From positions 62,001 to 126,000 of the forward strand of contig NZ_CP011125.1 of NCBI RefSeq assembly GCF_000737325.1: DNA of 64,000 nt, in the 5' to 3' direction. The notes beneath the pieces are model-generated. The model worked only from the letters and a program-made list of their open reading frames with translations, was not told the origin of the DNA and made no database searches. How positions within the stretch are numbered: position 1 is the stretch's first letter; each line of letters begins with the position of its first letter. Below are positions 1-64,000 of this stretch, piece after piece. A program made the position numbers and the translations under genes. This DNA is from Sandaracinus amylolyticus (GTDB taxonomy: Bacteria; Myxococcota_A; Polyangia; Polyangiales; Sandaracinaceae).

Positions 1-1230
<1,230 letters not shown>

Positions 1231-1231
1231 G

Positions 1232-1630
1232 CTACGAACCCTCCCGCAAGCTCACGCGCACACGCCCTTCGGCGGGTGCGTCGAGCCTGCCCTCGCGCGA
1301 CTCCGTCGCGCCGTCTTCGTGCACCAGATCGACCGCCACCACGTAGCGTCCCGGCGCGAGCTCCACCGTGTGACGCACCGACTCCGGCGCGCCGCTCGGA
1401 TAGCGCAGCGACACGTGGTGGACGAGCTCGTCCGACTCGAGGAACGCGACGTCCACGCGCGTGATCTCGGCGTGCTGCGCGCCGAGCGGGAGCTCGACGT
1501 CGACCTCGCGGGGCGCGCTGCCCAGGACCTCGCGCCCCACGACCAGCGCCGCGACGATCGCGAGGGCGGGCGCCCACCGTCGCCGATGGGTGCGCATCCA
1601 CTCCCAGCCCTGGTGGAGCCGCTCCAGCAC
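1232..1630 (-). CDS. Small membrane-anchored hypothetical protein
   Basis: About 132 aa from GTG 1630, or 121 aa from ATG 1597; I cannot decide the start. A short basic N-terminus with an RTHRRRW stretch precedes one hydrophobic segment ([11 protein letters not shown]), then an acidic beta-rich domain of about 95 residues with no motif I recognise. This suggests a single-pass protein with its C-terminal domain outside the cytoplasm. The stop codon sits 1 nt before the GTG start of the FHA-sigma54 regulator, so it is the first gene of that operon. The frame was chosen because it alone gives a balanced amino-acid composition; the other two frames here are Arg-rich shadows. Confidence 0.6.
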
Positions 1631-1716
1631 GGACGGCAGGGTACCACGCGATGGGGGCGGGAGACCCCGAAATCTGAGCGGCGCGGGACTTTTCGAGCTG
1701 CGACCGCCCAGCCCCC

Positions 1717-3582
1717 TCACGCGTCGGGCCGCAGCACCTCGTTGTCGAACGCGCCGTCCGACACGACTTCGCGCTGCTTCGCGCTCGCTTTGAGGAGCCG
1801 CTCGGCCTCTTCGTTCGCGCGTCGCACCGCGGCGAAGTACACGTCCTCGTCGCCGCCCCAGAGCTCCTCGAGCTCGTGCAGCGCGCGCGCGTCCTGCGCG
1901 CGGTACGCCTGCGCCGCGCGGTGCGCCTGGTGCGCGCGGAGCCCGAGCGCCTGCAGCGTGGCGGTGCCCGCCTCCATCGCGCTGCCGAACGTCTCGCGGA
2001 ACACGTGGGTGATGCCGAGCTTGCGCAGCTCGTAGTAGTGCAGGCGGTCCCAGGCGCGCGCGACCACGTGCAGGTTCGGGAAGTGCGTGCGCACCGCTCG
2101 CGCGATCTGGAGCGACTTCTCGCGGTCGTCGATCGCCAGCACGAGCACCTTCGCGCGCGCGCAGCCCGCCGCGTGCAGGAGCTCGAGGCGCGACGCGTCG
2201 CCGTAGTAGACCTTCAGGCCGGCGCGCTGCACGCCCTCGACGGTCTCGGCGTCGTGATCGAGCACGGTCGTCTCGTACCCGGCAGCGCGCAGCAGACGAC
2301 CGACGATCTGACCGAAGCGACCGAAGCCCGCGATCACCACGGGATTGTCGTGCTGCGGGATCTCGTCGTCGGGGCGCTCGGCCTTCGCGTCGGTCACGCG
2401 CGGCAGGACGAAGCGCTCGACGACGATCAGGAGCAGCGGCGTCGCGAGCATCGAGAGCGCGACCACCGCGACGATCGGCCCGGCCTGCTCGCGCGTGAGC
2501 ACGCCGCTCTGCTGCGCGAACGACGCGAGCACGAACGCGAACTCGCCGCCCTGCGCGAGCGCGAACGCGAAGAGCCAGCGCGCCGGGCGGACCAGGCCGA
2601 ACACGCGCGCGACGACGTAGAGCACCCCGAGCTTCACGAGGACGAGGCCGAGCACGAGCGCCGCGATGAGCAGCGGCTGGTCCATCAAGAGCGCGAAGTC
2701 GATGCTCGCGCCGACCGAGATGAAGAAGAGCCCGAGCAAGAGCCCCTTGAACGGCTCGAGGTCGCCCTCGAGCTCGTGGCGGTACTCGCTCTCCGCGAGC
2801 ACGAGCCCTGCGAGGAAGGTGCCGAGCGCGGCCGAGAGCCCGACGCGCTGCATCAGGAGCGTGATCGCGATGACGAGGAAGAGCGCGGCCGCGGTGAACA
2901 CCTCGCGCTGACGCGTCGCCGCGAGATAGCGGAACATCGGGCGCACGAGGAACCGGCCCGCGACGATGATCCCGCCGATCGCCGCGAGCACGAGCAGCGC
3001 CTGGAGCCACGCCGGGCGATCGGTGGCGCCTGCGCCGTGCGCGTCCGCGACCGCCTCGGGCGCGCGCGCGGCGAGCAGCGGGATGACGGCGATCATCGGG
3101 ATCACCGCGATGTCCTGGAAGAGCAGGACCGAGAAGCTCGCTTGTCCTCCCGCGGTGCGCAGCAGGTTCTTCTCGGTGAGGCTCTGCAGCACGATCGCGG
3201 TCGAGCTGAGCGACAGGATCATGCCGGTCGTGACCGCCGCGCCCGGCGCGAGGCCGAGCGCCCACGCGATCAGCGCGACCGCGACCGCCGTGCCCACGAC
3301 CTGCAGTCCGCCGAGCCCGAGGATCGTGCGCCGCATCTCCCAGAGCAGCGAAGGCCGCAGCTCGAGCCCGATCAGGAAGAGCATCATCACGACGCCGAAC
3401 TCGGCGAAGTGCATGACCTCCTGCCCCTCGCGCCCGACGAGCCCGAGCGCGAACGGCCCGATCACGACGCCCGCGAAGAGATAGCCGAGCACCGAGCCGA
3501 GCCCGAGGCGGTTCGCGATCGGCACCGCGATCAGCGCCGCGGTCAGGTACACGAACGCTTGCGTGAAGAGATCCCCGCTCAT
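1717..3582 (-). CDS. kefC: CPA2 cation:proton antiporter, KefB/KefC type
   Basis: 621 aa. The N-terminal two thirds are a polytopic Na+/H+-exchanger-type membrane domain with conserved segments such as GxVLGYLFAGVVIGP and FLIGLELRP. It is followed by an RCK/TrkA-N domain starting near residue 413 with dinucleotide-binding GFGRFG at 419-424. KefB/C proteins are ligand-gated K+ efflux systems that acidify the cytoplasm during electrophile stress. The ATG at 3582 overlaps the stop of the upstream flavodoxin-fold gene by 4 nt, which matches the kefF/kefG-kefC/kefB arrangement. The C-terminal tail after the RCK domain is about 70 aa and has no further domain I recognise. Glutathione gating is assumed from the family and is not visible here. 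Confidence 0.9.
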   Translation of the reverse strand: MSGDLFTQAFVYLTAALIAVPIANRLGLGSVLGYLFAGVVIGPFALGLVGREGQEVMHFAEFGVVMMLFLIGLELRPSLLWEMRRTILGLGGLQVVGTAVAVALIAWALGLAPGAAVTTGMILSLSSTAIVLQSLTEKNLLRTAGGQASFSVLLFQDIAVIPMIAVIPLLAARAPEAVADAHGAGATDRPAWLQALLVLAAIGGIIVAGRFLVRPMFRYLAATRQREVFTAAALFLVIAITLLMQRVGLSAALGTFLAGLVLAESEYRHELEGDLEPFKGLLLGLFFISVGASIDFALLMDQPLLIAALVLGLVLVKLGVLYVVARVFGLVRPARWLFAFALAQGGEFAFVLASFAQQSGVLTREQAGPIVAVVALSMLATPLLLIVVERFVLPRVTDAKAERPDDEIPQHDNPVVIAGFGRFGQIVGRLLRAAGYETTVLDHDAETVEGVQRAGLKVYYGDASRLELLHAAGCARAKVLVLAIDDREKSLQIARAVRTHFPNLHVVARAWDRLHYYELRKLGITHVFRETFGSAMEAGTATLQALGLRAHQAHRAAQAYRAQDARALHELEELWGGDEDVYFAAVRRANEEAERLLKASAKQREVVSDGAFDNEVLRPDA

Positions 3583-4208
3583 CGCGCCGCCTCCGTCTCG
3601 TGCTCGTGCGCGTCGTCGATCAGTGCGTTCACGATGTCGGCGCGCGCCGCGCGCTCGAGGTCGAGCCGATCGTCGCGCAGCATCGCGAGCAGTCGCGCGT
3701 AGCGCTGCGCGTGCGGCGCGACCTCGTGGTGCTGCGAGAGCGCGAGCGCGCCGTGCACCACGAAGGGCGCGAGGTAGCGCATCCCGCAGAGGTACGCGCT
3801 CTGATCGAACGGCGAGAGCAGGTGCCGCATCGTGAAGCGATTGCGCCCTTCGGGGTGGTACGCGGCCTGGGCGCCGCCGGTGGTCGTGGCGTTCATGAGC
3901 GTCTTGCCGCGCAGCGCAGTGCCGCCGACGCCGTAGGCCCAGCCGTGCTCGAGCACGACGTCGAGCCACTCCTTCACGATCGACGGCGCGCTGTACCAGT
4001 AGAACGGGTGCTGCAGCACGATCACGTCGTGCTCGACGAGCAGCGCCTGCTCGCGCTGCACGTCGATGGCGAAGCTCGGATAGCTCTCGTAGAGGTCGTG
4101 GGTCGTGACGCCTTCGACGCCCTGCGCGGCTTCGAAGAGGCGCCGGTTCACGCGCGAGCGCTCGAGCGCCGGATGCGCGAAGACGACGAGGACACGACGC
4201 GGGGGCAT
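3579..4208 (-). CDS. kefF: NAD(P)H oxidoreductase of the KefF/KefG type (flavodoxin fold)
   Basis: 209 aa, close to the usual length for the family. The N-terminus has the flavodoxin-like VLVVFAHPALERS strand-loop. Downstream are the QHPFYWYSAP segment and GRNRFTMRHLLSPF, both typical of KefF/KefG and MdaB-like FMN quinone reductases. These proteins bind and activate the partner Kef channel. The overlapping downstream kefC gene is strong contextual support. KefF and KefG cannot be separated on sequence alone here. The gene is divergent from the amino-acid permease, leaving about 155 bp for two promoters. Confidence 0.85.
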   Translation of the reverse strand: MPPRRVLVVFAHPALERSRVNRRLFEAAQGVEGVTTHDLYESYPSFAIDVQREQALLVEHDVIVLQHPFYWYSAPSIVKEWLDVVLEHGWAYGVGGTALRGKTLMNATTTGGAQAAYHPEGRNRFTMRHLLSPFDQSAYLCGMRYLAPFVVHGALALSQHHEVAPHAQRYARLLAMLRDDRLDLERAARADIVNALIDDAHEHETEAAR

Positions 4209-4363
4209 GGGGCCGGCAGTCTAGGGCCATCTCGTGCGTGCGCGCCTGTTCCGATCGACGAAATGCGCACGAAACGTCGGGCCGCCCGGCGTGAGATCGC
4301 AGGGTGCAACGGCGATTCGATTTCACTAGGATGCGCGGCAATCCTGGGGGAAGGCCCGACTCG

Positions 4364-5977
4364 ATGAAGCTCTTCGCGAAGAAGGATCTCGACACCGTGG
4401 TGCGCGAGGCGCACGACCCGAACCTCGCGGAGGGCCACGGCGGGCTCAAGCGGACCCTCGGCGCGTTCAACCTCACGATGCTCGGGATCGGCGCGATCAT
4501 CGGCGCGGGCATCTTCTCCCTGACGGGCACCGCGGCCGCCCAGTACGCGGGCCCCGGCATCGCGTTCTCGTTCGTGCTCGGCGGGCTCCTCTGCACGTTC
4601 GCGGGGCTCTGCTACGCGGAGCTCGCCGCGATGATCCCGGTCGCGGGCTCGGCCTACGCGTACGCGTACACGACGATGGGCGAGCTCGTCGCGTGGATCA
4701 TCGGATGGGACCTCGTCCTCGAGTACGCGTTCGGCGCGGTGGTCGTGTCGATCGCGTGGTCCGGCTACTTCGTCGAGCTGCTCGGCTCGCTCGGCATCAC
4801 GCTGCCCGACCACCTGCTCTACTGGACCAAGGGGCCCTTCGAGGAGATCACGCTCGCGAGCGGAGCGACCACGACGGGCTTGTGGAACGTGCCCGCGTCG
4901 GTCGTCGCGCTGCTCTGCGCGTCGGTGCTCTATCGCGGCATCCGCGAGAGCGCGTGGGTGAACAACCTGATCGTTGTCCTCAAGACGACGATCGTCTGCG
5001 TCTTCATCCTGCTCGGCATCACGCTCGTCAGCGGCGACAACCTGTTCGTGAACCCCGCCGCGAGCGGGCTCGGCTCGCTGGTGCCCGCGCCGGTCGATCT
5101 CGCCGAGGCCGACTGGTCGGCCGTCGATCGGCTCCTGCACGATCTCTTCGGCTACCACCCGAGCCGCTACGGCTGGGGCTGGGGCGGCGTGCTCACCGGC
5201 GCCGGCGTCGTGTTCTTCGCGTACATCGGGTTCGACGCGGTGAGCACGACCGCGCAGGAGGCGCGGAGGCCGCAGAGCGATCTTCCGATCGGGATCCTCG
5301 CGTCGCTCGTGATCTGCACGGCGCTCTACATCCTCGTCGCGATCACGATGACCGGCGTCGTGAACTACACCGACCTCGACGTGTCCGCGCCGATCGCCGT
5401 GGGCATCGATCGCATCGTCGAGCTGCGCGGGTGGAGCGAAGGCGCGGCGCACACTTTCAGCGCCGTGATCAAGCTCGGCGCGCTCGCCGGGCTCACCAGC
5501 GTGATCCTCGTGATGATGCTCGGACAGACGCGCGTGTTCTACGCGATGGCGGGCGACGGCCTGTTGCCCTGGTTCCACGAGACGCACCGGAAGTTCCACA
5601 CCCCGCACGTGGCCACGGTGCTGACCGGCGTGTTCGTGGCGATCGCCGGCGGGAGCATGCCGATGCACCTCGTCGGCGAGCTCGTCTCGATCGGGACGCT
5701 GCTCGCGTTCGTGCTGGTGTGCCTCGGCGTTCCGATCCTGCGCCGCACCAACCCGAACACGCCGCGCCCGTTCAAGGTCCCCGCGCCGTGGCTGATCGGC
5801 GGGCTCGGCGCGGCCTCGTGCCTCTTCGTGATGATCGGCCTGCCGCCCGACACCTGGCTGCGCCTGATCGTGTGGCTCGCGCTCGGCTTCGCGATCTACT
5901 TCACGTACGGCCGCAAGAACTCGCACCTGCAGAAGCGCCTCGCGGCGGGCGGAGACGGCGCGAAAGACGCCGCCTGA
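4364..5977 (+). CDS. APC-superfamily amino acid permease
   Basis: 537 aa with about 12-13 hydrophobic segments. TM1 carries the APC substrate motif GIGAIIGAGIF, and the early region GGLLCTFAGLCYAELAAMIP is typical of the CAT/YfnA subgroup that takes up cationic or branched amino acids. The ATG at 4364 was chosen because a strong ribosome binding site (gggggaagg, 4346-4354) stands 9 nt before it; an upstream in-frame ATG at 4304 lacks one. The soluble N-terminus (MKLFAKKDLDTVVREA) also resembles this subgroup. It is a single-gene unit; no metabolic gene nearby identifies the substrate. Confidence 0.9.
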   Translation: MKLFAKKDLDTVVREAHDPNLAEGHGGLKRTLGAFNLTMLGIGAIIGAGIFSLTGTAAAQYAGPGIAFSFVLGGLLCTFAGLCYAELAAMIPVAGSAYAYAYTTMGELVAWIIGWDLVLEYAFGAVVVSIAWSGYFVELLGSLGITLPDHLLYWTKGPFEEITLASGATTTGLWNVPASVVALLCASVLYRGIRESAWVNNLIVVLKTTIVCVFILLGITLVSGDNLFVNPAASGLGSLVPAPVDLAEADWSAVDRLLHDLFGYHPSRYGWGWGGVLTGAGVVFFAYIGFDAVSTTAQEARRPQSDLPIGILASLVICTALYILVAITMTGVVNYTDLDVSAPIAVGIDRIVELRGWSEGAAHTFSAVIKLGALAGLTSVILVMMLGQTRVFYAMAGDGLLPWFHETHRKFHTPHVATVLTGVFVAIAGGSMPMHLVGELVSIGTLLAFVLVCLGVPILRRTNPNTPRPFKVPAPWLIGGLGAASCLFVMIGLPPDTWLRLIVWLALGFAIYFTYGRKNSHLQKRLAAGGDGAKDAA

Positions 5978-6019
5978 AACGCTCGACGGCGCGCGCGCGG
6001 GCCGGCATGCTCGCGCGCC

Positions 6020-8296
6020 ATGCGCTCGCCGTCCCCAGCGCGCTCTCGTCTTCTTGTCGCGCTGCTCGCGCTGCTCGTCGCCGCGCCGTCGGCGCGCGGC
6101 TCGGCCCAGACGCCGGGGATCACCGTCGGCGCGCCTGCGCCGTCGTGGGCGGAGGTGATCGATCCGCCGCCGCCGCGCGCGGAGCACGTGGGAGCCCTCG
6201 AGCAGCTGCTCTTCGATCAGCAGTCGCAGCTCTCGCCCGAGGCGCAGGTCGACTTCCATCGTGTCGCGTACCGCGTCGCGACGACCGCGGGCCTCGCGTC
6301 GGGATCGCAGATCTCGATCGAGGTGAGCTCGCGCGAGGAGCTCGTGTGGCACTGGGCGCGCCGCGTGCGCGACGGCGTCGCGACGGACGTGCTCGCGCAG
6401 GACCGCGTCCGGGTGATCCAGCCCGAAGCGCGCCTCGACGACGGGCTCTACGACGAGCGCCGCTCCGCGCTCCTCTTCGTCGAGGACGTGCGCGTCGGCG
6501 ACGTGATCGACTACGCGTACTCGCTGCGCGAGGACTCGTCGCTGCTGGGCGGGCGCAACGCGTCGCGCATCCCGATCGGGTGGCCCGGCGCGCGTCGCGT
6601 GCGCTTCGCCGCGCGCTGGCCGCGCGATCGCGCGGTCCGGACGCGGCTGCACGAGCTCCCGCGCGACTACCACGTCGTGGAGAGCGACGGCGCGCTCCGC
6701 GTCGACGCGCTCGACGTGCCGCTCGCGGAGCTCGCGGACGATGCGCCCGCGTGGATCGTCGGGGCGCCCTGGGTCGAGATCTCCGAGTTCGCCGCGTGGT
6801 CCGACGTGGAGCGCTGGGCGCGGCCCCTCTATGCGATCGACGATCTCGACGCGGTGCTCGCGAACGTGCCCATGGATCGGCTGCGCGCGGCGGGTGCTCG
6901 CGACGCGCAGATCGAGGCCGCGCTCCAGTTCGTGCAGGACGAGGTGCGCTATCTCGGCGTCGAGGTCGCGCACAACGCGATCGTGCCGCACGCGCCCGCC
7001 GAGGTCGCGCGCCGTCGCTACGGCGACTGCAAGGACAAGGCGCTGCTGCTCGTCGCGATCCTCCGTGGGCTCGGCGTCCAGGCGGAGCCCGCGCTCGCGA
7101 GCACGACGTCGGGGGCGTCGCTCGACGACGCGCTGCCCTCGCCCTACGCGTTCGATCACGTGGTGGTGCGCATCCACCTCGACGGCGGCCCGGTGTGGGT
7201 CGACGCGACGCGCACGTTCGAGCGAGGCCCGCTGCGCGACCGGCCCGCGCTCACGGTGCGCCGCGCGCTGCCGATCGGCGGACCGGAGCAGACGCTCGTC
7301 GAGGTGCCGCTGCCGATCGCGGCAGAGCCCACGCAGATCGTCGACGAGCGATACGTCGTGGCAGGCGCCCAGAGCTCGCTGCGCGCGACGACGCTCTATC
7401 GCGGCCCGCACGCCGCGCGGCTTCGTTCCTTCGCCGACGCACGCCGGACCGAGTCGATCGGCGAGAGCGCGCTCGACTTCTATCGCGAGCTGGGGCTCGA
7501 CGTGCGCGTGCGCGAGCCGCTGCGCATCGAAGACGACGCGCGACGGGGCACGGTGACGGTCCACGAGCACTACTCGCTCGACGAGTTCTGGGCCGTCGAG
7601 GAGCGCGGGCTCGACGCGTGGGCGGTGATCGACCACCTGCCGGTCCCGAGCGAGTCGCGCCCGCCGGGCCCGCTCGCGCTGCCGCACCCCGTCCACGTCG
7701 TGCACCGCGTCTCGGTCGCGAACGATCGCGGCTGGCAGATCCAGAACGAGCACGAGGTCGTCGAGACCGAGGAGCTGCGGGTGTCGCGCCGCGTGACGGT
7801 GCGCGGGCGCGAGCTCGAGATCGAGGTGCGCCTCCAGACGCTCGCCGATCACGTGCCGGCGGATCGAGTCGAGGTGTATCGAGAGCGCGCGCTCGCCGCC
7901 GACGCGCTCGCGCGGTACTCGGTGATCGAGCACGCCGAGCCGAGCTCGTGGAGCCGCGCCATCCCGTGGATCGTGCTGGGAATTCCGGTGCTCGTCGTCC
8001 TCGGCGTGATCGCGCTGGGCGCGCTGCGCCGGCGTCTGGGAACCCGCAGGAGCCGCGCGTTCCGACGCATGCAGAGCTTCGCGGGCGGCGAGTCGGCGCA
8101 GGCGGCGATCGAGGTCCGCGATCGCGACGAGGCCGAGCGCGAGCACCGCACCGCGCGTTGCTGCGGCGCGCGCGTCGAGGGCGGCCAGTGGTCGCAGGCG
8201 CAGCTCGGCGGTGCGCGCCTCTTCGTGCACGCGGCGACGTGCGCGAGCTGTGGCCGCGCCCATCGCCGCTACTACCGACAGCGCGACGCGGCCTGA
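6020..8296 (+). CDS. Exported DUF3857 / transglutaminase-like protein with C-terminal membrane anchor
   Basis: 758 aa. A signal peptide (LLVALLALLVAAPSARG) is followed by a DUF3857-like domain and then a transglutaminase-like core. The catalytic triad is visible: Cys337 in YGDCKDKA, His380 in FDHVVV and Asp395 in VWVDAT. One transmembrane helix near residues 650-670 (IPWIVLGIPVLVVLGVIALG) anchors the protein. The cytoplasmic tail of about 90 aa contains two Cys pairs, including CASCGR, that could bind metal. In this family the Cys-His-Asp fold may act as a protease or amidase rather than a cross-linker; the substrate is unknown. It is 42 nt downstream of the permease, so co-transcription is possible, but no functional link is evident. 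Confidence 0.85.
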   Translation: MRSPSPARSRLLVALLALLVAAPSARGSAQTPGITVGAPAPSWAEVIDPPPPRAEHVGALEQLLFDQQSQLSPEAQVDFHRVAYRVATTAGLASGSQISIEVSSREELVWHWARRVRDGVATDVLAQDRVRVIQPEARLDDGLYDERRSALLFVEDVRVGDVIDYAYSLREDSSLLGGRNASRIPIGWPGARRVRFAARWPRDRAVRTRLHELPRDYHVVESDGALRVDALDVPLAELADDAPAWIVGAPWVEISEFAAWSDVERWARPLYAIDDLDAVLANVPMDRLRAAGARDAQIEAALQFVQDEVRYLGVEVAHNAIVPHAPAEVARRRYGDCKDKALLLVAILRGLGVQAEPALASTTSGASLDDALPSPYAFDHVVVRIHLDGGPVWVDATRTFERGPLRDRPALTVRRALPIGGPEQTLVEVPLPIAAEPTQIVDERYVVAGAQSSLRATTLYRGPHAARLRSFADARRTESIGESALDFYRELGLDVRVREPLRIEDDARRGTVTVHEHYSLDEFWAVEERGLDAWAVIDHLPVPSESRPPGPLALPHPVHVVHRVSVANDRGWQIQNEHEVVETEELRVSRRVTVRGRELEIEVRLQTLADHVPADRVEVYRERALAADALARYSVIEHAEPSSWSRAIPWIVLGIPVLVVLGVIALGALRRRLGTRRSRAFRRMQSFAGGESAQAAIEVRDRDEAEREHRTARCCGARVEGGQWSQAQLGGARLFVHAATCASCGRAHRRYYRQRDAA

Positions 8297-8301
8297 CCGG
8301 G

Positions 8302-8592
8302 TCAGCCGTAGCGGTAGGTGCGTCCGCGCGCGACGAGCGACACCACCGCGAGCAGCAGGATCGATCCGAGGATCGCCCACGCGATCGGGAAGCGCATCCC
8401 ACCGACGTTCACCGCGAGCAGCTCGGGGAGCCCCGTCGCGCGCGCGAGCATGATGCCGATGAGACCGCCGACGAAGCCCGTCCCCGTCGCCGCGAGAAGA
8501 CCGCCGGGATAGCGCACGATCGCCTGCGCGATCAGGCCGACGATCAGCGAGAGCACGAGCAACACCAGGAGACCGACCAGACTGATTTCCAT
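8302..8592 (-). CDS. GlsB/YeaQ/YmgE-family small membrane stress protein
   Basis: 96 aa with three hydrophobic segments and the family's glycine-rich centre (GTGFVGGLIGIMLA). Members were formerly called transglycosylase-associated proteins; they are small inner-membrane proteins induced by general or acid stress, with no known enzymatic activity. The length and start (ATG 8592 with a gaggagcaagcg ribosome-binding region just upstream on this strand) fit well. It converges on the transglutaminase gene with a 5-nt gap. Upstream lies the 21-bp repeat array. Confidence 0.85.
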   Translation of the reverse strand: MEISLVGLLVLLVLSLIVGLIAQAIVRYPGGLLAATGTGFVGGLIGIMLARATGLPELLAVNVGGMRFPIAWAILGSILLLAVVSLVARGRTYRYG

Positions 8593-8735
8593 CGCTTGCT
8601 CCTCGCAGCGCTCACCGCATCGGGCGTGCCATCACCCGCGACGCAGGTCCTGTCCACCGGTCGCCGATCACGATCTGCGGCGATGCGCCTCGCCTGACGC
8701 GAAGTCGTCGACGAGTGAGGCCTGTCGTGGACCCG

Positions 8736-8987
8736 ACGAGCCCTCCGACCCTGCCCACGACGCTCCCGATCGCGCCAACGAGCCCTGAGACCGCGCCGAC
8801 CAGCCGTCCCACCGGCGCAACGAGCCAGCCGACCGGGGCAACGACGCTCGCGACCGGAGCAACGAGCCCTCCGACCGGAGCAACGAGCCCTCCCACCAGA
8901 GCAGCGAGCCCTCCAACCACGCCAACGAGCCCTGCGACCGGAGCAACGAGCCGTCCCACCCGCCCAACGAGCCGTCCCACCAGCCCG
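8736..8987. repeat. 21-bp minisatellite, 12 tandem copies, inside a 466-bp gap without an assignable gene
   Basis: Twelve diverged copies of a 21-bp unit (consensus near acgagccctccgaccggagc plus a) run without interruption; a thirteenth partial copy follows. The period is exactly seven codons, so every frame without a stop reads as heptads: GGLVAPV-like or GSLLRSE-like on the minus strand and Thr/Pro-rich on the plus strand. At least two minus frames and one plus frame stay open across the array, so open frames are not evidence of coding. I cannot assign a gene to 8593-9058. Around 9020-9050 there is a locally AT-richer stretch (gataactacaaaatgg) that could be a promoter or terminator for either side. 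Confidence 0.9.
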
Positions 8988-9058
8988 ACCGAGGCCCTAC
9001 CAGCGCCACCGGGCGTGTGAACGCATCGTTCCTGATAACTACAAAATGGCTCCGGGCC

Positions 9059-9778
9059 TCAGCGCTCGAGGCCGACCGCGTGCGCGACGTCGTCGCGGTA
9101 CGCGAGCCAGCGCTCGACGGCCTCGTCCATCGCGCTCACGACGCGCACGCGATCACTCTCCGCGACGTGGTCCAGCATCACGCGCCACGCCGCGAGGCGA
9201 TGATCGCCTTCGACGCCGCGATGCGCCTTGGTCAGCGCGAGCGACGCGACCGGCAGCCCGTAGTGCACGACCAGCGGATGCTGCTCGAGCGGAGGCTCGG
9301 GCCGCGCCGGCGCGTGCGCGTCGAAGAGCGCGCGCTCGTGCGGCGTGCCCTCGACGAAGATCGTCACGATCGCGGTCGCGACCGCCCACCCGCGCTGGGT
9401 CGTCGCGTCGTCGAGGAACGCGCGATACCGCGCCGCGCCGGGCAGCAGCTCCACGCGATCGAAGCGCGAGAGATCGAAGCCGAGCCCGCGCGGGTACTCG
9501 AGGAAGAGCTCGGGGTGCGGCTTGCCCGCGTGCAGCCCGCCCGTCTCCTCTTCGTAGAGGTTCTCCGCGAGCTCGCGACGCACCGCCGCGATCGGGCACT
9601 GCACGTACGCGCGCCCGACCAGCACCGGGAAGTCACGCACGTAGACCTCCCACTCCTGCTCGAGGTGCACGTGCAGGCGCGTCTTCGCGACGCGCCCCGA
9701 CGTGAACGACGGCCAAGCCCAGTGGACCTTGCGCTCCATCGCGCGGAGGAGCGCCTCGCGGAACCCGTCGCGATCCAT
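9059..9778 (-). CDS. CADD/PqqC-like haem-oxygenase-fold diiron protein (iron-containing redox enzyme family)
   Basis: 239 aa, all-helical composition, standard length for this family. The motif ENLYEEETGG-LHAGKPHPEL (about residues 72-91) supplies the Glu and His metal ligands seen in CADD-like proteins. A later His/Glu pair sits in the KAHRGVEGDHR and EAVERW regions. Related proteins include Chlamydia CADD, which makes p-aminobenzoate by oxidative self-sacrifice, and PqqC; others in the superfamily desaturate or fragment fatty acids and amino acids. No pqq or folate gene is nearby, so the substrate is open. The gene is divergent from the lipoprotein gene at 9841, with 62 bp between. Confidence 0.75.
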   Translation of the reverse strand: MDRDGFREALLRAMERKVHWAWPSFTSGRVAKTRLHVHLEQEWEVYVRDFPVLVGRAYVQCPIAAVRRELAENLYEEETGGLHAGKPHPELFLEYPRGLGFDLSRFDRVELLPGAARYRAFLDDATTQRGWAVATAIVTIFVEGTPHERALFDAHAPARPEPPLEQHPLVVHYGLPVASLALTKAHRGVEGDHRLAAWRVMLDHVAESDRVRVVSAMDEAVERWLAYRDDVAHAVGLER

Positions 9779-9840
9779 CGCGTCGGATCGTAGGCCCCGT
9801 GTCTCTCGTCGCCCACTTTCGTGTGCGATGCTGCGCGCCG

Positions 9841-10305
9841 ATGCAGACCGCGCGCGCCTCGATCGTCACCTTCGCCCTGCTCGCGTCGTGCGCGTTCGGC
9901 GTCGAGCAGTACCGCGAGCGTCCACCGGCTCCGTCGCTCGCGATCCGCATGGTCGCCGTCGAGGGCGCCGAGGGCGAGGTCCTCCCGCGATGGTCGGGCG
10001 AGACCGACGAGCTCCTCGCGGTGGAGCACGGCGTCGTCGTCGAGTCGCGCAACATCCGTCACGTGCGCCTGCTCGAAGCGGCCGACGGCTCGCGGATCTT
10101 GGTCCTCGACCTCGACGACACCGGAAGGTCGCGCCTGCACGAGGCCTCGACGCTGCACGTCGGACGTCGCCTCGCGATCGTCGTCGACGGGCGCATCGTC
10201 GCGGCGCCGATCATCCGCACCCCGCTCACCGAGGGCGAGGCCTACGTCGCGGTGCCCGAGCCCGATCTCGAGCGCGCGTTCGAGGTCCTGAGCACGCGGA
10301 ACTGA
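9841..10305 (+). CDS. Putative lipoprotein with SecD P1-head-like domain
   Basis: 154 aa from ATG 9841. The N-terminus is a lipoprotein signal (IVTFALLASC, lipobox Cys near residue 17). An upstream in-frame ATG (9799) would bury this signal and is rejected. The C-terminal half (GRRLAIVVDGRIVAAPIIRTPLTEGE) closely resembles the P1 head subdomain of SecD, where an LDG-KVYSAPxI motif is conserved. Here the domain stands alone without SecD membrane helices. Such stand-alone head domains occur in other lipoproteins, and a role in Sec export does not follow. It is convergent with the next gene (1-nt gap). Confidence 0.6.
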   Translation: MQTARASIVTFALLASCAFGVEQYRERPPAPSLAIRMVAVEGAEGEVLPRWSGETDELLAVEHGVVVESRNIRHVRLLEAADGSRILVLDLDDTGRSRLHEASTLHVGRRLAIVVDGRIVAAPIIRTPLTEGEAYVAVPEPDLERAFEVLSTRN

Positions 10306-10306
10306 G

Positions 10307-11092
10307 TCAGCGCAGCGACCACCGCGGCACGTCGGTGTCGAGCCCCTCGACCATCACGCTCACGGCGCGCTGCTCGTCGACGGTTCCGACCAGCGGCAGC
10401 GACGCGTCCACGTCGAGCGTCGCGTCCATCGTCGCCGACGCGCGCGTCGCCGAGCTGCGCACTGCATCGAGCGCGACCTGCGCGCGCACGCCCATCGGCC
10501 CCGCGATCACCGGCAGCTCCGCGCGCGACACGGTCACGGCGAGCGGCTGCGCGCCGTCGGTGCGCAGGTCGCTCATCGTGATCATCGGCGTGCCCGCGCG
10601 CGTGATCTCCACGCTGCGCATCGTGATCGGCGGCGCGCCCGCCGCCGCGAGCTGACCGAAGCCAGCGATCATCGTGCCGATGCGCTCGGGGATCGCGAGC
10701 GCGTCGAGCATCGCGCCCCATCCGCTCCCGCGCATCCCCGCGCCCACGTCGCCGCGAAGATCGATGCGCGCGACCCCGCCCTCGACGCGCGTCGGCGCGC
10801 CGCTCGCGATCCCCACCGTGACCGGCTCCACGACCTCGACCGACGTCACCACGCCGCTCGCGAGCGTGCACCGCGTCGGCGCGACCACCAGCGCGTCGAG
10901 CGAGATCGCGAGCTCCACCGCGAACCGCTCGTCGCACTCGACGCCGCGCTCCGCGAGCTGCCCGCGCGCGATCGCGGTGGCGATCGCGTGACGCCCGACG
11001 ACCAGACCGATGCCGCCTACGCACGCCGACACGACCGCGAACAGCGCGAAGCACCCGATCACGCGCAACGCAGTGCCGCCCGACTTGCTCAT
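10307..11092 (-). CDS. Hypothetical membrane-anchored protein
   Basis: 261 aa from ATG 11092. Residues about 8-32 form one hydrophobic helix (VIGCFALFAVVSACVGGIGL); the rest is a predicted extracytoplasmic domain rich in Val, Thr and Ala with beta character and three Cys. The alternating SVEVVEPVTVGI and SVEITRAGTPMITM segments look like layered beta strands, as in LolA/AsmA/DUF2993-like lipid-binding folds. That is a resemblance only, and I do not recognise a family. The gene is divergent from the amidohydrolase lipoprotein at 11176, leaving 83 bp between them. Confidence 0.55.
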   Translation of the reverse strand: MSKSGGTALRVIGCFALFAVVSACVGGIGLVVGRHAIATAIARGQLAERGVECDERFAVELAISLDALVVAPTRCTLASGVVTSVEVVEPVTVGIASGAPTRVEGGVARIDLRGDVGAGMRGSGWGAMLDALAIPERIGTMIAGFGQLAAAGAPPITMRSVEITRAGTPMITMSDLRTDGAQPLAVTVSRAELPVIAGPMGVRAQVALDAVRSSATRASATMDATLDVDASLPLVGTVDEQRAVSVMVEGLDTDVPRWSLR

Positions 11093-11175
11093 CCTCGTGT
11101 CTCCCGTGTCGTGCGCGTGACGCGCTGTCCACCGCGTGCCGCTCGCGCGTATGCTCGATCCCAGCGGAGGCCTGC

Positions 11176-12867
11176 TTGCGTCGAGTCGTTCTTGCCGTGT
11201 CGCTCTCGCTCGCGCTCGCCGGTTGTCCCGGTGGTACCTCGCCCGCCGACGCCGGCCCACCCGACGCGACGACGTCCGGCGACGACGACGCCGCGATGCC
11301 GATCGACGCCGCCGTGCCCGACGACGCGCAGCCGCCGATCGACGCCTCCGATCCCGACGGCGGCGCGCCGACCGGCTCCGCCGCCGCGCCGCCCGCCGAG
11401 ATCGTGCGCACCGGCACCGGCGGCTTCCTCCTGCGCGGCACGGTGCTCGCGCCCGACGGACCGATCGTCGATGGCGAGGTGCTGATCGTCGGTGACTCGA
11501 TCACCTGCGTCGCCGAGGACTGCAGCGCGTCGCCGTCGGCCGACACCGTGATGATCATCGACACCCACGCGACGATCTCGGCGGGCCTGATCGACGCGCA
11601 CAACCACGCGACCTACGACTTCCTGCCCGAGTGGGTGCCCGCGGACATGCGCCTCTTCGGCAATCGCTACGAGTGGCGCGCCGACGCCGACTATCGCGCG
11701 CACGTCGAGCCCGAGGCGCGCCTCGAGTCGTGGGGCAGCGGCGACCCCCGCAACCGCCAGCACATGTGCGCCGCGCTTCGCTACGCGGAGCTGCGCTCGG
11801 TGATCCACGGCACGACGACGATGATGGGCCAGGCGCCGAACCGCGAGTGCGCGCAGGGCCTGGTCCGCAGCGCCGAGCACGCCCACGGCCTCGGCACCAA
11901 CCGCATGCGCACCACGATCTCCGGCGCGTGCGAGAGCGCGCTGAACGACACCGCGCGCACGTCGATCGTGAACGCGTTCCGCAGCGGCGAGACCACGCGT
12001 CACGCGGTGCACATGGGCGAGGGCTACACCGGCGGCGGCGTCGCGACCGATCCGACGCGCGAGCTCGACTGCTACGCGGGCCGTCATCGCTACACGACCT
12101 CGCTCCTCTCGGACACCGACGGCACGCCGTTCGGCGCCGCGCTCTTCATCCACGCGGTCCCGTTCGACGACGACGATCTCGTCGAGGCGATGGGCGCCGG
12201 CGCGCACTTCGTGTGGTCGCCCTCGAGCAACATCCTTCTCTACGGCCGCACCGCGCCGATCGGGCGCATGCTCGAGCTCGGCCTGCCGGTCGCGCTCGGG
12301 CCCGACTGGACCGTGTCGGGCTCCGACGAGCTGCTCTCCGAGATGCGCTTCGCGCTCGACTGGGCCGCGGCCGAAGGCGTCTCGCAGGTCACGCCGGAGT
12401 CGCTCGTCGAGATGGCCACGATCGGCGGCGCAGACGCGGTCGATCTCGACGCATCGATCGGCCGTCTCGCGCCGGACCTGCGCGCCGACGTCGTCGTGTT
12501 CGGTCGTGTCGCGAGCAGCGATCCGTACCTCGCGGTCACCGACAGCCGCGCCGCCGACGTGCGGCTCGTGATGATCGACGGTCGCGCGTACTACGGCGAT
12601 CTCCCGCTCGAGGGAGCGACCGCGTTCAACGGCTCGTGCGACACCGTCGACGCGTGCGGCACGTCCAAGTTCCTCTGCGCGGCGGGCACGACCGACGCAG
12701 CGACGCCGGGCGCCGAGACCGTCGACGAGATCGAGGCGCTGCTGCGCAACTACCTCGAGACCGGCTGGCTCGAAGATCCCGACGGCAGCGGTCCGCTCGC
12801 GCCCGAGCCGCGCGCGTTCGTGCTCGACGGGGACGATCTCGCGCCGCTGATCGACTGCTCGCTCTGA
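11176..12867 (+). CDS. Lipoprotein amidohydrolase (metal-dependent hydrolase) with TTG start
   Basis: 563 aa. A TTG start at 11176 follows ggagg at 11166-11170 with good spacing, and no ATG or GTG suits the signal peptide better. The lipobox is LALAGC. An Asp/Ala/Pro-rich linker of about 60 residues, common in myxobacterial lipoproteins, leads to an amidohydrolase domain: composite beta strand, LIDAHNH metal site, a later FIHAVPFD His and the GPDWTVSGSDE Asp ligand. These match the imidazolonepropionase/deaminase (TrzA/ATZ) subgroup. The C-terminus adds a short Cys-containing domain (CDTVDACGTSKFLC). The substrate is unknown; surface location suggests use of an external compound. Confidence 0.85.
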   Translation: MRRVVLAVSLSLALAGCPGGTSPADAGPPDATTSGDDDAAMPIDAAVPDDAQPPIDASDPDGGAPTGSAAAPPAEIVRTGTGGFLLRGTVLAPDGPIVDGEVLIVGDSITCVAEDCSASPSADTVMIIDTHATISAGLIDAHNHATYDFLPEWVPADMRLFGNRYEWRADADYRAHVEPEARLESWGSGDPRNRQHMCAALRYAELRSVIHGTTTMMGQAPNRECAQGLVRSAEHAHGLGTNRMRTTISGACESALNDTARTSIVNAFRSGETTRHAVHMGEGYTGGGVATDPTRELDCYAGRHRYTTSLLSDTDGTPFGAALFIHAVPFDDDDLVEAMGAGAHFVWSPSSNILLYGRTAPIGRMLELGLPVALGPDWTVSGSDELLSEMRFALDWAAAEGVSQVTPESLVEMATIGGADAVDLDASIGRLAPDLRADVVVFGRVASSDPYLAVTDSRAADVRLVMIDGRAYYGDLPLEGATAFNGSCDTVDACGTSKFLCAAGTTDAATPGAETVDEIEALLRNYLETGWLEDPDGSGPLAPEPRAFVLDGDDLAPLIDCSL

Positions 12868-12887
12868 TCGAACGGCGGGCGCGACGC

Positions 12888-13364
12888 TCAGCTGATCTCG
12901 CCGGGCCGCTTGCCCGGCGGGCTCGACGCGCGCTGCGTGAACCCGCTCTCGCGGCGCTGCCGTCCGTCGGACGCGGGCGGCACGTCGCTCTGGTACTTCG
13001 CGAGCGCCTCCGCGATGCGACGAATCTCCGCGCGTTGCGCGGGACCGAGCGCGTTCACGGCGTCGAGCAGAGGCCTCAGCTCTTCGTCCGCGAGCGGTTG
13101 CTCGAACCCGAGCAAGTCGTTCGGTGTGGTTCGCAACACGTTGGCGAACGTCACGAGCGTCGGTAGCGATGGGAGACAGCGACCACGCTCGATGCGGCTC
13201 ACGAGCTCGGGCGAGACGCCCGCGAGCTCGGCCAGGCCGCTCTGCGAGAGCCCGAGGGCGTGGCGGCGCTCGCGGATGCGATGCGACACGCTCTTGGCGA
13301 CGGGAGTCACTAGGGTCTCGTGAGTACTAGGGAAATCGGCGCCCGCCAAGGGACACCGCGTCAT
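12888..13364 (-). CDS. XRE-family helix-turn-helix transcriptional regulator
   Basis: 158 aa from ATG 13364, or 140 aa from GTG 13310; both are possible. The Cro/CI-type HTH is clear: HRIRERRHALGLSQSGLAEL, then AGVSPELVSRIERGRCLPS, with the usual FANVLRTTPNDLLGF end. The C-terminal part (about 70 aa) is helical, then charged and disordered, with no sensing domain I recognise. It is divergently arranged with the pseudouridine synthase, and near-palindromic repeats lie between them, so autoregulation is plausible. Confidence 0.85.
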   Translation of the reverse strand: MTRCPLAGADFPSTHETLVTPVAKSVSHRIRERRHALGLSQSGLAELAGVSPELVSRIERGRCLPSLPTLVTFANVLRTTPNDLLGFEQPLADEELRPLLDAVNALGPAQRAEIRRIAEALAKYQSDVPPASDGRQRRESGFTQRASSPPGKRPGEIS

Positions 13365-13383
13365 GGTGGGCGTATCTGCAATA

Positions 13384-13411
13384 CGGTACCGCGCTCCGCG
13401 GTCGGTTACCG
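13384..13411. promoter_or_regulatory. Candidate operator between XRE regulator and pseudouridine synthase
   Basis: The 93-bp divergent intergenic region contains the perfect 8-bp palindrome cggtaccg (13384-13391) and a near copy cggttaccg (13403-13411), 19 bp apart. A third dyad (ccgcg-ctc-cgcgg) lies between and partly overlaps the first. Two similar palindromes two helical turns apart next to an XRE gene fit a dimeric repressor operator. There is no direct evidence of binding. Confidence 0.35.
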
Positions 13412-13457
13412 TTCTACGTTCCTTCGGCCGTTCGGTGCCGATCGCCATATTCGCCTC

Positions 13458-14129
13458 GTGAGAATCCTCGTGTCGACCCCCCGTCTCGTGATCGCCGACA
13501 AACCCTCGGGTGTGTCGGTGCATCGCGGCTGGGACGACTCGCGCGACACCGTGATGCATCGGCTGCGCGATGCGCTCGGGACCTGGGTGTATCCGGTGCA
13601 CCGGCTCGATCGCGCGACGAGCGGCGTGCTCGTGGTCGCGCTCGATCCCGACACCGCGCGCGTGCTCTCCGCGTCGTTCCAGGAAGGCCGCGTCGAGAAG
13701 GAGTACGTCGCGCTCGTGCGTGGCGCGATCGCGGAGGCCGGTGTCGTCGATCACCCCATTCCCGCGCGGGAGGGCGGCGAGCGTGTGCCGGCGATCACCG
13801 ACTACGCGCCGATCGCGATCGTGCGCGATCGCTACACGCTCGTGCGCTGTCGTCCGCGCACCGGGCGGCAGCACCAGATCCGCCGGCACATGAAGCACCT
13901 GAGCCGCCCGCTGCTCGGCGACACGACGTACGGCGACGGCAAGGAGAACCGGAAGATGCGCGACGAGATCGCGCTGCATCGCCTGGCGCTCCATGCGACG
14001 CGCATCGTGCTCCCCGATCCCGATGACACGACCCGCACGCTCGAAGCGCGCGCGTCGCTCCCGGACGATCTGCGCGCGCCGCTGGAGCGCCTCGGGTTCG
14101 CGCCGGACGTGCTCGACGCGATCGGATGA
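13458..14129 (+). CDS. RluA-family RNA pseudouridine synthase
   Basis: 223 aa from GTG 13458. This start puts the usual first strand (STPRLVIADKPSGVSVHRG) at the N-terminus; a GTG at 13320 would add 46 unrelated residues. The catalytic HRLDRATSG motif holds Asp51. The later RTGRQHQIRRH and FxHR-like elements (ALHRLALHA) are standard for RluA/TruC-type enzymes, which isomerise uridine in rRNA or tRNA. Closest in form to TruC/YqcB (tRNA U65) because it lacks an S4 domain and is short, but the target is not certain. Confidence 0.88.
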   Translation: MRILVSTPRLVIADKPSGVSVHRGWDDSRDTVMHRLRDALGTWVYPVHRLDRATSGVLVVALDPDTARVLSASFQEGRVEKEYVALVRGAIAEAGVVDHPIPAREGGERVPAITDYAPIAIVRDRYTLVRCRPRTGRQHQIRRHMKHLSRPLLGDTTYGDGKENRKMRDEIALHRLALHATRIVLPDPDDTTRTLEARASLPDDLRAPLERLGFAPDVLDAIG

Positions 14130-14138
14130 GCGAGCGCG

Positions 14139-14555
14139 CTATCTCGCGAAGATGCGCGACGGATCGCGGAAGCTCTTGAGCTCGATCGCGTTCCCCGACG
14201 GGTCCTCGAAGAACATCGTCGCTTGCTCGCCGACCTGACCCGCGAAGCGGATGCGCGGCTCGATCGCGAAGCGCACGCCCCTCTCGCGCAGCGCGTCCCG
14301 CGTCGCGTGCCACTGCTCCCACGGCAGGATCGCGCCGAAGTGCCGCACCGGCACGTCGTCGCCGTCGACCTCGTTCGCGCTCGCGCCCTTGCCGCTCGCG
14401 TCGACGAGGTGCGCGGTGATCTGGTGCCCGAAGAAGTCGAAGTCGATCCAGCGCGCGTCCTCGCGCCCCACGGGGCAGCCGAGGAGCCCGGCGTAGAACG
14501 CCCGCGCCGCTTCGAGATCGTGCACCGGGAACGCGAGGTGGAACGGGATCGCCAT
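14139..14555 (-). CDS. VOC-family (glyoxalase/bleomycin-resistance) protein
   Basis: 138 aa from ATG 14555. A single VOC unit: it opens with [20 protein letters not shown], the first metal-ligand region, and ends with [17 protein letters not shown], which gives the Glu ligand. The closest pattern is the small extradiol/dihydroxy-type or uncharacterised VOC dioxygenase-like proteins. The reaction cannot be told. It converges on the pseudouridine synthase gene with a 9-nt gap, and lies just downstream of the alpha/beta hydrolase, possibly in the same transcript. Confidence 0.85.
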
Positions 14556-14587
14556 CGCGCGAGTGATCGCGCGCGCGCCCCGCGCGA

Positions 14588-15508
14588 TCAAGACGGCGCG
14601 AGCCCCCACGCGACGAAGCGCTCCACGGCGCGCACCACCTCGCGCTCGCGCAGGATGCGGCGGTGACCGAGGCCCTCGGTGCGCATCAGCGTCGCGCCCG
14701 GCCACGCGTCCGCGAGGCGACGTCCCTTGTCGAACGGCACCTCCTGATCGCCGACGTCGTGCACCACGAGCAGCGGCGCGTACTGCTTCGCCGCGGTCTT
14801 CTCGGTGACGACGTCGTCGAGCGACACGTCGTAGCGCTCCTCGATGCGGCGCTCCATGCGCACCCGGAGCTCGTCGGAGAGGCCCATCATCCGCGCGAAC
14901 CCGCGCGAGAAGTCGCGCAGATCCGCGGGCGGCGCGATCACCACGTAGCGCTTCGCGAGACCGTGGCTGCGCACCGCCCAGGTCAGCGCGGCGCCGCCCA
15001 TCGAGTGCGCGACGATCGCGTGCAGCGGGCCGAGCGCGCGCGCCGCGTGCTCGATCGCGCGCGCGACGTCGAAGAACGTGCACGTCGTGCCCGGCGTGTC
15101 GCCGTGGGCCGGCGCGTCGAACGCGACCGCGCGGAACCCGAGCGCGGCGAGCCGCTCCGCGACCGGCGCGAGCTGCGCGCCGCGTCCTTCCCATCCGTGC
15201 ACCAGCAGCACGCGCGGCCCGGCCTCGCCCCACTCCCACGCGGCGAGCGGCGAGCCCTCGGACGGGATCAGGAAGTGCCGCGCACGAGAGAGCGCCTCGA
15301 GCTCGCGCGCCGGGCGCGGCGCACGACGCGCGGTGGTGAAGAAGCGCTCCGCGAGCCGCGCCGCGACGTCGGGGGACGCAGCGGCCGCCACCTGGAGCGC
15401 GGTGCGTGCGGCCTTCAGCGCCGGCGGGATGACGTCGCCGCGATCTCGCGGTCGAACGTTCGTGCTATTTTCTGACGACACATCGAGCGAACCGTCGATC
15501 TCGGTCAT
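14588..15508 (-). CDS. Alpha/beta hydrolase
   Basis: 306 aa. After a helical N-terminal region of about 75 aa comes the hydrolase core. It has the [14 protein letters not shown] oxyanion strand, the nucleophile elbow AHSMGGAAL (Ser), the acid in [11 protein letters not shown] and the base in [11 protein letters not shown] clean Shine-Dalgarno (aaggagg) precedes ATG 15508. It lies 29 nt after the TetR gene, so the regulator probably controls it. The pattern is that of esterases or epoxide/haloalkane-type hydrolases; the substrate is unknown. Confidence 0.87.
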
Positions 15509-15537
15509 GACGAGCCTCCTTCGGGTCGGGGCGGCGC

Positions 15538-16131
15538 TCAGTCCGCCGCGCGAGCCTGTCGCAGCAATCGGTCGAAGCCGCGGCGCACCCGCGCGTCGGC
15601 CTCGGGGTCGCGCAGCATGCGCGAGATGAGGTGGTGCCCGTGGGCGAGCGCCGCGATCTCGTACGCGAGCTGCTCGGGCGCGATCCGGGCCTCGAAGTGC
15701 CCTTCTTCCTTCGCGATGCGGATCGCGGTCGCGAGCGTGTCGAGCCAGTCGCGCTGCGCGGCCTCGAGGCGATCGCGCACCGGACCGGGGCGATCGTCGA
15801 GCTCGGCCATCGCCTGCACCACGATGCAGCCGCCCGGCATGTCGCACGCGAAGTCGAGCCAGCGCTCGAACAGCGCGCGCACCCGCGGCTCGCCGCGCGG
15901 CTTCTTCAGCGCGGGCAGCACGACGCTCTGCACGAACCGCGAGAGCGTCTCCTCGAGGATCGCGAGCTGCAGCGACTCCTTCGACTTGAAGTGCGCGAAG
16001 AGCCCGCTCTTGCTCATGCCCGCGCGATCCGCGAGCAGGCCGATGGTCACGCCCTCGAGCCCGAGCTCGCTCGCCAGCGCGATCGCGTGGCCGAGCACGG
16101 CAGCTCGCGTCTCTTCGCCCTTCGTGACCAT
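15538..16131 (-). CDS. TetR/AcrR-family transcriptional regulator
   Basis: 197 aa with the canonical N-terminal HTH (GVTIGLLADRAGMSKSGLFA, then HFKSKESLQLAIL). The ligand domain contains FACDMPGGCIVVQAMAE, resembling the TetR C-terminal family that precedes hydrolases and oxidoreductases. It is the first gene of a TetR-hydrolase pair. An inverted repeat sits 18 bp upstream of its start. Repression of its own operon, relieved by a small hydrophobic substrate of the hydrolase, is the natural inference. Confidence 0.9.
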   Translation of the reverse strand: MVTKGEETRAAVLGHAIALASELGLEGVTIGLLADRAGMSKSGLFAHFKSKESLQLAILEETLSRFVQSVVLPALKKPRGEPRVRALFERWLDFACDMPGGCIVVQAMAELDDRPGPVRDRLEAAQRDWLDTLATAIRIAKEEGHFEARIAPEQLAYEIAALAHGHHLISRMLRDPEADARVRRGFDRLLRQARAAD

Positions 16132-16148
16132 GACGAACCTCGGATTAG

Positions 16149-16162
16149 CACGACCGTTCGTG
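16149..16162. promoter_or_regulatory. Candidate TetR operator
   Basis: Perfect 5-4-5 inverted repeat cacga-ccgt-tcgtg in the 39-bp gap between the TetR gene and the NUDIX gene upstream of it. The core acgaccgttcgt resembles known TetR-family boxes built around an ACCGTTCGT half. Position and symmetry are seen; binding is inferred. Confidence 0.4.
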
Positions 16163-16170
16163 TGCGCAAC

Positions 16171-16719
16171 TCAACCCACGGGATCGGGCGGCCCGCCCTC
16201 GACGTTCCCGAACGGCTGGCCGAGCGCGCGTCCGCGCGCCGCGTCGAAGTGCCCGAGCGCCCAGTGCACGGTCGGGAACGCGAGCTCCGCCCAGGGGATC
16301 TCGTCCCACGCGAAGAGCCGCACCTCGAGCGACTCGATGCCGGGCGCGCACTCCTCGCGCACCATCCGCGCGCGATAGAAGAGCTGCACCTGCGAGATGT
16401 GCGTGATCGAGTAGACCGCGAGCAGACCGTCGAGCGCGATCTCCGCGCACGCCTCCTCGCGCGCCTCGCGCATCGCGCCGTGCTCCGGCGACTCGCCGAG
16501 CTCGAGGTAGCCCGCGGGCAGCGTCCAGAACCCGCGCCGCGGCTCGATCGCGCGGCGCACGAGCAGCACGCGTCCGTCGTCCGACGTCACGACCGAGCCG
16601 ACGACGATCTTCGGGTTCTCGTACGCGACGTACGAGCACTCGGGGCACACGAGGCGCGGCTTGTCGTCGCCCTCGGGCACACGACGCTCGCGCGGCCCAC
16701 GCGTGATCGGGAGCTTCAT
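16171..16719 (-). CDS. NUDIX hydrolase with N-terminal zinc-ribbon-like segment
   Basis: 182 aa from ATG 16719. A CPECSY segment near residue 25 fits the short zinc-binding leader found in NudC-like and ADP-ribose-type NUDIX proteins, though only one Cys pair is visible. The NUDIX box is nearly canonical: GYLELGESPEHGAMREAREE. It probably hydrolyses a nucleoside diphosphate derivative; the substrate is not deducible. The gene ends 39 nt before the TetR start and is on the same strand. Confidence 0.87.
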   Translation of the reverse strand: MKLPITRGPRERRVPEGDDKPRLVCPECSYVAYENPKIVVGSVVTSDDGRVLLVRRAIEPRRGFWTLPAGYLELGESPEHGAMREAREEACAEIALDGLLAVYSITHISQVQLFYRARMVREECAPGIESLEVRLFAWDEIPWAELAFPTVHWALGHFDAARGRALGQPFGNVEGGPPDPVG

Positions 16720-16797
16720 CGCGCCGGGGCTCCGGCTCGGGCGCGCGTGGACAGGGCGAGCGGCATACGCACAGGATAGTCGAGCGCCGGAGGAGCT

Positions 16798-18159
16798 GTG
16801 TCGAGCGGAGGCGAGCCGATCGAGCGGGAGACGTCGCGCTTCGTGATGCCGCCGCGCAGCGAGGAGCGGCCACGCGCCGACGGCGCGATCCACCTGAAGC
16901 CGTCGTTCTACACCGAGCTCTGGTGGCTCGCGCAGGCGGGCATCGTCGCGGCGACCGCGACGATCGTGGTGCTCGCGCTCGCGGTCGCGCGCGGGTTCGC
17001 CCCGACGTCGGTGCACGCGGCGTGGATCGTGGTCGTCGCGCTCGGGTGGCTGCTCGTGGTGCGGGCGCGCGGGCCGCGGAGCGCGCGCGTCCGCTGGGAC
17101 GGATGGGGCGTGACGCTCGACGAGGGCGGCGCGCGCACGGCGATCGCGTGGGCCGCCGCGCGATGGCGCTCGGACGCGCCGGGCGCCGCGCCGGTCGTGC
17201 GGCTCCGCGACGACGAGGGCCGCGAGATCGCGGTCGCGGTCCCGTCGTGCGCCGACGCGCCTCGGGGCACGCCGCGGTGCGCCGACGATCTCCGGCCGCT
17301 GCTCGACGCGCTCCGTGGGCTGCCCCACGATCCCGACGCGATCGACATCGGCGCGAGCGCGCGCGCGGGCACCGGGCTCGCGCTCGGGGCGGCGATCGTG
17401 CTCGCCGTCGCGCTCGTCGCCGCGCTGCAGCTCGGGCATCGCGCGCTCGCGATCGCGACGCTGGCCGTGACGGTGGTGGGCGCGACGTCGTGGAGCGCGC
17501 TGCGCGACGTGTTGCTCGCGGTCCAGCGTTCGCGCGCGATGCGCGGGGCGCGGTCGATGCGCGTCGAGAGCGAGGGGCGCGGGCTGCGCGCGCGGTTGCC
17601 GGACGGGACGTGGACGGCGCTGAAGGTCGACGCGTTCGTCGCGGACGCGCGACTGGGATCGCGCGACGAGGACGTGCACCTCGTGCTCGAGGCGAGCACC
17701 GGAGCGAGCGGGTATCGCGATGCGGGGCAGGTCGTGGCGCGCGCGATCGAGACCCGAGGGGAGCGCGCGGCGCGCCGGCGACGGCTCGCGCTGGCGGTGC
17801 TTCAGCTGCTCGGCACCGCGGGCTCGATCGCGATGCTCGCGGTGATCGTCCCCGCGCCGCGACCTCCTTCTCCTCCGCTCGCCTCGACGCTCGGACCGCC
17901 GCCTCCGCCGCCGCGCGCGCGGCCGATCGCGCCGCGCCCCGACGAGAGCGCGTACGAGCGCGAGCAGCGCGTGGAGTCGTGGCGCATCTCGGGCCCGCAC
18001 ATCTCGTGGACCTACGACTGCGAGCACGCGATCGGCTGCTATCGCGTGCCGGTGCTCGTCGATCGCGCGCACGGGCTCTACCTCGTGTGCGACGTCGAGC
18101 ACCGCGCCGAGTGCGCGGCGCGCATGGCCGCGCTCGGGATGACGCAGCCGCTGCCGTGA
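16798..18159 (+). CDS. Hypothetical multi-pass membrane protein
   Basis: 453 aa from GTG 16798 after ggagga. Two hydrophobic hairpins are seen, at about residues 45-90 (IVAATATIVVLALAVARG; AAWIVVVALGWLLVV) and about 195-240, plus a fifth segment at about 328-355. A Pro-rich stretch (PPPPPPRARP) follows, then a C-terminal domain with four Cys (WTYDCEHAIGCY; LVCDVEHRAEC) that could form two disulfides outside the cell. No family recognised. It is divergent from the NUDIX gene and convergent with tag; their stop codons abut. Confidence 0.7.
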   Translation: MSSGGEPIERETSRFVMPPRSEERPRADGAIHLKPSFYTELWWLAQAGIVAATATIVVLALAVARGFAPTSVHAAWIVVVALGWLLVVRARGPRSARVRWDGWGVTLDEGGARTAIAWAAARWRSDAPGAAPVVRLRDDEGREIAVAVPSCADAPRGTPRCADDLRPLLDALRGLPHDPDAIDIGASARAGTGLALGAAIVLAVALVAALQLGHRALAIATLAVTVVGATSWSALRDVLLAVQRSRAMRGARSMRVESEGRGLRARLPDGTWTALKVDAFVADARLGSRDEDVHLVLEASTGASGYRDAGQVVARAIETRGERAARRRRLALAVLQLLGTAGSIAMLAVIVPAPRPPSPPLASTLGPPPPPPRARPIAPRPDESAYEREQRVESWRISGPHISWTYDCEHAIGCYRVPVLVDRAHGLYLVCDVEHRAECAARMAALGMTQPLP

Positions 18160-18786
18160 TCACCGCGGACGCACGAACGCCGCGCGCGCGGTCTCGACCT
18201 CGTCGCGCATCGCGCAGCCCTCGAAGTGATCGTTCACCAGACCGACCGCCTGCATCATCGCGTACGCGGTCGTCGGCCCGAAGAAGCGGAAGCCGCGCGC
18301 CTTGAGCGCCTTCGCGAGGCGCTCGCTCGCGGCGGTCGTCGGCATCGCCTTCACGGTCGCGAGATCGACGTGGGAAGGACGCTCGTGCGCGGGCGGCTCG
18401 AACGACCAGATCACCCGCGCGAGCGAGCCCTCGTGCTCGATCAGCGCGACCGCGGCGCGCGCGTTCGCGATCGCGGCCTCGATCTTCCCGCGATGTCGGA
18501 TGATCCCGGGATCGGCGAGCAACCGCGCGACGTCGCGCTCGCCGTAGCGCGCGACGCGCGCGGGATCGAAGTCGTGGAACACCGCGCGGAAGCGCGCGCG
18601 CTTGTGGAGGATCGTCCGCCACGAGAGCCCGGACTGGAAGCCCTCGAGCACGATCTTCTCGAACAGCCGTCGATCGTCGGCGATCGGGCGACCCCACTCG
18701 CGATCGTGGTAGTCGAGGTAGAGCGCGTCGTCGCCCGGCCACGCGCAGCGCGCGCGTCCGTCGGTCCCTCGGATCAGCCCGTCCAC
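18160..18786 (-). CDS. tag: DNA-3-methyladenine glycosylase I
   Basis: 208 aa, slightly longer than E. coli Tag. The family's opening RCAWPGDDALYLDYHDREWG, the FEKIVLEGFQSGLSWRTIL helix and the FRFFGPTTAYAMMQAVGLVNDH block are all present. The zinc-binding Cys/His residues are also there (N-terminal Cys in RCAW, DH and GCAM near the end). It excises 3-methyladenine from alkylated DNA. Single gene, converging on the membrane protein gene with no gap. Confidence 0.95.
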   Translation of the reverse strand: MDGLIRGTDGRARCAWPGDDALYLDYHDREWGRPIADDRRLFEKIVLEGFQSGLSWRTILHKRARFRAVFHDFDPARVARYGERDVARLLADPGIIRHRGKIEAAIANARAAVALIEHEGSLARVIWSFEPPAHERPSHVDLATVKAMPTTAASERLAKALKARGFRFFGPTTAYAMMQAVGLVNDHFEGCAMRDEVETARAAFVRPR

Positions 18787-18889
18787 GCGGCGGATCTTGT
18801 CTCACCGGGTGGCATCGTGCCGCGCCGATCCGCGAGGCGTGGCCACGCGCCGCGCTGACCGTGAGTGGCTCGCGCCTAGGTGAACGCTC

Positions 18890-19528
18890 ATGAGCTCCGA
18901 GGCTGCGATCCGCATCGTGGTGCTCTCGCTCGGCGCGCTGCTCGCGCTCGCGTCGCTCGCGCGCGTGCGCCGCGTCGAGGCTGCGCACGAGTCGCGCTGG
19001 AGCGCGCGGGTGGACCTGCGCCGGCCGCGCATCGGCGATGGATACCGCGCCTCGCGCGCCACGATGTGGATCGCGCGCGGCGTGCCCCAGCTGCTCCGGC
19101 GCGGCGCCGCGCTCGGCACCATCGCGGCGGTGCTCGACGTGCTCGCGATCGCGCTCGCGCCGGTCGTCGCGCTCGAGGCGCTCGCGCCGCGTGGACCTCG
19201 CGCGCTCGGGGCGATGCTGGTGCTGGTGCCCGCGACGATCGCGGGCGCGCTCGGTGCGCGCGCGCTCTTCCGCGACGGAGAGCGCCTCGCGCGCTGCGAC
19301 CCCGAGGAACTCGAGCCGCGCGCCGGGCTCGAGGGTCGCTGGCTGCACTTCGGCACGATGCTCCTGCTCGCGCTGCTCGGGCTCGCGTACGACGGGCTCC
19401 TCGCGATCCTCGCGACCACCGCGATCGTGCTGTCCGGCTTCGAGCGCCACGTCATCCGTGAGTCGTGGCGCCGGGTGCGCGACGCCGACCGCGCGTCGCA
19501 CGTCCCGAGCCGCGCGCTGCGGGCCTGA
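18890..19528 (+). CDS. Hypothetical membrane protein
   Basis: 212 aa from ATG 18890. One helix at the very N-terminus (IVVLSLGALLALASL), two in the middle (AAVLDVLAIALAPVVAL; LGAMLVLVPATIAGAL) and one or two near residues 155-185 (MLLLALLGLAYDGLLAILATTAIVL). No catalytic motif or family recognised. The basic C-terminal tail is probably cytoplasmic. It stands alone between tag and the FHA gene. Confidence 0.65.
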   Translation: MSSEAAIRIVVLSLGALLALASLARVRRVEAAHESRWSARVDLRRPRIGDGYRASRATMWIARGVPQLLRRGAALGTIAAVLDVLAIALAPVVALEALAPRGPRALGAMLVLVPATIAGALGARALFRDGERLARCDPEELEPRAGLEGRWLHFGTMLLLALLGLAYDGLLAILATTAIVLSGFERHVIRESWRRVRDADRASHVPSRALRA

Positions 19529-19587
19529 CCCGGAGTGAGCAGGACGCCTCAGGTCGTGCGTTCCTGCATCGTGGTACGGTCGATCGC

Positions 19588-20109
19588 ATGAGCGAGCTGG
19601 TCTTCGGGAGCGGCATCGCCTTCGTCCGCGCCGCGGAGCAGGCGCGCGGCGGGACCGAGGCGACGCTCGAGCCGGTGCTCGGCGCTGCGCAGCTGATCGG
19701 CACGCCGCCCGAGGGCGCCGAGGACGCGGACTGGTCCTTCCAGACGCGCGCGATGTCGCACGGCGCGGCGAGCATGCGGCTCGGGATCGATCTCTGGCGC
19801 GCGGTCGTGTTCCCGGTGCGGAAGGTCACGAAGACGTTCCCGGGCACGATGCTGGTCGGCCGCGCGAGCTCGGGCGACGTCCTGATCGACCACCCGAGCA
19901 TCTCCAAGCTCCACGCGCGCATCCGCCGCGCGCCCGACGGCACGTACACGCTGCAGGACGCCGGATCGCGGAACGGCACCGCGATCGACGGCAAGCCGGT
20001 GGGCGCTCAGGAAGTGCCGCTGGTGCCCGGCGCGTCGGTGCGCCTCGGCGACTGGACGCTCCGCTTCGAGCGCCTCCCCGAGACCCTCGCGCTGCTCAAG
20101 TCGTCGTGA
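19588..20109 (+). CDS. FHA-domain protein
   Basis: 173 aa from ATG 19588. The N-terminal half is unassigned. The C-terminal half is a complete FHA domain with the conserved GTMLVGRASSGDV, SISKLHARI and DAGSRNGTAID motifs, so it should bind phosphothreonine peptides. A Ser/Thr kinase gene begins 92 bp downstream on the same strand. FHA-kinase neighbours usually belong to one pathway, with the FHA protein as adaptor or substrate; that link is inferred from position. Confidence 0.88.
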   Translation: MSELVFGSGIAFVRAAEQARGGTEATLEPVLGAAQLIGTPPEGAEDADWSFQTRAMSHGAASMRLGIDLWRAVVFPVRKVTKTFPGTMLVGRASSGDVLIDHPSISKLHARIRRAPDGTYTLQDAGSRNGTAIDGKPVGAQEVPLVPGASVRLGDWTLRFERLPETLALLKSS

Positions 20110-20201
20110 TCTGCTCCACGCCTGCGATCCTGTAAGGGTTGACTTTTCCCGTCTGACCAGGCGACATCGTCGTTTGGGAACTGGGGAGGGGGGCGCGGCG
20201 C

Positions 20202-21947
20202 GTGGTCGGAGAGAAGGCACCCAGCGGTACCGAGAGCCCGGACGAGACGGGCGCGGGTGCGATACGCGACGTCGAGCAGAGCGGTGAAGCGCGGGCGCAG
20301 CGAGCGCCAGCCTCGCTGCCTCCGCCGGGGGAGACCCTCCCCCGCGAGCTCACCTCGAAGTACCGGCTCGACTCGCTGATCGCGATCGGCGGCATGGGAC
20401 GCGTGTATCGCGCGACCCAGCTCCCGCTCGACCGCAAGGTCGCGATCAAGCTGCTCGCGATCCAGAAGGGCGCCGACGACTTCCGGAAGCGCTTCTTCCT
20501 CGAGGCGTCGATCAGCTCGAGGCTGAAGCACCCGAACATCGTCACGGTCCACGACTACGGCGAGACGGCCGACGGCGGGCTCTTCATGGTCATGGAGCTG
20601 CTCGACGGCGAGCCGCTCACGGAGGTCCTCGCGCGCGAGGTGCGCATCGAGCCGGCGCGTGCGTGCCGCATCGCGATGGAGATCTGTCGCGCGCTGCGCG
20701 CGGCGCACCGCGAGTCGCTCGCGCATCGCGATCTGAAGCCCGGCAACGTGATGATCACGCGGGGCGAGGAGGACGAGTCGGAGCACGTGAAGGTGCTCGA
20801 CTTCGGCCTCGTGAAGGTCTTCCAGGAGAAGCAGGAGATCGCCCCGCTCGAGCGCGATCTCACGCGCGGCGAGACGATGCTCGGCTCGCCCCGGTACATG
20901 GCGCCCGAGCAGATCGTCTGCGATCCGGTCGACAACCGGACCGACATCTACGCGCTCGGCGTGGTGCTGTTCTCGCTCGTCACCGGGCAGGTCCCGTTCG
21001 GCGGCAAGAGCGCGGTGGCGATCCTCCAGCAGCACCTCAACGCGCCGGTGCCGAGCCTGCGCGAGAAGATCGTGCTGCGCCCCGGCGAGACGCGCGCGCC
21101 CGAGCTGCCCGCGGGGCTCGAGGCGATCATCAAGCGCTGCATGGAGAAGCGCCCGAGCGATCGGTTCCAGACCGTCGCCGAGATCATGCAGGCGCTCGCG
21201 AGGATCGACGGCGCGGCGACGAGCATGCGCAGCGCGCACGATCAGAGCGTCGAGATCAGCGCGTCGGGCCCGATGCTCGGTGGGCTGCGCGCGCCGAGCG
21301 AGCTGCCGGGGACCACGCCGACGCCGCAGCCGATGCCGGCGGAGCTCAAGCCGTCGCGCGCGCGCACCGGCGCGATGGTCGCGGTCGTCCTGGGCGCCGC
21401 GGCGGTCGCGGGGCTGCTCGCGTGGGGCGGCGGCGCGAGCCCCGAGCCTGCGCCGACGCCGGTCGTCGCGGCCGAGCCGCCGCGCGCGACGCGCGTCGTC
21501 GTCACGTCGGATCCCGCGGGCGCCGAGGTGCGCGCGCGCGGCGAGGTGATCGGGACGACGCCGCTCGAGCAGGAGATCCCGGGCGAGCGCGGCGAGCGCG
21601 TGGAGCTCGAGCTGGCGCTCGAGGGCCATCGTGCGGCGCGCGTGCCGGCGGTGCTCCAGGGCGACTCGGTCGCGGTGCACGTCGAGCTCCAGGAGCTCGC
21701 GCCCGTCGCGCCGCCGCCGCCCCCCGTCGAGATCGCGGCGCCGATCGCCGAGCCGCCTCCGGCCGCGACCAGCTCGCCCTCGCGCACGCGACGCTCGCGC
21801 AGCGAGACCGCGGCCGCTGCGATCGCGACGCCTCCTCCGCCTTCGTCGCCTCCGCCCGCGACCACCACGAGCTCCGTCGCGCCCGAGGCTCCTCGTCGCG
21901 GCGTGGTCGACGACGCGCGCGCGCGATCGGTGCCGGTCGTCGACTGA
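20202..21947 (+). CDS. Transmembrane Ser/Thr protein kinase with C-terminal PEGA domain
   Basis: 581 aa from GTG 20202 after a ggggagggggg ribosome site. The kinase domain (about 54-320) is intact: glycine loop IGGMGRVY at 62-69, Lys83 in VAIK, HRDLKPGN from His175 and DFG at 200-202. A single TM helix lies near 387-405 (MVAVVLGAAAVAGLLAW), then a PEGA domain (about 428-495, VVVTSDPAGAEVRARGEVIG) presumably outside the membrane, then a Pro/Ser/Ala tail. PEGA modules in such kinases may sense the cell surface or envelope. Neighbours are an FHA protein upstream and a BMP lipoprotein 70 nt downstream. Confidence 0.93.
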   Translation: MVGEKAPSGTESPDETGAGAIRDVEQSGEARAQRAPASLPPPGETLPRELTSKYRLDSLIAIGGMGRVYRATQLPLDRKVAIKLLAIQKGADDFRKRFFLEASISSRLKHPNIVTVHDYGETADGGLFMVMELLDGEPLTEVLAREVRIEPARACRIAMEICRALRAAHRESLAHRDLKPGNVMITRGEEDESEHVKVLDFGLVKVFQEKQEIAPLERDLTRGETMLGSPRYMAPEQIVCDPVDNRTDIYALGVVLFSLVTGQVPFGGKSAVAILQQHLNAPVPSLREKIVLRPGETRAPELPAGLEAIIKRCMEKRPSDRFQTVAEIMQALARIDGAATSMRSAHDQSVEISASGPMLGGLRAPSELPGTTPTPQPMPAELKPSRARTGAMVAVVLGAAAVAGLLAWGGGASPEPAPTPVVAAEPPRATRVVVTSDPAGAEVRARGEVIGTTPLEQEIPGERGERVELELALEGHRAARVPAVLQGDSVAVHVELQELAPVAPPPPPVEIAAPIAEPPPAATSSPSRTRRSRSETAAAAIATPPPPSSPPPATTTSSVAPEAPRRGVVDDARARSVPVVD

Positions 21948-22017
21948 TGCCGCGCACGCACCTTTTCTTCTTCGAAGGAGCCGCTCCGTACCGGGCATCG
22001 AGCCCTCGAGAGGCAGG

Positions 22018-23226
22018 ATGAGCCGAACGTCTTCCGTCATCGCCGCGACCGGCGCGCTCCTCGCGCTCGCGACGCCTGGGTGCTCGTTGATCCTCGATCC
22101 GCAGATCGACGAGGGAAACGGCCCGCCGCCGATCGAAGGAACGATCGACGTGGGCTTCCTCTACGTCGGTCCCGTCGGTGATCACGGCTGGACCAAGACC
22201 CACGACGACGCGCGACTCTACCTCGAGGAGAACGTGTCCGACGTGGCGACGCACTACGCGCCGACCGTCGCGGTCTCCGACGCGGCGCGCGTGATCGACG
22301 AGTTCGTCGCGCGCGGCGACGACGTGATCGTCGGTACGAGCTACGACTTCCTCGTCCCGATCCAGGCCGCGGCGCTGCGCTATCCGGATCGTCGCTTCCT
22401 GATCTGCTCGGGGTTCCAGACCGGGCCGAACCTCGGCTCGTACTTCGGCCGCATGGAGCTCGCGCTCTACCAGGCCGGCGTGCTCGCGGGGCGCATGACG
22501 CGCGGCGATCGCATCGGGCTCGTCGGGCCCGTCGTGATCCCGGAGTCGGTGCGTCACATGAACGCGTTCACGCGCGGCGTGCGCTCGGTGAACCCCGACG
22601 CGCGCGTGCTCGTGCGCTGGACCTACGCGTGGTTCGATCCCGAAGAGGAGACCGCGGCGACCGAGGAGCTCGTCGCGGCCGGCGCCGACGTGATCTTCGG
22701 GCAGACCGACACGCCCGTGCCGATCCAGGTCTCGGCGGAGCTGAGCGCGATGGACGGCGGGCCGGTCTACTCGATCGGCTACGACAATCCCGACAGCTGC
22801 CAGTTCGCTCCGTCGCGCTGCCTCACGAGCGCGTACTGGAACTGGGGCCCGATGATCACGCGCATCGTGACCGAGATGCGCGACGGCACGTGGGAGCCCG
22901 CGACGCCGATCTACGAGCAGATGAAGCCCGATCCCTCCGAGAGCGTCGTGTACCTCGCGCCGTTCGATCCCACGGGCCCGGTGCCGACCTCGGTGCGCCT
23001 CGAGATCGAGGGGCTCGTCGGCGAGCTCACCGCGGACAGCGAGGAGAGCCGTCACCACGCGTTCCGCGGGCCCGTCGAGGACAACCGCGGCACGACGCGC
23101 GTCCAGTCGGGCGCGGTGCCCACGGACGCCGACCTCCTGAACATGTGCTGGTTCGTCGAGGGCATCTACGAGCTCGACGGAACGACGCCCGCGGTGGTGC
23201 CCGCGGTCTGCCCGGGGGTGCGCTGA
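22018..23226 (+). CDS. BMP/Med-family substrate-binding lipoprotein
   Basis: 402 aa from ATG 22018. A lipoprotein signal with lipobox ATPGCS precedes a BMP (PnrA/Med) domain: IDVGFLYVGPVGDHGWTKTH, a core TDTPVPIQV segment and SIGYDNPDS. These proteins bind nucleosides or similar ligands for ABC importers or act as surface receptors. No ABC ATPase or permease is in the window, so this may be an orphan receptor. Its stop overlaps the start of the TPR gene by 1 nt, showing tight coupling. Confidence 0.85.
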   Translation: MSRTSSVIAATGALLALATPGCSLILDPQIDEGNGPPPIEGTIDVGFLYVGPVGDHGWTKTHDDARLYLEENVSDVATHYAPTVAVSDAARVIDEFVARGDDVIVGTSYDFLVPIQAAALRYPDRRFLICSGFQTGPNLGSYFGRMELALYQAGVLAGRMTRGDRIGLVGPVVIPESVRHMNAFTRGVRSVNPDARVLVRWTYAWFDPEEETAATEELVAAGADVIFGQTDTPVPIQVSAELSAMDGGPVYSIGYDNPDSCQFAPSRCLTSAYWNWGPMITRIVTEMRDGTWEPATPIYEQMKPDPSESVVYLAPFDPTGPVPTSVRLEIEGLVGELTADSEESRHHAFRGPVEDNRGTTRVQSGAVPTDADLLNMCWFVEGIYELDGTTPAVVPAVCPGVR

Positions 23227-24014
23227 TGCGCTGGATCGTCTCGATGGCTCTCGCGCTCGCGCTGGCGCTCGGGAGCGCTGCGTCCGCGTCGGCGCAGGAG
23301 GAGCCGCCCGAGTTCCAGGGGCTCGTCGATCGCGGGATGCAGCACTACGCCGCGCGCGAGTACGAGCAGGCGATCGAGCTCTTCCAGCAAGCGTTCGCGA
23401 TGCGCGGCGAGCCCGAGCTCGTCTACAACATCGCGCGCTCCTACGAGCGCCTCGCGCGGCGTGACGACGCGATCCGCGAGTACGAGCGCTTCGTCGCGCT
23501 GCCCGGCACGACCGCGGAGCTGCGCACGCGCGCGCTGGGATCGATCGCCGCGCTGCGCGAGGAAGCGCGGCTCGAGGCTGCTTCGCGCGCCGCTGCGACG
23601 CCGCCTCCGTCGGCGACGGCGAGCGCGTCGACCGCGCCGCCGAGCGAGACGCGCGCCGAGCCGCAGCAGGGCGGGTCGAGCGGCGTCGGCACCGCGGGCT
23701 GGGTGCTCACCGGCATCGGCGGCGCCGCGGTCGTCGCGGGCGTGATCACCGGCGTCATCGCGTTCGATCGCAACGCGGCGTTCGAGGACGCGACCCTGCG
23801 CAGCGAGCAGATCGCGCTGCGCGACGAGGTCCGCACGTACGCGCTCGTGACCGACGTGCTGCTGATCGGCGGCGGCGTGATCGCGGCGACGGGGATCGTG
23901 CTCGCGATCGTCGGCGCGAGCGAGTCGAGCGGGAGCGAGCGCGCCGATGCGACGCGCGTGATCCCGCTGGTCAGCCCGGAGGTCGCGGGCGTGGGTGTGT
24001 CGGGTCGATTCTGA
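23226..24014 (+). CDS. Exported TPR-repeat protein with C-terminal membrane segments
   Basis: 262 aa. A signal peptide ends at ASASAQ. One to two TPR units follow (GMQHYAAREYEQAIELFQQA; LVYNIARSYERLARRDDAIR), then a Pro/Ser/Ala linker. Two hydrophobic helices, at about 150-175 and 205-230, suggest it is held in a membrane. TPR proteins of this shape commonly sit next to PEGA kinases in myxobacteria and are thought to be partners. The start overlaps the BMP lipoprotein stop by one base, so translation is coupled. Confidence 0.82.
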   Translation: MRWIVSMALALALALGSAASASAQEEPPEFQGLVDRGMQHYAAREYEQAIELFQQAFAMRGEPELVYNIARSYERLARRDDAIREYERFVALPGTTAELRTRALGSIAALREEARLEAASRAAATPPPSATASASTAPPSETRAEPQQGGSSGVGTAGWVLTGIGGAAVVAGVITGVIAFDRNAAFEDATLRSEQIALRDEVRTYALVTDVLLIGGGVIAATGIVLAIVGASESSGSERADATRVIPLVSPEVAGVGVSGRF

Positions 24015-24032
24015 TCTCTCGCGAGGGGTGGA

Positions 24033-24470
24033 ATGGTTCCGAAGAAGTCGCTCTACACGAAGTCCTACGGGAAGCTCCGCGCGGACGTGTACCTGCTCCC
24101 GAAGCACCGCACGATCCTCTACGAGCTCGACGGGTACATCGCGACCGATCACGTCGACCCGTTCATCGACGATCTGCTCGACGCCGCGAAGACCCACGCG
24201 CCCGTCGGGATGATCGCCGACCCGCGCAACATGAAGGTGCTCAACGCCGACTTCCAGCGCGCGATCCAGACACGCTTCTGGCCCGCGATCGCGAAGCTCG
24301 GCGTGAAGCGCAACCCCGCGATCATGCCGGGCGCGACGGTCACCCAGACGAGCGTGAAGCGCATGGTCTCGGGCATCGGCGAGACGATCACGGTCGGGCC
24401 CGGACAGACGCTGCAGATCGCGGTGCTCGAGAGCCTCGACGACTGCCTCGAGTGGATCGGCAGCACCTGA
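24033..24470 (+). CDS. STAS/SpoIIAA-like protein, tentative
   Basis: 145 aa, 18 nt after the TPR gene on the same strand, with ggggtgg just before ATG 24033. It has no membrane segments. The order of strands (TILYELDGYIA, VGMIADPRNMKVL, LQIAVLESLDDCLEWI) resembles the SpoIIAA/STAS-like family, where a central DxR loop follows the second strand and a final helix carries the A/LEWL ending. If so it may be a regulatory binding module of the kinase block. The family call is by pattern only. Confidence 0.55.
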   Translation: MVPKKSLYTKSYGKLRADVYLLPKHRTILYELDGYIATDHVDPFIDDLLDAAKTHAPVGMIADPRNMKVLNADFQRAIQTRFWPAIAKLGVKRNPAIMPGATVTQTSVKRMVSGIGETITVGPGQTLQIAVLESLDDCLEWIGST

Positions 24471-24483
24471 GCTCGAGCTCGAG

Positions 24484-25011
24484 CTAGAGCGCCTTCTTCA
24501 GCACGACGAACACGAGATCGTCGCGCCGCGGCAGGCCGAAGCGCGCATCGCCGTAGGGGAAGGGCTCGGTCTCGCCGGTCGGCGCGTAGCCGAGCCGCGC
24601 GTACCACGCGATCAGCTCGGCGCGCTGCGTGATCACGGTCATGCGCATCGCGCCGCGACCGAGCTCGTCGCGCGCGACGCGCTCGGCCTCCGCGACCAGC
24701 GCGCGCCCCACGCCGCCGCCCTGCAGCGTGGGCCGCACCGAGAGCATGCCGAGGTACGCGCTCTCGCCCTCGTCCTTCACGACCACGCACCCGAGCAGCG
24801 CGTCGTCGCGCTCCGCGAGCACCAGGCGCGCGCGCGGGGTCGCGAGCAGCTCCGCGATCTCTCGCGCGTCGGTGCGCTGCCCGTCGAGCAGGTCGGCCTC
24901 GGTGGTCCACCCGGCGCGGCTCGCATCGCCGCGATAGGCGCTCTCGACCAGCGCGACGATCGCGGGCACGTCCTCGGCGCGCGCAGCTCGGAATCGCAGG
25001 TTCGTCGTCAC
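24484..25011 (-). CDS. GNAT-family N-acetyltransferase
   Basis: 175 aa. A typical GNAT fold with the acetyl-CoA pyrophosphate loop in RPTLQGGGVGRALVAEAE and the LIAWYARLGYAPTGE C-terminal motif. The acceptor substrate is unknown. It converges on the STAS-like gene with a 13-nt gap. Confidence 0.88.
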   Translation of the reverse strand: MTTNLRFRAARAEDVPAIVALVESAYRGDASRAGWTTEADLLDGQRTDAREIAELLATPRARLVLAERDDALLGCVVVKDEGESAYLGMLSVRPTLQGGGVGRALVAEAERVARDELGRGAMRMTVITQRAELIAWYARLGYAPTGETEPFPYGDARFGLPRRDDLVFVVLKKAL

Positions 25012-25096
25012 GGAGGGCGCATCGTGATCCGTGCGCGCCGCGGGTGCATCCGCGCTCTTTACTCGGCGATCGCGGGCGACGAGAATCTCGCGCCGC

Positions 25097-25906
25097 GTGC
25101 CTACCTCGCTGCTGTTCGCGGTCTACGGTGCCCTCGCGGTCGCCGCCCTCTGCTGGATCCTCTCGCTCTTCACGCGCGAGTGCTCGTGGGTCGATCGCAT
25201 CTGGTCGATCGTGCCCGCGCTCTACGTCGGGTGGTTCGCGTGGTGCGCGGACTTCGCCGACGCGCGGCTCGTGCTGATGACGGTGCTCGTCACGGCGTGG
25301 GGCGCGCGGCTCACGTTCAACTTCGCGCGGAAGGGCGGGTACGCGCCGGGCGGCGAGGACTATCGCTGGGAAGTGCTGCGCAAGCGCATGAGCCCGGCGA
25401 TGTTCCAACTGTTCAACTTCGGGTTCATCGCGCTGTACCAGAACGTGCTCTTGCTGCTGATCACGCTGCCCGCGTGGGCCGCGCTCGAGCACGGCGCGGG
25501 CACGCCGCTGAACGCGATCGACGTCGTCGCGGCGCTGCTCTTCCTCGCGTTCCTCGCGGGCGAGACGATCGCGGACGAGCAGCAGTGGCGCTTCCACCAG
25601 GACAAACACGCGCGGAAGGCGCGCGGTGAGCGCGTCGAGCACGAGTTCCTCACGAACGGGCTCTTCCGCTTCTCGCGCCACCCGAACTTCTTCTGCGAGC
25701 AGGGGATGTGGTGGGCGATCTACCTGTTCTCCGTCGCGGCGGGCGCAGGATGGGCCAACTGGACCATCGTGGGCGCGGTGCTGCTCTCGCTGCTGTTCCA
25801 GGGCTCGACCACGTTCACCGAGCAGATCACGGTCTCGAAGTACCCCGCATATCGCGAGTACCAGAAGACCACGTCGCGCCTCCTGCCCATGCCGCCGCGC
25901 GCGTAG
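25097..25906 (+). CDS. DUF1295 membrane protein (steroid 5-alpha-reductase-like)
   Basis: 269 aa from GTG 25097; upstream ATG 25031 would add a charged leader before the first helix. Six or so TM helices are present. The C-terminal signature LFRFSRHPNFFCEQGMWW and the ending YPAYREYQKTTSRLLP are diagnostic of DUF1295, related to steroid reductases and isoprenylcysteine methyltransferases. The reaction is unknown. Its stop is 1 nt before the GTG of the ABA4-like gene, so the two are co-translated. Confidence 0.85.
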   Translation: MPTSLLFAVYGALAVAALCWILSLFTRECSWVDRIWSIVPALYVGWFAWCADFADARLVLMTVLVTAWGARLTFNFARKGGYAPGGEDYRWEVLRKRMSPAMFQLFNFGFIALYQNVLLLLITLPAWAALEHGAGTPLNAIDVVAALLFLAFLAGETIADEQQWRFHQDKHARKARGERVEHEFLTNGLFRFSRHPNFFCEQGMWWAIYLFSVAAGAGWANWTIVGAVLLSLLFQGSTTFTEQITVSKYPAYREYQKTTSRLLPMPPRA

Positions 25907-25907
25907 C

Positions 25908-26348
25908 GTGGACACGCTCGACTACGTCTTCCTCGCGCTGAACTACGCGGTGGTGCCCGCGTGGCTCTTGCTCGTCTTCGCGCCGCGATGGCGAGGCACC
26001 GAGCGGATCGTGTTCTCGGGGCTCGTGCCGGTGCTGCTCGGCATCGCGTACACGATCCTGCTCTTCGGCGATCGGCCCGGCCCGCAGGGCTCGCACTTCT
26101 TCACGCTCGACGGCGTGATGCGGATCTTCACCACGCGACAGACCGTGATCGCGTGTTGGGTGCACTACCTGATCTTCGATCTGTTCGTGGGTGCGTGGGA
26201 GGTGCGCGATGCGCGGCGCCTCGGGATCCCGCACCTCGCGGTGGTGCCCTCGCTCGTGCTCACGCTGATGTTCGGGCCGGTCGGTCTGATGTCGTGGATC
26301 GCGGTGCGCGGCGTGATGCGACGGCGCTTCTCGCTCGTGGAGACCTGA
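25908..26348 (+). CDS. ABA4-like membrane protein
   Basis: 146 aa from GTG 25908, 1 nt after the upstream stop. Four TM helices. The pattern DYVFLALNYAVVPAWLLLVF, FTTRQTVIACWVHYLIFDLF and GAWEVRDARRLGIPH matches the ABA4-like/DUF4281 family, named from the plant neoxanthin synthesis factor. Bacterial homologues are uncharacterised. Pairing with a reductase-like DUF1295 protein suggests a lipid or isoprenoid role, which is inference only. Confidence 0.75.
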   Translation: MDTLDYVFLALNYAVVPAWLLLVFAPRWRGTERIVFSGLVPVLLGIAYTILLFGDRPGPQGSHFFTLDGVMRIFTTRQTVIACWVHYLIFDLFVGAWEVRDARRLGIPHLAVVPSLVLTLMFGPVGLMSWIAVRGVMRRRFSLVET

Positions 26349-26376
26349 GAAAGCCGCCTCGCTCAGGGCCCCCCGC

Positions 26377-26583
26377 GAGCGAGCACTCCCGCTGGCGTGA
26401 GCAACATCGGCTCGCCCGCGCCGGGCCCTTCCGTCCACGTGCTCCGCACGCTCCCGTGCGGGCCCCGCACGAGCGAGCACTCCAGCTGGCGTGAGCAACA
26501 TCGGCTCGCGCGCGCGGGGCCCTCCCGTCCACGTGCTCCGCACGCTCCCGTGCGGGCCCCGCACGAGCGAGCACTCCAGCTGG
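26377..26583. repeat. 94-bp tandem repeat, 2.2 copies, with internal hairpin
   Basis: Copies start at 26377, 26471 and 26565 (the last only about 19 bp long). The period is exactly 94 bp with few differences between the copies. Each full copy contains the perfect hairpin cgcacg-ctcc-cgtgcg (26445-26460 and 26539-26554). The 281-bp gap between the ABA4-like gene and the M48 protease gene holds little else. No convincing reading frame. A period not divisible by three argues against coding. It may act as an intergenic repeat (REP-like) or as transcription-end structure. Confidence 0.9.
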
Positions 26584-26629
26584 TCGTGGCGCATCGCTTG
26601 CTGCGCGCATCGCGCAGGAGGATGCACGG

Positions 26630-27460
26630 ATGCGCACGAAGCGAGATGGTCGGCTCGCGCTCGCGATCGTCGCCGCGGTCGCGGTGCCCGCGTGCGCGAG
26701 CGCGGTGTCGACCCAGCGCGAGGTCGCGATGGGGATGCAGGCCTCGGAGGAGATCGAGCAGGAGCTCCCGATCCTCGACGACGCCGAGATCACGACGTAC
26801 GTGACCGAGCTCGGTCGTCGCCTGGTCGGCGCGGCGGGCAGCTCGCGCGACGTGCCGTGGCAGTTCCGCGTCGTCGACACCGATCAGATCAACGCGTTCG
26901 CGCTGCCCGGCGGCTTCATCTACGTGACGCGCGGGCTGATCGAGGAGGCCGACACGATGTCGGAGCTCGCGGGTCCGCTGGCGCACGAGATCGCGCATGT
27001 GGAGCACCGCCACGGCGTCGAGCAGATGTCGCGCATGCAGAGCACCGCGCTCGGCGCGACGCTCGCGTACGTGCTGCTCGGTCGCGAGCCCGGCGACCTC
27101 GAGCAGGCCGCGCTCGGTGTCGGCGCGGGTGCGGTGTTCGCGAGCTACAGCCGCGACGACGAGCGCGAGGCCGACGCCTCGGCGATCGAGTACACGACGA
27201 GCGCGGGGATCGATCCCTCGGGGCTCACCCGCTTCTTCGCGACGCTCGCCGCCGAGGAAGAAGAGCGCGGCGTGCTCGAGCGGTGGTTCGCGACGCACCC
27301 GATGACCGAGGATCGTCTCGAAGCGACCGAGGCCGCGATCGCGGCGAAGCCCACCGCCGAGCTGCAGGTCGACGACCCCGCGTTCCAACGGATCAAGGCG
27401 CGGCTCGAATCGCTGCCGCCGCCGCCCGCCGAGACCGCGGGCGGCGAAGACACACAATGA
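26630..27460 (+). CDS. M48-family zinc metalloprotease, probable lipoprotein
   Basis: 276 aa. The N-terminal signal ends at a lipobox-like VPACAS. The catalytic HEIAH motif is at 119-123, and the third ligand region EREAD at 178-182. The family-specific INAFALPGGFIYVTRGL block precedes the active site. The form is that of periplasmic/outer-membrane M48 proteases (LoiP/BepA group), which degrade or help assemble envelope proteins. There is no C-terminal TPR domain as in BepA. The gene converges on czcA with an 8-nt gap. Confidence 0.92.
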   Translation: MRTKRDGRLALAIVAAVAVPACASAVSTQREVAMGMQASEEIEQELPILDDAEITTYVTELGRRLVGAAGSSRDVPWQFRVVDTDQINAFALPGGFIYVTRGLIEEADTMSELAGPLAHEIAHVEHRHGVEQMSRMQSTALGATLAYVLLGREPGDLEQAALGVGAGAVFASYSRDDEREADASAIEYTTSAGIDPSGLTRFFATLAAEEEERGVLERWFATHPMTEDRLEATEAAIAAKPTAELQVDDPAFQRIKARLESLPPPPAETAGGEDTQ

Positions 27461-27468
27461 ACCATCAA

Positions 27469-30400
27469 TCACGAGGGATCGCGGTACGGTCCCTCGCTCG
27501 TCGCGCTCTCCGACGTGCTGCGCAGCGCGTACGAGAGCAGCGCCGGCAGCACGAAGAGCCCGAGCAGCGTGCTCGACACGACGCCGCCCATCACCGCGGT
27601 CGCGAGCGGGCGCTGCACCTCGCTGCCCGCCGATCCCGAGATCGCCATCGGCAAGAAGCCGATCGCCGCGACCGTCGCGGTGAGCAGCACCGCGCGCAGC
27701 ACCGCGATCGCGCCGCTGCGGATCGCGTCCTCCACGCTCGCGCCGCCCTCGATGCGTCGCTTCACCTCGCTCGCCATCACCACGCCGTTGAGCACGGCGA
27801 TGCCGCAGAGCGCGATGAACCCGACCGCCGCGGGGATGCTGAACGGCATGCCGCGCGCCGCGAGCGCCGCGACGCCGCCGATCAGCGCGAAGGGCACGCC
27901 CGAGAACACCGCGAGCGCGTAGCGCACGTCGCCGAACGCGAAGAACAGCATCGCGAAGATGATCGCGAGCGCGATCGGCACGACCATCCCGAGGCGCGCG
28001 CTCGCGCGCTGGAAGTTCTCGAATTGCCCGCCCCACTCGAGGTCGTATCCGTCGGGCAGCTCGATGTCGCGCGCGACCGCGGCGCGCGCGTCGTCGACGA
28101 AGCTGATCAGATCGCGGCCGCGGATGTTCACCTCGATGCGCAGCCGGCGTCGCAGGCTCTGTCGACTGATCTGCGAAGGACCGTCGGCCTCGACCACGCT
28201 CGCGACCTGACCGATCGGCACCAGCGCTCCGTCGGACGTGCCGACGGGGAGCGCGCGGAACCCCTCGAGCGACTGCTCGATCGGCGGCAGCAGCACGCGC
28301 AGCTCCATGCGGCGCTGGCCCTCGAACACGTGGCCCACGCGACGCCCCTGGCGCGACGCCTCGACCGCCGCGAGCACCTCCTCGCTGCGCATGCCGTAGC
28401 GCGCGAGGCGCGTGCGATCCGGGCGCACGAGCAGCATCGGCATCCCGAGCGCGCGCTCGACGCGCACGTCGCCCGCGCCCGGCACGCTGCGCAGCACCGC
28501 GCCGATGCGGCGTCCGATCGAGCTCATGCGCTCGAGATCGTCGCCGAAGAGCAGGATCGCGACGTCGGCGCGCGAGCCCGAGATCATCTCGTTGGTGCGA
28601 TCCTCGATCGGCTGCGAGATCGAGACGAACGTCGAGGGCACCTCGGACTCGATCGCGGTCTTCATCGCCTCGCCGAGCGAGTCGAGATCGTGCGCGGTGG
28701 TCCACTCGTCCTTGGGGCGCAGCCGCACGAGGATGTCGGTGTTGTCCATGCCGACGGGATCGGTCGCGACCTCGGAGCGGCCGGTCATGCCGATCTGACT
28801 GACCACCTCGGGGAAGCGCGCGAGCACGCGCTCCACTTCGAGATCGAGCCGTCGCGCTTCGCTCAGGCCGAGGCTCGGGATCCGACGGATCGCGACGACG
28901 ATGTCGCCCTCGTCGATGCGCGGGACGAAGTCGGCGCCCAGCGAGCCGCCGATCGGGATGGTACAGACCAAGAGGACCACCGCGAGCCCGACGAGCGGAC
29001 CACGCGCGCGGATCGCGCGGTCCACCAGCGTCGTGTAGCGGCCCTCGAGCCAGCCGAGGAAGCCGCCGTGGTGGTGCCCTCCGCCCTTCAGGAAGAGCGC
29101 GGCGCCCGCGGGGAACACGAGCAGCGCGAACACGACCGAGCCGCCGAGCGCGAGCGCCATCGTGGTCGCCATCGGCCGGAACATCTTGCCCTCGGTGCCC
29201 TCGAGGCTGAGCAGCGGCACGTAGACGAGCAGGATGATCAGCACCGAGAACGCGACCGGGCGCGCGACCTGGCGGATCGCGTCGCCGATCGTCTCGGTGC
29301 GCGAGCGCTTCGAGAGATCCTCGATCGCGAGGCGCGCCATCACGGCCTCGACCATCACGATCGGTCCGTCGACGAGCAGGCCGAAGTCGATCGCGCCGAG
29401 CGACATGAGGCTGCCGTCGACGCCGAGCGCGATCATGCCCCACACCGCGAGGATCATCGCGAAGGGGATGCCGAGCGTGACGAGCAGCGCGGCGCGCCAC
29501 GAGCGCAGGAACACGAGGATGACGATCGCGACGAGGACGAGGCCCTCGACCAGGTTCGTCGCGACGGTCTCGAGCGTGCGCTCGATGAAGCTCGCGCGGT
29601 CGTAGACGACGTCGACCTCGACGTCGTCGGGGAGCTCGGCGCGGATGCGCGCCATTTCCTCGTGCACGCGCGACACGACCTCGCGCGAGTTCTGGCCGAT
29701 CAGCATCAGCACGATGCCGGTGACGGCCTCGCCTTCGCCGTTCTGGGTGACGACGCCGTAGGGCAGGGCGGCGCCCTCGCGCACCTCGCCGAGCTGGCGC
29801 ACGAGGATCGGCGTTCCGTCGTCGTCGGCGGAGACCACGACCGAGCCGATCTCCGCGACGTCGCGCAGGAGGCCCTCGCCGCGGATCACGTACTGCTCGG
29901 GGCCGCGCTCGATCCATCCGCCGCCGACGCTCGCGTTGCCGCGCTCGAGCGACTCGAGCACCTGGCCGAGCGTGAGCCCGTACGCCGCGAGGCGACGCGG
30001 GTCGAGCACGACCTGGAACTCCTTGGCCGCGCCGCCCATCGCGTTGACCTCGATCACGCCGGGCACGCTGCGCAGGCGCGGAGAGATCTCCCACTGCAGC
30101 ATCGAGCGCAGCTCCATCGAGCTCCGCTGCTCGCTGCGCAGCACGAACTGGTAGATCTCGCCGAGGCCGGTCGAGACGGGCGCGAGCTGCGGGCGCCCGA
30201 ATTCCGGCGGAATGTCGGCCTCCACTTCGCGCACGCGCTCGGTGACGAGCTGCCGCGCGAACCACACGTCGACGCCCTCTTCGAACACGATCGTGACCGC
30301 GGAGAGCCCACCGCGCGTGACCGAGCGCAGCTCGGTGAGGCCGGGCAGGCCGGTCATCGCCATCTCGACCGGGAACGTGACGAAGCGCTCCATCTCCTCG

Positions 30401-30573
30401 GCGGACAGACCACCCGCCTCGGTGAGCACGACGACCTGCACGTTCGTCACGTCCGGCACTGCGTCGACGGGAAGACGCGGCACCGCCCAGAAGCCGCTGA
30501 TCAACACCGCGACGCCGAGCACGACCATCAGCGCGCGCTGCTTGACCGAGAGATCCGTGATGCGCTCGAGCAT
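27469..30573 (-). CDS. czcA: Heavy-metal efflux RND transporter, CzcA/CusA family
   Basis: 1034 aa, full length for HME-RND pumps, with two six-TM halves each holding a large periplasmic loop. The N-terminal PVDAVPDVTNVQVVV signature is diagnostic, and TM4 carries DFGLLVDGPIVMVE, the proton-relay motif. It exports divalent cations or Cu+/Ag+ across the envelope as a trimer, with the adaptor and outer-membrane channel encoded just upstream. Which metal cannot be told. Starts 11 nt after the adaptor stop. Confidence 0.95.
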   Translation of the reverse strand: MLERITDLSVKQRALMVVLGVAVLISGFWAVPRLPVDAVPDVTNVQVVVLTEAGGLSAEEMERFVTFPVEMAMTGLPGLTELRSVTRGGLSAVTIVFEEGVDVWFARQLVTERVREVEADIPPEFGRPQLAPVSTGLGEIYQFVLRSEQRSSMELRSMLQWEISPRLRSVPGVIEVNAMGGAAKEFQVVLDPRRLAAYGLTLGQVLESLERGNASVGGGWIERGPEQYVIRGEGLLRDVAEIGSVVVSADDDGTPILVRQLGEVREGAALPYGVVTQNGEGEAVTGIVLMLIGQNSREVVSRVHEEMARIRAELPDDVEVDVVYDRASFIERTLETVATNLVEGLVLVAIVILVFLRSWRAALLVTLGIPFAMILAVWGMIALGVDGSLMSLGAIDFGLLVDGPIVMVEAVMARLAIEDLSKRSRTETIGDAIRQVARPVAFSVLIILLVYVPLLSLEGTEGKMFRPMATTMALALGGSVVFALLVFPAGAALFLKGGGHHHGGFLGWLEGRYTTLVDRAIRARGPLVGLAVVLLVCTIPIGGSLGADFVPRIDEGDIVVAIRRIPSLGLSEARRLDLEVERVLARFPEVVSQIGMTGRSEVATDPVGMDNTDILVRLRPKDEWTTAHDLDSLGEAMKTAIESEVPSTFVSISQPIEDRTNEMISGSRADVAILLFGDDLERMSSIGRRIGAVLRSVPGAGDVRVERALGMPMLLVRPDRTRLARYGMRSEEVLAAVEASRQGRRVGHVFEGQRRMELRVLLPPIEQSLEGFRALPVGTSDGALVPIGQVASVVEADGPSQISRQSLRRRLRIEVNIRGRDLISFVDDARAAVARDIELPDGYDLEWGGQFENFQRASARLGMVVPIALAIIFAMLFFAFGDVRYALAVFSGVPFALIGGVAALAARGMPFSIPAAVGFIALCGIAVLNGVVMASEVKRRIEGGASVEDAIRSGAIAVLRAVLLTATVAAIGFLPMAISGSAGSEVQRPLATAVMGGVVSSTLLGLFVLPALLSYALRSTSESATSEGPYRDPS

Positions 30574-30584
30574 CGTCGTGGGCC

Positions 30585-31775
30585 TCAGCGCTGGAGCTCG
30601 CTCTTGAGCGCGAACGCGCCCTCGACGACGAGCTGATCACCGACCTCGAGCCCGGCCTCGACCTCGACGAGCTCGCCGAGCGATGCGCCGAGGCGCAGCG
30701 GGCGCACCTCGTACTCGTCGCCGCCGAGCGCGACGAACGACGCGGGCTCGCCGCCGAGCTGGAGGATCGCGCTGCGCGGCGCGAGCACGCCGCGGTGGGC
30801 ACCGGCGTCGCGCGAGAGCCGCGCGTAGACGTACTGACCGGGACGAAGGAGACGCTCGGTGTTGTCGATCGAGACGCGCACACGACCGGTGCGCGTCTCG
30901 GGATCGACGATCGCGTCGACGTGCTCGACGTGGCCGCGGATCGCCGCGTCCTGCGCGGTCTCGGTGCGCACCTCGACGTCGTCGCCTTCGCGCACCCGCG
31001 CGAGGTCGCGCTCGTACACGTCGAGCAGCACCCACACCGTGTCGAGCGCCGCGACGCGCAGGATCGGATCGGTGGGCTCGACCACCTCGCCGAGCATCGC
31101 CGTGCGCTCGATGATCTCGCCCGCGATCGGCGCGCGCAGCGTGATCCCGGAGACGCGCCCGCCGCGCGCGATGCGCTCGAGCTCGCCGCGGGTCAGGCCC
31201 ATCGCGAGCAGGCGGTGCTCGGCGCCGCGCGCACGCGCGGAGAGCGCGCCCTCTTCGGCCTCGGCGCGCTCGAGCGATCCCGCGGTCGCGAGCTGTCGCG
31301 TCGCGAGCCCGCGCTCGCGCGTGAGCCGTGCGCTCGCGGCCTCGAGCTCGGCGAGCGCGGCGAGCCACTCGGCGATGGCATCGCCGAGCTCCGCGGTCTC
31401 GATGCGCACCAGCGGCGCGCCCGCCTCGACGCGATCTCCGTGCTCCACGAAGTACTCGGCGACCCGACCGACCACGCGCCCGCCGACGTCGGAGACGCGC
31501 GCGGGATCGAGCGCGATCGCGCCGACGACCTCGATGCCCGGCGCGATCGACGACTCCTCGACCGCGGCGACGCGGATGCCCGCGCGCTCGGCGAGGTGCT
31601 GTCCGAGGCGCACGCGCTCGCGCGTCGGCGCGCTCGCGACGGTCGTCGTCGGAGGCGACTGTCCGCTCGCCTCGGCGCGCAGCGATGCGCTCGCCAGCGC
31701 GCCTGCACCGCCTCCGAGCGCCGCGCCGATCGCGAGCAGCGTCGCGCGCTCGCGCCATCGCGAAAGCCTGATCAT
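30585..31775 (-). CDS. czcB: RND efflux periplasmic adaptor (CzcB-like)
   Basis: 396 aa with an N-terminal membrane anchor (ATLLAIGAALGGGAGALA). Membrane-fusion elements follow: a half-lipoyl start (GGRVVGRVAEYFVEHGDRVEAG), a coiled-coil hairpin rich in Ala/Glu/Arg, the second lipoyl half (ITLRAPIAGEIIE), a beta-barrel and a C-terminal domain (VEAGLEVGDQLVVEGAF). It links the RND pump to the outer-membrane channel. No His-rich metal-binding leader is present. ATG 31775 overlaps the upstream channel gene stop by 4 nt. Confidence 0.92.
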   Translation of the reverse strand: MIRLSRWRERATLLAIGAALGGGAGALASASLRAEASGQSPPTTTVASAPTRERVRLGQHLAERAGIRVAAVEESSIAPGIEVVGAIALDPARVSDVGGRVVGRVAEYFVEHGDRVEAGAPLVRIETAELGDAIAEWLAALAELEAASARLTRERGLATRQLATAGSLERAEAEEGALSARARGAEHRLLAMGLTRGELERIARGGRVSGITLRAPIAGEIIERTAMLGEVVEPTDPILRVAALDTVWVLLDVYERDLARVREGDDVEVRTETAQDAAIRGHVEHVDAIVDPETRTGRVRVSIDNTERLLRPGQYVYARLSRDAGAHRGVLAPRSAILQLGGEPASFVALGGDEYEVRPLRLGASLGELVEVEAGLEVGDQLVVEGAFALKSELQR

Positions 31776-33127
31776 TCCCACGTTCCTCCGATGGCGCGCT
31801 CCAGCGCGATCCGTGCGTTCCAGGCGTCGCGCAGCGCATCGAGGCGCTGCGCCCGCAGCGCGTAGACCTCGCGTCGCGCGTTCAGCACGCGGAAGAGATC
31901 GACCGCGCCCGCAGCGAGCAGCTCCTCGCTCATCGCGAGCGCGCGCTCCGCCGCGGCGAGCGCTTCGTCGTCGATCACGCGCAGGTGATCGAGCGACGTC
32001 TGCAGCGCGGCCCATGCCGCCGCGGCTTCGCGCTCCACGCTGCGCTCGGCGAGCACGCTCAGCTCGAGCTCGAGGTCGGACTGCCCGCGCGCGACCGCGC
32101 GCTCTCCCTGCGCGGTGCGGATCAGCGGGAGCCCCATCGTCGCGCTCACGCCCCACGAGTGCGCGGTGCGCTGGTTCCCTTGCGACTCCCACTCGAGCCC
32201 GACGAGGAGGAGATCGATCGACTCTGCGAACAAACGATCTTCGCTGAGGCGGTAGCGACGCGCGGCGGCCTGGTGGGCTCGGGGCTCGGCGCGGCGTTCG
32301 CTCGCGAGCGTGATCGCGGTGGCGAGATCCACGTCGCCTGGGGGGCCAGCCCCCGCGAGCGGCTCGACCTCGGGGCTCACGTCGGGATCGAGGTCGAGCG
32401 CGGCGCGGAACGCGGCCTGCGCCGCGAGGAGCGCGCGGCGGCGATCGGCGACCTCGGCGCGCGCGATGCCGAGCTCGGACGCGGCGAGCGACACGTCGAG
32501 CACCGTCGCGTCGCTGGCCTCGGCGCGGGCGCGCACGCTCGCGTGGGAGGCGCCGGCGACGCGCAGTCGATCCTCGGCGACCGCGAGGCGCTCCTGCGCG
32601 ATCGCGAGGTCGACGTATGCGCTCGCGACCTCGGCGCGCGCCTCGTTCGCCGCAGCCTCGGCGATCTCTTCGGACTCTTCGACGAGCTGATCGATCTCGT
32701 GCGACCACGCGCTCTGTCGGCCCGAGAGATCGAAGGGCAGCCCGAGCACGACGCCATACGTCGCGGCGGACTGATCGGGCATGCCGAAGAGCGCGCGCAC
32801 GCTGACGTAGGGATTGCCCACGACTGGCACGCTCCGGTGCGCGAGGTGCGCGCGCGCCGCGTCGACCTGTGCGCGCGCGGCCTGCACGCGCGGCGCACCG
32901 GTGATCGCGCGCGCCGCTGCGGCGCGGAGCGACCAGCGCGCGCGACGGCGATCGCTGCTCTCGTCGTCGATCTCGGCGACGACGCGGGCCTGTGCCGCGG
33001 CGTCGATCGGTGCCGCGATCGCCGCGACGCTCACGCCGAGCGCCAACACCGTGGCGCGCAGCGATCGATCGCGAGGCGAGGGCGAGGAGGGCACGGGCAA
33101 CACGTCGCCCGCGTCATGGCTCGTCAT
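31772..33127 (-). CDS. czcC: TolC-family outer membrane efflux protein (CzcC-like)
   Basis: 451 aa, first gene of the czcCBA-type operon. A signal region (VLALGVSVAAIAAPIDAAAQ) precedes the periodic helical repeats of TolC-like channels (EARAEVASAYVDLAIAQERL; an equivalent set recurs in the C-terminal half). The gene order outer-membrane channel, adaptor, pump and the 4-nt ATGA overlap with czcB support the call. No metal-sensing regulator gene is adjacent. Confidence 0.88.
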   Translation of the reverse strand: MTSHDAGDVLPVPSSPSPRDRSLRATVLALGVSVAAIAAPIDAAAQARVVAEIDDESSDRRRARWSLRAAAARAITGAPRVQAARAQVDAARAHLAHRSVPVVGNPYVSVRALFGMPDQSAATYGVVLGLPFDLSGRQSAWSHEIDQLVEESEEIAEAAANEARAEVASAYVDLAIAQERLAVAEDRLRVAGASHASVRARAEASDATVLDVSLAASELGIARAEVADRRRALLAAQAAFRAALDLDPDVSPEVEPLAGAGPPGDVDLATAITLASERRAEPRAHQAAARRYRLSEDRLFAESIDLLLVGLEWESQGNQRTAHSWGVSATMGLPLIRTAQGERAVARGQSDLELELSVLAERSVEREAAAAWAALQTSLDHLRVIDDEALAAAERALAMSEELLAAGAVDLFRVLNARREVYALRAQRLDALRDAWNARIALERAIGGTWE

Positions 33128-33174
33128 CGAGGCGGATTGATAACCGAGAACTCCGAGCGCGCAATATCGGGAAA

Positions 33175-33194
33175 ACCGATGGGTGCCAATCGGT
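33175..33194 (-). terminator. Candidate rho-independent terminator or operator before czcCBA
   Basis: Inverted repeat accgat-8 nt loop-atcggt; read on the minus strand it is followed by tttt. It lies 7 bp after the stop of the giant cyclase-like gene and 48 bp before the czcC start, so it could end the upstream transcript or bind a regulator of the efflux operon. The stem is only 6 bp. Confidence 0.35.
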
Positions 33195-33201
33195 CGATCC
33201 G

Positions 33202-36200
33202 CTACTTGCGCTCCATCGCCTCGACTCCGCTCCACCCCTCGGGCACGCCGCGCGCGCGGTACTCCTTCGCGCGCTCGAGATAACGATGCGCCGTCGCGTC
33301 GTGCTCGTACGCCGCGAGGAGCTTCTCGAACGAGTCGCTCGCGTCCGCGAACTCCGCGCGCTGGAACGCGGCGAGCGCGGCCTCGAACTCCGCGACGTGG
33401 TCGCGCTTCGCGCGCGCGCCCGCGTCGACGTCGCCGTCGAAGCACTCGTAGACGCGCACCACCTGCGACTTGCCCTTGGGACGGATGTCGCCGACGCGGC
33501 GCAGCCCGAAGCGCTCGAATGCGCGATCGACGCGCGCGATCGTGCTCTCGCTCGCCGCGATCGACACGCGCAGCTCCTTGGTGAGCCCCTCCATGCGCGC
33601 GGCGGTGTTCACGGTGTCCGAGACCAGCGCCGCGTCCATGCGATCGCGGTCGCCGATCACGCCGATCATCAGCGGCCCGGTGTGCATGCCGATGCCCATC
33701 GTGATCGGCATGCGCGCCTTCGCGCGGCGCTCTTCGTTGTAGCCGCGCAGCGCGCGCTGCATCGCGATCGCGGCGCGCAGCGCGTCCTCGGGCTCGCGCG
33801 GGAAGAACGCCATCACTCCGTCGCCGAGGAAGTCGCTCACCACGCCGCCGTGCTCGCCGATCACCGGCGTCATCCGCGAGAGGAACCCGTTGATGAAGCG
33901 GAAATTGTCGTCGGGCGACATCGACTCCGACAGCGACGTGTACGAGCGGATGTCGGCGAAGAGCACGGTCATGTCGCCGTGTCGCTGATCGCCGAGCCGC
34001 ACGTCGAGGATCGACTCCGCGCCGAGGAAGTCGAGGAACGCCTTGGGCGTGAAGCGCGAGTAGGCCTGCGTGAGCTGCGTCTGCTTGTCGAGCGCGGTCT
34101 CGAGGTTCCGGTAGAGCTTCGCGTTGTCGAGCGAGATCGCGATCTGTCCGCCGAGGACGCCGAGCAGCGTCAATCGCTCGGGCGTGAACGCGTCGGGCGC
34201 GAGGTTGTTCTCAAGGTACACGATCGCGCGCAGCGCGCCCTGGTGCACGATCGGCATGCACAGCATCGAGCGCACGCTGTGGCCCAGCACGTGCGGATCG
34301 CGCGCGAAGCGCGTCTCGGTGAGCGCGTCACCGACGACCAGCGCGCGCTTGCTGCGCGCGACGTACGCGATCGCCGTCTCGGGGAGCTCGGCCGACGCGA
34401 TCGCGAGGTCGAGGCCGGTCGACACCGCGCCCGTCGCGTCCTTGCGCGCGACGACGCGCCCCTCGTTGTCTTCCCAGAGCACGAGCGCGCCGCGCTGCGC
34501 GCCTGCGTTCTCCACCGCGATCTCGAGCAGCGTCGCGGCGAGCCGATCGAGCACGATCTCACCGCTGATCGCCGTGGTCGCCTTCACGACCGACGCGAGG
34601 TCGATGTCCGCCGAGACGTGCTGCGGCTCGTCGTGCGTCGCCTCGTGCCCGTGCGCCGCGAGCTCCGGGAACGCTGCCTCGAGCGCATCGGCCTTCGCGA
34701 TCGCGCCCCAGCGCAGATAGCCCTCGTGCGCGCGGCGGAGATACCACGTCGCGAGCTCGCGCCGCGCGCGGCCGCGATGGAAGCGCGCGGCGAGCTCGCA
34801 GGCGAGCGCGGCCTCTTGCACGTAGCCGTGCGTGGTCGCGCCTTCGATCGCCTGATCGTAGAGCTCGCGCGCCCGCGTGTGGTCGCTCTCGATGCGCGCG
34901 ATCTCCGCGGCGACGAGGTCGTGCTTGTGCTGGTAGTTCATCGGCGCGAAGCGGCCCCACTTCGCGAGCTTCGCCGCGTGCGCGCGCGCCTCGGCGAGCA
35001 GCGTCTTGCTGCGCTTGCCGCGCGCGCTCTCGCTCGCGCGGGCGCGCGCGAGCGCGTCCCAGAACGTCCAGTACGGCGTGTCGGGCAGGCCGGTCGCGGA
35101 CTCGAGCAGCGTCTTGGCCCGATCGCCGTGCTGCACCGCGAGATCCGCGCGATCGAACAGGTACCCGAGCATCACCTTGTTCGAGTGGAAGAAGAAGCGC
35201 GACGTCGCGTCGTCGCCCTTCGCGGTGAGCGTCTCGATCTCTCCGTCGTCGTAGGTCTCGCCGCGGAACTCGATCGGATGCGCGCTGCGGCCCATCAGGT
35301 TGAGCAGCGTCTGACGAAGCATGTCGCAGCGGCGGAACGCGGCGTTCTGCTCGAGCTGCGCGAAGATCGTGCTGTACGTCGCGGCCTCGCGCTCGAGCTC
35401 GGCGAGCGGACGACCGCAGTAGTGCATCCACAAGAGTCGGTAATAGGCAGACCACGTCGCGCCGACGAGATTGCCGGCCTTCATGCCCGAGTGATAGGCG
35501 TCGAGCAGCGGGTCGACGCACGTCGACAGGTGCTGCGTCCAGTGCGTGATGAACACGTAGAGGACGAAATAGACCTTCGCGAGATAGGTCTCGGCGCCGA
35601 GCTCGCGCATCGTCGTGAGCGCGGTGCGGCCGAACACCTCGCCCGAGCGGATGTCGCCGAGCACGCCGGAGAGCGTGATCGCGAAGGAGCCATATCCGAA
35701 CGGAGAGAGCGGCGAATTGCCGTACTTCACGCTCAGGTCGACCATCGCGAACACGAGCAGCGGAAACAGCGGACTGCCGCTCATGTACGCCGGCGGCACC
35801 ATGCGCTCGAGCAGCAACATCGCCTCGAGCTTGTGCGGGTCCGTCATGCGACGTTGCGTCGCGAGCTTCGGGACGTCCTTGCCAACGAGCGTGAGCTTCG
35901 TGCGCGCGAGGCCCGCGAGCACGTGCGGGAGCTTGGGCTCGCGCGGGAAGCGCACGCCGAGCTGCGCGAGCGCCTCGAGCCCGACCTTCATCGCGTCGTT
36001 CAGACGGTTCTGCGACGTGTACGCGTCGACGCGCAGGTTGTAGACGCGGATCGTCTCGAGGATCGACGCGCCCGCCGCTTGCGCCAGCACCGCGTCGATG
36101 TGCTGCTCCATGCGATCGATCGCGCTCGAGAGATACGCGCACTCCGCGGCCTCGGTGTGGAGCTGCAGCGCGAGCGGGCGATCGGTCGACCACGCGACGT

Positions 36201-38580
36201 CACCGCCGACACCGCCGAGCAGCTCGATCCCGATCGTCAGGTACTCGAGCGCGGCCGCGTACGCTGCGCTGCGCTTCGCGACGAGCCCCGCGTGGAGATC
36301 GAGCCGCGCGAGATCACGACGCTCCGCGCGATCGAGCAGGCGCGCGCGGCCGCGGTTGAGCTGGTGGACGACGTCGAAGATGCGATCGTCGGCGTCGGTC
36401 GCGCCGAGCGCGCCGGCGAGGCGCCGACCGAGCCCGAGGTGCAGCGCTTCGCGCTCGCCTTCGGGCACCAGCGAGTACACGGCCTGCTGCACGCGGTCGT
36501 GCGGGAAGACGTATCCCGCCTCGAGATCACCCGCGATCTCCAGCCCCGCCTCGAGGAAACGATGGCCCGCGCCCGTCGCGAGGAGCACGCCTTCGCGCAG
36601 CGCGGGCTCGAGCAGCGTCGCGACCGCGATCGCCGTGCGATCGGTGAGCTGCGCCAGCACGCTCGCGTCGACGCGGGTGCCGAGGCATGCGCACGTCACG
36701 AGGAGCTCGCGCGTCGCGTCGGGCAGACGCCGCACCTTCGCGACGATGAGGTCGAGCACGTCGCGCCGTGTGCCTTCGCGACCATCGAGGCTCCACTCCC
36801 AGCGCGCCGCCGCGTGGCTCCATGCGAGCGTGCCCTCGTCGACCATCGCGCGCAGCAGCTGGCCCACGAAGAGCGCGTTGCCCGCGGTCTCGCCCGCGAC
36901 GTGGGTCGCGAGCGGGCGCACCTGCGCCGGCGTGTCGGAGAGCGTGTCCGCGACGAGCTGCTCGATGGCGTCGTGGGCGAGCGGTCCGATCGCGATCCGC
37001 GTCACCCGCGCGCTCGATCGACCGAGCGAGTCGAGCAGCAGCGTGAGCGGATGTCCGGTCGGCACTTCGTCGTCGCGATAGGCACCCACGATGAGCAGGT
37101 GTCGCGCATCTCCGCTGGTCGCGAGCGTGCCCAGCAATTCGAGCGACGCCGAGTCGGCCCACTGCAGATCGTCGACGAAGAGCACCAGCGGACGCGTCGA
37201 GTCGGCGACCGACGCGAGGAATCGACGGAGCACGTACTGGAATCGATGCAGCGCCTCGCTCGGGCCGACCTCGGGCACCGCGGGCTGCGTGCCGATGACG
37301 AGCTCGAGATCCGGCACCAGTCGCGTGAGCAGCCCGCCGAGATCCGAGGCCGCATCGAGGATGCGCGCGCGCTGTCGCGCGAGCTCCGCGTCGTCCTCCG
37401 CGAGCACGAGGTGCACCCACTGCTCGAACGCGCGCGACAGCGCGGAGAACGGCACTTCGCGCTGGTACTGATCGAACTTGCCCTCGATGAAGCGGCCGTG
37501 GCGCGCGGTGAGCGGGCGCTCGATCTCGCGCACCAGCATCGACTTCCCGGTGCCGGCGCGCCCGGCGAGCAGCACCAGCTCGACGCCGCCCTCCGGCGCG
37601 GCGATGCGATCGATCGCGTCGCGCAGCGCGGCGAGCTCGGCGTCGCGACCATAAAGACGCCGGGTGAGCCGGAATCGCGCGGAGACGTCTCGCTCGGCGA
37701 GCGCGAAGGTAGGAATCGCGTCGCCGCGCCGCACGTGATCGAGACAGCGCGCGAGATCGACACGCAGTCCTTCTGCCGACTGATATCGATCCTCGGCGTT
37801 CTTCGCGAGCAGCTTGAGGACGATCGCCGAGACCTGCGCGGGAATCTGCGGATCGCGCTCATGCGGCGGAGTCGGCGCCGTCGCGATCAGTCGATGCACC
37901 AGCTCGAGCGCGCTCGGGGCCGAGAGCGCGGGTGCCCCGGTGAGCATCTCGTAGAGGATCGCGCCGAGCGAGTAGAGATCGGCGCGCCAGTCGACCGGAC
38001 GGTTCATGCGCCCGGTCTCCTCGGGCGCGGCGTACGCAGCGCGATCGCTCGCCGCGACCGCGAGGCCCTCGGGCTCCGCGACCACGTCGAGGCGGCTCGC
38101 GAGCCCGAGGCGCGAGAGCTCGATGTCGCGGAACGTCGCGTCGACGCGGATCGCGCGCGGCGAGAGGTGCCCGTGCACGATGCGCGCGGCGTGCAGCGCG
38201 CCGAGCACGTCGGCGAGGCGCACACCGACCTCGAGCACGCGCTCGAGCGGCTGTCGCGCATCGGAGAACGCGCGCTCGAGCGTGTCGCCCGCGAAGAACG
38301 TGGTCCACAGCGCGGGCCGACCGTCGACCTCGCCGCGGCGGATCGCGCGGCGCACCCCGGGGATCGCGAGCTCGCGCGTGAGGCGCAGCTCGTTCTCGAG
38401 CTCGAGCTGCGCCTGCGTGGTCGCGGGCGCGTCGAGCACCTTCACGAGGAGAGGGCCGCTCTCGGCGCTCGAGTCGCCGAGGCTGGATCCGCCGAGGCTG
38501 GAGTCGTCGAGGCTGGAGTCGCCGAGGCCGGATTCGTCGAGGAAGTACGTCGCGCCTCGCGCCGCGTGCAGCCTTCTCAT
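33202..38580 (-). CDS. Giant multidomain signalling protein: pseudokinase, AAA/TPR-like ATPase, GAF, class III cyclase-like domain
   Basis: 1792 aa. A kinase-like domain (about 42-285) keeps Lys47, but the catalytic HRD is replaced by HGH (136-138) and DFG by a Ser-Arg-Leu-Gly segment (156-159), so it is probably inactive. An AAA-type ATPase follows, with Walker A GRAGTGKS (340-347) and Walker B LVLFVDDLQWAD, then a long helical TPR-like region (about 650-1300), a GAF domain (about 1350-1490) and a C-terminal cyclase-like domain (1535-1710). The latter keeps metal Asp1542 (FADIRS) and Asp1587 (GDG) and the VNTAAR catalytic Asn and Arg, but the usual substrate Lys is Asp (GGVVSDFLGDG). This architecture is known in cyanobacteria and myxobacteria, usually with an active kinase. 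It follows the FAD oxidoreductase gene by 5 nt. Confidence 0.92.
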   Translation of the reverse strand: MRRLHAARGATYFLDESGLGDSSLDDSSLGGSSLGDSSAESGPLLVKVLDAPATTQAQLELENELRLTRELAIPGVRRAIRRGEVDGRPALWTTFFAGDTLERAFSDARQPLERVLEVGVRLADVLGALHAARIVHGHLSPRAIRVDATFRDIELSRLGLASRLDVVAEPEGLAVAASDRAAYAAPEETGRMNRPVDWRADLYSLGAILYEMLTGAPALSAPSALELVHRLIATAPTPPHERDPQIPAQVSAIVLKLLAKNAEDRYQSAEGLRVDLARCLDHVRRGDAIPTFALAERDVSARFRLTRRLYGRDAELAALRDAIDRIAAPEGGVELVLLAGRAGTGKSMLVREIERPLTARHGRFIEGKFDQYQREVPFSALSRAFEQWVHLVLAEDDAELARQRARILDAASDLGGLLTRLVPDLELVIGTQPAVPEVGPSEALHRFQYVLRRFLASVADSTRPLVLFVDDLQWADSASLELLGTLATSGDARHLLIVGAYRDDEVPTGHPLTLLLDSLGRSSARVTRIAIGPLAHDAIEQLVADTLSDTPAQVRPLATHVAGETAGNALFVGQLLRAMVDEGTLAWSHAAARWEWSLDGREGTRRDVLDLIVAKVRRLPDATRELLVTCACLGTRVDASVLAQLTDRTAIAVATLLEPALREGVLLATGAGHRFLEAGLEIAGDLEAGYVFPHDRVQQAVYSLVPEGEREALHLGLGRRLAGALGATDADDRIFDVVHQLNRGRARLLDRAERRDLARLDLHAGLVAKRSAAYAAALEYLTIGIELLGGVGGDVAWSTDRPLALQLHTEAAECAYLSSAIDRMEQHIDAVLAQAAGASILETIRVYNLRVDAYTSQNRLNDAMKVGLEALAQLGVRFPREPKLPHVLAGLARTKLTLVGKDVPKLATQRRMTDPHKLEAMLLLERMVPPAYMSGSPLFPLLVFAMVDLSVKYGNSPLSPFGYGSFAITLSGVLGDIRSGEVFGRTALTTMRELGAETYLAKVYFVLYVFITHWTQHLSTCVDPLLDAYHSGMKAGNLVGATWSAYYRLLWMHYCGRPLAELEREAATYSTIFAQLEQNAAFRRCDMLRQTLLNLMGRSAHPIEFRGETYDDGEIETLTAKGDDATSRFFFHSNKVMLGYLFDRADLAVQHGDRAKTLLESATGLPDTPYWTFWDALARARASESARGKRSKTLLAEARAHAAKLAKWGRFAPMNYQHKHDLVAAEIARIESDHTRARELYDQAIEGATTHGYVQEAALACELAARFHRGRARRELATWYLRRAHEGYLRWGAIAKADALEAAFPELAAHGHEATHDEPQHVSADIDLASVVKATTAISGEIVLDRLAATLLEIAVENAGAQRGALVLWEDNEGRVVARKDATGAVSTGLDLAIASAELPETAIAYVARSKRALVVGDALTETRFARDPHVLGHSVRSMLCMPIVHQGALRAIVYLENNLAPDAFTPERLTLLGVLGGQIAISLDNAKLYRNLETALDKQTQLTQAYSRFTPKAFLDFLGAESILDVRLGDQRHGDMTVLFADIRSYTSLSESMSPDDNFRFINGFLSRMTPVIGEHGGVVSDFLGDGVMAFFPREPEDALRAAIAMQRALRGYNEERRAKARMPITMGIGMHTGPLMIGVIGDRDRMDAALVSDTVNTAARMEGLTKELRVSIAASESTIARVDRAFERFGLRRVGDIRPKGKSQVVRVYECFDGDVDAGARAKRDHVAEFEAALAAFQRAEFADASDSFEKLLAAYEHDATAHRYLERAKEYRARGVPEGWSGVEAMERK
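38468..38542 (-). repeat. 15-bp tandem repeat (5 copies) coding LGDSS pentapeptides in the giant protein
   Basis: Five 15-bp units (consensus ctggagtcgccgagg on the plus strand) encode a run of pentapeptides LGDSS/LDDSS/LGGSS near residues 14-39 of the giant protein. This Ser/Asp-rich stretch sits where the glycine loop of a true kinase should be. Confidence 0.85.
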
Positions 38581-38585
38581 GGGGA

Positions 38586-41500
38586 CTACGAAGCTCCGGG
38601 AATGCCGACGTCGGGGTAGATCTCGCGCAGCCCGTTCTGGTTCATGCGCAGGCGCAAGAACGCTTGTGCCGCGACGAGCCCCGACGTGACGGCGCCCTCG
38701 ACGTGGCCGATGTTCAGCCCGAAATTCGTCCAGTCGCCGCAGAGGAAGAGATTGCGGAACCCCGACTCATCGGCGGCGAGACGGTATTTGTCGCTGCCGG
38801 GCCAGGCGAGCGTGTATTGCTCGCTCGGCGCCGCATTGACGGTGAACCACTGGCGCGCGAGCCGGACGTCGCCGGGGATCTTCTCGGTGCAGCTCGGGTC
38901 GCGGGGATCGACGAGCAGCGAGAGATCGAACGTCCCGTTCTTCACCGCGTTCGGGAAAAACCACCCCATGTTCTGATCGAGCCAGCCGCGCGTGTACTCG
39001 ATCAGGCGCCTCGTCTCGCGCTCGGGGAACCCGTGATCGCTCGGCGGCGGCAGAGGGCCGGTGTCCCAGGTCCCGCAGTAATAGCTGAGCTCACCGGGCA
39101 TCTCGTCGGGGCGCCAGCCCTCGAACGTCAGCACACTGCCCATGTCGGTCCACGAATAGAGCAGATCGGCGTAGATGACCGAATTGGGCTCGTCGCCCTC
39201 GTCCATGCCCCACTCGCTCATCTTCATCCCGAGCTCGGAGAGCGTCGGACGGAGCCAGAGCTGGACTCCGAGCGTCGGAGTCGTGCGCACGTGTCCGACC
39301 ATCTTCTTCCACGCGTCGGAGTGATTCACGATCTCCGCGCAGATCTGCTCCGTCGCGCGCACCGGGATGCCGAGGATCACGTCGTCGAAGTCGACGCCGC
39401 GGCGGAGGACCTCGGTGCGCACCGAGGTCCAGTCGGCCCACGGCGACTCGAGATCGACGTTCTTCTCGCGCAGCACGCGCACCTGCTCGGGATCGAGCTG
39501 GTCGTAGTGCGGGTGAGAGGGCCAGCCGTCGACGTCCTTCACCTTCTTGAGCGGCGAATAGCGCTGCACGCCGGGCGCGAGATCGACCTGGACTCCGACG
39601 GTGATCGACTCGATCTCGTCGGTCGGCGACCAGTGCACTTCCTCGACGTCGCGGAAGAACGCGAACTCGACGCCACGGTGCGCGAGCATCTTGTAGAGGG
39701 GCGCAGTCAGCGAGCCACCGGTGCCCGCGACGAGCTTCCACACCAGCGAGCCACGATACGTCACCGACGCGAGCAAGCTGCGCAGGCCGAGGTCCGCCGC
39801 GAGCCGTCCCGGCTCGCCCTGGTACATGTTGTGGAAACACCCGCAGTAGATGAACCGCACCGGCGCGCAGTCCTTCAGATCCTCGGGCAGCCCGTGCGAG
39901 AGCAGCCACTCGCGATAGTCGCGATCGTTGATGCGACCGAAGTCGAGCTGGTGAGTCCGCTCGTCGTACACGTCCTCGAGGAACCCGCGGAGGTTCGCCA
40001 GGCCGTACTCCGCGAGGATGTAGATGTGCTCGAGGCGATCGTCCTTCGTGCGATCGGCGGGCGCGAGGTGACGCAGAAGCGTGACGAACCCGCCGAGCAG
40101 CCCCGCGATCACGCGCAGCACCGAGACCTCGAGGCCGTTGATCTCGACGGTCGGCTTCTTCGCGAAATCCTTCGCGAGATCGCGCGCGTACGCGACCCAC
40201 TGCAGCTCGGGGCGGTGATGATCGGAGAGGCCGAGCGCGCTCTTCGCGACGTCCTTCCACCAGTGCGGCTCGCTCTTCTCCCAGGGCGGCGTGAACCACG
40301 TGTGGATCACGATCGGAGAGAGCAGCTTCTGGATCCACGATTGGTCCTCGGCGTACGGCGAGCCGAGCACGAGCTCCGCGAGCAGTCCGAGCGCCTCGCC
40401 GATCACTTCGTAGATCGGCGGCGGACCGCCTTCGCCGGGGAGCTCTTCGTTGTACGGGAAGAGAATGGGCCAGTTGGTCCACTCACCGGTCTTCGCGTTC
40501 TGCTGCGTGAACAGCGTCGCATCGTCGGGCACGAACGCGTCGGTCCACTTCGGCAGCGGAGAGCCCGGCGCGAGATGGTATTTGGCCATCTCGTCGTAGG
40601 CGTCTCGCACCATGCGGAATGCGTTGTTGTACCAGCCCTGGAAGATGTGGATTCCGCGCTCTTCGATGCGATCGCCGGGGCCGAACCCATTGGCGGTCTT
40701 GCCGCCGACGCGCCACCCGATCTGATAGAGCGTGACCTCGTAGTGATCGCGCCAATTCGGATAGCTGGTGAGCTCGTACGCCGCCGAGAGCGATGCGAGG
40801 CCGCCGCCGAGAATGGCCACCTTCCGCTTCGCGCCGGGGCGCGGCGGAGGCAGCGGGACCGGCTTCTCGTCGGTCGGCGCGCCACCCGGATAATCGGGCA
40901 ATCCCATGTTGATCAGGCGCTTGAGCCCGGGCTGTCCGATCCAGCCCGACGCGTGCTCGTAGAGCGAGGTCAGCTGGGGGATGACGAAGAGATCGTCGAA
41001 CGTCTGCTCGAGATCGTCGCCGACGGAGTGGCCCTTCTGCAGGATGTTCCGGACGTCGCGCTCGGTGAGCGGGTAATGCCGCGGATAGAACGCCGGGATC
41101 TCGACCATGATCGCGACGCTGGGGAGCGCGGGATTCGCGAGGATCTGGCCGAGCTCTCCGAATTCCATGCCTTCGACCATGCTCTGCGCGTAGAGCAGTC
41201 GATAGAGCACGATGTTCATGAACACGCGCTCCGACCACGGCTCGGCGTGCGCGAGCGCGACGGACTCGAGATATCCGGCGACGATGCTGCTGTTGTGGGC
41301 GCGGTACCAGCTCTGCGGCGTCTTCTCGCGCTGGAACGCGAGCCAGAATCGGACTGGCGCCGATCCCGGCGAGAGCTCGGGGAGGTTGTCGGCGATCAGC
41401 GACGCGAGCTCGGCGTGATAGAGGAGCGCGCCATTGACCGCGCGCCACCACGGAGAGCCGCCCTTCTCGACGGGCGCGAGCACACCGCGCTCGATCTCCC

Positions 41501-41672
41501 AGCGCATGAAGTCGAGCTCGGAGCGTCCGAGCCCGTACGGCTTCGGATCGCCGCCCCATCGCTCGTAGTAGCGCTGTCGCAGTGCGAGGCGTCCCTGCGG
41601 ATCGTCGGCGACGGAGTCGACGGTCGCGCGGGCGCGCTTGCACAGCTCTTCGTAGGTGATCTCCCCCGGCAT
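38586..41672 (-). CDS. Large FAD/NAD(P)-dependent amine-oxidase-like oxidoreductase
   Basis: 1028 aa. A non-family N-terminal region of about 280 residues (helical, Trp-rich) precedes the Rossmann motif ILGGGLASLSAAYEL (287-301). The body resembles phytoene desaturase/carotenoid isomerase-like and HpnE-like flavoproteins, and near the C-terminus NLFLCGDWTNFGLNIGHVEG matches the FAD-pyrophosphate end of amine oxidases. About twice the usual size of those enzymes. The reaction is unknown; an isoprenoid or steroid substrate is possible. The giant signalling gene follows 5 nt downstream, so the two form an operon. Confidence 0.88.
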   Translation of the reverse strand: MPGEITYEELCKRARATVDSVADDPQGRLALRQRYYERWGGDPKPYGLGRSELDFMRWEIERGVLAPVEKGGSPWWRAVNGALLYHAELASLIADNLPELSPGSAPVRFWLAFQREKTPQSWYRAHNSSIVAGYLESVALAHAEPWSERVFMNIVLYRLLYAQSMVEGMEFGELGQILANPALPSVAIMVEIPAFYPRHYPLTERDVRNILQKGHSVGDDLEQTFDDLFVIPQLTSLYEHASGWIGQPGLKRLINMGLPDYPGGAPTDEKPVPLPPPRPGAKRKVAILGGGLASLSAAYELTSYPNWRDHYEVTLYQIGWRVGGKTANGFGPGDRIEERGIHIFQGWYNNAFRMVRDAYDEMAKYHLAPGSPLPKWTDAFVPDDATLFTQQNAKTGEWTNWPILFPYNEELPGEGGPPPIYEVIGEALGLLAELVLGSPYAEDQSWIQKLLSPIVIHTWFTPPWEKSEPHWWKDVAKSALGLSDHHRPELQWVAYARDLAKDFAKKPTVEINGLEVSVLRVIAGLLGGFVTLLRHLAPADRTKDDRLEHIYILAEYGLANLRGFLEDVYDERTHQLDFGRINDRDYREWLLSHGLPEDLKDCAPVRFIYCGCFHNMYQGEPGRLAADLGLRSLLASVTYRGSLVWKLVAGTGGSLTAPLYKMLAHRGVEFAFFRDVEEVHWSPTDEIESITVGVQVDLAPGVQRYSPLKKVKDVDGWPSHPHYDQLDPEQVRVLREKNVDLESPWADWTSVRTEVLRRGVDFDDVILGIPVRATEQICAEIVNHSDAWKKMVGHVRTTPTLGVQLWLRPTLSELGMKMSEWGMDEGDEPNSVIYADLLYSWTDMGSVLTFEGWRPDEMPGELSYYCGTWDTGPLPPPSDHGFPERETRRLIEYTRGWLDQNMGWFFPNAVKNGTFDLSLLVDPRDPSCTEKIPGDVRLARQWFTVNAAPSEQYTLAWPGSDKYRLAADESGFRNLFLCGDWTNFGLNIGHVEGAVTSGLVAAQAFLRLRMNQNGLREIYPDVGIPGAS

Positions 41673-41843
41673 CGTTCGGTCAGCGTACTCACGGTGACGC
41701 GCCGTTCTCAACGACGATGCGGTGTCGATCGGTCGTTACAGCGCGACGAGATCTCCGGATCGCGCGCAAGCGCGGAGGCGAGCGTGAAGCGCGCGGACGG
41801 TAGGGACCGGCGGGCGAGCCGATTCTTCGACAATCTAGAGGTC

Positions 41844-42389
41844 ATGGCGACGGGACCGTGGCTCTGGGCGCTGGTGGCCGCCGCGCTCTTCGGGGCGTCG
41901 ACGCCGGCGGCGAAGGCGCTGCTCGGCGCGATCGGGCCCTTCACGCTCGCGGGGCTGCTCTACCTCGGCGCGGCGCTCGCGGTGGCGCCGAGCGCGCGAG
42001 CGTGGCCGCGCGCCGCGCTGCGGGAAGGCGCGACGCGATGGCGCCTCGGCGGCGCGGTGCTCTTCGGCGGGGTGATCGGGCCGGCGCTGCTGATGCTCGG
42101 GCTGCGCGCGGCGAGCGTGTCGGTGCGCGAGCCGCTGACGACGGTGTCGATCGTCGCGACCGGGCTCCTCGCGGTCGCGCTGCTGATGCTGCCGCGCGAT
42201 CGCCACGCACACGCGCATCGACACGAGCGGACGCGGCACGCGCACTGGCATCGTCACGACGACGCGCACCACACGCACGCGCACGAGCGACTGCCGCGCT
42301 TCGGATGGCACTTCCACGAGCACGATCACGACGCGATCGAGCACGTGCATCCGCACGAGCCGGATCTGCACCATCGGCACTCGCACTGA
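41844..42389 (+). CDS. Shortened EamA-like membrane protein with histidine-rich tail
   Basis: 181 aa from ATG 41844. The N-terminus (LWALVAAALFGASTPAAKAL) is the first EamA helix almost verbatim, and two more helices follow. After a fourth (VSIVATGLLAVALLM) comes a tail with 23 His in 61 residues ending LHHRHSH, the usual end of EamA proteins of this type. Full-length members are near 300 aa with ten helices, so about 100 residues between helix 3 and the tail appear missing without frameshift. It may be a decayed transporter or a small metal-handling membrane protein. No frameshift is visible. Confidence 0.75.
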   Translation: MATGPWLWALVAAALFGASTPAAKALLGAIGPFTLAGLLYLGAALAVAPSARAWPRAALREGATRWRLGGAVLFGGVIGPALLMLGLRAASVSVREPLTTVSIVATGLLAVALLMLPRDRHAHAHRHERTRHAHWHRHDDAHHTHAHERLPRFGWHFHEHDHDAIEHVHPHEPDLHHRHSH

Positions 42390-42406
42390 AGCGTGGGAGA
42401 AGAATT

Positions 42407-42480
42407 CACCACGGAGGGCCGCAGAGGGCCGCAGAGGAATTGGCCCTGATCTCCGTGGCCCTCTGCGATCTCTGCGGTGG
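42407..42480. repeat. Intergenic hairpin of the ccacggag/gcagagg type
   Basis: Two arms with related heptamer-like words: ccacggagggccgcagagg on the left, ctccgtggccctctgcg and ctctgcggtgg on the right, separated by a short spacer. They can fold into a long imperfect hairpin in the 98-bp gap between two convergent genes. Similar ccacggag/cagagg repeats are found between genes in many unrelated bacteria. It probably ends transcription from both sides. Confidence 0.6.
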
Positions 42481-42487
42481 ATTTCCG

Positions 42488-43804
42488 CTAGCGCTTCGAC
42501 TCGCGCTCTCGGAATCGCGCCGCGAGCGTGCGCACGAACGCGCCCATCCACGGCTTGAGCGACTCCACCTCGCGCTCCAGCGTCTCCGCGGTCACCACGC
42601 GCAGCGTGCTCGACTCGAGCGCGACGACGCTCGCGGTGCGCGGGCCGGGCGCGAGGATCGCCATCTCGCCGAACACCTCGCCGGGGCCCATCACGCGCAG
42701 CACGCGGCGATGCCCCGACGGGCCCTGGAACACCTCGAGGCGGCCGCTCTCGATGATGTACGCGGTCTCGCCCGCCTCGCCCTCGCGCACGACGTGCTCG
42801 CCGGGCGCGACCGTGATCACCGGGAAGAGCCCACCGCCGCGCACGAACTGCACGAGGTCGTGCCGCATCGCGGCGACCGACGGATAACGATCGCCGGGCG
42901 CGACCGACATCGCGCGCGTCACGATGCGCGCGAGCGCGCGCGGGGTGTGCGGCGCGATCTGCTCGATCGGATCGCACTGCCCGGTCTGGGCGCGCACGAC
43001 GATCGCCCAGAACGTGTCGGCCGCGTACGGCGCGCGGCGCGCGAGCACGTGATAGAGCAGCGCGCCCACCGCGAACACGTCGGTGCGCTCGTCGAGCTCG
43101 TCGTTGAGGCCGCGGGCCTGCTCGGGCGCCATGTGGGTCGCGGTGCCGACGAGACGAACGCTCGAGCCGCTGCGCTCCTCGGGCGCCACCGGCGTCGCGA
43201 CGGGACCGAGGCGACGCGCGATGCCCCAGTCCATCAGGTAGACCTGACCGAAGTCGCCGACCATCACGTTCGCCGGCTTCACGTCGCAGTGGATGACGCC
43301 GCGGCTGTGCGCGAACGCGAGCGCGTCGCAGCACTTGATCACGACGTCCAGGAGATCGAGCAGCGTGTCGTGCGCGATCGGTCCTTCGGGCAGCGCGCGC
43401 ACGATCTCCGCGAGCGTGCGGCCCTCGACGAGCTTCATCGTGAAGAAGAGCGAGCGCTCGCCCTCGACGCCGAGCTCGTGCACCGGGACGATGTTCGGGT
43501 GCTCGAGCTGCCCCGTGATCTGCGCCTCGCGCACGAACATGCGCAGTGTCTGCGGGTCCTTCGCGAGGTGGTCGTGGATGCGCTTGAGCACGGTGCGGCG
43601 CTCGAGCGCCTTGTCGAGCACGACCTCGACCGACGCCATGCCGCCGGCGCCGATGTCGCCCGCCGGCAGCAGCCGCGAGGTGAGCGCATCGCGCAGCGCC
43701 GCGACGATCGAGGGCACGTCGCCGTCGAGCGTCTCCATGCTCGCGCGCGTCGCCGGCGCGTCGGGCGCGCGCGGCGCGCGAGGCCTGCCGTTCCGCGTCT
43801 CCAC
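42488..43804 (-). CDS. Ser/Thr protein kinase with C-terminal cyclic-nucleotide-binding domain
   Basis: 438 aa. Kinase domain about 45-320 with glycine loop IGAGGMASV, Lys74, HCDVKPAN (His172, Asp174) and DWG (192-194) in place of DFG; both substitutions occur in some active kinases, and the key Lys and Asp residues remain. A cyclic-nucleotide-binding domain (about 325-435) follows with the phosphate-binding GEVFGEMAIL motif. This fusion is like a eukaryotic PKG rearranged. It would let cAMP or cGMP control phosphorylation. The window also encodes a cyclase-like protein 4 kb away, but there is no evidence that they are linked. Confidence 0.9.
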   Translation of the reverse strand: METRNGRPRAPRAPDAPATRASMETLDGDVPSIVAALRDALTSRLLPAGDIGAGGMASVEVVLDKALERRTVLKRIHDHLAKDPQTLRMFVREAQITGQLEHPNIVPVHELGVEGERSLFFTMKLVEGRTLAEIVRALPEGPIAHDTLLDLLDVVIKCCDALAFAHSRGVIHCDVKPANVMVGDFGQVYLMDWGIARRLGPVATPVAPEERSGSSVRLVGTATHMAPEQARGLNDELDERTDVFAVGALLYHVLARRAPYAADTFWAIVVRAQTGQCDPIEQIAPHTPRALARIVTRAMSVAPGDRYPSVAAMRHDLVQFVRGGGLFPVITVAPGEHVVREGEAGETAYIIESGRLEVFQGPSGHRRVLRVMGPGEVFGEMAILAPGPRTASVVALESSTLRVVTAETLEREVESLKPWMGAFVRTLAARFRERESKR

Positions 43805-43872
43805 GCGCGCATCGTACGCCGGTCGCGCAGGGGCGCGCCACGTTCGCGGCGCGCCGTGGTAGTACGCGCCGC

Positions 43873-44910
43873 ATGGCCGACGAGCCCCGCCGCCGCCCCG
43901 CCACGACGAAGAAGTCTGCGAAGCGCGATGCGCCGACGAACGAGACGACCGAGCGCGCGGAGCCCGAGGCGAGCGCGCCGACCGAGACGAGGCCGGCCGC
44001 GGCGCCCACCCGCCAGCCGCCGAGCGTCGTGTGGTTGTTCGGCGCGATCGCGGCGGTGATCGCGATCGTGCTCGTGGCGCGCGCGCGACGGCAGGAGGAG
44101 GCGGTCGGCGAGGAGCTCGTGATCACGGGGCGCGACGGCGAGCGCCGCGACGACGAGCGCGAGACGCCCGAGCCCGGGACGACGGAGCCCGGGACGGCGG
44201 AGCCCGGCACGCCGGTGCCCGAGCGGCTGCGCGTGAACGTGATCCGCTCGTTCCCGCACGACTCGCGCGCGTTCACCCAGGGCCTCCTGTGGCACGAGGG
44301 GCATCTCTACGAGAGCACCGGGCAATATCGTCGCTCGTCGCTGCGACGCGTCGCGCTGGAGAGCGGCGAGGTGCTCGAGCGGCGCGACCTCGAGCCGCGC
44401 ATCTTCGCCGAGGGCCTCGCGCGCGTGGGGGACCGCCTGTACCAGCTGAGCTGGCAGGAGGGGCAGGCGTTCGTCTGGTCGCTGCCCGCGTTCGAGCCGG
44501 TGCGCACGTTCGAGTACGACGGTGAGGGCTGGGGCCTCTGCCACGACGGCACGCACCTCGTGATGAGCGACGGCAGCGACGAGCTGTTCTTCCGTGACCC
44601 CGAGACGTTCGAGATCGTGCGGCGGGTGCAGGTGCGCGAGCGCGGTCGTCCGCTCGATCAGCTGAACGAGCTCGAGTGCGTCGACGGCGTGGTGTGGGCG
44701 AACGTGTGGCAGACCGAGCGCATCGTGCGGATCGATCCGCGCAGCGGTCACGTCACCGCGGTGGTCGACGCGCGCGGGCTGCTCGACGACGAGGAGCGCG
44801 AGGACGCCGACGTGCTCAACGGCATCGCGTGGATCCCCGAGCGCGGCCACTTCGTGATCACGGGGAAGTACTGGCCGCGCATGTTCGAGGTCGAGATGGT
44901 CCCGCGCTGA
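43873..44910 (+). CDS. Glutaminyl-peptide cyclotransferase (plant/bacterial type), membrane-anchored
   Basis: 345 aa. A disordered charged N-terminus of about 50 residues, one TM helix (VVWLFGAIAAVIAIVLVA), a Glu/Pro/Thr/Gly linker with three PGT repeats, and then the five-bladed-propeller QC domain. Its signatures are HDSRAFTQGLLW, YESTGQYRRSSLR, LNELECVDG and DVLNGIAW. These convert N-terminal Gln to pyroglutamate. The anchor makes it an envelope enzyme. Confidence 0.9.
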   Translation: MADEPRRRPATTKKSAKRDAPTNETTERAEPEASAPTETRPAAAPTRQPPSVVWLFGAIAAVIAIVLVARARRQEEAVGEELVITGRDGERRDDERETPEPGTTEPGTAEPGTPVPERLRVNVIRSFPHDSRAFTQGLLWHEGHLYESTGQYRRSSLRRVALESGEVLERRDLEPRIFAEGLARVGDRLYQLSWQEGQAFVWSLPAFEPVRTFEYDGEGWGLCHDGTHLVMSDGSDELFFRDPETFEIVRRVQVRERGRPLDQLNELECVDGVVWANVWQTERIVRIDPRSGHVTAVVDARGLLDDEEREDADVLNGIAWIPERGHFVITGKYWPRMFEVEMVPR

Positions 44911-45016
44911 TCGATCAGAGCCCGAGCGCGGCGAACGCGTTTCGCGCGAGCCAGTGATCGTGCCGCTCGAGCGTGCGCACGTGCTCGATGTCGGAGCCCA
45001 GCGCGCAGACGATCGC

Positions 45017-45931
45017 TCAGCTCGCGACCTCGATGCGGCCTCCGGTGAAGCGCAGCACCACCGTGCTCAGCGTGCGGCTCGCGCGAGACGCGACCTGCGC
45101 GCCGATCTCCGTGAGCGCGAGGAGCGCGGTGGGATCGGCGGCCGACGCGAGGATGACGATGTCGTTCGTGGGGACGACCAGCAGGATCGCCGCGCCGGTG
45201 CCGCGCTCGAGCGCGCTCAGCGCGTCGACGTCGAGCAGTCGGCTCGACTCGTAGAAGCGGCCCTCCGAGAGCCCCGCCGCCGTCCCCGGCTGCAGCGCGC
45301 TCGCGTCGACCGGCATCGGGCCGAGCTCTTCCAGCACGTTGCGGCGGGCGAGCTCGTACGCCTGCTCCTCGTCGAGCGTGATCGACGGGAGCTCGGAGCG
45401 CAGGAGCGGACGCGCGGACTCCGGGAAGTCGACGAGCACCACGACGTGCAGATCGGCGACGAACGGCCGCGCGATGAGCTCGTCGCCGAGCTGTGCGCGG
45501 TACGCCGCGATCGTCTCCTCGTGGCGCAGCGCGAGCCGCAGTCGCTCCGGTCGCGCCGCCCCGTCTTCCGCGGAGCGCCGCACCATCGCCGCGACCGACG
45601 CGAGGTACTCCGACGTGATCGCGTCGCAGTCCGCGGGCTCTCGCACACACGACGCGTAGGGCCGCGCGAGCGAGATCTCGGAGTCGCCCTGCGCCGTGCG
45701 CACCGTCAGCACGCGCGGTGCCGCGACGTGCACCGCGAGCCCCGATGCGCGACCCAGCTCGTGCGCGGCGCGACGCGTGTAGCCGAGCTCGTCACCGCTG
45801 CGCGCCGCCTCGGCGTAGGTCGCGGTCACGTCGTCCTCGGGCGTCGTGCTCGGTGGCGTGGGAGGCGCGCTCCCGCAGGCGATCACGAGCAACGAAGCGA
45901 GGAGCGTTGGGACGAGACGCGCGGCGTGCAT
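45017..45931 (-). CDS. Lipoprotein, DUF1444/YtpQ-like (tentative)
   Basis: 304 aa from ATG 45931. The N-terminal signal ends in LLVIACGS (lipobox), followed by a Pro/Thr linker. The region VDFPESARPLLRSELPSITL, then EQAYELARRNVLEE, resembles DUF1444 proteins, in which an ELxxLAxxNL helix is conserved. The function of that family is unknown. The 106 bp between this gene and the glutaminyl cyclase hold nothing I recognise. Confidence 0.65.
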   Translation of the reverse strand: MHAARLVPTLLASLLVIACGSAPPTPPSTTPEDDVTATYAEAARSGDELGYTRRAAHELGRASGLAVHVAAPRVLTVRTAQGDSEISLARPYASCVREPADCDAITSEYLASVAAMVRRSAEDGAARPERLRLALRHEETIAAYRAQLGDELIARPFVADLHVVVLVDFPESARPLLRSELPSITLDEEQAYELARRNVLEELGPMPVDASALQPGTAAGLSEGRFYESSRLLDVDALSALERGTGAAILLVVPTNDIVILASAADPTALLALTEIGAQVASRASRTLSTVVLRFTGGRIEVAS

Positions 45932-45965
45932 TTCGGGCGTCTCTAGCACGCGACGACGAGCGCGC

Positions 45966-46250
45966 TCAGCGCGCCGGCTCGTCCTCCGCGTGCTGCGGGA
46001 GCTGGTCGGTGATCGCGAACCACGGCGCCCTCGACGCGCCGCCCTGCGCCTTGGGGCAGTCGCCGCAGTGGCAGAAGACGACCGGACGAGCTCGCCCGTG
46101 ATCTCGCAGCGGACCGCTCGACACGCGCAGCTTTCCGTGAGCACGCGCGGTGTGGCACCGGCTTGCTCGAACGAGCGGCGGTTGCTTGCCCGAGCGGCAG
46201 CGCGGACCGACATCCACGAAGGAGGTCTCCGTGCCCGTGGCGCCGAGCAT
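45966..46250 (-). pseudogene. Truncated GFA-like (CENP-V/GFA zinc) remnant, tentative
   Basis: A 94-codon frame contains RPVVFCHCGDCPKAQGGA, the central zinc motif of GFA-family proteins (CHCxxCRK-GG). The usual N-terminal CxCG is reduced to a single Cys, and the frame stops about 25 residues later where full members continue for 60 more. It lies in a 399-bp gap, divergent from the membrane protein at 46331. Decay is more likely than a working short protein. Confidence 0.35.
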
Positions 46251-46330
46251 CGTGGACGCTGATCGCCACCTCTCGCACGCGGGTGCGACGCCGTGCCTCG
46301 CGCCGAGGAGCGCGCCCGGGAGGGCCGCGC

Positions 46331-47188
46331 GTGGTCGGTGACGAGCTGCGACGTCGGCGCGCCTGGGCCGCGCTGCGCACTGCCTCTGCCCTGAACGTCG
46401 TCGGCATCGTGCTCGAGATGCTGACGGGCCGCGGCCTGCCCGGGATCCCGACGTGGCCGGCGCTGGTCTCGGGCGTCGTCGGCGCGATGCTCTTGGTCGT
46501 CGCCCTGGTGCGCCGGCCGCACTGGAGCGCGCAGCTCGCGTCGTCGCTCTTCGTGCTGAACAGCGCGGCGATCGCGCTCGCGCTGTTCGTGCGCGACCCC
46601 TACTACGCGGCGTACGCCGAGCACTGGATCCCGTTCCAGGGGAGCAAGCTGTGCTGCGTGATCGTCGCGGTGCTCGCGCCGCGGCTCTGGGCGGGCGTGC
46701 TCGCGACGCTGCTGCACGCGGGCAGCTCGGTGCTCGCGTTCGAGCTGCTCCCGGCGGCGATCCGCGAGGACGTCGCGTTCGGCGAGCCCTGGGTCACGAT
46801 CGGCTTCGGCGTGCTCACCGCGGCCGTGCTCGCGCATCGCCTCCGGCGTGAGTCGCTCGAGCAGGAGCTGCTGCGCGCCCAGACCGAAGCGGCCGCCGCG
46901 CAGCACCTCGCGCGCACCGTGCTCGCGATCCGCCATCTCGCGAACACGCCGGTGCAGACGATCGCGATCATCTCCGCGCTGCTCGCGCAGCGTCATCCGA
47001 GCGAGCGCTCGCTGATCGCGCGACAGGAGCGCGCGGTGGAGAAGCTCCGTCGGATCGACGAGCTGCTGGTGCGCTACGACCGCGAGCTCGAGTGGCACGC
47101 CGACGACGCGTCGATCGACGCGATCGCGCTGCTCGAGGGCGCCCTCACGCCGAAGCGTGGTGAAGCGGACGACGAGCGACGCTCGTGA
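46331..47188 (+). CDS. Membrane protein with histidine-kinase-like coiled-coil tail but no ATPase domain
   Basis: 285 aa from GTG 46331 after gggagg. Five to six TM helices occupy the first 175 residues. A helical tail (about 180-270) follows with an AIRHLANTPVQTIAIISALL segment that resembles the dimerisation and phosphoacceptor region of myxobacterial histidine kinases, ending in coiled coil. No HATPase motifs (N, G1, G2 boxes) follow. It may be a sensor that signals through another kinase, or a coincidence of helices. The CBS protein gene starts 49 nt downstream. Confidence 0.65.
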   Translation: MVGDELRRRRAWAALRTASALNVVGIVLEMLTGRGLPGIPTWPALVSGVVGAMLLVVALVRRPHWSAQLASSLFVLNSAAIALALFVRDPYYAAYAEHWIPFQGSKLCCVIVAVLAPRLWAGVLATLLHAGSSVLAFELLPAAIREDVAFGEPWVTIGFGVLTAAVLAHRLRRESLEQELLRAQTEAAAAQHLARTVLAIRHLANTPVQTIAIISALLAQRHPSERSLIARQERAVEKLRRIDELLVRYDRELEWHADDASIDAIALLEGALTPKRGEADDERRS

Positions 47189-47237
47189 CGCACCTCGGGG
47201 GAGCTACGTGCTCTGCCGAGGCGGAGGTTCTCGAGCC

Positions 47238-47708
47238 ATGCGAGTCGAAGAGATCATGACGCGCGATCCGCGTTGCTGCGCGCCCCAGGACGACGTCTCC
47301 ACCGCGGCACGGATCATGTGGGAGCAGGACTGTGGCGTCGTGCCCGTGGTCGACGACGAGGGCGCGCCGGTCGGGATGATCACGGATCGCGACATCTGCA
47401 TGGCCGCGTACACCCGGGGCGCGAAGCTGAGCGACATGTCGATCGAGACGGTGATGTCGCGCGACGTGCGGACCTGCCGCGCGAGCGACCCGATCGGGAG
47501 CGCCGAGCGCGTGATGGCGAACGCGCAGGTGCGTCGCCTCGCGGTGGTCGACGATCGTGGCCGCGTGATCGGCGTCGTCTCGCTCGGAGACCTCGCGCGC
47601 TCGCGACGGCGGAGCCCGATCCGGCGCACGGTCGAGCACCTCTTCGCAGACGTCGCGCGCACGCTCGCCGCGATCTCGCAGCCTCGCGCCGAGCGGCCCG
47701 CGCCCTGA
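47238..47708 (+). CDS. CBS-domain pair protein
   Basis: 156 aa from ATG 47238. Two CBS domains fill residues 1-125: MRVEEIMTRDPRCC with VPVVDDEGAPVGMITDRDIC, then VMSRDVRTC with LAVVDDRGRVIGVVSLGDLA. This class of small pair binds adenine nucleotides and modulates unknown partners, often under stress. It lies on the same strand as the membrane protein and may share its transcript. Confidence 0.92.
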   Translation: MRVEEIMTRDPRCCAPQDDVSTAARIMWEQDCGVVPVVDDEGAPVGMITDRDICMAAYTRGAKLSDMSIETVMSRDVRTCRASDPIGSAERVMANAQVRRLAVVDDRGRVIGVVSLGDLARSRRRSPIRRTVEHLFADVARTLAAISQPRAERPAP

Positions 47709-47770
47709 TCGCGATCACGCGCCCGCATTCCGTGCTGTGCGGACGGCTCGTGATCACCCGCGCGCGGTGA

Positions 47771-48430
47771 TCACGGCGACGTCGTGGTCTCGCGCACGGC
47801 GCGCGCCGCCCGCAGCGCCGCGACGACCTCGCCGTCGTCGACCTGCGAGAAGTCTCGGTACCACAGCCCGATTGCGTGCAGGTCGTGCCGGGGCTCGACG
47901 CACACGACCTCGTCGGCGCTGCGCTCGAGCGCTTCGAGCGTCGACACCGCCGCGACGGGGACCGCGAGCACGATCGCGCGCGGGCTCTCGTTGCGGATCG
48001 ACTGCAGCGCGGCGCGCACCGTGCCGCCGGTCGCGATGCCGTCGTCGACCAGGATCACCGTGCGATCGCGCAGCGGCACCCGCGGCTTCGCCGCGCGGTA
48101 CTGGGTGATGCGTCGCTGCATGAGCGCGCGCTCGCGGGTCTCGACGTCGACGAGCTCGTCCTCGGTGGTGCCGGTGATCGCGACGATCGACGGATCGACC
48201 CACCGGCCTCCGCCCTCCGCGATCGCGCCCATCCCGAGCTCCGGCTGGATCGGCGCGCCCAGCTTGCGCACGACGAGCGCGTCGAGCTCCGCGCCGAGCG
48301 CGCGCGCGACCTCGGCGGCGACCGGCACGCCGCCGCGCGTGAGGCCCACCACGACGGGCGCGCCCGCGCGATGGTGCTGCAGCCGTCGCGCGAGCTGCCG
48401 ACCTGCATCGATCCGATCCTCGAATCGCAC
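47771..48430 (-). CDS. Phosphoribosyltransferase-like protein
   Basis: 219 aa. Type I PRTase fold with the PRPP-binding loop VILVDDGIATGGT and an early PVVVGLTRGGVPVAAEVARA strand-loop. It matches the uncharacterised PRTase family found next to stress and CBS genes, which may include hydrolase-fused members. The base or substrate is unknown. It converges on the CBS gene and is divergent from the lipase gene with a 94-bp gap. Confidence 0.85.
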   Translation of the reverse strand: MRFEDRIDAGRQLARRLQHHRAGAPVVVGLTRGGVPVAAEVARALGAELDALVVRKLGAPIQPELGMGAIAEGGGRWVDPSIVAITGTTEDELVDVETRERALMQRRITQYRAAKPRVPLRDRTVILVDDGIATGGTVRAALQSIRNESPRAIVLAVPVAAVSTLEALERSADEVVCVEPRHDLHAIGLWYRDFSQVDDGEVVAALRAARAVRETTTSP

Positions 48431-48524
48431 GTCGCACCTCCCTCGCTCGGATCTACGCCCCGGATCGTGACGCTCACGTCGTGCTCACGTCGCGGCGCTA
48501 CACTGCGCCCGGGAGGGCGCGACG

Positions 48525-49829
48525 ATGCGACGCTGGCGAGGGCTCAAGGCGCTGGTGCACGACGCGGTGGACGCGACGACCGAGCTGGTCGAGGAAGGGC
48601 ACGAGTCCACGTCGCGAACGGTGATGCGCGTGCTCGGCGCGATCGAGCCGCTCGCGGAGCCGGCGCGCGCCGTCGACGAGGTGCGACGGGTGACGACGCA
48701 CGGCGTGCTCGCGACGATCCGCGCGGTGAACCGCGCGGTCGAGGTCGTGACCGACGTCGGGCTCGACGCGGCGGAGCACGCGGTGCGGATGAAGGGGCTG
48801 CCGCTCGAAGATCCCGCGGTGCCGATGCGCTCCGACGCGCTGCGCACGATGCGCGGCATCGGCGACGCGGCGATGGGCGTCGTGAACGGCGCGATCGGCG
48901 ATCGCCTCCACGCGCGCTCGAACGGGCTCGATCTCGGGATGCAGCTGCGCCACGCCGACGCCTACCTGCCGCTCGATGCGCCGGTGGATCGCGACGCGGT
49001 CGCGCGCGTGCTCGAGGGCGCGACCCCGAAGGTCGCGGTGCTGGTGCACGGCCTGATGGCGACCGAGTGGTCGTGGTGCCTCGAGTCCGAGGCGTACTGG
49101 GGCGATCCCGCGGCGAGCTTCGGCACGCTGCTCGCGCGCGACCTCGGGTACACGCCGATCTTCGCGCGCTACAACACCGGCCGGCACGTGTCGGAGAACG
49201 GCCGGCGCCTCGCGGGCGAGATCGCGCGGCTCGTCGACGCGTACCCGGTGCCCATCGAGGAGATCGTCCTCATCGGGCACAGCATGGGCGGCCTCGTGGT
49301 GCGCAGCGCGTGTCACTACGCGAGCGAAGAAGGCCTGCTGTGGACCGCGAAGGTGAAGCGCGTGATCAGCCTCGGATCACCGCACCACGGAGCGCCGCTC
49401 GAGCGCGTGGGGCTCGTCGCCGCGCGCGTGCTCGGCGCGATCGACACGCCGGGCACGCGCATCCCCGCGCGCCTCATCGAGGCGCGCAGCGCGGGCATCA
49501 AGGACCTCGGGCGCGGCAAGCTGGTCGACGAGGACTGGCTCGGTCGCGATCCCGACGCGCTGCGCGACGACGCGTGCCGCGAGATCCCGCTGCTCGATCA
49601 CGCGGCCTATCACTTCCTGTCCGCGACCATCACCGCCGATCGCGATCACCTCGTCGCGAAGGTGATCGGCGATCTGCTCGTGCTCTCGCCGAGCGCGTGC
49701 GGCGAGCGGCTCACGCACCGCACGTTCCCGATCGACGTGCAGCACTTCGGGGGCGTGCTGCACCACCAGCTCCAGAACCACCCCGCGGTCTACGAGCAGG
49801 TGCGCCGCGTCTGTGCGGGAGACGCGTGA
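48525..49829 (+). CDS. Lipase/PGAP1-like alpha/beta hydrolase
   Basis: 434 aa. The first 160 residues are helical and unassigned. The hydrolase core has VAVLVHGLMATEWSW (oxyanion), GHSMGGLVVRSA (nucleophile Ser) and ISLGSPHHGAPLE, which defines the PGAP1/lipase class; Asp and His in the ITADRDH and HH-LQNH regions may complete the triad. No signal peptide. Its TGA overlaps the start of the small lipoprotein by one base. Confidence 0.85.
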   Translation: MRRWRGLKALVHDAVDATTELVEEGHESTSRTVMRVLGAIEPLAEPARAVDEVRRVTTHGVLATIRAVNRAVEVVTDVGLDAAEHAVRMKGLPLEDPAVPMRSDALRTMRGIGDAAMGVVNGAIGDRLHARSNGLDLGMQLRHADAYLPLDAPVDRDAVARVLEGATPKVAVLVHGLMATEWSWCLESEAYWGDPAASFGTLLARDLGYTPIFARYNTGRHVSENGRRLAGEIARLVDAYPVPIEEIVLIGHSMGGLVVRSACHYASEEGLLWTAKVKRVISLGSPHHGAPLERVGLVAARVLGAIDTPGTRIPARLIEARSAGIKDLGRGKLVDEDWLGRDPDALRDDACREIPLLDHAAYHFLSATITADRDHLVAKVIGDLLVLSPSACGERLTHRTFPIDVQHFGGVLHHQLQNHPAVYEQVRRVCAGDA

Positions 49830-50083
49830 TGCGCGCGATCGGGATCGCGATCACGCTCTTCGCGATCGCATGCGGTCCGAGCGCGTCGACGCCCGAGGCG
49901 CGCCCGTCCGCGGTGCACGTCGAGCCGGTGCCCGCCGCGCCCGACGAGCCCGAGGAAGCGCCCGACGAGCCCGCGCCACCGCCGAGCTTCGGCGACGCCG
50001 AGCTCGACGCGATGGATCGCGCCGGGCTGGAGAGCGCGTGCTTCGCGGGATCGACCGCGGCGTGTGATCGACTGGGGCATTGA
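49829..50083 (+). CDS. Small lipoprotein with Sel1-like C-terminus
   Basis: 84 aa. Signal with lipobox FAIACG, then a Pro/Glu/Asp-rich linker, then the ending LESACFAGSTAACDRLGH. That ending resembles one Sel1/TPR-like repeat (CxxGxxAACDRLG). The start overlaps the lipase stop by one nucleotide. Possibly a helper or anchor for the hydrolase; this is inferred from position. Confidence 0.65.
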   Translation: MRAIGIAITLFAIACGPSASTPEARPSAVHVEPVPAAPDEPEEAPDEPAPPPSFGDAELDAMDRAGLESACFAGSTAACDRLGH

Positions 50084-50176
50084 CGCCGCGTGGCGCGACG
50101 GCGCGCACCGCGGGGCATCGACGCGTCACCTCGCGAGGGACAACGAATCGGGACCCGTGCGGCTAGGTAGCTCCTC

Positions 50177-51115
50177 GTGGTCTGCCGTCGTTGCTTCGCC
50201 GTCGCCTGCTTCGTCGCGATGTCGTCGCTCACGTCGAGCACCGCGCACGCGCAAGCGCGCGAGCTCGGAGAGCCCGTCGAGGAGGAGCGCGAGCCACGCG
50301 AGCACTGGCGCTGGCAGCGCTTCATGCCCGAAGAGGTGATCGCGCTCGTGCTCGGCCAGGCGACCGGGCACATCGTGACGTTCGCACAGCCCGACGTGGG
50401 CACGCGATGGCGCGGCCCGCTGCCGCTCGACGAAGAGGTGCGCGACGTGATGCGCCTGCGCACGCCCGAAGCGCGCCGGCTCGCGGCGAGCGTGAGCGAC
50501 ACCGTGTTCTTCGTGATGACCGCGTGGCCCATCGCGGTCGACGCGTTCGTGCTCGCCGGGCTGGTCCACCAGGACTGGGATGCGATGGCGCAGATGGCGT
50601 TGATCGACGCGGAGGTGCTCTCGATCGCCTACGGGATCTCGGCGCTCACGACCCGCTTCGTCGGTCGAGAGCGCCCGAGCGCGCGAGAGTGCAACGGCGA
50701 TCCGAACGCCGAGCGCGACTGCGGCGACGACGGAGTCGGGCCACACGCGAGCTTCGTCAGCGGGCACACGCTCGTCGTGCTCGCGAGCGCCGGGCTCGTG
50801 TGCTCGCACCACCTGAACAACCCGTGGCTGACCGGCTCGAGCGAGGGCGCGACGTTGATGTGCGGCGGGAGCCTCGCGCTCGCGAGCACGGTCGCGGCGT
50901 ATCGCTTGATGACCGACCTCCACTGGGCGAGCGACGTCTTCGCGGGCGCGGCGATCGGCGGCCTGCTCGGGTTCGTGCTGCCGTGGGCGCTGCACTATGC
51001 CCACCCGATCCGACGTGGCGGTGATCGCGCGAGCGTGCCGCCGGCGTTCACGTTCCGGGTGACGCCGCAGGTCGACGCGAACGAGCAGAGCCTCTTCGTG
51101 AGCGGCACGTTCTGA
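50177..51115 (+). CDS. PAP2-family phosphatase, exported
   Basis: 312 aa from GTG 50177. A signal peptide ends at STAHAQA. The three PAP2 signature blocks are visible: RFVGRERPSA (region of KxxxxxxRP), SFVSGHT (PSGH variant) and YRLMTDLHWASDVFAG (SRxxxxxHxxxD). About four membrane helices surround them. It should dephosphorylate a lipid phosphate such as undecaprenyl pyrophosphate or phosphatidic acid on the periplasmic side. Cys residues near residue 175 and 185 (ECNGDPNAERDCG) lie between blocks 1 and 2, where a lid is often found. Confidence 0.88.
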   Translation: MVCRRCFAVACFVAMSSLTSSTAHAQARELGEPVEEEREPREHWRWQRFMPEEVIALVLGQATGHIVTFAQPDVGTRWRGPLPLDEEVRDVMRLRTPEARRLAASVSDTVFFVMTAWPIAVDAFVLAGLVHQDWDAMAQMALIDAEVLSIAYGISALTTRFVGRERPSARECNGDPNAERDCGDDGVGPHASFVSGHTLVVLASAGLVCSHHLNNPWLTGSSEGATLMCGGSLALASTVAAYRLMTDLHWASDVFAGAAIGGLLGFVLPWALHYAHPIRRGGDRASVPPAFTFRVTPQVDANEQSLFVSGTF

Positions 51116-51172
51116 AACGCGGGATCAGCTCGCGACGCGGCTACGTCGCTCTCGGAAGGAGCAGAGCGATCG

Positions 51173-51763
51173 ATGCAGAGCCCGCTGCGCATCAGCTTCC
51201 ACGAGCTCGAGCCGTCCCCGGCGATCGAGGATCGGATCCGTCGCGAGGTGGACAAGCTCGAGCGCTTCCATCCGAACGTCGTCGGGTGCCACGTCACGGT
51301 GAGCGAGACGCACCACCACCATCACAAGGGCAACATCTACGGCGTGCGCGTCGAGGTCGCGGTGCCGGGCGAGGACGTCGTCATCTCGCGCGAGCCCGAG
51401 GTGAACCACGCGCACGACGATCCGTACGTGTCGATCCGCGACGCGTTCGACGCGGCGCGCCGCAAGCTCGAGGACCACGCGCGCCGGATGCGCGGCGACG
51501 TGAAGACCCACGAGGAGCCGTCGCGCGGGCGCGTCATCCGCCTCGTGCCCGAAGATCAGTACGGCTTCCTCGAGACCGACGACGCGCTGCAGGTCTACTT
51601 CCACGAGCACGCCGTCGCGCGCGGCCGCTTCGGCGAGCTGCAGCTCGGCGACGAGGTGCGCTTCGTCCTCGCGGAGGGCGAGGGCGAGAAGGGCCCGCAG
51701 GCGAGCACCGTGGTGCTCGAGCGGCACCCGCGCGGACCGCGCGAGGTCTCGCCGGCGCGCTGA
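51173..51763 (+). CDS. HPF/RaiA-like ribosome-associated protein fused to a cold-shock domain
   Basis: 196 aa. Residues 1-105 form an S30AE (HPF/RaiA) domain with an unusual His run in the central loop (five His in ETHHHHHKGN). Residues about 118-186 form a cold-shock-like domain (GRVIRLVPEDQYGFLETDD, VYFHEHAV). This combination is known in proteobacteria. It probably binds ribosomes in stationary phase with an added nucleic-acid-binding module. The second RNP motif is recognisable. ATG 51173 follows ggaagga at 51155-51161. Confidence 0.85.
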   Translation: MQSPLRISFHELEPSPAIEDRIRREVDKLERFHPNVVGCHVTVSETHHHHHKGNIYGVRVEVAVPGEDVVISREPEVNHAHDDPYVSIRDAFDAARRKLEDHARRMRGDVKTHEEPSRGRVIRLVPEDQYGFLETDDALQVYFHEHAVARGRFGELQLGDEVRFVLAEGEGEKGPQASTVVLERHPRGPREVSPAR

Positions 51764-51767
51764 GCGC

Positions 51768-52670
51768 TCACGCGCGCGGCTTGGTCGCGTGACCGCCGAA
51801 CTGCTTGCGCAGCGTCGCGAGCACGCGATCGGCGAAGCTCTGCTCCTGGCGCGATCGGAAGCGCGCGAAGAGCGCCGCCGCGATCGCGGGCGTGGGCACG
51901 GCGTGCTCGACCGCGGCCTGCACCGTCCATCGGCCCTCGCCGGTGTCGTCGACCCACGCCGCGACCTTCTCGAGTCGCGGATCGTCCTGGAACGCGCGCT
52001 GCGCGAGCTCGAGCAGCCACGAGCGCACGACGCTCCCCTGGTTCCAGAGCGTCGCGACCTTCGCGAGATCGAACTCGAAGGGCGAAGCCTCCATCAGCGC
52101 GAAGCCCTCGGCGTACGCCTGCATGAGGCCGTACTCGATGCCGTTGTGCACCATCTTGCAGAAGTGCCCGGCGCCGCTCGCGCCGACGTGCGCGAAGCCG
52201 TCGGGCGGGGCGAGCGTCTCGAGCACGGGCCGCGCGTGCGCGAACGCCTCGGGCGCGCCGCCGATCATCAGGCAGTAGCCGAGCTCGCGTCCCCACACGC
52301 CCCCGCTCGTGCCCGCGTCGAGCAGGTGCTGGCCGCGCGCCGCGAGCGCGCCGGCGCGGCGCATCGAGTCCTTGTAGAACGAGTTGCCGCCGTCGACGAA
52401 CACGTCACCGCGGGTCGTGTTGCCGGCGAGCGCGTCGAGCGCCTCGTCGACGGGCGCGCCGGCCGGGACCATCAGCCAGATCACGCGCGGCGGGGCGAGC
52501 GTCCGCGCGAGATCCTCGGGGCTCTCCGCGCCCCGCGCGCCGGCGCGCGCGAGCTCGGCGATCGCGCGCGGGTCGCGATCCCACACCACGACCTCGTGGC
52601 CTCCTCGCTCGATCAGCCGGCGCACCATGTTCGCGCCCATCTTCCCGAGCCCCACGAATCCGATCTGCAT
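51768..52670 (-). CDS. gnd: 6-phosphogluconate dehydrogenase, decarboxylating (short YqeC/GntZ type)
   Basis: 300 aa, the short form that usually uses NAD+. The N-terminal GFVGLGKMGANMVRRL Rossmann motif, the DGGNSFYKDSMRR and DAGTSGGVWG blocks and the active-site GHFCKMVHNGIEYG are all present. It oxidises 6-phosphogluconate to ribulose 5-phosphate and CO2. ATG 52670 overlaps the gluconate kinase stop by 1 nt, so the two form a gluconate shunt operon. Confidence 0.93.
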   Translation of the reverse strand: MQIGFVGLGKMGANMVRRLIERGGHEVVVWDRDPRAIAELARAGARGAESPEDLARTLAPPRVIWLMVPAGAPVDEALDALAGNTTRGDVFVDGGNSFYKDSMRRAGALAARGQHLLDAGTSGGVWGRELGYCLMIGGAPEAFAHARPVLETLAPPDGFAHVGASGAGHFCKMVHNGIEYGLMQAYAEGFALMEASPFEFDLAKVATLWNQGSVVRSWLLELAQRAFQDDPRLEKVAAWVDDTGEGRWTVQAAVEHAVPTPAIAAALFARFRSRQEQSFADRVLATLRKQFGGHATKPRA

Positions 52671-54175
52671 CACGATCCTCCCGTCTCGTCGTGATCGACG
52701 ACCGCGCGGTAGAGCGCGCGCTGTCGCTCGCCGAGCGCACGGTACCGCGCGTGGCGCGCGGGATCGGGCGCGATCACCGGACCGCTCGGCGCGATCCCGT
52801 CGATCACGCCCGGCACGATGCCGAGCCGATCGAGCGCGACGAGCGCAGCGCCGCGGCTCGACGCCTCGCCCTCGCTCGAGACGACGAGAGGACGACCGAG
52901 CGCGTCCGCGACGATGCGCTGCCACGCCGTCGACGCGAGCAGCCCGGCGCCCGTCGCGACCACCTCGCGCACCTCGGGCACCGCATCACGCACCCGTGCG
53001 TCGAGCTCGGCGCAGCGCAGCGCGATCCCCTCGAGCGCCGCGCGATAGACGTCGACCGCGCGCGTGTGCAGCGCGAGCCCGGTGATCGCGCCGTGCGCGC
53101 GGCCCGCCCATCCCGGGCTGCGCTCGCCCGCCCAGAGCGGGAGCACGAGCAGCCGATCGTCGAAGGGCTCGCGCAGCGCGGCCTCGAGCGCGTCGTGCTC
53201 GGGCAGCCGCAGCGTGCGTTGGAGCCACGCGACGAGGCTGCCCCCGTCGTTCAGCGCGCCGCCGAGCAACATGCGCGTCTCGTCGGCGCGGTAGCCCCAC
53301 ACGCCGTCGGGGATCGCGACCTCGCGCGCGCGGAACAGCACGCGCAGCGCGACCGACGTCCCGACCATCAGCGCAGCGCGCTCGCGCGTCGCGCAGCCCG
53401 CGCCGATGCTGCTGAGCGCGGCATCGCCCTGGGGCACGAGCCACGGCACGCGCGCGAGCGCGGGCCAGCGCTGCGCGATCGCACCGCGCGAGGGTGAGAG
53501 ACGCCGATCGTCGCGCGCGATCTCGAGCAGCTGCGCGCGGGTGATCCCGACCGCGCGCAGCATCTCGTCGTCCCAGTCGAGCCGATGCTGATCGAAGAGC
53601 CCGCTCGCCGCGCCGAGCGAGATGCTCGTCGGCCCCGGACCGAGCAGCTGCGCCACGAGATGATCCGGGAACGAGACGAAGCGCGCGACGCGCGCGAAAC
53701 GCGCGGGATCGGTGCGCCGCATCCAGCGCAGCTTCGCGGGCAGGTAGCTCCAGTGCAGCATGCACCCGGTGCGCGCGTGCACCTCGCGCTCGTCGAGCTC
53801 GCGCCGGAGCTGCGCTGCGTCCGCGTCGCTCCGCGCGTCCATCCAGAGGTGCACCGGCGTGAGCGCGCGACCCTTCGCGTCGAGCCCGACGAGCGTGTGG
53901 AGGAACCCGCCCGGCGCGACGCACACGATCTCTCGCGCGAGCGCTCCGGCGCGCGACAACGTCTGGTCGATCAGCGCCACCACGCTCGCGATCAGCGCGT
54001 CGGGGTCGAGCTCGGCGCCCCCGCCCGCGCTCGTCGCGACCTCGTGCGCGCGCCGCGCCGTGGTGCCCGGCACCGGCCGCGCGCTCGCGTCGTAGAGCGC
54101 GCAACGCGCCGACGACGTGCCCACGTCGATCGTGAGCACGAAGGGTGCGCGGGGAGCGGGCCCGTCCGTGGCCAC
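52670..54175 (-). CDS. FGGY-family carbohydrate kinase, probably gluconate kinase
   Basis: 501 aa from GTG 54175; the start is uncertain within a few codons. ATP phosphate loop near residues 13-20 (TIDVGTSSARCALYD), hinge and catalytic elements GGFLHTLVGLD and LLGGALNDGGSLVAW, and the C-terminal VATGAGLLASTAWQRIVADAL typical of FGGY kinases. Coupling to 6-phosphogluconate dehydrogenase makes gluconate the likely substrate, though other polyols are possible. No gluconate permease is nearby. Confidence 0.87.
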   Translation of the reverse strand: MATDGPAPRAPFVLTIDVGTSSARCALYDASARPVPGTTARRAHEVATSAGGGAELDPDALIASVVALIDQTLSRAGALAREIVCVAPGGFLHTLVGLDAKGRALTPVHLWMDARSDADAAQLRRELDEREVHARTGCMLHWSYLPAKLRWMRRTDPARFARVARFVSFPDHLVAQLLGPGPTSISLGAASGLFDQHRLDWDDEMLRAVGITRAQLLEIARDDRRLSPSRGAIAQRWPALARVPWLVPQGDAALSSIGAGCATRERAALMVGTSVALRVLFRAREVAIPDGVWGYRADETRMLLGGALNDGGSLVAWLQRTLRLPEHDALEAALREPFDDRLLVLPLWAGERSPGWAGRAHGAITGLALHTRAVDVYRAALEGIALRCAELDARVRDAVPEVREVVATGAGLLASTAWQRIVADALGRPLVVSSEGEASSRGAALVALDRLGIVPGVIDGIAPSGPVIAPDPARHARYRALGERQRALYRAVVDHDETGGS

Positions 54176-54282
54176 CTCCGGATCGTAGGCACGCGCAGGC
54201 GCCGTCGTGAGCACGACCCGATGGCTGTGATCGATCGCCCCTCTGGTCGGCGACGCCTCGGGCACGAGATCGCTCCCGGAGG

Positions 54283-56481
54283 ATGATCGCGATCGTCGAC
54301 CGCGAGTTGCGGATCTCGCGAGCGAGCGAAGAGCTCGCGCGCGCGCTCGGCGGCGCTCGCGTGGCGCTCGCGGGGACGCCGATCGACCGGTTCCTCCCGG
54401 GCGCGGGTACCGCGCTGCGCCGCGCGGTGCGCGCAGCCTCACCTTCGCGGCTCTCGGTGTCGCTCGTCGTCGCGCACGGCACGATGGTCGCGACGACGAT
54501 CGAGGTCGTGCCGCTCGAGCGCGATCGAGGCGCGGTGATCGCGTTCGAGCAGTTCGCCGCGCCCGCCGTGGAGGAGCGGCTCGCGGCGGTGCTCGACCAC
54601 GTGAGCGACGGGTTCGCGGTGTTCGATCGCGAGTGGCGCTACGTGTTCCTCAACCGCGCGGCCGAGCGCTTCTACGGCCGACCGCGCGGCGAGATGCTCG
54701 GGCGCGTGCTGTGGGATCTCTTCCCGCGCGCGCTCGGCAGCGAGCTCGAGCGGCGCATGCGCGAGGCCGAGCGCACCCGCGCGCCGGTCGAGCTCGAGAT
54801 CGTCTCGCCGCAGTTCGGCCGGTGGATGCAGTACCGCGTCGCGCCCTACGAGGACGGGCTCGCGTTCTTCTTCCGCGACGTCGACGACGAGCACCGCATG
54901 CGCGAGGCGCTGCGCGAGAGCGAGGAGCGACACCGCGCGATGTTCGAGCACAGCCTCACGGGCTGGCTGCTCACCGCGCCCGAGGGGCCCGTGCTCGCGG
55001 CGAACCCCGCGGCCTGTCGCATGCTGGCCCGCTCCGAGGAAGAGATCCTGCGCGTCGGACGCGCCGGCATCGTCGACACCCACGATCCGCGGCTCGAGCC
55101 CGCGCTCGAGCACCGCCGTCGACACGGCTGGGTGATCGCCGAGATGACGATGGTGCGCGGCGACGGCACGCGCTTCCCGGCGATGATCTCGTCGACGCTC
55201 TACCGCGACGCGAAGGGCCAGGAGCGCACGACGCTCACCTTCTACGACGTCACCGAGCGCCGCCGCGCCGAGGAAGCGCTCGCCTGCCTCGCCGATCTCG
55301 GCCCGGTGCTCGGCGCGTCGCTCGACCTCACGACCACGCTCGACCGCTTCGTGCACTTCGTCGCGCCGCGCATCGCCGACCTGTGCGCGATCGAGCTCGT
55401 CGACGAGGTGTCCTGCGTCGCGTTCGCGCATCGCGACCCGCAGCACGGCCCGTGGAGCGCGCGCGTGCGCCCGTTCGGCGCCGCGATCGATCGAGTCGTC
55501 GCGGACTGTCGCGCTCGTCTCGTCGAGCACGTCGACGACGCCTGGCTCGTCGCGGCGTCGGAGCGGCCCGCAGCGCTCGCGGAGGCGCGCGCGCTCGCGC
55601 CCACGTCTCTCGTGATCGTCCCGCTCGTCGCGCGCGGCCGCGCGATGGGCGCGCTGCTGATGGCGCACGTCGACGACGCGCGCCGCTTCGACGGCAGCAT
55701 GCTCGTGCTGGCGCGCGCGCTCGCCGAGCGAGCCGCTCTCGCGATCGAGGCCGCACGCCAGCACCGCGCGGCGCTCGACGCCAAGCGCCTGCGCGACGAC
55801 GTGCTCGCGTTCGTCGCCCACGACCTCCGCACGCCGCTCCAGGCGATCGCGATGAGCGCGGGCATGCTCTCGACGCCGCAGGGATCGAGCGTCGCCGCCG
55901 ACGTGATCCGCCGGTCGATCCGTCAGGCGACGCAGCTCGTCGAGGATCTGCTCACCGTCGCGGTCGTCGAGAGCGGAACCATCCCGCTGGAGCGGCGCCC
56001 GACCTCGATCGCAACGGTGATCGGCGAGCTGATCGAGCTGCACCGGCCGCTCGCCGAGGCGCGCGGGATCGCGCTCGACGCGCACGTGCCCGATGCGCTC
56101 GAGCCGCTCTCGATCGACCGCCACCGCGTGCTCCAGCTGCTCTCGAACCTCGTCGCGAACGCGCTGAAGTTCACCCACGAGGGCGGCCGCATCGACGTCG
56201 ACGTGCGGCTCGTGCCCGGCGCGATCGAGGTGCAGGTGCACGACACCGGGTGCGGCATCGCGCCCGAAGATCTGCCGCACGTGTTCGATCGCTTCTGGCA
56301 GAGCGCACGCGCCCGGCGCGGAGGCGCCGGGCTCGGGCTCGCGATCGCGCACGGGATCGCCGAGGCCCACGGCGGCACGCTCGACGTGTGGAGCGTGGTC
56401 GGGCAGGGCACCACGTTCCGCTTGCTGCTCCCGCGCAGCGCGCAGCTCGCCGCGCACGAGAGCCCGAGCGCGACGCGATGA
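54283..56481 (+). CDS. Soluble hybrid-less sensor histidine kinase (PAS-PAS-PAS-GAF-HisKA-HATPase)
   Basis: 732 aa with no membrane segment or receiver. Three PAS-like segments (about 1-85, 98-205, 220-330) are followed by a GAF domain (about 345-485), HisKA with FVAHDLRTPLQ (phosphoacceptor His near 508) and a HATPase with N box SNLVANALKFT, G1 DTGCGIAPED and G2 GAGLGLAIAHG. It presumably phosphorylates a response regulator elsewhere; none is adjacent. Divergent from the gluconate kinase gene. Confidence 0.92.
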   Translation: MIAIVDRELRISRASEELARALGGARVALAGTPIDRFLPGAGTALRRAVRAASPSRLSVSLVVAHGTMVATTIEVVPLERDRGAVIAFEQFAAPAVEERLAAVLDHVSDGFAVFDREWRYVFLNRAAERFYGRPRGEMLGRVLWDLFPRALGSELERRMREAERTRAPVELEIVSPQFGRWMQYRVAPYEDGLAFFFRDVDDEHRMREALRESEERHRAMFEHSLTGWLLTAPEGPVLAANPAACRMLARSEEEILRVGRAGIVDTHDPRLEPALEHRRRHGWVIAEMTMVRGDGTRFPAMISSTLYRDAKGQERTTLTFYDVTERRRAEEALACLADLGPVLGASLDLTTTLDRFVHFVAPRIADLCAIELVDEVSCVAFAHRDPQHGPWSARVRPFGAAIDRVVADCRARLVEHVDDAWLVAASERPAALAEARALAPTSLVIVPLVARGRAMGALLMAHVDDARRFDGSMLVLARALAERAALAIEAARQHRAALDAKRLRDDVLAFVAHDLRTPLQAIAMSAGMLSTPQGSSVAADVIRRSIRQATQLVEDLLTVAVVESGTIPLERRPTSIATVIGELIELHRPLAEARGIALDAHVPDALEPLSIDRHRVLQLLSNLVANALKFTHEGGRIDVDVRLVPGAIEVQVHDTGCGIAPEDLPHVFDRFWQSARARRGGAGLGLAIAHGIAEAHGGTLDVWSVVGQGTTFRLLLPRSAQLAAHESPSATR

Positions 56482-56488
56482 GCGCGCG

Positions 56489-56854
56489 TCAGCCGGCGAA
56501 CCCCGCGGCGCGCAGCGCGGCGGTGTCGTGGATCTGACGGATGCGCGTGATCGCGCCGTCGCGCACCGTGAAGTGCTCGGCGACGCGCAGCCGTCCGAGG
56601 CCCGTCACATCCATGTCGTAGAGCAGCATCGCCTGATCGTCGCCGGCGAGCTCGGAGAGCAGCTCGACGCGCGTCGTCATCCCACCGAACGCGACGAGCG
56701 CTCTCGCGAACGACTCGGCGTCGGGGTACGCGTTGATCGGGACCTCGACGATCAGGTCGCGCGCGAGCAGGCGCACCGCGTCTTCGAAGTGCTTCGTCGT
56801 CCACCCTCGATGGTAGGCCCGCGCGATCGCGAGCGAGTCGTTCGCAGCGCTCAT
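56489..56854 (-). CDS. SnoaL/NTF2-like protein
   Basis: 121 aa with the small cone-barrel pattern of SnoaL-like proteins: LAIARAYHRGWTTKHFEDAV, then the AEHFTVRDGAITRIRQIHDT strand pair. No clear catalytic Asp or His set. Last gene of the four-gene ArsR operon; its ATG overlaps the TfoX-like gene stop by 4 nt. The reaction, if any, is unknown. Confidence 0.8.
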   Translation of the reverse strand: MSAANDSLAIARAYHRGWTTKHFEDAVRLLARDLIVEVPINAYPDAESFARALVAFGGMTTRVELLSELAGDDQAMLLYDMDVTGLGRLRVAEHFTVRDGAITRIRQIHDTAALRAAGFAG

Positions 56855-57210
56855 CTCGTTCTCCTCTTCGTGTCGGCGGCCGCGAGCGTGTGCGCTTCGA
56901 GCACGAGCTCCAGCCACGTCGGTGCCGCATCGCGCGGTGGCACTGCCAGCCACGCCTTCATCTTCCTGCCGTGACCGGGATCGAACGGCGCGCCGACGCG
57001 CGCGGCGACGAGCTCCGCGACGCGCGCCTCGGTCAGCTTCACCACGAGCGCGCCCTCGAACGGCATCGCGAACATGCGCCCGTCGACCTTCAGCGTGCGC
57101 GCGCCGAACCGCGCGCGGCCTCCGCTCCGCGCGCGATGCTCGGCGACGCACGCCGCCGTCCGCGGGTTCGCGGCGAGCACGTCGAGCAGCGCCTCGAACG
57201 TCGCGCTCAC
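56851..57210 (-). CDS. TfoX N-terminal-domain-like protein
   Basis: 119 aa from GTG 57210. The RMFAMPFEGALVVKLTEARV region and the GAPFDPGHGRKMKAW ending match the TfoX-N/YjbR-like family of small proteins often found in ArsR-SRPBCC clusters. The molecular function of that family is not known. Third gene of the operon, overlapping both neighbours by 4 nt. Confidence 0.75.
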   Translation of the reverse strand: MSATFEALLDVLAANPRTAACVAEHRARSGGRARFGARTLKVDGRMFAMPFEGALVVKLTEARVAELVAARVGAPFDPGHGRKMKAWLAVPPRDAAPTWLELVLEAHTLAAADTKRRTR

Positions 57211-57644
57211 GCGCCCTCCAGCCACCCGCACAGCCGCGCGAGCGTCCCGTCCCAGCCTCGCGCATGCGCGCGCCCGACCTCCGAGCCGGGATCGAGATCG
57301 TGCGTGAGCGTCAGGCGCGTGCGCGCGCCGATCGCCTCGAGCTCGACGGTGACCACGCTGCCCTGCACCGGCGCGTTGCCCTCCGCGCTCCACGTGAACA
57401 CCAGGCGTCGCGGCCGATCGATCTCGAGGTACTCGCCGTACGCGACGCCCGCCACGCGCGAGCCCTCGTGCATCACCACGCGATATCGCCCGCCGACGCG
57501 CAGATCGCTCTCCGCGGTCGCGTCCCACGCCGGCGTGCAGGTGAACCAGCGCGCGAGCGTCTCGCTGCGCGTCCACGCGTCGAACACGCGCGCGATCGGC
57601 GCGGGCAGCACGCGCGTGACGACGAGGCGCGAGGCGTCGCTCAT
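57207..57644 (-). CDS. SRPBCC/AHSA1-domain protein
   Basis: 145 aa. A START/Bet v1-like fold with LPAPIARVFDAWTRSETLARWF and the LTHDLDPGSEVGRAHARGWD GTLARL ending typical of the AHSA1 branch. Genes of this family very often follow an ArsR regulator. They bind hydrophobic ligands. The ATG overlaps the ArsR stop by 4 nt. Confidence 0.88.
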   Translation of the reverse strand: MSDASRLVVTRVLPAPIARVFDAWTRSETLARWFTCTPAWDATAESDLRVGGRYRVVMHEGSRVAGVAYGEYLEIDRPRRLVFTWSAEGNAPVQGSVVTVELEAIGARTRLTLTHDLDPGSEVGRAHARGWDGTLARLCGWLEGA

Positions 57645-58027
57645 CGCCGCCGTCCCTTCGCGCGCTTCGTCGTTCGTCGCGGGGTCCGCGGCCCCGGCGC
57701 GAGCTCCGCGATGAGCATGGCCTCGAGGCGATCGAGCTTGCCGTTCCAGTGCGCGCGCAGCTCCTCGATCGACGCGCGCGCAGGCTCGAGCGCGGCGGGA
57801 TCGAGCTCGCACCAGTGCAGGCGACCCTCGCGCGTGGCGCGCAGCAGCGCCGCGTCCTCGAGCACCTTCACGTGCTTCGCGACCGCGGCGAGCGACATGT
57901 CGAAGTGCGCTGCGAGCTGTCCGACGGTGCAGCGCTCGTGCGCGGTGCGACGGAGGATCTCCCGGCGGGGCGCGCTCGCGAGCGCGTGGAACACGCGATC
58001 GAGCTGGGCGACGTCGTTCTCAACCAT
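57641..58027 (-). CDS. ArsR-family transcriptional regulator
   Basis: 128 aa. Winged helix HTH (CTVGQLAAHFDMSLAAVAKHVK) preceded by ALASAPRREILRRT and followed by a basic tail. No Cys pair of the metal-sensing ArsR type, so it probably senses something else, as in the ArsR-SRPBCC class. It heads an operon of four genes each overlapping by 4 nt. A palindrome spans its start codon and another lies just upstream. Confidence 0.9.
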   Translation of the reverse strand: MVENDVAQLDRVFHALASAPRREILRRTAHERCTVGQLAAHFDMSLAAVAKHVKVLEDAALLRATREGRLHWCELDPAALEPARASIEELRAHWNGKLDRLEAMLIAELAPGPRTPRRTTKRAKGRRR

Positions 58028-58036
58028 GTGGTTGAG
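58019..58036. promoter_or_regulatory. ArsR operator, site 1 (over the start codon)
   Basis: Perfect 8-2-8 palindrome ctcaacca-tg-tggttgag; the ArsR start codon (58025-58027) lies inside it. It shares its core with site 2 (42 bp apart centre to centre, about four helical turns). Arrangement suggests autorepression. Confidence 0.65.
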
Positions 58037-58061
58037 CGATAGCGCGCCCCACCCTCGTTCG

Positions 58062-58077
58062 TCAACCAGATGGTTGA
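58062..58077. promoter_or_regulatory. ArsR operator, site 2
   Basis: Perfect 7-2-7 palindrome tcaacca-ga-tggttga, the same core as site 1. It lies between the ArsR start and the end of the reductase gene, where the operon promoter should be. Confidence 0.65.
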
Positions 58078-58084
58078 GAAACGG

Positions 58085-59314
58085 TCACGTCGCCTTCGGT
58101 ACCCACTCCGCGAGCGACGCGTCGGCGTCCGCCAGCACCGCGTCCGGCACCGACGCGCCCGCCGCGATCAGCTTCTTCGTCGCGCCGAGCTCCTGCAGAC
58201 GGTTCACGCCGATCGCGAACCGCAGCACGCCCTGCTCGAGGTGGAACGCGACGAACGCGCGCTCCTCGATCGAGCCGCGCACCACCACGCGATCGAAGTC
58301 GCCGACGTGCCCCACGCTCTGCAGCTTCAGGTCGTACTGATCCGACCAGAAGAACGGCACCGTCGCGTGCGCCGCGTCCTTGCCCACCGCGCGCGTCGCG
58401 GCGACCACGGCCTGCGTCTGCGCGTTGTCGATCGACTCCACGCACACCCGGCGTCCGAGCCGTCGATCCCACGCGCGCGCGACGTCGCCCACCGCGTACA
58501 CGCCCGCGATCGACGTCTGCATGTGCTCGTCGACCACCACGTGCCCGTCGAGCGCGATCCCCGCGCCCTCGAGCCACTGCACCGCGGGCGTGATGCCGAT
58601 GCCGACCACCACGAAGTCGCACTCGACGCGCTCGCCCGCGCTCGTGATCACCGCCTCGACGCGGCGCTCGCCGACCAGCCGCTCGACGCCCGTGCCGCAA
58701 CGCAGATCGACGCCGTGGCCGCGGTGCACGTCGGCGTAGATCCGCCCGACCTCGGGCCCGAACGCGCGCAGGAGCGGCAGCGGCGCCGCTTCGATCATCG
58801 TGACCGCGACGCCCTCCTCGCGGCACGACGCCGCGACCTCGCACCCGATCACGCCCGCGCCGATCACCACCGCGCGGCGGCCGGCGCGCAGCTCCTCGCG
58901 CAGCGTCCGCGCGTCCTCGATCGTGCGCACGTAGTGCACGCCCTCGAGCGTCGCGCCCGGGCACGTCAGCCGCCGCACGTGCCCGCCGGTCGCGATGATC
59001 AGCTGGTCCCAGCCGATGCGCCGCCCGCTCTCGAGCGTGATCGTGCGCGCCGATGGATCGAGCGACGTCGCGCGCGCGCCGAGCTCGAGCTCGATCTTCA
59101 GCCGCTCGTAGTGCGCGAGCGGCCGCAGCGCGAGCTTCTCCTCCGCGACCTGTCCCCGCAGGAACTTCTTCGAGAGCGGCGGGCGATCGTAGGGCCGGTG
59201 CGGCTCCTCTCCGACGAGCACGATCTCGCCTTCCCAGCCCTGACGACGCAGCGTCTCCGCCGCTCTGCCACCCGCGAGGCTCGCGCCCACCACGACGATC
59301 CGGTTCGTGCTCAT
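58085..59314 (-). CDS. Ferredoxin/rubredoxin-reductase-like FAD oxidoreductase
   Basis: 409 aa from ATG 59314. Pyridine nucleotide-disulfide oxidoreductase fold: FAD site VVVGASLAGGRAAETLRR, NAD site VVIGAGVIGCEVAAS, the third conserved GVYAVGDVA block and a C-terminal reductase domain (VPFFWSDQYDLKLQSVG). It resembles CamA/RedA/AlkT-type reductases that pass electrons from NAD(P)H to ferredoxins for P450s or dioxygenases. No redox-partner gene is adjacent. Divergent from the acyltransferase gene with a 156-bp gap. Confidence 0.92.
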   Translation of the reverse strand: MSTNRIVVVGASLAGGRAAETLRRQGWEGEIVLVGEEPHRPYDRPPLSKKFLRGQVAEEKLALRPLAHYERLKIELELGARATSLDPSARTITLESGRRIGWDQLIIATGGHVRRLTCPGATLEGVHYVRTIEDARTLREELRAGRRAVVIGAGVIGCEVAASCREEGVAVTMIEAAPLPLLRAFGPEVGRIYADVHRGHGVDLRCGTGVERLVGERRVEAVITSAGERVECDFVVVGIGITPAVQWLEGAGIALDGHVVVDEHMQTSIAGVYAVGDVARAWDRRLGRRVCVESIDNAQTQAVVAATRAVGKDAAHATVPFFWSDQYDLKLQSVGHVGDFDRVVVRGSIEERAFVAFHLEQGVLRFAIGVNRLQELGATKKLIAAGASVPDAVLADADASLAEWVPKAT

Positions 59315-59470
59315 CGATTGCCCCCAGCGACGCCGCGATGTGTACCGAGTTCGCGCGGCGCGTTCCAGATGCGTCGTGCGCGATCGTGGCATCGCGCAGC
59401 GGGGCCCGACGCGCCGCCGACCGTGGTGCGATTGCACGCGCTCGCACGGTACGTAGCTAACGACGACGTG

Positions 59471-60823
59471 ATGTCGAAACGTGCGCGACACACCCCGGCA
59501 CGTCCGCTCACCGCCACCGATGCGGCGTGGTACCGGCTCGAGCATCGCGGCAATCCGGTCGACGTCACGAGCGTGCTCTCGTTCGACGGAACGCTCGCCG
59601 TCGACGTGCTGTGCGCGCGGCTCGAGGAGCGCTTGCTCGAGCACCCGCGCTTCCGCCAGCGCGTCGTCGCGCGCTGGGACGCCGCGCCCCGCTGGGAGGA
59701 CGAGCCCGACTTCTCGATCGCGCGCCACGTGTCGCGCACGCGCCTGACGCCGCCCGCCGGTCGCGTCGAGCTCGAGGCGCTCGTCAGCGGGTTGATGAGC
59801 GATCCGTTCGACTGGTCGCGCTCGCCGTGGCGGGTCGTGATGATCGAAGGGCTCGCCGAGGGCACCGCGCTCGTCGTGCAGGTCCACCACTGCATGGGCG
59901 ACGGCTTCGCGTTGATGGAGATCCTGCTCTCGCTCGCCGACGAGGACCCCGACGCGCGCGTGGCGCGCGCGCGCGCCTCGGCCTGGCCGTTCGCGGGATC
60001 GCCGCGGGTGCGCGACGTGCCGCGCCTCGTGCTCGCCGGCGCGCGCTCGGTCGCGCAGCTCGCGCGGCTGTCGTTCGATCCGCCCAGCGCGCTGCGACGT
60101 CATCCCACCGGACATCGCGTCGCGAGCTGGTCGCGCGGGCTCCCGCTCGACCGCATCAAGGACACCGCACATCGCGGCCGCGAGACCGTCAACGACGCGC
60201 TGCTCGGCGCGCTCACCGGCGCGCTGCGGCTCTATCTCCAGGAGCGCGGCGAGCGCTGCCCGCCGGTGCGCGCGTTCGTGCCGGTGAACCTGCGCCCGCC
60301 TCACGCGCCGATCGATCTCGAGCACGGCAACTGGTTCGGGCTGGTCTACGTCGACCTGCCGATCGACGTGATGGATCACGCGGTGCGCGAGCGCGCGCTC
60401 CACGCGACCATCGCGCGCGCGAAGCGCGGCTCCGACGCGCTGATCTCGCTCGGCATCCTCGAGCTGATGGGCCGCGTGCCGCTGCGCGTCGCGCGCTTGC
60501 TCGAGGAGGTCTTCGTGCGCAAGGCGTCCCTCGTCGTCACGAACGTGCCCGGGCCGCGGGAGCGCATCGCGATCGCAGGCGTGCCGCTGCGCGAGATCGT
60601 GTTCTGGGTGCCGCACCCGCGCCTGTCGCTCGGGGTGAGCCTGCTGAGCTACGCGGGCCAGGTGCACGTCGGCGTGCGCGCCGACTCCGCCGTGGTGCCC
60701 GATCCGCGTCGCCTCGTCGCGCTGTTCGAGGGCGAGCTCGACCGCATGGCGCGCGAGCGCGGCGTCCGCCCGCAGCGGATCGCAGCGCGTCCGGTGGCCG
60801 CGAGCACGGACGCGCATGGCTGA
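59471..60823 (+). CDS. Wax ester synthase/diacylglycerol acyltransferase (WS/DGAT)
   Basis: 450 aa from ATG 59471. The catalytic HHxxxDG motif is His139-His140-Cys-Met-Gly-Asp144-Gly145, a conserved NDALLGALTGAL block replaces the usual NDVVLA motif, and RAFVPVNLR and TNVPGP elements follow. The enzyme esterifies fatty acyl-CoA with fatty alcohol or diacylglycerol to make storage lipid or wax, used by myxobacteria in lipid bodies. No second copy in the window. Confidence 0.92.
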   Translation: MSKRARHTPARPLTATDAAWYRLEHRGNPVDVTSVLSFDGTLAVDVLCARLEERLLEHPRFRQRVVARWDAAPRWEDEPDFSIARHVSRTRLTPPAGRVELEALVSGLMSDPFDWSRSPWRVVMIEGLAEGTALVVQVHHCMGDGFALMEILLSLADEDPDARVARARASAWPFAGSPRVRDVPRLVLAGARSVAQLARLSFDPPSALRRHPTGHRVASWSRGLPLDRIKDTAHRGRETVNDALLGALTGALRLYLQERGERCPPVRAFVPVNLRPPHAPIDLEHGNWFGLVYVDLPIDVMDHAVRERALHATIARAKRGSDALISLGILELMGRVPLRVARLLEEVFVRKASLVVTNVPGPRERIAIAGVPLREIVFWVPHPRLSLGVSLLSYAGQVHVGVRADSAVVPDPRRLVALFEGELDRMARERGVRPQRIAARPVAASTDAHG

Positions 60824-60930
60824 GCGGCATGCAGAATTTGTCGCGGATCCGACAGATCGCAGACGAGAAATTCCGCGACTAGTGAATCCGTCTTCCGATA
60901 CTGTATCGTCGTCGCCGACGGAGGGGATCG

Positions 60931-63900
60931 GTGACGAAGACACGAAGACGGTTCCTGAGCGCGCCACGAGTCGCGCTGCTGATGCTCGCGATGCTCGCCC
61001 CGACCCAGGTCGCGCTCGCGGACCTGGGCTCGGTGTCGGACTCCTACGACGACGCGACCCGCGTCGACGCCGGAGCCTCCACCGCATACGACCTGAGCGG
61101 CGGGCGCGCGCGGCTCGCGCTGCAGTCCGTCTCGTTCGGCGATGGCGCCGACGGCCCGTGCAACGTCGCATCGGGCACGATCGATCTCTCGACGCAGTCG
61201 TGCTCGGGCCGCGCGACCGCGGACGCGATCGCGACGACGCTGACCGCGACCGCCAGCGCCGGCGCGAGCTCGATCACGGTCGCCTCGGCGGCCGGCCTCG
61301 CGGTCGGCGACGACATCGTCGTGATCGCGATGCAGGACGTGGGCGGCACCGGCAGCGAGACCGGGCGCTACCAGGCGTTCACCATCGCGGCGATCTCGGG
61401 GACGACGCTCACGCTCGCGTCGCCCGTGGCGGCAGGGCTCACGATCGGCGGCGGGCGACGCGTCGTGGTGCAGCGCATCCCGAGCTACACGACGGTCACG
61501 GTCGCCGCGGGCGCGACCCTCACCGCGGCGGCGTGGGACGGAACGCGCGGCGGCGTGCTCGCGCTGCGCGCGAGCGGCGCGCTCACCGTGAACGGCACGA
61601 TCACGATGACGGGCCGCGGCTTCCGCGGCGGTGGATCGCCGAGCGCGACGTGGAGCGTCGGCATCGCGGGCGAGAGCCCGACTCGCAACAACACGACGCG
61701 CACGACGACCGCGGCGTTCGGCGGTGGCGGCGGCGGCGACGCGGAGTGGTGCCACTCGGGCCAGGGCGGCGGTGGCGGCGGCTACGGCACCAGCGGCGCG
61801 AACGGCCTCGGCGTGTTCTACGAGTGCGGCAGCGGCTGGGCCGGCGGGCGCACGATCGCGCAGGGCGGCGCCGCGTTCGGCGTCGCGAGCCTCGCGACGT
61901 TGTTCATGGGCCCCGGCGGCGGCGCGGGCGGTCAGGACGGCGACAACCCCGACGGCGGCGGCGCGGGCGGCCACGGCGGCGGCATCGTGTGGATCGCGGC
62001 GCGCACGATCAGCGTGGCCGGCGTGATCAGCGCGAACGGCGCGAACGGCAGCGACGGGATCAGCGAGACCGGCGGCGGCGCGGGCGGCGCGGGCGGATCG
62101 ATCCTCCTCCAGGCCGAGAGCGCGAGCATCGGCACGTCGCGCGTGACCGCGACCGGCGGTGCGCAGGGCACGTCGCTCGGGCGTCCCGAGAACAGCGGCG
62201 GCGCGGGCGGCAGCGGACGCATCCACGTCGACTCGACGAGCGCGCTGGTGGGCACGACCGCGCCGGCCGCCGACGTGTCGTCCGCGCTCTATGCGACGAG
62301 CGGTCGCGTGCAGTCGCGCAACCTGCTCGATGGCGCGACGTTCGTCGGCTCGATCGATCAGTTCGCGTACGACCTCTCGGCGCTGCCCTCGGGCACGACG
62401 GCGCGCGTGCAGTTCAGCCGCGACGGCGCGGCGTGGCTCAGCAGCGCCGGCACCGACGGCGGGCACGACGTGCTGAGCGCGGGCGCGGGCACGGTCTCGC
62501 TCGCGGCGCTCGCGTGGCGCGGAGCGACGTTCTTCTACCGGCTCGACATGGGATCCTCGGGCGCGAGCACGCCCGCGATGAGCGCGGTGCGGGTCGACTA
62601 CTGCTTCGACCCATCGGGCGCCGACGCCGACGGCGACGGCGTGTTCGACGCGTGCGACGGCGACGACGACGCGGACGCGATCGCGGACGCGAGCGACAAC
62701 TGCCCGCTGATCGCCAACGCCGATCAGGTGAACACCGACGGCGACACGATGGGCGACGCGTGCGACCTCGACGACGACGGCGACGCGGTGGTCGACGTGC
62801 TCGACAACTGCGTGCTGATCGTGAACTCGGCGCAGGAGAACAACGACGGTGACGCCGAGGGCGACGCGTGCGATCTCGACGACGACAACGACACCGTCGC
62901 GGACACCACTGACAACTGCGCGCTCATCGCGAACACGTCTCAGTCGAACAATGACGGTGACGCCGAGGGCGACGCGTGCGACCTCGACGACGACAACGAC
63001 AGCGTCGCTGACACCACTGACAACTGCGCGCTGATCGCGAACACGTCTCAGTCGAACAACGACTCCGACGCCGAGGGCGACGCCTGCGACCTCGACGACG
63101 ACAACGACAGCGTCGCGGACACGAGCGACAACTGCGCGCTGATCGCGAACACGTCTCAGTCGAACAACGACTCCGACGCCGAGGGCGACGCCTGCGACCT
63201 CGACGACGACAACGACACGGTCGCGGACACGGGCGACAACTGCGCGCTGATCGCGAACACGTCTCAGTCGAACAACGACTCCGACGCCGAGGGCGACGCC
63301 TGCGACGCCGACGACGACAACGACAGCGTCGCGGACACCACTGACAACTGCGCGCTGATCGCGAACACGTCTCAGTCGAACAACGACGGTGACGCCGAGG
63401 GCGACGCCTGCGACCTCGACGACGACAACGACACGGTCGCGGACACGACCGACAACTGCGCGCTGCTCGCGAACACGTCGCAGTCGAACAACGACTCCGA
63501 CGCCGAGGGTGACGCCTGCGACCTCGACGACGACAACGACACGGTGGCGGACACCACCGACAACTGCGCGCTGATCGCGAACACGTCTCAGTCGAACAAC
63601 GACGCCGACGCCGAGGGCGACGCGTGCGACCTCGACGACGACAACGACACCGTCGCGGACACCACCGACAACTGCGCGCTGATCGCGAACACGTCTCAGT
63701 CGAACAACGACGCTGACGCCGAAGGCGACGCCTGCGACGCCGACGACGACGACGACACCGTCGCCGACACGACCGACAACTGCGCGCTGATCGCGAACAC
63801 GTCGCAGTCGAACAACGACGCTGACGCCGAAGGCGACGCCTGCGACGCGGACGACGACAACGACACCGTCGCGGACACGAGCGACAACTGCGCGCTGATC

Positions 63901-64000
63901 GCGAACACGTCGCAGTCGAACAACGACGCCGACGCCGAGGGCGACGCCTGCGACCTCGACGACGACGACGACACGGTCGCGGACACCACCGACAACTGCG
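60931..64000 (+). CDS. Secreted thrombospondin type-3 repeat protein, 3' end beyond window
   Basis: At least 1023 codons, from GTG 60931 after a gaggggatc ribosome site. A signal peptide (VALLMLAMLAPTQVALA) leads to about 540 residues that are Gly/Ala/Thr-rich with beta-strand repeats (ITVASAAGLAVGDDIVV; LRASGALTVNGTITMTG) and several GGGGG runs. From residue 565 come 36-residue TSP3 units (consensus DxDAEGDACDLDDDNDTVAD). Each carries the acidic DxDxD loops that bind calcium and two Cys. At least 13 units lie in the window and continue past base 64000. Such proteins in myxobacteria are cell-surface or slime components; that role is inferred. Confidence 0.9.
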   Translation, partial: MTKTRRRFLSAPRVALLMLAMLAPTQVALADLGSVSDSYDDATRVDAGASTAYDLSGGRARLALQSVSFGDGADGPCNVASGTIDLSTQSCSGRATADAIATTLTATASAGASSITVASAAGLAVGDDIVVIAMQDVGGTGSETGRYQAFTIAAISGTTLTLASPVAAGLTIGGGRRVVVQRIPSYTTVTVAAGATLTAAAWDGTRGGVLALRASGALTVNGTITMTGRGFRGGGSPSATWSVGIAGESPTRNNTTRTTTAAFGGGGGGDAEWCHSGQGGGGGGYGTSGANGLGVFYECGSGWAGGRTIAQGGAAFGVASLATLFMGPGGGAGGQDGDNPDGGGAGGHGGGIVWIAARTISVAGVISANGANGSDGISETGGGAGGAGGSILLQAESASIGTSRVTATGGAQGTSLGRPENSGGAGGSGRIHVDSTSALVGTTAPAADVSSALYATSGRVQSRNLLDGATFVGSIDQFAYDLSALPSGTTARVQFSRDGAAWLSSAGTDGGHDVLSAGAGTVSLAALAWRGATFFYRLDMGSSGASTPAMSAVRVDYCFDPSGADADGDGVFDACDGDDDADAIADASDNCPLIANADQVNTDGDTMGDACDLDDDGDAVVDVLDNCVLIVNSAQENNDGDAEGDACDLDDDNDTVADTTDNCALIANTSQSNNDGDAEGDACDLDDDNDSVADTTDNCALIANTSQSNNDSDAEGDACDLDDDNDSVADTSDNCALIANTSQSNNDSDAEGDACDLDDDNDTVADTGDNCALIANTSQSNNDSDAEGDACDADDDNDSVADTTDNCALIANTSQSNNDGDAEGDACDLDDDNDTVADTTDNCALLANTSQSNNDSDAEGDACDLDDDNDTVADTTDNCALIANTSQSNNDADAEGDACDLDDDNDTVADTTDNCALIANTSQSNNDADAEGDACDADDDDDTVADTTDNCALIANTSQSNNDADAEGDACDADDDNDTVADTSDNCALIANTSQSNNDADAEGDACDLDDDDDTVADTTDNC
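62623..64000 (+). repeat. 108-bp (36-aa) tandem repeat array coding TSP3 units
   Basis: The phrase acgtctcagtcgaacaac recurs every 108 bp from about 62935. Units 3 to 13 are nearly identical, with variation mostly at the residue after the first Asp (Gly, Ser, Ala) and at Leu/Ala after the second Cys; the first two units are more diverged. The array runs to the window edge. Confidence 0.95.

Follow-up and report, generated by a model that had tools for sequence, protein, structure and literature searches.

The ORF at 41844-42389 (+) in the window, by which we mean the whole 64,000-nucleotide stretch of the Sandaracinus amylolyticus genome that was analysed, is probably (roughly two chances in three) a recently broken and displaced gene for a CnrT-like nickel exporter, now a decaying remnant. 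In this account, a CnrT-like DMT nickel-exporter gene has lost 483 nt internally and in frame, and what is left stands between two dispersed repeats within a segment of 727 nt, away from an RND metal pump. Without TM4-TM9 the ten-helix transporter, with its two-fold pseudo-symmetry, presumably cannot form, and metal transport would most likely have ended. The features of the region are as follows.

38586-41711, minus strand: gene on the left flank, coding for an amine-oxidase-like NAD(P)/FAD protein and conserved in the sister species G002 (Pfam; 93% DNA identity)
41763-42489, no strand: 727-nt segment absent from the site in G002 (genome comparison)
41782-41830, no strand: partial copy of a dispersed repeat whose full unit measures about 84 nt and which can form tandem arrays at other sites (75 genome matches)
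41844-42389, plus strand: internally deleted CnrT-like DMT ORF, 181 aa plus stop (homologue alignment)
41844-42122, plus strand: N-terminal part that was kept (residues 1-93, with TM1-TM3); its DNA is 82% identical to the G002 gene from the ATG on (alignment)
42117-42127, plus strand: deletion junction (ungapped breakpoint scan)
42126-42197, plus strand: last helix, equal to TM10 of the full-length protein (alignment; model helix 98-115)
42198-42386, plus strand: C-terminal tail with 23 His in residues 119-181 (alignment; His counts)
42397-42485, no strand: long inverted repeat, a second dispersed element (23 genome matches; RNA fold)
42488-43804, minus strand: right flanking gene, protein kinase with a cNMP-binding domain, conserved in G002 (Pfam; 92% DNA identity)

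A CnrT-like gene without its middle

The ORF runs from an ATG at 41844 to a stop at 42387-42389. Like the 10-helix DMT transporters of the EamA type, its product scores above the gathering cut-off of Pfam EamA (PF00892; 32.6 bits against 28.2, residues 7-114), but the match is a single partial domain that begins as repeat 1 and finishes as repeat 2, whereas the full-length relative in G002 shows two matched stretches. Since the reading frame stays open for 1241 codons in all, openness proves little; it is homology that marks the ORF as real.

The parent family was identified by comparison with CnrT. When plasmids were searched by tblastn with a full-length Acidovorax relative (L042), the Cupriavidus CnrT came up at 70% identity. 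Between CnrT and the G002 protein, identity is 38% along almost the entire length, tail included, and the ORF product is 37% identical to CnrT over residues 16-121 and the end of the tail. Judged from these alignments, the parent family of the ORF is that of the CnrT-like nickel exporters of the DMT superfamily. The ORF shares with CnrT of Cupriavidus metallidurans CH34 (cnr determinant, plasmid pMOL28) the N-terminal half of EamA and the His-rich tail, but has no TM4-TM9. The structure of a full-length member (L037) was predicted as a 10-helix DMT fold (pLDDT 79.6, pTM 0.76, from an alignment about as small as that used for the short form), with matches in the PDB to LicB, SLC35B1 and 5i20, which we take to be YddG. 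Passages of two published papers describe Ni(II) export by DmeF, CnrT and CnrCBA (PMC11647595) and assign cnrT to the DMT family (PMC7019866).

The closest full-length relative is a gene encoding 342 aa in G002, a second genome of the genus. Compared with it, the ORF does not have residues 94-254 (161 residues, 483 nt), which correspond to TM4-TM9, and DNA identity is 82% before and 80% after the gap. The breakpoint scan gave near-equal scores for breaks after CDS nucleotides 273-284, so the site is uncertain within about 10 nt. Helices of the product were predicted at residues 5-27, 32-51, 58-89 and 98-115 in a low-confidence model (pLDDT 61, pTM 0.30, small alignment), and its 23 His all lie in the last 61 residues. 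The original prediction of an internal in-frame deletion that joins the N-terminal EamA helices of a longer protein to a His-rich tail thus agrees with the alignment to full-length homologues; its count of 23 His was correct, and its four helices recur in the structure prediction, at low confidence. Its estimate of about 100 missing residues holds as to the absence but falls short in size, and the His-rich tail that it considered typical of EamA proteins proves, from the comparisons with CnrT, to be a mark of the CnrT-like nickel-exporter subfamily.

The middle part is kept in all 67 other non-redundant near-full-length homologues of the alignment, and the short form is for this reason derived; among the genomes compared it is so far known from one only. 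Indeed, when 98 loci were screened for reading frames, none besides the ORF ran from the N-terminal part straight into the tail. An ancestral short form, named beforehand as one thing that would refute the deletion, was rejected on these two results. The loci came from part of the matches, in 45 of 183 genomes and 67 of 377 genomes (overlapping sets, each including the genome studied here); matches not made into loci were judged by the open-frame column, and the short ones were fetched (14 regions). The other short frames in the screen lay at contig edges, carried a frameshift or stop (L144 in G158, L022/L198 in G046, L191 in G341) or were an N-terminal fragment (L190 in G242); assembly errors are possible in these broken-looking genes of the phylum. 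Titles and opening lines of abstracts in the literature gave no recognisable mention of the 181-aa form, which is no proof of its absence from print.

A segment with dispersed repeats

The ORF lies in a 727-nt segment (41763-42489) in place of which G002 has 4 nt, with the flanking genes adjacent. This difference may be either an insertion in the genome that carries the ORF or a loss in G002. Four further genomes (G004, G007, G008 and G009) have a homologue of the kinase, and no oxidase was found with it in the 8-10 kb fetched.

A dispersed repeat stands on each side of the ORF. The upstream one (41782-41830) has 75 matches in its own genome and the downstream inverted repeat (42397-42485) has 23, each count including the repeat itself; the latter folds as RNA with a z of -4.5, and none of 200 shuffles was as stable. 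An Rfam search of the segment, partial repeat copy included, gave no family above its cut-off, and a search for a link to phage gave no match to phage sequences. The repeat of about 84 nt is palindromic and occurs singly or in short tandem arrays (for example L095, L103, L109 and L115), with many copies in G002; for one full copy, only 2 of 200 shuffles fold at least as well, and the repeat can be described as REP/BIME-like.

Linkage to a heavy-metal RND efflux operon is common, though not universal, for CnrT-like genes. On pMOL28 the CnrT gene follows cnrCBA. In G002, the CnrT-like gene is divergent from genes for an adaptor of the CzcB type and for a heavy-metal RND permease of the CzcA/CusA type, the permease being 35% identical to CnrA. 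The ORF, by contrast, adjoins no RND pump, its neighbours being the oxidase-like gene and the kinase; the nearest RND permease among those seen (27469-30573, minus strand) is 11 kb away. This permease, a member of the AcrB/AcrD/AcrF family, shares 40% identity with the metal RND pump that neighbours the G002 gene.

The full-length G002 gene occupies another site, about 640 nt from a tRNA-Leu, the tRNA-Leu(TAA). The S. amylolyticus genome has, at a distance of 11.8 kb from its intact gene for the same tRNA, a 61-nt near-copy of the 3' end (G000:C1:6728322-6740291; L133, L134), and the pair resembles the boundaries of a genomic island that has integrated.

Conserved residues and the age of the deletion

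Conservation was scored on 67 non-redundant sequences plus the ORF and the G002 protein, a set used also for the tree and restricted to frames spanning G002 residues ≤80 to ≥290. With a threshold of 85% or more of these 67 homologues, 69 columns counted as conserved. The deletion removed 27 of these, among them N100, E102, T106, E116, W158, D161, N162, K180, Y217, S220 and R235, and with them nearly all conserved polar or charged membrane positions. The 42 kept columns comprise apolar helix positions, acidic and His positions of the tail, and Y40, the sole conserved polar membrane residue that remains. The ORF therefore has neither the two EamA repeats with ten helices nor the conserved polar and charged membrane residues of the family, and retains the His-rich tail with its conserved spacing (23 of 23 conserved His columns intact). 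Because of the loss of the membrane residues, transport of the CnrT type should be lost; on sequence grounds, the product most likely no longer carries it out.

The kept parts contain no frameshift and no in-frame stop, and the ORF deviates at 2 of the 42 kept positions, against 1 in G002 and 1.19 on average in the other homologues. The dS between the ORF and the G002 gene is 0.47 overall and 0.71 in the tail, compared with 0.20-0.22 for the flanking genes. A simple orthologue with a new deletion is not supported in that form, given this excess and the different sites of the two genes, which are older duplicates or transferred copies. Relative to G002, omega is 0.40 in the kept parts of the ORF, as against 0.14-0.24 in three neighbouring genes; by part, it is 0.21 in the tail and 1.1 in the TM10 part, where only 15 differences enter the estimate. 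The amino-acid branch of the ORF in the tree is 0.25, that of G002 0.15, although a relative-rate test was not significant (unique changes in the ORF and G002 of 14/12, 9/3 and 4/1, depending on the outgroup set).

If no selection acts, the neutral distance accumulated since the deletion is at most about 0.05 per site, whereas divergence per lineage since the split from G002 is about 0.10 (half of the flanking dS). Thus, unless selection continues to act on the product, the deletion is young, and one genome cannot separate the two cases. Upstream of the ORF, an AGAGG precedes the ATG with a gap of 2 nt, which is unusually short, and a scan confined to sigma-70-like promoters found none. The protein of the ORF matched only itself in its own genome at E below 1e-4.

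What the short form may be

In favour of a broken gene we count the full-length parent gene in G002, the middle kept in every other homologue, the lost conserved columns, the weak fold of the short form, the extra segment with its bracketing repeats, the narrow AGAGG-ATG gap, the lack of a sigma-70-like promoter in the scan, the single genomic copy and the broken or truncated family copies of G046, G158, G341 and G242. Against it stand the open frame, the few deviations at kept positions, the intact His, the low omega of the tail and the in-frame joining, which has a one in three chance; a dead gene would require a young deletion. These same features could point to a product maintained by selection, in which four helices anchor a cytosolic His-rich tail that binds or buffers Ni, Co or Zn. 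From the alignment and the model, the TM3 to TM10 joint preserves helix parity, so that the tail would still face the cytosol, and all 23 tail His have survived despite the distance to the G002 copy. A young deletion explains this conservation equally well, the short form occurs in one genome only and is predicted to fold poorly, and the raised omega of the kept parts, above all in TM10, and the longer branch speak against selection, even if unique changes are not significantly more numerous in the ORF. We therefore regard such a buffer as a minority reading, and consider it rather unlikely that the deletion itself converted a nickel exporter into a membrane-tethered metal buffer under selection. 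If this were true, a small metal-storage protein would have arisen by a new route; were the product still in use, the tail of CnrT would work without its channel, and the role of long His tails would become directly testable.

The original prediction had also proposed a small metal transporter comparable to single-domain DMT proteins, and this did not stand up. Transport by a homo-oligomer of four-helix units, as in SMR proteins of the EmrE type, would suit the four predicted helices and a size near that of single-domain DMT proteins. The helices are TM1-TM3 and TM10, though, and not a contiguous four- or five-helix unit (TM1-4 in SMR proteins), the conserved polar and charged membrane residues are gone, the fold is poor, and the SMR profile PF00893 gave no match to the product at E up to 1. 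Moreover, the TM1 Glu of EmrE is essential, and TM1 of the ORF product has no acidic residue; SMR-like transport is thus very improbable. No more credible is a full-length gene shortened by an assembly or sequencing error, for which it can be cited that only one assembly of the species was seen. A clean in-frame loss of 483 nt is an unusual error for long reads, the flanks agree with G002 at 92-93%, and the source genome is a single contig of 10,327,335 bases. The published genome of S. amylolyticus DSM 53668, with which it is probably identical, is reported to have ~85x PacBio coverage and Quiver polishing (PMC5010890).

As a recently broken CnrT-like gene, the ORF would be ordinary, and its interest lies in a correction of annotation: the EamA match at this position should not be taken to mean a functional transporter.
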